Virus record (IMG/VR): IMGVR_UViG_3300009181_000356
Span: 1-23,320 of that record
DNA from: a virus
DNA length: 23,320 bases
Reading direction: 5' to 3' (one strand)
Made by a program: the position numbers and the translations under genes. Below the pieces are notes generated by a model that did not search any database, was not told the DNA's origin, and worked only from the letters and a program-made list of their open reading frames with translations. Numbering within the stretch: position 1 is the first letter of the stretch; every line of letters starts with the position of its first letter. Positions 1 through 23,320 of this stretch are shown one piece after another.

Positions 1-152
1 ACATGACAGCCCCAAGAATGACCAGCTTTTGCATGAAGTGCAAACCACACACAAGGTTCGAACGTATTTGGTTTGGCATCTTTACGAATGAATGAAGAAT
101 CTACCCAACAATAGATATGATGAGGTATATTTCCCGATCCCGTATATAGCAT
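1..152 (-). CDS. Conserved phage protein, partial (N-terminal 50 residues)
   Basis: This reading frame is open from an ATG at 152 to the window edge, so only the first 50 residues are visible and the gene is cut. Its ATG overlaps the stop of the gene upstream (TAATG), and an AAGGA ribosome binding site lies 5-7 bases before it. The visible part begins MLYTGSGNIPHH and is rich in Trp, Cys and His, including WVDSSF, CVWFALHAKAG and WGCHV. That composition suggests a compact, possibly metal-binding fold. I have an impression of similar proteins in other T4-like phages but cannot name a function. Confidence is high that it is coding and nil for a role. Confidence 0.7.
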   Translation of the reverse strand, partial: MLYTGSGNIPHHIYCWVDSSFIRKDAKPNTFEPCVWFALHAKAGHSWGCH

Positions 153-340
153 TAAAAGTCCTTCGGTTCGAGCCACTCAATTTGGTTTTGAGGAACAGTT
201 CGCGTTTGAATTTCACCTGTTTTGGTGTCTTCAATCGTAAGTTTTACAGCAGTCGAGTTTGGATTTGTTTCATGCTTATGAACAAACCAAATTTTGCTAA
301 GATCGTCCCACATATCGTTATCTATTTTAATATACTGCAT
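152..340 (-). CDS. Small hypothetical phage protein (62 aa)
   Basis: A 62-residue acidic protein with no recognised domain. The second half reads like a small beta-rich fold (VKLTIEDTKTGEIQTRTV). The stop is shared with the next gene (TAATG). The start is uncertain. The ATG at 340 has only a weak AGAAAG upstream, and a promoter-like TGTACA-N17-TATATT runs across it, with TATATT lying just inside the coding region. If that promoter is used, translation from its transcript could only start at the second ATG (313), giving 53 residues. Confidence 0.6.
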   Translation of the reverse strand: MQYIKIDNDMWDDLSKIWFVHKHETNPNSTAVKLTIEDTKTGEIQTRTVPQNQIEWLEPKDF

Positions 341-375
341 TTGCTACTTTCTGTACACCACTTTATTTTATAGTA
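330..375 (-). promoter_or_regulatory. TGTACA-type promoter candidate near the 62-aa gene
   Basis: On the minus strand AAAATAAAGTGGTGTACA is followed by 17 bases and TATATT. The box order equals the primase promoter, but TATATT lies just inside the 62-aa frame, so transcription would start after its first ATG. Either the second ATG (313) is the start for this transcript or this match is chance. Confidence 0.35.
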
Positions 376-494
376 TGAGTTTTTTTATGTTTAAGCGATT
401 TTTTTAAAGCTTGAAACCAAAGTTTCTTTTCAGTTTGAGTATCTTTTTTGAGTATCGCTTCATACATTTTTAAAATTAATTTTTTTATTTTCAT
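363..494 (-). CDS. Small lysine-rich protein (43 aa)
   Basis: A 43-codon frame from ATG at 494 to TAA at 363. It fills the gap between the phosphoesterase gene and the 62-aa gene. The sequence starts MKIKKLILKMYEAILKKDT and is strongly basic, about one third lysine, with a helix-like spacing of hydrophobic residues. An AGGAAA ribosome binding site sits 6 bases before the ATG. It overlaps the phosphoesterase 3' end by 35 bases; a second ATG at 467 would nearly remove the overlap. The bases here are very A-rich, so chance is a real alternative. No function can be given. Confidence 0.5.
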   Translation of the reverse strand: MKIKKLILKMYEAILKKDTQTEKKLWFQALKKSLKHKKTHTIK

Positions 495-1236
495 TTTTAA
501 TTTCCTGCCATGTTACGATTTCCCACCTGCCATCTCGATGTTCGACAAGTGCAGTACATGATTCTACCCAATCGCCATCGTTCATATACATGATGCCATC
601 GATATCTTTGATTTCTGCATTGTGTATATGACCACAAATTACTCCATCATATCCTTTTCTTTTAGCATATGCAGTAACATTTTTTTCAAACTGAAACATA
701 AAGTCGATGGCTCTCTTGACTTTATACTTTAACCACTTACTTAGAGACCAATAGCCAAATCCAAGTCTATGGCGAATCCAATTAAACCGACTATTTAAAT
801 TAAGTACAAAATCATATGCTCTGTCGCCAAGAAAACTTAACCAAGGTGCAAGACGAGTAATGCCATCAAAAAGATCACCATGAACAACCATGTATTTTTT
901 ACCATCAACACCTTCATGGCATATCTGATTACATATTTCAATCTTACCAAAACTTACACCATACGGAATCATCGGGCGAAGAAATTCATCGTGATTGCCG
1001 GCAACATAGACTACACGAGTACCGTGTTTAGCAAATCCTAAAATTCTTCTGACTACATTGGTATGTGACTGTTTCCATTTTAAACGATTTTGTTGTATTT
1101 TCCATGCATCAATGATATCACCAACCAAATATAAAGTATCACACGTGTTGTGCTTAAGAAAGTTATTCAAAAGATCGGCTTTGCAATCTTTTGTTCCTAA
1201 GTGAACATCACTAATGAAGATAGTTTTATATTTCAT
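460..1236 (-). CDS. LpxH/YbbF-like metallophosphoesterase
   Basis: A 258-residue calcineurin-type phosphoesterase with the full two-metal motif set: D10-x-H12 (SDVHLG), G39-D40 (LVGDIIDAW), G80-N81-H82-D83-E84, H119-G-D and G202-H203-x-H205. The C-terminal block MYMNDGDWVES (around 217-225) is typical of the UDP-2,3-diacylglucosamine pyrophosphatase group (LpxH-like, COG2908), which removes UMP in lipid A synthesis in Gram-negative bacteria. Length and motifs look intact, so it is probably active. The substrate in a phage is unproven; it could be a lipid A precursor or another diphosphate. Its ATG overlaps the nrdA stop (ATGA), so the two are likely translated together. It is an unusual cargo between nucleotide-metabolism genes. 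Confidence 0.85.
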   Translation of the reverse strand: MKYKTIFISDVHLGTKDCKADLLNNFLKHNTCDTLYLVGDIIDAWKIQQNRLKWKQSHTNVVRRILGFAKHGTRVVYVAGNHDEFLRPMIPYGVSFGKIEICNQICHEGVDGKKYMVVHGDLFDGITRLAPWLSFLGDRAYDFVLNLNSRFNWIRHRLGFGYWSLSKWLKYKVKRAIDFMFQFEKNVTAYAKRKGYDGVICGHIHNAEIKDIDGIMYMNDGDWVESCTALVEHRDGRWEIVTWQEIKNENKKINFKNV

Positions 1237-3503
1237 ATTTTACAAGAATCACAATCCTCGTCTTCGAGTTGACCTTGTGCGAGTGGTTTAAGTTCTTCCA
1301 TCTCACCAGCTCCGTCAAAGGTGTTGAAGTAGTAGAGTGTCTTACCGCCATACTTGTAGTGCATCAGAATATGTTTGATCATCTCAGACATTGGAATCTT
1401 TTCATCTTCGTAATGACGAGGATTATAAGAAGTATTGACTGAGATTGCTTGATCGATAAATTTCTGTAGGACTGCCATAATCTTCAGATAACCTTCTGGA
1501 GACTTTTGATCCCATAGTAACTCATATTTATTCTTTAATCTTTTTAACTCAGGAACAACTTGCTTGAGTACACCATCTTTTGATTGCTTGATCGAGATGA
1601 GTGCACGTGGTGGTTCAATACCGTTGGTTGAGTTACTGATCTGAGCAGAAGTCTCGGCTGGCATGAGAGCCATCAGAGTCGAGTTACGAATACCAGATGA
1701 TAATGCTCGACTTGCAAGTATACTCCATGGCATCTTATAGTTTGGCTCTACAAGTTCATCAACTTCTTTCTTATATGTATCGATTGGCATAGTACCATAC
1801 GCATACTTTGTTTGATGATCAAGAGGGCAAGAACCTACTTCTTCAGCAAGATCGACAGAGGCTTTAATAAGATAGTAACTCCATGCTTCAGCATACTCAT
1901 GGACCAGATCAAGGTTTGGATGAGAATAATTAGTGTCGTTGCGAGCCAACCAATAAGCAAAATTAATGATGCCAATACCCAAAGGCCGGCGATTCCGAGT
2001 ACCAATAGCAGCGGCTCGAACAGGATAGTCCTGATAATCCAGTAAGGCATCCAAAGCGCGTACTGCAAGGGTGCATGGCTTTTCGAAATCTGCTGGTTTC
2101 TTAATCTTTCCCCAATTGATTGCTGCAAGCGTGCAAAGGCTGATTTCGCCTGACTCATCGTGAATATCCTTTAATGGTGTAGTTGGTAATGTAATCTCAC
2201 AACAAAGATTGCTCATCTTAATTGGTGCTGCTTGAGTAAACGAACCATGCTCATTGCAATGGTCGACGTTCATCAGATAGATTCGTCCGGTATCTTTTCG
2301 CTCGGTAACGAAGGTTGAGAAGAGATCAATCGCAGAGATGGTTTTCTTTCTAACCTTACTACGTTCGTACTTTTCATAGAGTTCTTTAAAGTCTTCAGTG
2401 CTTTTATAAAAGGCTTCATAGAGGTCCGGGACATCACTAGGCGAGAAGAGGGTGATATTACCTCCAGATAAAAGTCTTTCATACATTACCTTGTTAAATT
2501 GTACGCCATAATCAAGATGACGAATTCGATTGTCTTCTGTGCCCTTGTTATTCTTTAGGACAAGAATATCTTCAACTTCGTAATGCCAAAGGGGGTAATA
2601 GAGAGTCGCTGCTCCACCGCGGACACCACCTTGGCTACAAGATTTAACAGCCGATTGGAAATGCTTATAAAAAGGAATAACACCAGTGTGAGAAGCATCA
2701 CCATTACGTATAGGAGATCCAATAGCCCTAATAGAACCGCCGCCAATACCAATTCCGGCCTTTTGTGAAACGTACTTAACAATCGCAGAAGCTGTTGCAT
2801 TTATGGAATCCAGTGAGTCGTCAGTTTCGATAAGTACGCACGAACTAAACTGATGTTGAGGTGAGCGCACTCCTGCCATAATAGGAGTAGGAAGACTAAT
2901 GTCAAATTTACTGATAGCATCATAAAGGTCCTTTACCCATTTCATTCGATCTGTTTTGTAATTTTGGAAGAGAGTCATGGCAATCAACATGAATGCCATC
3001 TGAGGCGTTTCGTAGAATTTGTTGGTGACACGGTTGCGGATCAGATACTTACCGCGGAACTGTTCCATGGCAGCATAGGTTAGCAGGTTATCACGGTCGT
3101 GGTCGATGTATTCTGCTAATTCAAACCACTCTGCATCGTCATATACATCAGCCAATGATTCATCATAATAGCCTTCTTCGACTACATTAGCAAAATGTTG
3201 ACATAAAGAGATAGGCTCATACTGCCCATATACTTGTTTACGAAGATTATAGTTGATCAGACGACCAGCAACATACTGATAGTTCGGTTCGTCTTCTGTA
3301 ATGAGTTCAGCAGCTGCCTTGATCAGAGTCTCTTGAATATCAGAAGACTTAATCTTATCATAAAATTGAATATGAGTTTTGATTTCAAGATCTGAAACAG
3401 AAACGCCGCTTAAACCTTCACACGCATGCAGCGCTACTTTATGGAACTTATTAATATTTAAAGCTTCTTTTGATCCATCACGTTTCGTTACAAGTATCAT
3501 CAT
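1233..3503 (-). CDS. nrdA: Ribonucleoside-diphosphate reductase alpha subunit, class Ia
   Basis: Reduces ribonucleoside diphosphates to deoxy forms for phage DNA synthesis, working with a radical-bearing beta subunit (NrdB) that is not in this window. The sequence closely follows E. coli NrdA. It has an N-terminal ATP-cone (about residues 2-90, starting LVTKRDGS), FSSCVLIE with the first redox Cys, the active-site block N-L-C-C-E, ISLCTL with the second redox Cys, the radical-path tyrosines in KTLYYFNT, and a C-terminal redox tail C-D-S-C-K-I. From the Met at 3503 it is 756 residues, close to T4 (754) and E. coli (761). A longer frame to 3542 exists but has no ribosome binding site, lies inside the preceding small gene, and adds residues absent from E. 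coli NrdA. The stop overlaps the next ATG (ATGA). Confidence 0.95.
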   Translation of the reverse strand: MMILVTKRDGSKEALNINKFHKVALHACEGLSGVSVSDLEIKTHIQFYDKIKSSDIQETLIKAAAELITEDEPNYQYVAGRLINYNLRKQVYGQYEPISLCQHFANVVEEGYYDESLADVYDDAEWFELAEYIDHDRDNLLTYAAMEQFRGKYLIRNRVTNKFYETPQMAFMLIAMTLFQNYKTDRMKWVKDLYDAISKFDISLPTPIMAGVRSPQHQFSSCVLIETDDSLDSINATASAIVKYVSQKAGIGIGGGSIRAIGSPIRNGDASHTGVIPFYKHFQSAVKSCSQGGVRGGAATLYYPLWHYEVEDILVLKNNKGTEDNRIRHLDYGVQFNKVMYERLLSGGNITLFSPSDVPDLYEAFYKSTEDFKELYEKYERSKVRKKTISAIDLFSTFVTERKDTGRIYLMNVDHCNEHGSFTQAAPIKMSNLCCEITLPTTPLKDIHDESGEISLCTLAAINWGKIKKPADFEKPCTLAVRALDALLDYQDYPVRAAAIGTRNRRPLGIGIINFAYWLARNDTNYSHPNLDLVHEYAEAWSYYLIKASVDLAEEVGSCPLDHQTKYAYGTMPIDTYKKEVDELVEPNYKMPWSILASRALSSGIRNSTLMALMPAETSAQISNSTNGIEPPRALISIKQSKDGVLKQVVPELKRLKNKYELLWDQKSPEGYLKIMAVLQKFIDQAISVNTSYNPRHYEDEKIPMSEMIKHILMHYKYGGKTLYYFNTFDGAGEMEELKPLAQGQLEDEDCDSCKI

Positions 3504-3657
3504 TTTCTTTCTTTTTAAGGATCCAAGAGTTAGTTTCTCCATACGACCACACTAATTCTGTGTCTTCGCCCCAATGTAATGTCTTTAAGAGTTCATATGG
3601 TAGTTCTATATATAACTCACCATCTTCAGTTTCTTTTACTACGGTACTATGTTTCAT
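3478..3657 (-). CDS. AbrB/MazE-like small protein (59 aa)
   Basis: A 59-residue frame between thyX and nrdA. Its ATG overlaps the thyX stop (ATGA), behind a good ribosome binding site (GAGAGGAAG). The pattern G-E-L-Y-I-E-L-P-Y-E-L-L, then L-H-W-G-E-D-T-E-L-V-W, ending W-I-L-K-K, matches the swapped-hairpin AbrB/MazE/SpoVT DNA-binding fold, in which a short strand and LP-x-E-(L/V)-L precede a W-x-x-G-D turn. Members are usually dimeric transcription factors or antitoxins. No toxin gene sits beside it, so a regulatory role near nrdA/thyX is a guess. It overlaps the chosen nrdA start by 26 bases. Confidence 0.75.
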   Translation of the reverse strand: MKHSTVVKETEDGELYIELPYELLKTLHWGEDTELVWSYGETNSWILKKKENDDTCNET

Positions 3658-4352
3658 GGTAACTTCCTCTCAAACTCTGCTTGTGCAGCCATACTATCCA
3701 AAGCAGCTTTCACATCAGGAAAGTGCTGACAAATTATTTCCCAGCATTGCTCGGCAACAATGCGATGTTCTTTCTGAGTCGCACGATCCATACGCAACTG
3801 GCAGTAATGCACCCATGAACGGAGCGAACCAGCCATGATGATAGTCGATTCTGTCAATCCTTCTGGAAGCAATGCTCGTGCTTGTTCTTTTGCCATGCCA
3901 AGTTTAATTGCAGTGTTATACTCTTTCTTTGCATGATAGATCATACGGCGCTGTATATGTTCCCATTCAGTATTAACTGTTTTATCATCTACTTCAATTG
4001 AGTTCTGTCGATTCTTGGCGTCTTGTAGTCGTGCTTCTCGAGTGCCGAGTCCAAGTTCTTGAGTCGGGTCTGCATATCTCTGTGAAAATTCTTGGAAGGA
4101 AAAGGATCGATGGCGAAGTATTTGCCGAGCGATGTCACGAGTTGTTTTAATTTCCATTGATACATGTACCATCTCCAGTGGTGACCAGTGTTGATTGCGA
4201 ATAAGATATTGAACCAGTTTCGGTGCTGTTGCTGCGTTATTTTGATTCGATGGGTTGGATACTCTTGCTGCCCATGCAACCAATTCATTTGCTGTATTAC
4301 ATTCTGTATAGGCACTCGGTTTCGTCAGACCGATTAAATTTACTTCACTCAT
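3654..4352 (-). CDS. thyX: Flavin-dependent thymidylate synthase
   Basis: Makes dTMP from dUMP using methylene-tetrahydrofolate and FADH2. The ThyX signature RHR-x7-S is exact at residues R80-H81-R82 to S90 (RHRSFSFQEFS), followed by QRYA. Upstream blocks AARVSNP, HWSPLEMVHVSMEI and the downstream RALLPEGL-like stretch are also typical. The 232-residue length fits the family. T4 itself uses the unrelated ThyA type (Td); many marine phages carry ThyX instead. The start at 4352 overlaps the stop of the 45-aa gene (ATGA), and the stop overlaps the AbrB-like gene. It belongs to one nucleotide-supply operon with nrdA. Confidence 0.95.
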   Translation of the reverse strand: MSEVNLIGLTKPSAYTECNTANELVAWAARVSNPSNQNNAATAPKLVQYLIRNQHWSPLEMVHVSMEIKTTRDIARQILRHRSFSFQEFSQRYADPTQELGLGTREARLQDAKNRQNSIEVDDKTVNTEWEHIQRRMIYHAKKEYNTAIKLGMAKEQARALLPEGLTESTIIMAGSLRSWVHYCQLRMDRATQKEHRIVAEQCWEIICQHFPDVKAALDSMAAQAEFERKLP

Positions 4353-4486
4353 TTTTTACCCTTTATGTGTGCTTCACAATACCGCTTACCATTCGTGGCT
4401 TTATCACCAAGAAGAGTAACAATCCAAATATTGCCACTCGCCGTTTTCATTTCATATTCATCTATCTTCGCGATTGGTTCACGCAT
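4349..4486 (-). CDS. Small hypothetical protein (45 aa)
   Basis: A 45-residue frame starting MREPIAKIDEYEMKTASGN, with a clear AAGGA ribosome binding site about 8 bases before the ATG. It is joined to thyX by an ATGA overlap. The predicted pattern is a short beta-rich domain (YEMKTASGNIWIVTLLG) with a basic tail. No family is recognised. Tight coupling on both sides makes it a likely real gene. Confidence 0.65.
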   Translation of the reverse strand: MREPIAKIDEYEMKTASGNIWIVTLLGDKATNGKRYCEAHIKGKK

Positions 4487-4488
4487 TA

Positions 4489-4635
4489 TTAATCCTTATG
4501 ATTACACATTTCATCACTTACTTTTGTCTTGAATACGTTTGGAAATAAACCATGAATAAACAGTATTGCTCCCCAGCGCCATGATCTCAACATGTGCTTA
4601 AAATAACTTATGTTATTATCACTCAGATGAGACAT
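4489..4635 (-). CDS. Small protein resembling DUF6356 (48 aa)
   Basis: A 48-residue frame, ATG at 4635 (inside the end of the previous gene) to TAA at 4489, two bases before the next ATG. It reads MSHLSDNNISYFKHMLRSW, then a hydrophobic helix (WGAILFIHGLFPNVF) and a short tail with one Cys. The order Y-x-x-H-x-x-x-(A/S)-W, an amphipathic helix, H-G-x-x-P and S at the end resembles the short phage proteins I remember as DUF6356, of unknown function. The ribosome binding site is weak (AAGGTGA about 12 bases upstream), so translation may be coupled. It fills an otherwise empty gap of about 130 bases. Confidence 0.6.
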   Translation of the reverse strand: MSHLSDNNISYFKHMLRSWRWGAILFIHGLFPNVFKTKVSDEMCNHKD

Positions 4636-4891
4636 CGAACGTTTTCACCTTTTGGAACTGTGGAAGATTTATATATCCATTCGCCTTCAGATCATTGACT
4701 CTACCAAGAGCATCGTAGTACTCGACGTACTGACCATCATTGTACCACCAGAAGTAATCCCATGGAGCCCACAATCGAGCAGCGCGTTGATACTCGACAA
4801 GCCATTGCTTTCCAACTCGAAAGATTCGAAGCTTCCGAATAGAGATCTGCTCGTACTCGACTCCAAACTCGTTATCTACTAACTCAGTCAT
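4619..4891 (-). CDS. Hypothetical phage protein (90 aa)
   Basis: A 90-residue acidic protein with many aromatics. The central stretch LWAPWDYFWWYNDG (about 41-54) contains four Trp. No known motif is seen, and there is no signal peptide or membrane helix. It overlaps the upstream gene by 8 bases and the 48-aa gene downstream by 17, consistent with membership of the primase-led operon. The function is unknown. Confidence 0.75.
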   Translation of the reverse strand: MTELVDNEFGVEYEQISIRKLRIFRVGKQWLVEYQRAARLWAPWDYFWWYNDGQYVEYYDALGRVNDLKANGYINLPQFQKVKTFDVSSE

Positions 4892-5162
4892 ATCCGTTTC
4901 CTAATAGTTTAAATACGTGAGGATCAAAATACAAAGGACCCCAGTTATCTTCGCCTTGTTCACATGACATCACCTGAACATAATCATAATAGAAATCTTC
5001 ACCACGAAGATCGATGATTAGTTCTACGGCAGTCTGAACCATGTTAGCATTATAAACTACCCATGTAAGCATTTGCTCTGGAAGATTCTGTATAGCCTCA
5101 ACGGTCTTTTCGCCATATCGCGAAATGTAGTTTTGCAGTTGGTCCTGAGTAATTACATTCAT
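4884..5162 (-). CDS. Hypothetical phage protein (92 aa)
   Basis: A 92-residue acidic, apparently soluble protein. A helical first half (QDQLQNYISRYGEKTVEAI) is followed by an acidic, aromatic second half containing DLRGEDFYYDYVQVMSCEQG. I recognise no domain. Its start lies 65 bases inside the primase gene in another frame. An AAGGG about 10 bases upstream can serve as the ribosome binding site. The overlap is unusually long, but both ends look genuine because the primase C-terminus matches its family to the last residues. Confidence 0.75.
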   Translation of the reverse strand: MNVITQDQLQNYISRYGEKTVEAIQNLPEQMLTWVVYNANMVQTAVELIIDLRGEDFYYDYVQVMSCEQGEDNWGPLYFDPHVFKLLGNGYD

Positions 5163-6117
5163 CTAAAACACCCTTAATATATTCTGACGTGTAGCCAGCT
5201 AAAATCATATCATTGACATCTTTATGTTGGATGTCTGATGGCCATATGACTACACGATAACCAGCATCAATGGCCTTCTGCATTCTTTTGATTGTATCTG
5301 AATGTCTTGGCTCATTATCAAATACTACCACAATTTTCTCTTTAAGTAAACCGGTTTGTTCGATTTGTGCAGAAAGATCTCCACCAGCCGCCGCCATGGC
5401 ATTCGGCAAGAACATCGAATCGATCGGTCCCTCTAATAGATATATATCTTTGGACTCATCGATCGTATCGAGTCCAAATACTTTTGGTTTGCTTTCGTCG
5501 AGCATGATCGTAATATATCGAACACCATCTTTTCGAAACGATCTGCCTTGAAAACCGAAGAGATTCTTTTCTTGATCAAGGAATGGTATGATCAGACGAG
5601 GTTCGTCTTTCTCACCGATCTTCATTTTATCAGGAAGCATACTATTTACCCACGCGCCAAATTTTGGAGCATAGAATAACTTGTAATGTAGATGGGATGG
5701 AATCTGTCGACTGTTAATGTATTTTTTAACAGGATGGTCAGGATCTAACTGACTTACTTTCTTGAGTTTCGAGAGAGCCGTGGTCTTGACAAAGACTGGA
5801 GGTTTCATCTTCTCTGCAAAAGTCTCGACGTCTTTTTGATTACCGGATTCTTTGATCTGTTCTTTGACATATTCGAGATAGAGAGTCGGATCGATCTCTT
5901 TCATGAAATACTTAAACTGCATGCTCGCGCTACAGTTATGACAATAAAAGCGAATCTTACCTCCTCTTTCGAGAAGATGCCCACGAGACTTACGACGATC
6001 CTTTTGAGAGTCGCCGCAGATCGGGCAACGGAACCGATAGACATTGCTATTGATTCTCTGAAATCTTTCTAATCTTCCTGAGAGAAGACTAATGTATTTG
6101 TGTTCTATCCAAAGCAT
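5098..6117 (-). CDS. DNA primase, T4 gp61-like
   Basis: Makes RNA primers for lagging-strand synthesis with the replicative helicase (T4 gp41 type, not in this window). At 339 residues it matches T4 gp61 (342). It has an N-terminal zinc finger with C31-x2-C34 (CPICGDS) and C59-x2-C62 (CHNC). The Toprim core shows the Glu motif (LLEGPIDS, E229), the Asp motif (VVFDNEPR, D267) and DVNDMI near 300. The C-terminal part with N-Y-S-G, A-K-L and W-R-K follows the pattern I know from marine T4-like primases. GGAG lies 7 bases before the ATG, and a strong promoter (6143-6180) directly precedes the gene. It is the first gene of the replication and nucleotide operon. Confidence 0.93.
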   Translation of the reverse strand: MLWIEHKYISLLSGRLERFQRINSNVYRFRCPICGDSQKDRRKSRGHLLERGGKIRFYCHNCSASMQFKYFMKEIDPTLYLEYVKEQIKESGNQKDVETFAEKMKPPVFVKTTALSKLKKVSQLDPDHPVKKYINSRQIPSHLHYKLFYAPKFGAWVNSMLPDKMKIGEKDEPRLIIPFLDQEKNLFGFQGRSFRKDGVRYITIMLDESKPKVFGLDTIDESKDIYLLEGPIDSMFLPNAMAAAGGDLSAQIEQTGLLKEKIVVVFDNEPRHSDTIKRMQKAIDAGYRVVIWPSDIQHKDVNDMILAGYTSEYIKGVLDECNYSGPTAKLHFAIWRKDR

Positions 6118-6136
6118 AACAACTCCAATCTGTTAA

Positions 6137-6180
6137 CTTCATTATACACAGATTGTCATTATTGTACATGTTTATTTTAG
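6137..6180 (-). promoter_or_regulatory. Promoter of the primase operon (TGTACA type)
   Basis: On the minus strand the box AAAATAAACATGTACA is followed by a 17-base spacer after ATGTAC and a perfect -10 TATAAT. A 16-base leader with GGAG follows, then the primase ATG. TGTACA fills the -35 position. The outer 20 bases are repeated exactly at 22241-22260. This is the best-formed member of a promoter family found several times in the window, and it marks a transcription unit separate from the lysis genes upstream. Confidence 0.75.
6161..6180 (-). repeat. 20-bp repeat, copy 1 (promoter box)
   Basis: CTAAAATAAACATGTACAAT, read on the minus strand, occurs here and again at 22241-22260 without change. 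A 16-base core recurs at 22606-22621. All copies sit before a gene start and right after the end of the previous gene, so the repeat is best read as an upstream promoter element. Confidence 0.8.
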
Positions 6181-6185
6181 CTAAA

Positions 6186-6668
6186 TTAGCCTATATTAAA
6201 TATAGATGCCCACGGAACGAGAGTTATAATGCCACCCACAATAGCAGAACCACCGATGACTGCCCACATCCATTTTTCCATAGTAGTGATGCGATCACTC
6301 AGAGTATTATGCTGAATAGTCGACTCTGCTCTCATCTCTTTAATTTCTTTCATCAATTCATCGTACTGATCATCGATATTATCTTTCAACTCGCGTTCAC
6401 CAGAAGAGATGCGCTCATGTAAGATTTGAATCTTATCGTCTGTTTCCACTCTACGCGCTTCCACTAAATCTGATAGTTGTTTACTTATAATTTCTTGAGA
6501 AGTTAGCTTAGTTTCGTGAACAGCAAGAAGATTTGATACGATGCTTGAAATATCAGTCAGCTTATCAATGGTGGTATCCAAACGGCCAACAAGCGTATTG
6601 ACGACTGCCATATCTCTACTCAGATACGATACATCTTCAACTAGCTTGTTGACGTTTGGAGTTGCCAT
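6186..6668 (-). CDS. Coiled-coil protein with a C-terminal membrane anchor
   Basis: A 160-residue protein. Residues 10-130 form long heptad-like helices (VGRLDTTIDKLTDISSIV, then KLTSQEIISKQLSDLVEA and DDQYDELMKEIKEMRAES). One hydrophobic segment follows at about 133-152 (WMWAVIGGSAIVGGIITLV), leaving a short tail. The topology suggests a long coiled coil in the cytoplasm or periplasm anchored at its C-terminus. It shares TAATG with the 79-aa membrane protein and closes the membrane/lysis block, so a lysis or superinfection role is possible but unproven. Confidence 0.8.
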   Translation of the reverse strand: MATPNVNKLVEDVSYLSRDMAVVNTLVGRLDTTIDKLTDISSIVSNLLAVHETKLTSQEIISKQLSDLVEARRVETDDKIQILHERISSGERELKDNIDDQYDELMKEIKEMRAESTIQHNTLSDRITTMEKWMWAVIGGSAIVGGIITLVPWASIFNIG

Positions 6669-6907
6669 TATTCTGTTGGTTCTGTGCTAGCTTTAAGTGC
6701 AAGAGCTGCACCGCCGGCGGCAAGTACTGCACCAAGACCGATACCCCATGTTGATGCATCGAATGTTGCTCCGCGATAGATGTCATAGATCGACAGACCA
6801 AAGAAGATGATTACTCCTTTGGCCCACAGAATTCTACCAAGATCAAGTGTCTTATTATCTTTTCCAGTGAATGTCTGAAAAATGAGATCTTTTATTTTTT
6901 TAAACAT
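6668..6907 (-). CDS. Small two-helix membrane protein, holin candidate
   Basis: A 79-residue protein with two hydrophobic segments (about 27-45 and 53-72, the second very rich in Gly and Ala) joined by a short loop. The N-terminus is basic (MFKKIKDLIF) and the C-terminal tail short and acidic. Size, two membrane segments and proximity to the spanin genes fit a class II holin, but I see no family-specific motif. The stretch GKDNKTLDLGRILWA looks conserved-phage in style. Other small membrane proteins nearby are competing holin candidates. Confidence 0.75.
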   Translation of the reverse strand: MFKKIKDLIFQTFTGKDNKTLDLGRILWAKGVIIFFGLSIYDIYRGATFDASTWGIGLGAVLAAGGAALALKASTEPTE

Positions 6908-6941
6908 TTCTTCGACTCCGTTAGGTTAACGAAATCATAAT

Positions 6942-7391
6942 TTAGAAAGGACCAAAATCCTCGTCGCTGTCTTTGTATTTATCGATAGCAGCCATCATCT
7001 TAATTTCATTTTCGGTTTCAATCGATTCGGCTTGTGCGTTAATCACATGAGCTTCTGCAAGAACCTTATGATCAGTCTTACCGAGCTCTTGTGTCTTGAC
7101 ATTTGGATCAAACTCGGCTACTTTCATGCCCATCATTGTAGCAAAAGCACCGACAAAGGCGCCGATGATCATTGAGAATGCTGGACCAATAATCTTAAAG
7201 ATCTCGTTATTATCGATTATTTCATTTGGCAAAAAGAGGCCAATCAGGAAGATACCGACAACTGCTAACATAATAGATGATAAGACGAGCGTTACCATCT
7301 TCATGATAGTCAGCTGAATCTTACCTTTTTCTAGCTCAAGTTGTTCGAAGCTCGTAATTGGTGGTGACGAGAAAAATGACATTAAGCTCAT
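6942..7391 (-). CDS. Membrane protein with two helices and a soluble tail
   Basis: A 149-residue protein. A short amphipathic N-terminus precedes membrane helices at about 32-54 (VTLVLSSIMLAVVGIFLIGLF) and 66-88 (rich in Gly, Ala and Met). A 60-residue charged helical tail rich in Glu, Ala and Lys follows. The start codon overlaps the stop of the EF-hand gene (ATGA); a second Met (residue 4) is an equally possible start because the ribosome binding site is weak. It resembles phage holin-like proteins in layout only. The role is unknown. Confidence 0.75.
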   Translation of the reverse strand: MSLMSFFSSPPITSFEQLELEKGKIQLTIMKMVTLVLSSIMLAVVGIFLIGLFLPNEIIDNNEIFKIIGPAFSMIIGAFVGAFATMMGMKVAEFDPNVKTQELGKTDHKVLAEAHVINAQAESIETENEIKMMAAIDKYKDSDEDFGPF

Positions 7392-7582
7392 TTCTTTTTT
7401 CTAACTTTCTTAATTTTGTCAGCAGCATCGCTCACAGCATTGATAACTTCGTTTGCTTCTTTGGCCGTCTTATCAGCAACCGCTTTTGCAAGCTCAAGAT
7501 CTTCCGCTGTGATTTTGCCATCTTTATTCAGATCTGCTGTTTTCGTAAACCAAGCGATCAAGCTTTTAATTTTATTCCACAT
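7388..7582 (-). CDS. Small protein with one EF-hand-like calcium loop
   Basis: A 64-residue protein. Residues 17-28 read D-L-N-K-D-G-K-I-T-A-E-D, a good EF-hand loop with ligands at positions 1, 3, 5, 7 (backbone), 9 and 12. Position 12 is Asp instead of the usual Glu, as in dockerin-type loops. A basic amphipathic N-terminal helix (MWNKIKSLIAWF) comes first, and a long Ala/Lys helix ending in KKVRKKK comes after. It sits among membrane and lysis genes, so calcium-dependent membrane or envelope binding is a reasonable guess. Confidence 0.75.
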   Translation of the reverse strand: MWNKIKSLIAWFTKTADLNKDGKITAEDLELAKAVADKTAKEANEVINAVSDAADKIKKVRKKK

Positions 7583-7593
7583 AAGAATCTCCG

Positions 7594-7809
7594 TTATTTT
7601 CTGTTTGATGTTGATGCGAGCTTTCTTGCGACACTTGCAGGAAGCCCGTCTTTTGAAAGATTAAGAAGTCCAAGAGCAGCGATCAACAAGAGTAGACCAC
7701 GCGTATCATCTTTATTACCACTACTCGCTCTATTGAGAGAGTTAGCAATGATCGTAATGACACTGTCATTCGAATCGTCTTCTACTGGAGCGTCTTTAAA
7801 CTTTTTCAT
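7594..7809 (-). CDS. Small hypothetical protein with a hydrophobic segment (71 aa)
   Basis: A 71-residue protein: an acidic N-terminal half (KDAPVEDDSNDS), then a hydrophobic stretch (GLLLLIAALGLLNL, about 43-56) and a basic end. The segment is short for a full membrane span and may be an amphipathic helix. Its ATG overlaps the inner spanin stop (ATGA). Position next to the spanins suggests the lysis cassette, but no motif supports a specific role. Confidence 0.7.
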   Translation of the reverse strand: MKKFKDAPVEDDSNDSVITIIANSLNRASSGNKDDTRGLLLLIAALGLLNLSKDGLPASVARKLASTSNRK

Positions 7810-8321
7810 TTCTTTTTATTCTCTTTTGCCATGGCATCAACGGCCATTTTATTCTCACTTATCCAGCGTTGGAGTTCGACGAGTTGGACCGAGTTTGATT
7901 GGCAGATGGCGTAGTTTCTGATGATTCCGATGAGGGCATCAGTGTCTTTAACTGCTGAGGGGGACGCATCAGAACTTCTGGCGGCGTCGGCATCACCGGC
8001 ACTGGCACTAATGTCGTGCGTGAACACCCAGCCGTTAGACATAACAGACTGACTAGGAACAGAGTTTTTAGCGGCATCAAGATATACATATTCTTTCTCT
8101 CTAATTGTGTTTGTACGATCAACATATTCAGTGACTACCTCAGTAGAAATTGCAGAATTCTTCCTCTCCAATTCCGCAACTTGTTCACTTGCTTTGGCAG
8201 CAAACCTTGCCAATTCAGCTTCAGCATAAGCAGATCCTTTCATATACCCGTAAAAGAATACTCCAATGAGCAATGCTCCAATAGCAAGTAGCTTATACGG
8301 AAGAGGAATCATGCCTAACAT
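7806..8321 (-). CDS. Inner-membrane spanin subunit (Rz-like)
   Basis: A 171-residue protein with an N-terminal membrane anchor (about 9-27, YKLLAIGALLIGVFFYGYM), then a periplasmic helical domain (residues 30-70, with AEAELARFAAKASEQVAEL) and a less regular C-terminal part. This is the Rz-type i-spanin layout: tethered to the inner membrane and binding the outer spanin to fuse both membranes at lysis. The strongest support is the lipoprotein gene nested in another frame (7859-8089), the Rz/Rz1 arrangement. It follows the 156-aa gene by two bases. Confidence 0.85.
   Translation of the reverse strand: MLGMIPLPYKLLAIGALLIGVFFYGYMKGSAYAEAELARFAAKASEQVAELERKNSAISTEVVTEYVDRTNTIREKEYVYLDAAKNSVPSQSVMSNGWVFTHDISASAGDADAARSSDASPSAVKDTDALIGIIRNYAICQSNSVQLVELQRWISENKMAVDAMAKENKKK
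7859..8089 (-). CDS. Outer-membrane spanin lipoprotein (Rz1-like), nested
   Basis: This frame lies wholly inside the inner-spanin gene. From the ATG at 8089, which has a GAGAGAAAG ribosome binding site, it encodes 76 residues. A signal peptide (MYILMPLKTLFLVSLL) ends in the lipobox L-T-A-G-C with the lipidated Cys at 22. A proline-rich mature part (VPVPVMPTPPEV, then RPPQ) and a Ser/Asn-rich tail follow. A lipoprotein with proline-rich start embedded in an Rz frame is diagnostic of o-spanins. The frame is also open to an earlier ATG at 8125, but that start would place 12 extra residues before the signal peptide. It implies a host with an outer membrane. Confidence 0.88.
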   Translation of the reverse strand: MYILMPLKTLFLVSLLCLTAGCSRTTLVPVPVMPTPPEVLMRPPQQLKTLMPSSESSETTPSANQTRSNSSNSNAG

Positions 8322-8322
8322 A

Positions 8323-8793
8323 TTATTTTTTCATAAATCGATTGAAAGACATGACGTTTTTCTTTTTCTTATTTACTGGCGGTTCGCCTTGCAAACCCGC
8401 TACATTGCCAGCACCTACCGAATTGGTTGCTACTTCTTCAGGTAAACCTTTTTTGCGGCGCATTGCAGCAGTGAAGTGATCTGGTGTTCCAGTATCTGGA
8501 TCCATCTTTAGATTGGTGCCAGCTTTCTTTGCCTTATCTGCACGATAAGCTTGAGTGCGTTGAGCAAGAGTTCCTACTCGAACTACGTCTTCGCTCATCT
8601 CGCCTTGCATATAGTTTGCAGCAGTAGTGATATAATCTTCGGCAAGTGTGATCTTTGATTGAACCCATTCAGGAAGATTTGTGTCTACTTCGAGCATATC
8701 ATGCATACGCTGAGCGTTAGCAAGGATAGACTTGAGTTGTGACATGGCCATATCGCCTTCGTAGTCATACTCTTGCTTTTCTTTATTGGCCAT
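8323..8793 (-). CDS. Conserved T4-like phage protein, capsid-associated candidate (156 aa)
   Basis: A 156-residue charged protein. The first 80 residues form a helical domain (YDYEGDMAMSQLKSIL, then NLPEWVQSKITLAEDYI), a block I associate with marine T4-like phages, where it often occurs as a module of larger proteins. The C-terminal half is low in complexity, with GLPEEVATNSVGAGNVAG, a lysine run, and the end NRFMKK. L-P-E resembles a prohead-protease site. It shares TAATG with the 129-aa gene. Function is unknown; a head-interior role is inferred from neighbours. Confidence 0.75.
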   Translation of the reverse strand: MANKEKQEYDYEGDMAMSQLKSILANAQRMHDMLEVDTNLPEWVQSKITLAEDYITTAANYMQGEMSEDVVRVGTLAQRTQAYRADKAKKAGTNLKMDPDTGTPDHFTAAMRRKKGLPEEVATNSVGAGNVAGLQGEPPVNKKKKNVMSFNRFMKK

Positions 8794-9182
8794 TAAATCT
8801 TCCTTAATTTCTGTACTATTTTCTCATCCATTACAATATCTTCAGTCAGAATAGTCTTATTATCGACACCGATATTCGATATCTTTTCCGGAAGTCTTCC
8901 CAATAATATAATAAATGGCTTCAACATATGATGATAGCCTTCTAACTTAAAGAATATCAATCTTGTAGCTTCGTTACCAAATACATTATATAGAACAACA
9001 AGATGATTGACAATCAATCTGTCTTTTAATTCTCCGGATTCTTCATAGCGATTCAGTAATCTTTTAATATATTTAAATCTTGCAAGATCTTCGTAGAATT
9101 CAAGATCCTCAAAACATTGTGGATTATCATAACACTTAGCAGCATATATCAAGAAATTCGAATCATCAAGTTTTTCAATCAT
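8793..9182 (-). CDS. Conserved phage protein, DUF7207-like (129 aa)
   Basis: A 129-residue, mainly helical protein with the conserved-looking blocks YAAKCYDNPQC (14-24), KYIKRLLNRYEESGEL, and NHLVVLYNVFGNEATRLIF (59-77). I associate this pattern with a T4-like phage family of unknown function (DUF7207, from memory). No catalytic motif or membrane segment is seen. Starts and stops are coupled (TAATG) to genes on both sides, in a run with virion genes. Confidence 0.8.
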   Translation of the reverse strand: MIEKLDDSNFLIYAAKCYDNPQCFEDLEFYEDLARFKYIKRLLNRYEESGELKDRLIVNHLVVLYNVFGNEATRLIFFKLEGYHHMLKPFIILLGRLPEKISNIGVDNKTILTEDIVMDEKIVQKLRKI

Positions 9183-9433
9183 TAGGCGTTTCTTACTTTC
9201 ACATCCCCTGCCGCAGTATAGTATAGTTGACCGAGTGCAACACCGCCGGTATTTGCGGCAGTGTTATTTGCATATGGGCCTTGTACGATAGCTTTACGAA
9301 GTGTGGATAATGTAGCAGATACTGTCGTGTTTGCGGAGATATCCTCGACAATGAAGATATCTCCGCTCGCGATCGACGTATTAGCCGTACCAATCGAAGT
9401 CAGTTCAGTTATTTTCTTGGCACGATCGCTCAT
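9182..9433 (-). CDS. Small virion-type protein (83 aa)
   Basis: An 83-residue protein beginning with a short helical head (MSDRAKKITELTSI) followed by Thr/Ala/Ser/Gly-rich strands, including GDIFIVEDIS, GPYANNTAANTGGVALGQLY and a short end. This layout is common in phage tail- or fibre-associated small proteins that carry trimeric beta structures. It directly follows the 286-aa structural protein, with which it shares composition. The exact role is unknown. Confidence 0.75.
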   Translation of the reverse strand: MSDRAKKITELTSIGTANTSIASGDIFIVEDISANTTVSATLSTLRKAIVQGPYANNTAANTGGVALGQLYYTAAGDVKVRNA

Positions 9434-9442
9434 ATATTATCC

Positions 9443-10303
9443 TTATGCGTCTGGCAAGATTGCGTCGTCAGATGCGTCAGTCGAGAAGTTTCCACCCATT
9501 GCAACGAGTGTTTCATACTGAACGCGGCCTGCACGACCGCCACTTCCGACTGTGCGAAGTACCCAACCGGTGTGTGCTGCGCCGTCGATAGCACCGAAAC
9601 CGGTGAGAACAGCTTCAGCCGTTGCAGTATCACCTCGTACTGTGTGTGTTTCAGGCGATGCAAGGTTACGAGTGTCAGTCAGATCAATCGCATCGCCATT
9701 TGGAGCAGTTGCGAGTTTGATTGTTGTCGTATTCGCCGCTTGTATGTAGTAGTACGTATTACCTGAGAGAGGAGCGATTGGAGTATTTGCAGTAGGAACT
9801 GAGTAATAGATTCTGTCTCCGACAGCAAACTTAGAGTTGGCAGTTGCAACAAGAAATGTATCATTTGTATTACTGAAACCAGCAGTATTCGATACGATAT
9901 TAAGTGCAGCAGGTGCCGCGATTGTCACCGCTGGACGCGATGTATATCCACGAATTGTCGCGTTTGCAGTCACTGCCGTAATACGACCGAGTGTCTGTGT
10001 CGAGTTAGCAGCAAGTGTATTTGCTCCGCCTGTTGTGTTAGCAACAGTGACTGCAGCATTCGCTCCATAACCTGAACCTCCGCTTGTAATCACATACTGT
10101 GCGACTGCCACGTTGGCAACTGCAAGTGAAACTTCGTTTACATCAAGACCAAATTGGCCGACTGCTTCGCCAGCAGTAAATGCGCCGACAGTGGTGTTAC
10201 CGAACAGTGCAGTTTGGTTTACCGTGTTAGGTGTTTTGTTCACTGCAGTTGTGGCCCATAGGACCGAGTTTGCAGCATCGTCTGTATTGCCCCATTGAGC
10301 CAT
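9443..10303 (-). CDS. Virion structural protein (286 aa), Gly/Ala/Thr-rich
   Basis: A 286-residue protein almost free of charge clusters and rich in Ala, Thr, Asn and Gly, beginning MAQWGNTDDAANSVLWA. It contains glycine-rich beta repeats (VITSGGSGYGANAAVTV about 70-86 and a second unit RGYTSRPAVTIAAPA), a barrel-like middle (FAVGDRIYYSVP) and a C-terminal block HTGWVLRTVGSGGRAGRVQYE with VAMGGNFSTDASDD. I know the N- and C-terminal blocks from virion proteins of marine T4-like phages. It is probably a tail, neck or decoration component. An AGGAG ribosome binding site and a GATAAATA late-promoter variant lie upstream. Confidence 0.82.
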   Translation of the reverse strand: MAQWGNTDDAANSVLWATTAVNKTPNTVNQTALFGNTTVGAFTAGEAVGQFGLDVNEVSLAVANVAVAQYVITSGGSGYGANAAVTVANTTGGANTLAANSTQTLGRITAVTANATIRGYTSRPAVTIAAPAALNIVSNTAGFSNTNDTFLVATANSKFAVGDRIYYSVPTANTPIAPLSGNTYYYIQAANTTTIKLATAPNGDAIDLTDTRNLASPETHTVRGDTATAEAVLTGFGAIDGAAHTGWVLRTVGSGGRAGRVQYETLVAMGGNFSTDASDDAILPDA

Positions 10304-10331
10304 CTTCGTTTCTCCTAAAGATTCTTTGTCT

Positions 10332-10339
10332 TATTTATC
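10332..10339 (-). promoter_or_regulatory. Late promoter variant GATAAATA
   Basis: GATAAATA on the minus strand, one base from the T4 late consensus TATAAATA. It lies about 30 bases before the start of the 286-aa virion gene and overlaps the end of the 71-aa gene. Spacing suits a leader with the AGGAG site. The match is imperfect and the A+T background high. Confidence 0.4.
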
Positions 10340-10553
10340 ATTCTTCGGATGTAAGCATATCAATCATGTATGCCGACATTTTTTTATTAAACTTTTTTGG
10401 TTGACCATTATGAATAACAGTGCCTTCTTCCATTTGTACAACTTGGGGTAAAGGCGCAACTTCTTCATTTTCAATAGCAACTTCAACTTCTGGTAAAGTT
10501 TCTGTTTCAACCGTTTTATTTTTTACTACAAAATTTCCAACATTAATTGCCAT
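10338..10553 (-). CDS. Small acidic hypothetical protein (71 aa)
   Basis: A 71-residue protein with an acidic middle (VETETLPEVEVAIENEEVA) and a more ordered end (IHNGQPKKFNKKMSAYMIDML). No domain is recognised. L-P-E at 20-22 is compatible with prohead-protease cutting, but single matches to so short a rule are weak. It lies 7 bases after the 744-aa capsid-interior candidate and before the virion protein. Confidence 0.65.
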   Translation of the reverse strand: MAINVGNFVVKNKTVETETLPEVEVAIENEEVAPLPQVVQMEEGTVIHNGQPKKFNKKMSAYMIDMLTSEE

Positions 10554-10560
10554 ATTACAC

Positions 10561-12795
10561 CTATACGTGTTTCATGAGGTTTTCATGAGAATGACCTACA
10601 AACTTTTGAAAGGCTTCTTTCTCTGTTGGTTTCATGCCAGCATACTTCGACAAAATCTTTGCAGCATGTGTACCTGAAACTTCTTTCGAATCACCGTGTG
10701 TAAAGTTGATTTTAGATCCACCTAACATCGATGTCTTCGCTTTTTGAAGTTGATTCATGATATGTTCGTCAGCTTCGACTTTTGGTTTTGCAAGAACTTT
10801 GTTCTTCTGAAGTCTTTCAATTCTGGCCATATCTGCAGGATTGTTATGCATCAATTTTTCTTTAGTTCTCGGATGAATCGTAAAGTCTTTGGCTACACCT
10901 TTTTTAGGACGGCCACGAGCTTCGTCAAGTTCTACTTCTTCTTTACGGAAACGTGCCTTGAGATCCTGCTTGTTTGCCTTACCGCCCTTGGTCATTCGAT
11001 AAGAAGAACGTGCACGGTCAGCTAACTTATCACGATCTTGGAAAATATCTCTACCCGATCTACCATAAGCAGCAGTATATGAAGCATCTGCCGCGTGTTT
11101 TGCCATGTTAGGCCACTTCTTAGCAATCTTCTTTTGAAGAGTATAGCCGCGCACATCATCTGGATCCGAAGCGGCATATTGTAAAGCATTCATAGCCTTG
11201 CCCTTAGAGATCTCGTCGATCTGACCAACATTTGCATCTTCGCCTAACGCTTTTATAAGAGATCTGACATGATCGCCTTGAACAGATAGTGCACCACCAT
11301 GCTTTTTGATATCTTCGATTGCTGCAACATGCTTCATAGCAGGATGGTTTGGATCATTCTTTGCTTTTGCTTTTTTGATCATACCAGCAATATCATAAGG
11401 ATCTGTTTTTTCAAATATTTCATTGTTCAACGAATCAACAAAGTCTTGCTCTTCCTTGGTCAGTTTCTTAACTGCAGTTTCGATACCTTTATGACGCTTT
11501 GTGAGTTTCTTTTCAGCACCCGCTGCAGAACTACCGTGGGCTTCTTTGTGCCCTTGTCTATAAGAAACGATATCAATCGAGTCTTTGGCTTTATTGATAT
11601 AACGGCCCATTGTTGCCTTTGAGATCTCGTCGAGCTCTTCAACTTCTTCTTTAATATTAATTCTTTTATTCTTACCATGATGCCATCTAATGCCAGATTT
11701 CCATTCATCAGCCGAAATACCCTTTGGGTGCTTTTCACTTTTCTTTGAACCGTGCATCTGAGAATGGGTATACCAGCCATCATCTTCTTCGTCAAGCATA
11801 TTCTTGCCTAACTTAGTGCGTACTGCCTTCGCTAACTTCGATGCATCAACACCAAAATCGTTGGCTGCGGAGCGAACATGGCTTTTACGAATGTTATCGC
11901 CGTAACGCTTTTGAAGATGAGCAACAATCTTTGCAGTTTCATCGATTTGTGTGGCTGTATCGCATTCGCCGCAGCATTCGAGAGTTCCACAGTTGTTATG
12001 CTCTGCTTCTTCATTGGCTTTTTTGGCTTTCTCAATTGTTCTGAGCGCACGCATAGAACTCTTTGCGTCTTTGTTCATCTTAGCAAAAGTCTGTGGTTTC
12101 TTTGTTGTGCTTGATTTACCATCTGCGCTGATGTCGTAATCTCTTTCGCGCTTCCCTTTTAGATAGCGATAAGCCATATCAGAAGAGATCTCATCAACCT
12201 GCTCGACTTCTTCGTTCTTCTGCTTATTCATTGCCTTCTTTGCAAGATACTTGGCAACGTTCTTTACTTTATTGCCGTATTCGTCTTTGCGCTGGCCGAC
12301 TTCTTTATATGGGCCTTCGAATGGCATATCGTGGCTTTCGCTATGAAGATCTTTGTCAGCACCGCCATATGTGCCTTTACCCTTCGTGATATAAGAATTC
12401 ACACGAGCATGGGCCCACTGTTGTGGAGTTGTACCAGGACGATGGCCGCTATTCCAAGCTGCAATGCCACGAGCATATACTTTTTTCAAGGTTGACAAAG
12501 ATACACCAGATTTCTTTGCTTTATCTGCAAGACCACTTGATGCTTCTTCCACCATTTCCAGAATTTCTTCTTTCATTGGCTTCTTTTCTTTAGCCATCAT
12601 CGCACGAACTTTATCTGCAGTTTTCTTGTTTGCATCAGTCGGTTCGTCGGCAGTAGGCATATGGCCTTCTTCCATCTCTTCTGCTTCGCACTTTTCGCAC
12701 TCGCAATCGTCAGCATGTTTCTTCGCTTCGCCAAGAATGCCTCTTACTGTGTTGAGAAGATCAGCACTGAATCCTGTGATTTTATTCGTTAACAT
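10561..12795 (-). CDS. Large charged protein with repeated D-E sites, prohead-core candidate (744 aa)
   Basis: A 744-residue, Lys/Glu-rich protein with no membrane segment. Residues 92-150 hold a domain with GVSLSTLKKVYARGIAAW, the block HRPGTTPQQWAHARVNSY and KGKGT; the 680-aa neighbour has a second copy, and I associate it with DUF5872. Cys-rich clusters occur at 31-36 and 269-278. Sites of the form (V/I/L)-D-E recur at 200-202, 284-286, 334-336, 388-390, 526-528 and 623-625, often inside E-E-V-E-x-(V/L)-D-E-I-S, plus L21-G-E23. They separate module-sized segments. This fits a prohead-core protein cut by a gp21-like protease (L/I-x-E rule), but cutting is inferred. A CATAAATA late-promoter variant precedes it. 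Confidence 0.82.
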   Translation of the reverse strand: MLTNKITGFSADLLNTVRGILGEAKKHADDCECEKCEAEEMEEGHMPTADEPTDANKKTADKVRAMMAKEKKPMKEEILEMVEEASSGLADKAKKSGVSLSTLKKVYARGIAAWNSGHRPGTTPQQWAHARVNSYITKGKGTYGGADKDLHSESHDMPFEGPYKEVGQRKDEYGNKVKNVAKYLAKKAMNKQKNEEVEQVDEISSDMAYRYLKGKRERDYDISADGKSSTTKKPQTFAKMNKDAKSSMRALRTIEKAKKANEEAEHNNCGTLECCGECDTATQIDETAKIVAHLQKRYGDNIRKSHVRSAANDFGVDASKLAKAVRTKLGKNMLDEEDDGWYTHSQMHGSKKSEKHPKGISADEWKSGIRWHHGKNKRINIKEEVEELDEISKATMGRYINKAKDSIDIVSYRQGHKEAHGSSAAGAEKKLTKRHKGIETAVKKLTKEEQDFVDSLNNEIFEKTDPYDIAGMIKKAKAKNDPNHPAMKHVAAIEDIKKHGGALSVQGDHVRSLIKALGEDANVGQIDEISKGKAMNALQYAASDPDDVRGYTLQKKIAKKWPNMAKHAADASYTAAYGRSGRDIFQDRDKLADRARSSYRMTKGGKANKQDLKARFRKEEVELDEARGRPKKGVAKDFTIHPRTKEKLMHNNPADMARIERLQKNKVLAKPKVEADEHIMNQLQKAKTSMLGGSKINFTHGDSKEVSGTHAAKILSKYAGMKPTEKEAFQKFVGHSHENLMKHV

Positions 12796-12818
12796 TTTTT
12801 GCTCCGTAAATTTAAATC

Positions 12819-12826
12819 TATTTATG
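12819..12826 (-). promoter_or_regulatory. Late promoter variant CATAAATA
   Basis: CATAAATA on the minus strand, one base from TATAAATA, about 24 bases before the ATG of the 744-aa gene, with a GGAG ribosome binding site between. It lies just within the 35-base gap after the Dps-like gene. The distance is right for a late promoter with a short leader. Confidence 0.45.
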
Positions 12827-12829
12827 AAA

Positions 12830-13267
12830 TTATTTCATCGATGCGCGGAGCATCCATGCGTGTTTGTTGTGCTGATCCAGTCTTTCTTCAAGGAAGTTAA
12901 CGAGACCGTTTTGATTGTATTTGTCTGCTGCTTCTCTTGCAAGTTGAAGAGAAGCAAGAACTCGATTATTATCTTCGAAAAGATTAGTCACCATGGTTGT
13001 AGGAAGCAACTGAATAAGAGATTCATCTTCAATTGTTGATAGTTCATTGAACCTTCCGAACGAAGCTGGAGCATAAGATTTTTGGGCTCGAATCTCTTCG
13101 GCGAAAGGATCAATGGCACCGCCGACTTCTTCGTAGATGTTACCAAAGAATTCATGATACATCGGGAACATTGGTCCTTCGACATTCCAATGATAGTTTT
13201 GAGCCTTCACGTAAAGCGCATAGGTGTCTGCAAACGCGACCTTTAAAGGGTTTGTGATCTCTTCCAT
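12830..13267 (-). CDS. Dps-like ferritin (DNA-protecting iron oxidase)
   Basis: A 145-residue four-helix protein of the Dps family, normally a hollow 12-mer that binds DNA and oxidises iron with peroxide. Ferroxidase residues align with E. coli Dps at a constant offset of 25: H26 (NYHWNV), H38 (MYHEFF), D53 and E57 (IDPFAEEI). The counterpart of E. coli D67 is Gly42, so one ligand is missing. The C-terminal helix (NFLEERLDQHNKHAWMLRA) is typical. The protein is slightly short, without the Lys-rich N-terminal tail that E. coli Dps uses to bind DNA. TAATG couples it to the small cationic gene upstream. It may protect genome DNA from oxidation in the infected cell or in the head. Confidence 0.9.
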   Translation of the reverse strand: MEEITNPLKVAFADTYALYVKAQNYHWNVEGPMFPMYHEFFGNIYEEVGGAIDPFAEEIRAQKSYAPASFGRFNELSTIEDESLIQLLPTTMVTNLFEDNNRVLASLQLAREAADKYNQNGLVNFLEERLDQHNKHAWMLRASMK

Positions 13268-13560
13268 TAGTTACACTTCCATCTTCTTAATGACATTGCT
13301 TTACGAGTCGGTCTGCCTTTCTCGTCTTTCATTGGGCCTTTATTACCACTCATACGAGCACAGAATGACTTGCGTCTTCCTGCATCTTTTGATCCGGGTT
13401 TGACTTTACCTGTGACAGCAGTTTGTAGATTCGATCCAGGATTCTTTGCGCGAAAAGCTTTGACACCTTTCACAGTCATTCCTGCACCTTTTTCAGTGGC
13501 AATGAAATGACCTTTCGAGTCTTCGCCACGCTCAGTGATGAACTCTTTAAATCCGATCAT
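13267..13560 (-). CDS. Small cationic protein with capsid-targeting-like leader (97 aa)
   Basis: A 97-residue strongly basic protein. The N-terminus MIGFKEFITER resembles the leader of T4 internal proteins (F-x-E-F-I-x-E, cut after Glu by the prohead protease). The body has KPGSKDAGRRKSFCARMSG and ends in a RRWKC-like motif, a conserved phage block I associate with DUF6321. Cys at positions within KSFCARMSG and RRWKC could bind metal. Charge, leader and the adjacent Dps gene suggest a DNA-binding protein packed into the head. Overlaps with both neighbours (ATGA, TAATG) place it in one late operon. Confidence 0.8.
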   Translation of the reverse strand: MIGFKEFITERGEDSKGHFIATEKGAGMTVKGVKAFRAKNPGSNLQTAVTGKVKPGSKDAGRRKSFCARMSGNKGPMKDEKGRPTRKAMSLRRWKCN

Positions 13561-15599
13561 TCTGCGTCTCTCTCAATATCTGCTTCTTTCTTAACTTTTC
13601 TCCAAACAAATCCGGTTGGAGTACGAACTTTGACCATTCGAAAATCTGATCTGCGCTCGATATCTTCATCAAAAGCTGTATTGAATATCTCGTTGATATC
13701 TGCTTTTTCTTGGCCAGGAGTTTCTTTCTGATACTTCTTGACAAGCGATTTTGTACCAACTTCGCGAGTTGCAGAAGTATCTTCGTTAAATCCAAATGCA
13801 GCATCTACTTTTTTGTGGCCATGTTTATTACGCAAATACTGTGATATTGCACGGTCTTTTGTTTTAAATTCCGATGTATCAACTACTTTGCTTTGTTGTT
13901 TAATAAGTCCATGCAGCGTTTTAATATCGTGCTTTTTTAATGCGTCGTATTCTTTGACAATCGGATGCTTTTCGGCAGCTTCATTGATTCCTGCATGCTT
14001 ATGCGCAGAAGCTTTAAAGTTCAATCCAAAGTACTTGACATTGCCATGCTTATTCGAAGCTTTCCATCCACGTTGTTCAGTGCTGCCTTTTTCTGTAAAA
14101 GGCTTGACATATGGTGTATTGTTCGACTCGTCGATCACTTTGTTTTTAATCTGATCTTGAGCTAAGCGAATCTGTTGAGGATCGGCGTCTTTTTCTTTCT
14201 TGATAGTCGAAGCATTTCGCTTTATATACTGAACTTCTTGACGTTCTTGAGTACCAGTTTCTTTGTGCGCAGCAGTTCTTACGCCGACATATCTGATTTT
14301 ACCATGTCTTGCAGTATCAGCGATTTGATTACCTACTTGATCTTCTGTTGCTTCTTGAGCTGATTGCAATCCAGCCTGCGTTGGAGCACCTTTCGATCCA
14401 GGCTTACGCATGCGTTCACCAGATCCAGCTGCAATTCTCTTGCGCTTGGCATGAATGTTAGCCCAAAGACCTTCGTTGACATCTTCTCCGTACATAGCAT
14501 GATATTTCTTGGTATGTACAGATTGCGGCATCGGCTTCTTCCGAGCTGCCTTGTCACCAGGTGCATCTTGATATGCACGATCATCTTTGTCAGAATACTT
14601 TTCCATCTTTTTCCAGTGAGATTCGCGCGCCTTGGCAGTCGATGCACTCAGTCCAGTATGATAGGCAGATTCGAATATGCTATCGAGTTTATCATTGATA
14701 AGTTTCTCTTCGCGAAGATCTGCATCGAGTGTCCATGCTTTTCCTTTGGCAATATAGCTATTGACTCTTGCAAAAGAAAATTGTTCTTGCGTAGTTCTAC
14801 CGTCATTTTCCCACGCAAAAGAACCGCGCTCGAACACCTCTCTGAGGGTCGAGAACGGTATGCCGGTTCTTTCGGATTTTTGAATAAGAGTAGAAGTTGC
14901 GGCATCTTCTGGAAGAACTGCATTCAGCAGTCTCTTCAGCGTGATTCCCATCGAGTTGTCGTTCTCGTTGAGAGCATCGATCGATTCGCCGATAATGTCG
15001 ACGAGCTGCATCGAAGTCTTATTATCAAGACTCTCGACAATATTATTGAATTGTTCGTTGACGACCGGACCTGCAGTCGCATGCTGCAATTTTGCTCCGG
15101 ATTGAAATGAAGCCAAACGATTGACTTCTGCTTTTCGAAGAGAAGGCAAAAGACGAGCGGCTAATTTTCGAATTAGCTTAACTTTCTTATCAACTACTCT
15201 ATCGACTTGAATCTTTTCAGATGTCGTAAGCTCGGTATAAGGTGTACCCTTCCGAGCTGAGAATCTCATCTTGACGATGTTTCTTGCTTTGTTGATTGCT
15301 CGAGCCTTCAGCTTATCTTCTGAGGCGAGCTTATGCTGCGAAACTTCTTTCGCTCTTTGCATCTTTGGTTCTTTGGCTCTTAAGATGCGAGCTCGACGTT
15401 GCCGTTGAACAAGTGTCAACGCTTTTTTCTCAGCTAAGGTGTCAGTTAGGACTACGGTATCCTCGTTATGCTGGCGATTTCCGAGACCCTTAAGCTGAGG
15501 ACGGATCTCGATACCATCAAGCGGTTTGCCAGTTACAGACTTTCCAGTTGGTTTCTTTAATTGTTGAGTATCAACCGGTTTTTTATTCTTATCTTCCAT
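13557..15599 (-). CDS. Large basic capsid-interior candidate (680 aa)
   Basis: A 680-residue, strongly basic protein. Residues 55-165 form an Arg/Lys-rich helical domain (ALTLVQRQRRARILRAKEP, later IRKLAARLLPSLRKAE) that I know from marine T4-like phages. Residues 240-295 repeat the domain of the 744-aa protein (TGIPFSTLREVFERGSFAW, FARVNSYIAKGKA). The middle has a conserved-looking block (GLWANIHAKRKRIAAG, then GSKGAPT). No catalytic motif is seen. It is probably a prohead-core or DNA-associated head protein. A perfect late promoter (15661-15668) and an AAGGG ribosome binding site precede it; the stop overlaps the next start (ATGA). Confidence 0.82.
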   Translation of the reverse strand: MEDKNKKPVDTQQLKKPTGKSVTGKPLDGIEIRPQLKGLGNRQHNEDTVVLTDTLAEKKALTLVQRQRRARILRAKEPKMQRAKEVSQHKLASEDKLKARAINKARNIVKMRFSARKGTPYTELTTSEKIQVDRVVDKKVKLIRKLAARLLPSLRKAEVNRLASFQSGAKLQHATAGPVVNEQFNNIVESLDNKTSMQLVDIIGESIDALNENDNSMGITLKRLLNAVLPEDAATSTLIQKSERTGIPFSTLREVFERGSFAWENDGRTTQEQFSFARVNSYIAKGKAWTLDADLREEKLINDKLDSIFESAYHTGLSASTAKARESHWKKMEKYSDKDDRAYQDAPGDKAARKKPMPQSVHTKKYHAMYGEDVNEGLWANIHAKRKRIAAGSGERMRKPGSKGAPTQAGLQSAQEATEDQVGNQIADTARHGKIRYVGVRTAAHKETGTQERQEVQYIKRNASTIKKEKDADPQQIRLAQDQIKNKVIDESNNTPYVKPFTEKGSTEQRGWKASNKHGNVKYFGLNFKASAHKHAGINEAAEKHPIVKEYDALKKHDIKTLHGLIKQQSKVVDTSEFKTKDRAISQYLRNKHGHKKVDAAFGFNEDTSATREVGTKSLVKKYQKETPGQEKADINEIFNTAFDEDIERRSDFRMVKVRTPTGFVWRKVKKEADIERDAE

Positions 15600-15660
15600 C
15601 AGAGTTTCCCTTGGGCTTATCTGTTACACAAACGGGATTGCCGTAGCCTAACCGCAAACC

Positions 15661-15668
15661 TATTTATA
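15661..15668 (-). promoter_or_regulatory. Late promoter TATAAATA
   Basis: Perfect T4 late consensus TATAAATA on the minus strand in the 88-base gap before the 680-aa gene. Transcription would start about 6-7 bases downstream, leaving a leader of about 55 bases with the AAGGG site. It is likely the main promoter of the capsid-interior operon (680-aa, cationic, Dps-like genes). Its downstream leader contains no hairpin I would trust. Confidence 0.7.
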
Positions 15669-15687
15669 ACAAGGAAACTTTAACGAG

Positions 15688-16299
15688 TCAACTAATCCAG
15701 TTTTTAAATCGAATAATAAATGATTCGTTGACACCCATACCTTTGCGGACATCATGATACAATTCATCTTTATGTGCTTTACTCATACCCGATGGAGCCA
15801 TCTTATGAAATGATTCCTTATCTCCAGCTGCAGCATGCTTACGCATCGTAGTACCAGAAGCAGATTCAATTCCACTTCCGCCTTCCGTACGCTCACCGCC
15901 TACAGCCTTGACTTTAATACTTTTAAAGTTATAGTGACCGTGTTTACCTTCTGCACCATTGTATCTATGCAACAGAGCGTGAAATTCTTTAACACGATCT
16001 GATCCGACATGCATGGTAACGTGAGTATAACCAGCTTTGTGTAGTTTTGACATCTGATGAAGAAGCGTAGGATGCTCTCTTGTCATGGCTTCGACGTGTG
16101 CACCCTTGACAGCGCGAGAAAGATGCTTTACCTTTTGCTCTGGCGTCAAAGGATTCTTCTTTGCATCATGAGATCCAGTCGTTAAGATCTTATGATCTGC
16201 ACCTTCTTTTTTGGCGGCATTCATTACATTCTGTACAACCATCGCATGTCCAGCATGAACAGGATTAAATCTTCCTTGTGTAATATGAATTGACTTCAT
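15688..16299 (-). CDS. NMNAT-like nucleotidyltransferase (HxGH family)
   Basis: A 203-residue protein of the HxGH nucleotidyltransferase superfamily, which transfers AMP or CMP from a nucleoside triphosphate to a phosphate acceptor (NMN in NAD synthesis, phosphopantetheine, glycerol phosphate). The Rossmann start GRFNPVHAGH carries the H15-A-G-H18 motif. G99-S-D-R and the second nucleotide-binding motif S146-A-S-G-T-T-M-R153 are in place, and A-G-D follows as in NMN adenylyltransferases. The inserts are unusually rich in His and Gly (GKHGHYNF). NMN is the likeliest acceptor by motif style, but a 5'-phosphate on RNA or a sugar phosphate cannot be excluded. The start overlaps the ligase-like stop (ATGA). 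Confidence 0.87.
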   Translation of the reverse strand: MKSIHITQGRFNPVHAGHAMVVQNVMNAAKKEGADHKILTTGSHDAKKNPLTPEQKVKHLSRAVKGAHVEAMTREHPTLLHQMSKLHKAGYTHVTMHVGSDRVKEFHALLHRYNGAEGKHGHYNFKSIKVKAVGGERTEGGSGIESASGTTMRKHAAAGDKESFHKMAPSGMSKAHKDELYHDVRKGMGVNESFIIRFKNWIS

Positions 16300-17465
16300 G
16301 CTGGTTTACCTCTATTAAAATTGGCCGCCGAGAACTCAGCGCGATCAACAAACTTAGTAGGACGATTATGTCTGACTACCACAAAGCCTTCAGGCTTTGC
16401 TTTCTTTCCATTAATACTATGATCAAATTCTGAATTACTTGAAAGTGTATTCGTTAATATGTTCTTGGCCTTCTGCAGCGCCTTATGTTGATTTAATACA
16501 TTTTCAAAATGCGCACGATTGCGTTGAACATGACCAATTGCCGTTTCCATCTCGGCAGTTTTTGCTGCTTTTGCTTTTTCGGTTTTTACACTATCAACCC
16601 TTTTCTGTTGCGACTTGATGTAGTGATTCATAAAACCTTCGACATTCGGTCTTGTACCGGTACGAACAGTATGATTAATGTAAGTCTTGAGTGGAACCTC
16701 GTGGCCTTTGATCGCTTCATACGTTTCAGGCTTTGTTTTTTTATTCGCCTTTGCTGCAGCAGCCATCGCCCTTGCAAATCTTTCTCGTTGCTGAGGAGTA
16801 TATTTAATATTATCAAGGCGATGAGCAGTAGAAATCAAATGCACATCTCTATGCAATCCAAACTCGCTCAAATCAGCGCCGTGTTCGGCTTGCATATCTT
16901 CGAGATTATTACCATTATACTTCGTATGAACGGCAATGCCTATCTTTGCGTTTAAAGCAGCTTGGCCTTGCGCTGAAGCTCTCGCAGCAGAATACGTAAT
17001 CGTATTTGGAGTAAAGTGCACGCGACCATCAGATTCATGCACATCATTAGGCGTATGCATAATATCACCTTGGAAAACACCTTTCTTCGGTGTGACTTTC
17101 GGAAGATGTTGTAAAGCTGCTTTGAGTTTTTCTACCAAACCCGGAGCATGACCGTGATTCTTTTGAATATCTTCTTCGGTGTAGTTAATCTTCGGATTCT
17201 TATTAAAGGCAGACTTTGATGCCACGAAGAATCGACCGGTTTGAGGATGACGACCAAATACTACAGAAGGAGAACCATCATACTTCATAGTCACTTTGGT
17301 ATCGTTCTTCTTACCAGTCAACTTATCATGCACATCTTTCAGATTATGATAGGCATGAGAAAAGCCTTCATGACCAGCATTAATCACGTGATCTTCAGCA
17401 TGCTCAAGATGCGTAAGTTTACTTTCGTCGAGCTCTTCGGCAAGGAAATCTTTAAAGGTTGTCAT
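16296..17465 (-). CDS. Ligase-type nucleotidyltransferase with capsid-targeting-like leader (DUF6267-like)
   Basis: A 389-residue protein I associate with phage DUF6267, with the motif order of covalent nucleotidyltransferases (DNA/RNA ligases, capping enzymes). Motif I is K61-Y-D63-G64-S-P-S, with K61 the candidate AMP-lysine. A motif III-like F131-Q-G133-D134 and a motif IIIa-like region (IGIAVH, 175-180) follow. Motif IV is P358-E359-G360-F361-V, and motif V is probably K371 in TKFVDR. An Ala/Lys-rich helical insert of about 100 residues (220-330) separates the halves. The N-terminus MTTFKDFLAEELDE resembles the T4 internal-protein leader and offers L-A-E and L-D-E cutting sites. It overlaps genes on both sides by 4 bases. 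Substrate is unknown; end sealing of DNA or RNA is possible. Confidence 0.83.
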   Translation of the reverse strand: MTTFKDFLAEELDESKLTHLEHAEDHVINAGHEGFSHAYHNLKDVHDKLTGKKNDTKVTMKYDGSPSVVFGRHPQTGRFFVASKSAFNKNPKINYTEEDIQKNHGHAPGLVEKLKAALQHLPKVTPKKGVFQGDIMHTPNDVHESDGRVHFTPNTITYSAARASAQGQAALNAKIGIAVHTKYNGNNLEDMQAEHGADLSEFGLHRDVHLISTAHRLDNIKYTPQQRERFARAMAAAAKANKKTKPETYEAIKGHEVPLKTYINHTVRTGTRPNVEGFMNHYIKSQQKRVDSVKTEKAKAAKTAEMETAIGHVQRNRAHFENVLNQHKALQKAKNILTNTLSSNSEFDHSINGKKAKPEGFVVVRHNRPTKFVDRAEFSAANFNRGKPA

Positions 17466-18067
17466 CGTACTGTTTTTACCGATCCATCAGGATTTACAAA
17501 ATAAGCTTCGAACGTAATGTTAGGAAATTCTTTCTTTAACGAAAGAAATGCTTGAAGATTGCTCGGAGCATCATCAAACAACCGAAGCTTTACGTAGTTC
17601 TTAGTATTTATATACTTCCGAAAAATGATCTTCTTGGCTTCTGCCGAAGAGTCTATCTTCAGGTTACCAGCGCGTTCGACATGGATATTATCGATAGGTA
17701 GACCATGATCTCTGAACGTCTGAAGGAAGATATCCTTATTATCGAAGTCAGCTCGTGCTGTGCAGATAATCACTCGACTATGAGGATTCTTCTTTGAGTT
17801 AGCAAAGATCGCTTTTGTTTTGGCAACCATTCGAGTGATTGGTTTAGATGACTTGCGAAACACCTCAGCATTTGCAAACTCTCCGAAGTCGTAGGTTTCA
17901 CCCTTCTTACGTTTGTAAGTGTTGAACTCTTGGTTGTCGAGCATTCGAACAACCTTGCCATCTTTCACAACAGCAACCTTTGCATATGTATGGAACAGCG
18001 TCTCATCGATATCGAATATCGTAAGCGTACCTGAACCAACAAACTCTCTGAAACGTTTCTTTATCAT
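17462..18067 (-). CDS. HAD-family phosphatase
   Basis: A 201-residue haloacid-dehalogenase phosphatase. Motif I F18-D19-I-D21-E-T-L has D19 as nucleophile and D21 as acid/base. Motif II is around I100-I-C-T103-A-R-A-D, a candidate motif III Lys lies at 145-146, and motif IV is D165-D166 (LFDDAPSN). The D-x-D-x-T type and size resemble the 3'-phosphatase half of T4 polynucleotide kinase (PseT); no kinase P-loop is present. The N-terminus (RFREFVGSG) is a weaker version of the FKEF leader without a cutting site. It is first of three overlapping genes, followed by the ligase-like and NMNAT-like genes. Function in nucleic-acid end healing is inferred. Confidence 0.87.
   Translation of the reverse strand: MIKKRFREFVGSGTLTIFDIDETLFHTYAKVAVVKDGKVVRMLDNQEFNTYKRKKGETYDFGEFANAEVFRKSSKPITRMVAKTKAIFANSKKNPHSRVIICTARADFDNKDIFLQTFRDHGLPIDNIHVERAGNLKIDSSAEAKKIIFRKYINTKNYVKLRLFDDAPSNLQAFLSLKKEFPNITFEAYFVNPDGSVKTVR
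17605..17612 (-). promoter_or_regulatory. Internal late promoter candidate TATAAATA
   Basis: A perfect TATAAATA followed by CTAAG on the minus strand, inside the HAD gene (coding Y-I-N-T) and about 140 bases before the ligase-like start. It also matches the extended T4 late box TATAAATACT. It could drive late expression of the ligase-like and NMNAT-like genes without the phosphatase. Being inside a coding region, it may also be chance. Confidence 0.4.
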
Positions 18068-18071
18068 AGTT

Positions 18072-18102
18072 TACTCTACCATAGTTTTGATAAAATGTAC
18101 AT
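18072..18102 (-). promoter_or_regulatory. TGTACA-type promoter before the HAD gene
   Basis: On the minus strand GCATGTACA is followed by a 17-base spacer and TAGAGT as -10. The run CATGTACATTTTATCAAA, with the bases through GGTAG, repeats the promoter at 22587-22622 with a single change. The -10 ends 5 bases before the HAD ATG, so a transcript from it would be nearly leaderless. The box starts at the stop codon of the upstream gene. Confidence 0.55.
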
Positions 18103-18103
18103 G

Positions 18104-19060
18104 CTAAATAATCAAAGTGTTGCGATTTTTTATTGCAGTCAATTTAGCAACGATAAAAAATCTAGCTCCTGGTACACCAAACTGTGTGCGATCTTGTGCA
18201 GGACGACAGTAGTAATAACACTCATAGTCTCCAGAAGGAATTTCTCCATGCACTACTGTATGATTGCTCGTGATCTTATAGTTTCCGCCTACTTTTGCAA
18301 ATGACATTGGGCCTTGATAAAGAACGTTAATGTTCTGTCGGCCGCTTGCTTTACCTGCTTTATAATCTTTACCGTATAAAGTTTTTAACGCTACACTCTT
18401 TGCTGACACCGGACGAGCAAAAGCCGTCTTCATAGGCAATCTTTTTCCACCAAGAATCTTCTTAACATCATTAGCAAACTGAAGAACCTCGGCTTCATCA
18501 TTAATTTCAGTCATACCGCCGTATTGTTGAAAGTCATTGGCTTTTCTTCCTTTTTTATGAGAGATCCAGGCAACCTCGTTACCTTTCTCATCGATCACGT
18601 GAAAGTCTGCTTTTGGTGTACCGGGAGTCGAAATGACTTCGGCCATTTTTACAATTTCATTGCCAATCTTAACTTTAATATAAGGTGTTTTTTCTGTAGA
18701 AAGAACTTCTGCTAGTTTTTTCTGGATGTCTGCAAGCGCGACATTTTCAGCTACTGTACCAGAACCCGCACCTTTACCGCCAAATTCTGCAGACTTGGCA
18801 AAATCTGCAAATTTATATGTTATTCCGGTGGTACTAGTAAACTTAATTGCGCCCAATGCTTTTTTGTTTCCAGAATTATAAGCGGACATCGCTAAAGTTT
18901 CAAGATCAGAATCTTTTTTAATCTTTACGAGTTTACCACTCATAAGTAAAAATTCTTCTCCTGCTTTGATCTTATCAAAGAAGGTATTGATTCTTCCTTC
19001 TCTGCCAGCTTTTAATAGCTCAGAAGGAATCAGTGGTCTATAAGGTGTTTTATTTGTCAT
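18104..19060 (-). CDS. Putative PD-(D/E)XK-like nuclease (318 aa)
   Basis: A 318-residue protein, counted from the ATG at 19060. The frame continues to a TTG at 19078, but that part is the late promoter itself. Candidate nuclease-like elements occur in order: the glycine-rich F93-G-G-K-G-x-G-S-G-T with E105, K150-A-D152-F, a turn E158-K-G-N-E, and the strand V163-A-W-I-S-H-K169-K. Asp followed by a strand ending in x-x-K is the PD-(D/E)XK pattern, here with Ser in the Glu position. Phage proteins with the start Y-R-P-L-I-P-S-E-L-L are familiar to me but their function is not. Nuclease activity is therefore a hypothesis. It follows a terminator and is expressed from its own late promoter. Confidence 0.75.
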   Translation of the reverse strand: MTNKTPYRPLIPSELLKAGREGRINTFFDKIKAGEEFLLMSGKLVKIKKDSDLETLAMSAYNSGNKKALGAIKFTSTTGITYKFADFAKSAEFGGKGAGSGTVAENVALADIQKKLAEVLSTEKTPYIKVKIGNEIVKMAEVISTPGTPKADFHVIDEKGNEVAWISHKKGRKANDFQQYGGMTEINDEAEVLQFANDVKKILGGKRLPMKTAFARPVSAKSVALKTLYGKDYKAGKASGRQNINVLYQGPMSFAKVGGNYKITSNHTVVHGEIPSGDYECYYYCRPAQDRTQFGVPGARFFIVAKLTAIKNRNTLII

Positions 19061-19064
19061 GATA

Positions 19065-19072
19065 TATTTATA
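19065..19072 (-). promoter_or_regulatory. Late promoter TATAAATA, leaderless arrangement
   Basis: Perfect late box TATAAATA on the minus strand, ending 4 bases before the ATG at 19060. T4-type late transcription starts about 6-7 bases after the box, so the message would begin at or next to the start codon. It follows directly after a terminator, which supports a real transcription boundary. Confidence 0.6.
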
Positions 19073-19112
19073 AAACAAAAGAAAACCGCTCCAGTATCTC
19101 TACTAGAGCGGT
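19073..19112 (-). terminator. Rho-independent terminator after the 185-aa gene
   Basis: A hairpin with ACCGCTC (minus strand, 19112-19106) pairing with GAGCGGT (19091-19085). A further inner stem AGTA/TACT closes a GAGA loop. A T-rich tract (TTTCTTTTGTTTT) follows on the minus strand. It lies 20 bases after the stop of the 185-aa gene and before the next late promoter. Confidence 0.85.
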
Positions 19113-19131
19113 CATATTAATTTTAATTATA

Positions 19132-19689
19132 TTAGGCTGCGATTGCAAACCATTCTGGAATTGGACGCTTAGTCCATGCCATCTTGAAGCGATCTTGCTT
19201 CGTCTGATAGAACTTACGATAAGATCCTACGATGTCATTGTAATCGATACACTCGGGAAAAGCCGCCATAGCCAATGGGAACTGAGTCTTGTAGCCAATC
19301 GGAATGTTACGAGGCAATTGCTTCAGTGCTTCTCGTAAGAGGGTATCTGTGCTATGAACCTTGCCATAGCGATACGTGTACTCGTCACAGAGAGCAGCAA
19401 AGTGTATCCAGTGCCAAGTATAGTTGTTATTGCTTTGTGCAGTCCAAATCGTGCAAGGATGATGCATATGCACAGCACGATAGAATGTATCTTCGCGTTC
19501 GTCAGGAAGAGTCCATGCCTTCGACATCGTCTTACCAGACTTCGAAGGAATACGACATTGCTCACCGTCAAGCATACGATGGACTGTCGAAAGCATCTGA
19601 GCACTCTCGACAATCATCTTCACTACGTGCTTATCACACTGCAGCTGAGCTGCTTTTACAGGATCAGTATCTAATACAAATACATTCAT
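19132..19689 (-). CDS. Conserved phage protein of unknown function (185 aa)
   Basis: A 185-residue protein beginning MNVFVLDTDPVKAAQLQCDKH, then VVKMIVESAQMLS and HRML. The middle is rich in His and Trp (MHHPCTIWTAQSNNNYTWHW) and the end has PLAMAAFPE and YRKFYQTK. The pattern of conserved-looking Asp, His, Cys and Trp suggests an enzyme or metal protein. I have seen the N-terminal block in other phage and bacterial proteins but cannot assign an activity. ATGA couples it to the SGNH hydrolase gene upstream, and a strong terminator closes the transcript after it. Confidence 0.8.
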   Translation of the reverse strand: MNVFVLDTDPVKAAQLQCDKHVVKMIVESAQMLSTVHRMLDGEQCRIPSKSGKTMSKAWTLPDEREDTFYRAVHMHHPCTIWTAQSNNNYTWHWIHFAALCDEYTYRYGKVHSTDTLLREALKQLPRNIPIGYKTQFPLAMAAFPECIDYNDIVGSYRKFYQTKQDRFKMAWTKRPIPEWFAIAA

Positions 19690-20102
19690 ATTCCAGCTTT
19701 CTTTACGAGATTTTTATATCCACGCCACGATGGATGGACATTATCAGGTTGAACATACGAAGTAGAGATGATACGATCTCCGTAACTGACAGCAATGCTC
19801 TTCACCGCGGCGTTAACCTTAGGTTTGCAAAAGCCTTTATTACAAGGAGGCATGATCCATACTACATTGCCTACCTTAACACGAGTTCTAATTTTTGTCA
19901 ACTCTTTTTTTGTATCCACGCCGCTATGATCGTTTGTTCCGAGGCTAATCACGATTGTCTTGGCTTCAAGTGGAGTCTTACCCCACTTCTTGTTCCATTG
20001 CCACGTATTGAATCCGCCTTTCGAATACGATACGCATTCCTTTGGCGCAAACATTTTCGTACCGACGGCGATCGAGTCGCCCATAATCAAACATTCTAAC
20101 AT
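19686..20102 (-). CDS. Short SGNH/GDSL-type hydrolase
   Basis: A 138-residue SGNH hydrolase-like protein. Block I has G8-D9-S10 (nucleophile Ser10), block II a Gly at 29-30 (SKGG), block III G55-T-N57-D, and block V D120-x-x-H123 (DNVHPSWRGY). These enzymes cut ester bonds, for example O-acetyl groups on polysaccharides or lipids. The protein is much shorter than usual (about 180-200 residues), but all four catalytic blocks are present. No signal peptide is visible, so the site of action is unclear: tail or virion, or cytoplasm. It shares TAATG with the gene before and ATGA with the gene after. Confidence 0.85.
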   Translation of the reverse strand: MLECLIMGDSIAVGTKMFAPKECVSYSKGGFNTWQWNKKWGKTPLEAKTIVISLGTNDHSGVDTKKELTKIRTRVKVGNVVWIMPPCNKGFCKPKVNAAVKSIAVSYGDRIISTSYVQPDNVHPSWRGYKNLVKKAGI

Positions 20103-20365
20103 TACACTTGAATTCCTGTCACTTGTTTTAGATATTGTGTTGACACTTGTGCACTTGTTTCAGTGGCGCCAACAATCACAGTATCAGAGATGACAACGTT
20201 GTTATCAGGAGCTGACATCATCCATGGCATCATCGCAAAACCTTGAGGTCCCATACCAACCGTACGAGGCTTGATGAGCTCGGTGACTCCGCCTTCTTGC
20301 TTGACACGAGCAATGAGTTCTTCGCCCGACATCAATTTAATTGTATATACTTTATTCTGTTCCAT
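20102..20365 (-). CDS. Small beta-rich protein, Sm-like fold possible (87 aa)
   Basis: An 87-residue protein starting with YTIKLMSGEELIARV, a strand-turn-strand pattern with S-G-E-E-x-I-A seen in short phage proteins with an Sm- or SH3-like barrel. The middle is Met/Pro-rich (MGPQGFAMMPWMMSAP), and two further strand-like stretches follow. No RNA-binding signature can be confirmed. It overlaps the gene upstream by 14 bases and shares TAATG with the SGNH gene. Confidence 0.75.
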   Translation of the reverse strand: MEQNKVYTIKLMSGEELIARVKQEGGVTELIKPRTVGMGPQGFAMMPWMMSAPDNNVVISDTVIVGATETSAQVSTQYLKQVTGIQV

Positions 20366-20738
20366 TATTTTCTACCTCATAACGAATATTTGTGCCTTTC
20401 CAGACTTTGATACCAAGCCCATCGTATTCCCAGTCACGTAGATCAGGATCAAGTTCTTTCATATCTGGTTTCGGAGTATCATAGACCACTTCGTGCACAT
20501 ACTTAAACTTTTGTTCGTCTGACCATTCACGAAGATAATCATTGTCCTCGTCAAATACACGAAGATACTCTGCATCATCGATTACGCGAGCAGAAGTGAC
20601 TAACTCGTCGATATGCATCTGAGAAAACTCTTCCGCCTCATTCATCGTGACGACGTCTTTGGCATGTTCTGCACTCTCACATTCGACAACATAACGAATA
20701 CGGTGCACCGAGATTGTTTCTACAAGATACTTAGGCAT
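20352..20738 (-). CDS. Conserved hypothetical phage protein (128 aa)
   Basis: A 128-residue acidic protein. The first 40 residues form a ferredoxin-like strand-helix pattern (KYLVETISVHRIRYVVECES, then AEHAKDVV), followed by an acidic section (FDEDNDYLREWSDEQK) and a short tail. I recognise the general style from marine phages, without known function. It overlaps the 80-aa gene by 8 bases and the 87-aa gene by 14. Confidence 0.75.
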   Translation of the reverse strand: MPKYLVETISVHRIRYVVECESAEHAKDVVTMNEAEEFSQMHIDELVTSARVIDDAEYLRVFDEDNDYLREWSDEQKFKYVHEVVYDTPKPDMKELDPDLRDWEYDGLGIKVWKGTNIRYEVENNGTE

Positions 20739-20973
20739 CGTCTTTCAATCCCATTTCTTTTAGCTGATCAGGAGTTGAATACCACTTGAGCACAATCTCA
20801 AGCGCATCGATATGTTTTTGGATCTCGACATCATCAGCCTCTTGATCACCCCAAACAAAAACACTGGAGTTTGATCCAAGATCTCGACGCAAAGTATCCC
20901 ATGTATCACGCAGTTGGTCGACAACAATTTGATCAGTCATTTCATAAGTTAAATCAATCGTATACTTACTCAT
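20731..20973 (-). CDS. Conserved hypothetical phage protein (80 aa)
   Basis: An 80-residue acidic, helical protein. It begins with a strand (KYTIDLTYEM) and continues in helices (DQIVVDQLRDTWDTLRRDL, later QKHIDALEIVLKWYSTPDQL). No motif is recognised. It overlaps both neighbours by 8 bases, so translation is probably coupled through the group 21367-20102. Confidence 0.72.
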   Translation of the reverse strand: MSKYTIDLTYEMTDQIVVDQLRDTWDTLRRDLGSNSSVFVWGDQEADDVEIQKHIDALEIVLKWYSTPDQLKEMGLKDDA

Positions 20974-21367
20974 TAATATTTACCTTCCTATAACGATTAA
21001 AAGTACCATCAGCTTCTTCAACCATAATCTCGTCGAGGTTCTTATTCTCGGCAAAGATACGCTGCTCGTGATCGGCAACAATACGACCAGCTTCACGAAG
21101 CTTACGCAACACAGCATTTGCAACGCCGATATTGTTTCTTCCTGTATCGAGAGCGTCGGTCACTGCTTGTGCACAATCAAAATATAAATCACTGTCTAAA
21201 GACCACGAGTGATCAGTCGCATTCGTAAAGTCACCTACACGTCGAAGATAATCTTGGCCACCATCGACTGCGATCGCACCGCACGTGCATTCAACAAAGT
21301 CATGACGATGCTTCGAAACAATAAAATCTCCACAACTCAGGCATGTCGCTGCGTTTTGAACAATCAT
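20966..21367 (-). CDS. Zinc-ribbon phage protein, DUF7695-like N-terminus (133 aa)
   Basis: A 133-residue protein. Residues 9-40 carry a small zinc ribbon: C9-x2-C12 (CLSCGD), then C27-x-C29-G (VECTCG), with S-K-H-R-H-D-F and V-D-G-G between and after. I associate this block with a phage family of unknown function (DUF7695, from memory). The C-terminal 80 residues are helical and charged (AQAVTDALDTG, LRKLREAGRIV). A DNA-, RNA- or protein-binding role is plausible from the ribbon only. It overlaps the SWIM gene by ATGA. Confidence 0.8.
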   Translation of the reverse strand: MIVQNAATCLSCGDFIVSKHRHDFVECTCGAIAVDGGQDYLRRVGDFTNATDHSWSLDSDLYFDCAQAVTDALDTGRNNIGVANAVLRKLREAGRIVADHEQRIFAENKNLDEIMVEEADGTFNRYRKVNINE

Positions 21368-21597
21368 TCTGCTATCACCTTTTCGTGCACTTGTGTAATG
21401 TGCTTACACTTATTATAGAAATTAAAACCGGGACAGTCACACACCCAACCACGATCGAGCATCGTCACGTGATACTGTTTGCCTTTGCAGTTTATATATG
21501 GCCATGTCAGACCGACTAGATGGTGATCATGAAAATCGATACCAGTCATTGCGAGCGGCGTACGAAAGGCGGAATAAGTTGGTGTATGGTCAATCAT
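21364..21597 (-). CDS. SWIM zinc-finger protein (77 aa)
   Basis: A 77-residue protein whose C-terminal half carries a SWIM-type zinc motif C-x-C-x8-C-x-H at C53, C55, C64 and H66 (WVCDCPGFNFYNKCKH). SWIM domains bind DNA or protein and usually belong to much larger proteins (SWI2/SNF2 ATPases, transposases, recombination factors). Here almost nothing else is present, apart from a short N-terminal part (FHDHHLVGLTWPY). It may be a free-standing adapter that targets a host or phage DNA complex. A TGTACA-type promoter candidate precedes it. Confidence 0.85.
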   Translation of the reverse strand: MIDHTPTYSAFRTPLAMTGIDFHDHHLVGLTWPYINCKGKQYHVTMLDRGWVCDCPGFNFYNKCKHITQVHEKVIAE

Positions 21598-21605
21598 AGG
21601 TTTAC

Positions 21606-21635
21606 CTTACTACAAAAATTCAATTTTGTACACCC
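21606..21635 (-). promoter_or_regulatory. TGTACA-type promoter candidate before the SWIM gene
   Basis: TGTACA (21627-21632) on the minus strand, followed by AAATTGAATTTTTG and TAGTAA at a short spacing (14 bases) or TAAGGT at 17. It lies just before the SWIM gene and overlaps the 3' end of the 53-aa gene. The -10 is poor, so this is a weak member of the family. Confidence 0.3.
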
Positions 21636-21781
21636 CCTAAAGCGAGAAGGATTAAAATAATAAAAAGAAATCCATAGAGTGCGAATTTAAAAAAATGCTT
21701 GGCGACCTTAAACCCGACCCAAAGGAAGAAGCCCAAGATCGCCAAGAACGGCAACGATGAGAGGAAGAACAAGAAGCTCAA
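21620..21781 (-). CDS. Small membrane protein with TTG start (53 aa)
   Basis: A 53-codon frame begins with TTG at 21781, overlapping the stop of the 139-aa gene (TTGA), behind an AGAGG ribosome binding site, and ends TGA at 21620. It encodes two membrane segments: SFLFFLSSLPFLAILGFFLW (2-21) and FALYGFLFIILILLALGG (33-50), separated by the basic loop FKVAKHFFK. The composition is far from random and occupies the whole gap between genes, so I take it as real despite the rare start. Two helices, a basic loop and small size would suit a holin or antiholin, but it is away from the spanins. Confidence 0.7.
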   Translation of the reverse strand: MSFLFFLSSLPFLAILGFFLWVGFKVAKHFFKFALYGFLFIILILLALGGVQN

Positions 21782-22197
21782 GCTCGCCTCTTACCAGTTG
21801 CCGGATCGGCCGCTTCAGACTTGGAAAGGACAACAAGTCCGCCTTTATTATAGGCTTGGCCGATGATATAATTGCTGCTTACTGCGAGCTTTTCTTGCTC
21901 GTAATTTGAGTTCTTGGTGTAAGCTACACCGATCTCGTTCTGAGAAGGATACTTTTGGCGATGGTCAGAAATGCCATAATCAGGCATCGGTGTACCGCGA
22001 AGCTTTGGCTTGTAGTTACCTGCACGGTAATCTTGATATTCTTCGAACGTCTTTGGCTTTAAGCCGTTGCTCTTGCAAAATCTACAATCTTCGAGCCAAG
22101 CCAAACCAATTTTGGTGTACTTTGACGTCGTCATTTTGGACTTACGCTTGCCATGATGAGTGGTCGTGTAAGCAGGGCCGAGAAGATGCATTGTCAT
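21778..22197 (-). CDS. Conserved hypothetical phage protein (139 aa)
   Basis: A 139-residue basic protein. The first 22 residues (MHLLGPAYTTTHHGKRKSK) contain a block I associate with phage proteins of unknown role. C38-x2-C41 (CRFCKSNG) may be half a zinc site. The middle is rich in Tyr and Pro, and the end has GQAYNKGGLVVLSKSEA. The ATG at 22197 has a good GAAGGA ribosome binding site. A TGTACA promoter lies directly upstream. The stop overlaps the TTG-start membrane gene. Confidence 0.78.
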   Translation of the reverse strand: MTMHLLGPAYTTTHHGKRKSKMTTSKYTKIGLAWLEDCRFCKSNGLKPKTFEEYQDYRAGNYKPKLRGTPMPDYGISDHRQKYPSQNEIGVAYTKNSNYEQEKLAVSSNYIIGQAYNKGGLVVLSKSEAADPATGKRRA

Positions 22198-22212
22198 AAT
22201 ATAATTTCCTTC

Positions 22213-22260
22213 AGATTCTGGTATACATCGATATCGATTAATTGTACATGTTTATTTTAG
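22213..22260 (-). promoter_or_regulatory. TGTACA-type promoter, exact repeat of the primase promoter
   Basis: CTAAAATAAACATGTACAAT on the minus strand (22260-22241) is identical to 6180-6161. After ATGTAC there is an 18-base spacer and TATACC as -10, then a leader with GAAGGA and the ATG of the 139-aa gene. It starts at the stop codon of the upstream gene. Confidence 0.65.
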
Positions 22261-22559
22261 CGGAGTTCTTTACCGTCTAAGATAAAGAATCCGCGGCCTA
22301 AATCATCACGATCGAATTGCAAGATCTCGTCATTCATCAAGATCTGCAGAGGAGCTTCACCTTGAGCATTATAAGGACCAACCAGACGAGCAAAGTAACC
22401 TTCGACTGTGTAGTGCTTAATCAATGCGGCTTGAAACTTAGCCTTGGTAACTGGACCACGATGCTTGAAGCGCGCAACAAACTTGCGTTCACCTGCAGCA
22501 GTCATGTAGTGCAGGTATCCACCATGGTATTCGAAGTTAGTTTTTGTAAAAGCAGTCAT
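22257..22559 (-). CDS. Hypothetical phage protein (100 aa)
   Basis: A 100-residue protein starting MTAFTKTNFEYHGGYLHYM. The frame is open to an ATG at 22586, but the ATG at 22559 is preferred: it has a strong AAGGAG ribosome binding site 7 bases upstream, and the earlier ATG lies in the promoter. The first 40 residues look like beta strands with a basic end (KFVARFKHRGPV), followed by mixed helix and strand. An acidic FDRDDLGRGFF block lies near the C-terminus. No family is recognised. Confidence 0.75.
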   Translation of the reverse strand: MTAFTKTNFEYHGGYLHYMTAAGERKFVARFKHRGPVTKAKFQAALIKHYTVEGYFARLVGPYNAQGEAPLQILMNDEILQFDRDDLGRGFFILDGKELR

Positions 22560-22586
22560 TAACAATCTCCTTAGCTTATTATTCAT

Positions 22587-22622
22587 ACTACCAAAGTTTT
22601 GATAAAATGTACATGTTTATTT
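22587..22622 (-). promoter_or_regulatory. TGTACA-type promoter before the 100-aa gene
   Basis: On the minus strand AAAATAAACATGTACA is followed by 17 bases and TAGTAT as -10, then a leader with AAGGAG. It follows a terminator at once. The part from CATGTACA through GGTAG is shared with the promoter at 18072-18102 apart from one base. Confidence 0.65.
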
Positions 22623-22631
22623 TTAAAAAAG

Positions 22632-22664
22632 ACAAAAAAAATGGGCGACCCGAAAGCCGCCCAT
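22632..22664 (-). terminator. Rho-independent terminator after the candidate ncRNA
   Basis: A hairpin of 9 pairs with one G-U (22664-22656 against 22649-22641 on the minus strand), G+C-rich (ATGGGCGGC/GTCGCCCAT), with a UUUCGG loop, followed by TTTTTTTTG. It ends transcripts from the 80-aa gene or from the late promoter at 22781, just before the next promoter. Confidence 0.9.
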
Positions 22665-22775
22665 CATGCGTGTAGCAGGAGGAACCCCACCTGTGATCCT
22701 GCCTATTCCATTCGTCAATTAAGACTCTTGCCTAACTTACACAGTTGAACTGTATATCCACGCACCACATAGTGT
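22665..22775 (-). ncRNA. Candidate structured non-coding RNA
   Basis: A non-coding stretch of about 110 bases between the late promoter at 22781-22788 and the terminator hairpin. The ends pair over 7 positions (GTGCGTG at 22765-22759 with CACGCAT at 22672-22666, one G-U). Inside are a hairpin ACAGTT/AACTGT (22753-22741) and one with GCAGGA/TCCTGC (22702-22697 with 22680-22675), giving a closed multi-arm shape. No coding frame longer than 12 codons was found. It resembles a tRNA in having an acceptor-like stem but has no T-loop or anticodon arm. Small stable RNAs near tRNA genes are known in T4 (RNA C and D); homology is not claimed. Confidence 0.45.
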
Positions 22776-22780
22776 ACATC

Positions 22781-22788
22781 TATTTATA
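22781..22788 (-). promoter_or_regulatory. Late promoter TATAAATA before the candidate ncRNA
   Basis: Perfect late box on the minus strand, overlapping the stop codon of the 80-aa gene (GTATAAATA contains its TAA). Transcription would start near 22775, just before the paired region, and end at the terminator at 22632-22664. No gene lies between. A TGTACA with TATACA 16 bases later also overlaps here, so a second promoter is possible. Confidence 0.55.
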
Positions 22789-23026
22789 CAAGTTCTACAG
22801 TCAATTCTAAAGTTTTTTCGCGTTCGGCTAAAAAAAATGCTGGAGTAGATCCATCAAACCCACCGCCAAAGTTTAGGTGACGAACCATCTCCTTGGCTTT
22901 GGACATACGCATACCCTTGACTACAATCTGATCTGTCTTGGTCTCGAGGATATCTCCACCCATTTCTCCAAACCCGCCACCAACGTTGACGATCTTTCCA
23001 GTATTTACGATCTTGTAGTTAACCAT
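22784..23026 (-). CDS. Hypothetical phage protein (80 aa)
   Basis: An 80-residue protein beginning MVNYKIVNTGKIVNVGGGFGE. The ATG at 23026 is chosen over one at 23092: it has GGGAGAAG directly upstream and overlaps the previous stop by only 8 bases. Glycine-rich turns (VGGGFGEMGGD, later NFGGGFDG) lie between strand-like segments and a helix with M-S-K-A-K-E-M-V-R-H-L. It looks like a small alpha/beta domain. Function is unknown. Confidence 0.75.
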   Translation of the reverse strand: MVNYKIVNTGKIVNVGGGFGEMGGDILETKTDQIVVKGMRMSKAKEMVRHLNFGGGFDGSTPAFFLAEREKTLELTVELV

Positions 23027-23201
23027 CAATCTTCTCCCATTTAAAACCAAAACAAAGTTCTTGCATCTTGCGATGAAACCAATTAGGCTCATTGCCTTCC
23101 TCGACCATCCACCAAGTATTCTTTAGTATCTGGCATTTCCATCTGTATTTAGGATTTTTGACTGTATTGATTATCCAACCGTTCCTGAGATTATCGATCA
23201 T
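23019..23201 (-). CDS. Small hypothetical protein (60 aa)
   Basis: A 60-residue basic, Trp-rich protein (five Trp; for example KYRWKCQILKNTWWMVEEG). No family is recognised. The ATG overlaps the stop of the partial gene upstream (ATGA), and the stop overlaps the next gene. The ribosome binding site is weak (CAGG), so coupled translation is likely. Confidence 0.65.
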   Translation of the reverse strand: MIDNLRNGWIINTVKNPKYRWKCQILKNTWWMVEEGNEPNWFHRKMQELCFGFKWEKIDG

Positions 23202-23320
23202 TTGAAACCTGCAAATTTGATTTTCTCGAACTTGCTGACTGGTTTCGATTCATTTTCGAGTCGATAACCAGAGTTTGTATTGTCAAAGATTGGTCGATCT
23301 TCATCTTGCACGATGTCGAC
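23198..23320 (-). CDS. Hypothetical protein, C-terminal fragment (40 residues)
   Basis: An open frame enters from the window edge at 23320 and ends TGA at 23198, overlapping the next ATG. The visible 40 residues are charged and end KFEKIKFAGFK, with no motif. The start is outside the window. It is supported by the ATGA overlap and by an uninterrupted frame only. Confidence 0.5.
   Translation of the reverse strand, partial: VDIVQDEDRPIFDNTNSGYRLENESKPVSKFEKIKFAGFK

Follow-up and report, generated by a model that had tools for sequence, protein, structure and literature searches.

Which task could unite a phosphatase, a ligase-like protein and an NMNAT-like protein that are encoded one behind the other by a virus? 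The window, i.e. the whole 23.3-kb virus fragment analysed here, has no head genes; neither tRNA genes nor Rfam RNAs were found within it, and the annotated phage collection yielded no near-identical phage DNA. According to the original prediction the three genes may form a cassette for the repair or capping of nucleic-acid ends.

Layout of the cassette and its recurrence in relatives

The three open reading frames are located on the minus strand where they had been placed, and overlap by four bases each (17462-17465 and 16296-16299). The first one encodes a putative HAD phosphatase of 201 aa with a DIDET motif, which is PseT-phosphatase-like by this motif and its phrog_415 match (17462..18067). 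It is followed by the DUF6267 protein of 389 aa, a putative RNA-ligase-like covalent nucleotidyltransferase according to Pfam and a structural model (16296..17465), and by an HxGH protein of 203 aa, which by Pfam and motifs is NMNAT/cytidylyltransferase-like and is called NT in the following (15688..16299). The cassette starts one gene earlier than originally seen: an open reading frame of 324 codons directly upstream of HAD (18104..19078, minus strand), termed NUC, heads the same unit. Its listed start is a TTG at 19078, the ATG at 19060 (MTNKTPYRP) being likelier. A late-promoter-like box resembling that of T4, TATAAATA, is found at the head of the cassette (19065..19072, minus strand), and a terminator-like hairpin of 13 pairs (19084..19113, minus strand) separates it from an upstream Pyr_excise-like gene.

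Almost all of the 80 IMG/VR relatives, which were fetched with the 389-aa protein, keep the order HAD, DUF6267, NT, so that the arrangement is not a matter of chance. In all 42 near loci NT is encoded at most 4.5 kb from DUF6267 or fused to it, and the two are neighbours or fused in 33 of 45 far loci and in 21 of the 22 loci of a third set as well. DUF6267-NT fusions are present in S-PM2 and several metagenomic phages, and fusions of NT to a kinase also occur in relatives. These fusions, together with the neighbourhood, are the best evidence that the enzymes of the cassette may act in a joint pathway.

DUF6267 and its partner enzymes

The 389-aa protein belongs to the Pfam family DUF6267 (2e-101), relatives of which are found in 468 annotated phage records, mostly of cyanophages, but also in Pelagibacter, Methylophilales, Stenotrophomonas, Vibrio and Pseudoalteromonas phages. 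In the open-access literature no mention of DUF6267 by name was found, which is weak evidence of absence. Across 63 homologues, whose identity goes down to about 30%, ten residues never vary (K61, D63, G64, P66, Q132, D134, E359, G360, K371 and R375). The ligase motifs I, III, IV and V had been predicted for this protein, and most of them stand. Motif I (K61-Y-D63-G64; 17274..17285, minus strand) is invariant except for Y or W at position 62, motif IV (E359-G360; 16386..16391, minus strand) is invariant throughout, and the first lysine of motif V (K371-x-V-D-R375; 16341..16355, minus strand) is conserved together with R375. On the other hand the motif-III-like site reads Q132-G-D134 (17064..17072, minus strand), with Q132 and D134 invariant and no E, and the second lysine of motif V is absent.

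An AlphaFold2 model of DUF6267 (mean pLDDT 91.3, residues 1-12 disordered) was compared with the PDB families that Foldseek listed. The best structural match (VIA) is the nick-sealing RNA ligase of Naegleria gruberi, an Rnl5-type enzyme, with a Z of 10.1 (3.5 A, 184 residues), which exceeds the 7-8 that is typical when a model matches nothing clearly. Next come REL1, an RNA-editing ligase (8.7), T4 Rnl2 (8.4), T4 Rnl1 (8.3) and a fungal tRNA ligase (8.0). The top 29 rows consist only of RNA ligases (Z 7.0-10.1), and DNA ligases rank lower (6.5-6.8). Foldseek itself gave weak E-values (best 0.037), its first eight matches all being DNA or RNA ligases. From this model it is very likely that DUF6267 has a ligase-like fold, as the original prediction had supposed, and that this fold is of the RNA-ligase type. 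In contrast to the Naegleria-type enzymes, DUF6267 shows no match to the OB domain in the aligned range, carries a long and mainly helical insert between motifs III and IV (approximately residues 224-341) and belongs to a phage-only family. Sequence-profile searches of solved structures with DUF6267, NT and HAD gave nothing of value, and hhalign of DUF6267 against T4 Rnl1 and Rnl2 found no profile match beyond an EG[FY]V segment. Therefore the assignment of DUF6267 as ligase-like rests on fold and motifs, and we place it in a new family of presumptive RNA-ligase-like nucleotidyltransferases without calling it a proven ligase.

The same data bear on the question whether DUF6267 and NT, instead of sealing the ends of DNA or RNA, attach AMP or some other group to them. 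Capping enzymes share the nucleotidyltransferase fold, and one of them is among the Foldseek matches; in addition DUF6267 lacks the second motif-V lysine, and the helical insert replaces the known accessory domain of ligases. However, the structures matched best are those of nick-sealing RNA ligases and not of capping enzymes, and we regard end protection or capping as quite improbable.

The D-x-D-x-T motif announced for the 201-aa protein is present as DIDET and is kept in eight diverse members. HAD matches phrog_415 'polynucleotide kinase' (4.4e-9) and no Pfam family; its hhalign alignment with T4 PseT is confined to motif I, and tblastn found no match in cultured phages. The cassette had been described as containing a phosphatase without a kinase. 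This is correct for the window, where a kinase gene is absent, but not for relatives whose cassettes include a polynucleotide-kinase-like gene. This gene, which encodes a P-loop kinase by its matches to zeta toxin (3e-13) and to a polynucleotide kinase group of PHROG (8e-8), stands between those of DUF6267 and NT or forms a fusion with NT, and its presence strengthens the reading as end healing and sealing.

Compared with the tRNA repair system of T4, which consists of Pnkp (PseT) and RNA ligase, the cassette has in common a phosphatase, a kinase (in relatives), an enzyme of RNA-ligase fold and, in principle, an action on ends. It differs in that neither Rnl1 nor Rnl2 is matched by the sequence of DUF6267, whose insert is different too, and in that NMNAT-like and PD-(D/E)xK partners are added here. 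To our knowledge T4 does not load PseT and Rnl1 into its capsid.

NT, of which homologues are present in 528 phage records, carries an HxGH motif (16246-16275, minus strand) and an ISSTxxR-like motif of the form S-x-x-x-x-R (15841-15858, minus strand; S148 and R153 invariant). It scores above the cut-off with CTP_transf_like (PF01467, 3e-6, 27.9 bits versus 21). The prediction of an HxGH adenylyltransferase agrees with these results, whereas its narrower part, the likeness to NMNAT, does not reach the curated NCBIfam models: the best match has 25.4 bits with a cut-off of 127, and all matches are far below the cut-offs. For this reason NT is classed no more narrowly than NMNAT/cytidylyltransferase-like, and the proposal that it supplies NAD or feeds the ligase is not supported.

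Cyanophage papers, as far as their available text goes, read NT homologues as NAD or cell-wall enzymes. Applied to the cassette, NT, in relatives together with kinase and HAD, would restore or tune NAD, either against an NAD-depleting defence or for ADP-ribosylation, and the ligase-like protein may use NAD+ with NMN being recycled. The HxGH and ISSTxxR-like motifs and the weak NMNAT matches are consistent with such a supply of NAD, but with 25 bits against 127 these matches are too far below the cut-off, the kinase is similar to zeta-toxin/PNK families and not to the NadR kinase, and both the ligase-like fold and the nuclease slot would be left unexplained. We consider this explanation unlikely. 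A NadR-like reading of the NT-kinase fusions was rejected for the same kinase similarity; the domain order fits, but there is no NadR match.

A hypervariable slot upstream of the phosphatase gene

The position upstream of HAD is a slot with conserved flanks, which in 71 relatives or loci is occupied by 11 clusters without any BLAST match between them. In 15 homologues of the NUC protein E111, P155-K156-x-D158-F159 and W171-x-S173-H174-K175 are invariant. The pattern D..(S/E)xK is found in 10 of the 11 cluster representatives and in 11-34% of their shuffled copies, two of the ten pattern matches falling away from the site chosen by eye; the eleventh cluster has PD..ELK, likewise identified by eye. 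The candidate active site of NUC is deviant with S in place of E, and most slot types have D..SxK. The NUC model (pLDDT 82, pTM 0.62) matches MspI with a Z of 6.4 over 165 residues, followed by DrdV, 3ijm and BsoBI, i.e. mostly restriction-type folds. NUC shares with MspI and other PD-(D/E)xK restriction endonucleases this fold match, the D..(S/E)xK site and an upstream E; unlike them it has no sequence family match and sits in a hypervariable phage slot. Judged from invariant residues and the model, NUC is probably a PD-(D/E)xK nuclease with a deviant site, and we are fairly confident in predicting a nuclease of this superfamily for the slot in general. Relatives of the window-type NUC are encoded directly 5' of DUF6267 even in loci without HAD.

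These features could be those of a weapon with its antidote: a PD-(D/E)xK nuclease, injected or made late, would attack DNA of the host, of plasmids or of rival phages, and the ligase, phosphatase and NT would protect or repair the nucleic acid of the phage itself. Pointing in this direction are the single slot which, amid well conserved genes, accommodates eleven types unrelated by BLAST, the adjacency of a nuclease-like protein to DUF6267 even where HAD is missing, and the capsid tags of NUC relatives (see below). Most slot types, however, have the deviant D..SxK site and a nuclease activity that is predicted, and self-damage as well as paired specificity are unsupported, which makes such a pairing not very likely. 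In a wider form, T4-related phages from the sea and from fresh water would package and inject a modular weapon-and-repair kit for nucleic acids, composed of a fast-swapping restriction-like nuclease, a conserved phosphatase/kinase, the new RNA-ligase family DUF6267 and an adenylyltransferase, each directed to the capsid by exchangeable T4-type tags. We mention this as a speculation and hold it to be doubtful.

The sequence ATAAATA precedes the slot gene by no more than 110 nt in 63 of 64 loci, whereas random windows of the gene strand contain it in 5.7% of cases. The T4 late-promoter box TATAAATA was counted in 830 kb of relatives, with 190 occurrences along the gene strand and 4 along the opposite one, counts which are not independent because the relatives are redundant.

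Capsid-targeting tags, virion proteins and neighbouring genes

DUF6267 begins with MTTFKDFLAE (17436..17465, minus strand), which is a capsid-targeting-type N-terminus by comparison with T4, where IPII and IPIII start with MKTYQEFIAE and IPI with MKTFKEF. For T4 IPIII the first ten residues are enough for packaging, positions 4 and 7 being responsible for targeting and 8 and 10 governing cleavage (PMC9026906). DUF6267 agrees with IPIII at all four mapped positions (F4 and F7 for targeting, L8 and E10 for processing). Using one pattern throughout, such N-termini were found in 45 of 68 DUF6267 and 23 of 48 NT proteins, 4 of 10 HAD, 4 of 11 kinase and 6 of 12 NUC proteins (all non-redundant), compared to a background of two among 516 opposite-strand open reading frames. 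Another 31 tagged proteins are present among 613 other same-strand open reading frames, many of them in or beside these cassettes. In the window itself no tag can be recognised on NT or NUC, and that of HAD is only partial. An assumption that either DUF6267 or NT is tagged, but never both, was ruled out since both are tagged in many loci. The closest large relative, G001 (128.8 kb), has two convincing tags, on DUF6267 and DUF6321, and encodes a gp21-type prohead protease (PF03420, 7.5e-35).

The cassette is comparable to the genes of the T4 internal proteins IPI-IPIII and Alt, with a ten-residue N-terminal tag, aromatic residues at positions 4 and 7, a hydrophobic one at 8 and E10, a gp21-type protease (here in a relative), a late promoter and variable cargo genes. 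The cargo is different: the T4 IPs are small inhibitors or of no known role and Alt is an ADP-ribosyltransferase, whereas the putative cargo here consists of nucleic-acid-type enzymes. A search of the open-access literature for 'capsid targeting' together with 'cyanophage' found only a T4 review, which is weak evidence of absence.

Homologues of NT have been detected in purified virions of S-SZBM1 (2 peptides; PMC9146016), S-CREM2 (3 peptides; PMC10665884) and, by MS, S-SCSM1 (PMC9602691), as stated in the available parts of these papers, whose authors also warn there that abundant infection proteins may contaminate virions. These proteins are direct homologues of the window NT, and in two of the three cyanophages their N-termini are tagged (MKSFLQFLKEA in S-SCSM1, MRFRQFIIEA in S-SZBM1). 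S-SZBM1 has the same cassette as the window; its DUF6267 (S-SZBM1_141) has no tag and is absent from the published virion list. The S-SCSM1 record labels the PD-(D/E)xK-like neighbour, gp282, as a virion protein, and a shortened DUF6267 is encoded elsewhere in this phage. Among cultured relatives, phage C48C1 and Stenotrophomonas phage DLP_6 have a tagged DUF6267. The literature search found no virion proteome for any phage whose DUF6267 is tagged, and no discussion of tag, ligase-like partner or nuclease slot was found in the available text of the cyanophage virion papers. Tags across the set would explain why NMNAT-like proteins recur in cyanophage virions.

Tags and virion location would also suit core or scaffold proteins which derive from enzymes and have no catalytic role, and T4 IPIII affects head assembly. 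Against this, the catalytic residues of DUF6267, NT and HAD are invariant at about 30% overall identity, and a purely structural function appears very unlikely.

Late promoters, capsid tags and the hypervariable nuclease-like leader change the setting in which the enzymes probably work: they would be carried by the virion instead of being repair enzymes produced in the course of infection. The original prediction of a nucleic-acid-end cassette with a ligase-like centre is strengthened by the conserved neighbourhood, the fold, the fusions and the kinase of relatives; two of the conditions named as refuting it, no conserved neighbourhood and a fold unrelated to ligases, do not apply. That the enzyme set is packaged in the capsid seems to us a good assumption. 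That it forms a packaged end-processing kit, injected early and probably directed against host defence, is the reading we favour by a small degree of confidence, which is also how we judge the processing of nucleic-acid ends as such; a repair of RNA, in particular of tRNA, is a tentative suggestion.

For such a packaged kit we propose the following course. The cassette of a T4-related phage would encode internal proteins that are transcribed late. DUF6267 would enter the prohead core by its T4-type targeting sequence, be trimmed after E10 by a gp21-type protease and be ejected into the host with the DNA, and the other members would be packaged by tags of their own, as in relatives, or, as here, by binding to a tagged partner. 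In the cell the PD-(D/E)xK protein may cut nucleic acid, and HAD, in relatives with the P-loop kinase, may heal ends. DUF6267 would auto-adenylylate on K61 and then seal or adenylylate an end, most likely of RNA, and the NMNAT-like protein would carry out an adenylyl transfer linked to this end chemistry. The likeliest purpose would be instant readiness against a nuclease-based host defence, e.g. tRNA or DNA cleavage. If this is true, repair enzymes reach the cell together with the genome and ahead of all phage gene expression.

Approximately 470-530 sequenced phage records, mostly of cyanophages, contain DUF6267 and its NMNAT-like partner, whose function has at best been guessed. The analysis adds the RNA-ligase-like fold predicted for DUF6267, the links by fusion to kinase, phosphatase and NMNAT-like enzymes, and the T4-type tags across the set. 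The short tag provides a means to find more packaged proteins of uncultured T4-like phages.

Further genes of the minus strand are associated with the cassette. The DUF6321 protein (13267..13560), assigned by Pfam, has the capsid-targeting-type N-terminus MIGFKEFITE and lies in the same late region. The adjoining gene encodes a protein of 680 aa with a DUF5824 domain (Pfam; 13557..15599), and the box TATAAATA upstream of it (15661..15668, minus strand) is kept in 27 of 27 relatives. A protein of 744 aa (10561..12795) has a C-terminal domain common to the NT-containing phrog_3041. The DUF5824 domain of the 680-aa protein is also found at the end of the NT fusion protein of HTVC008M.

Variable positions within the cassette

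The slot at the head of the cassette (18104-19078 in the window) is hypervariable, also in the relative loci L007-L083, and is flanked by the conserved genes for the Pyr_excise-like protein and the HAD phosphatase-like protein. Eleven unrelated PD-(D/E)xK-like types fill this slot (n = 71 loci). The junction between the HAD gene and the gene encoding the RNA-ligase-like DUF6267 protein is a second variable insertion point in L009, L019, L023-L029, L024, L061-L063, L077 and L090. The proteins inserted there are small or medium-sized (55, 88 and about 330 aa), and all of them carry a capsid-targeting-type N-terminus like that of T4 internal proteins (MKTFKDFV.E, MKSFKNYIAE, MKSFKSYIKE).

Candidate virion proteins in the late region

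Within the same late region as the cassette lies a Ferritin/Dps-like gene (12830-13267; Pfam Ferritin, 4e-19; PHROG DNA binding protein), which is kept in relatives and could possibly encode a packaged DNA-binding protein. The DUF6321 domain (RRKSFCARMSG; 13267-13560), capsid-tagged in the window, also ends the fusion protein of L086 (13197-15347) that includes the NMNAT/cytidylyltransferase-like protein (NT), and is C-terminal in several families of large phage proteins. Two large window proteins (10561-12795 and 13557-15599) have a domain in common with phage NT fusion proteins (STL..VY.RG..AW...GHRPGTTPQQWA.ARVNS), and are likely to be further virion cargo or core proteins.

Comparison with T4, and a tagged HAD fusion

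A gene with a weak match to Pyr_excise, the T4 DenV family, adjoins the cassette (19132-19689). In T4 (L199) denV likewise adjoins the internal-protein genes ipII and ipIII, and this arrangement possibly represents an old synteny. T4 gene 57B (L199, 9953-10411), annotated in the record as RNA ligase, adjoins ipI, and its N-terminus (MMEFKDFSTG) somewhat resembles a capsid-targeting sequence. At L124 (5000-5989) a HAD phosphatase fusion is found, whose capsid-tagged N-terminal region ahead of the HAD part contains a zinc-protease-like motif (HELVHH).
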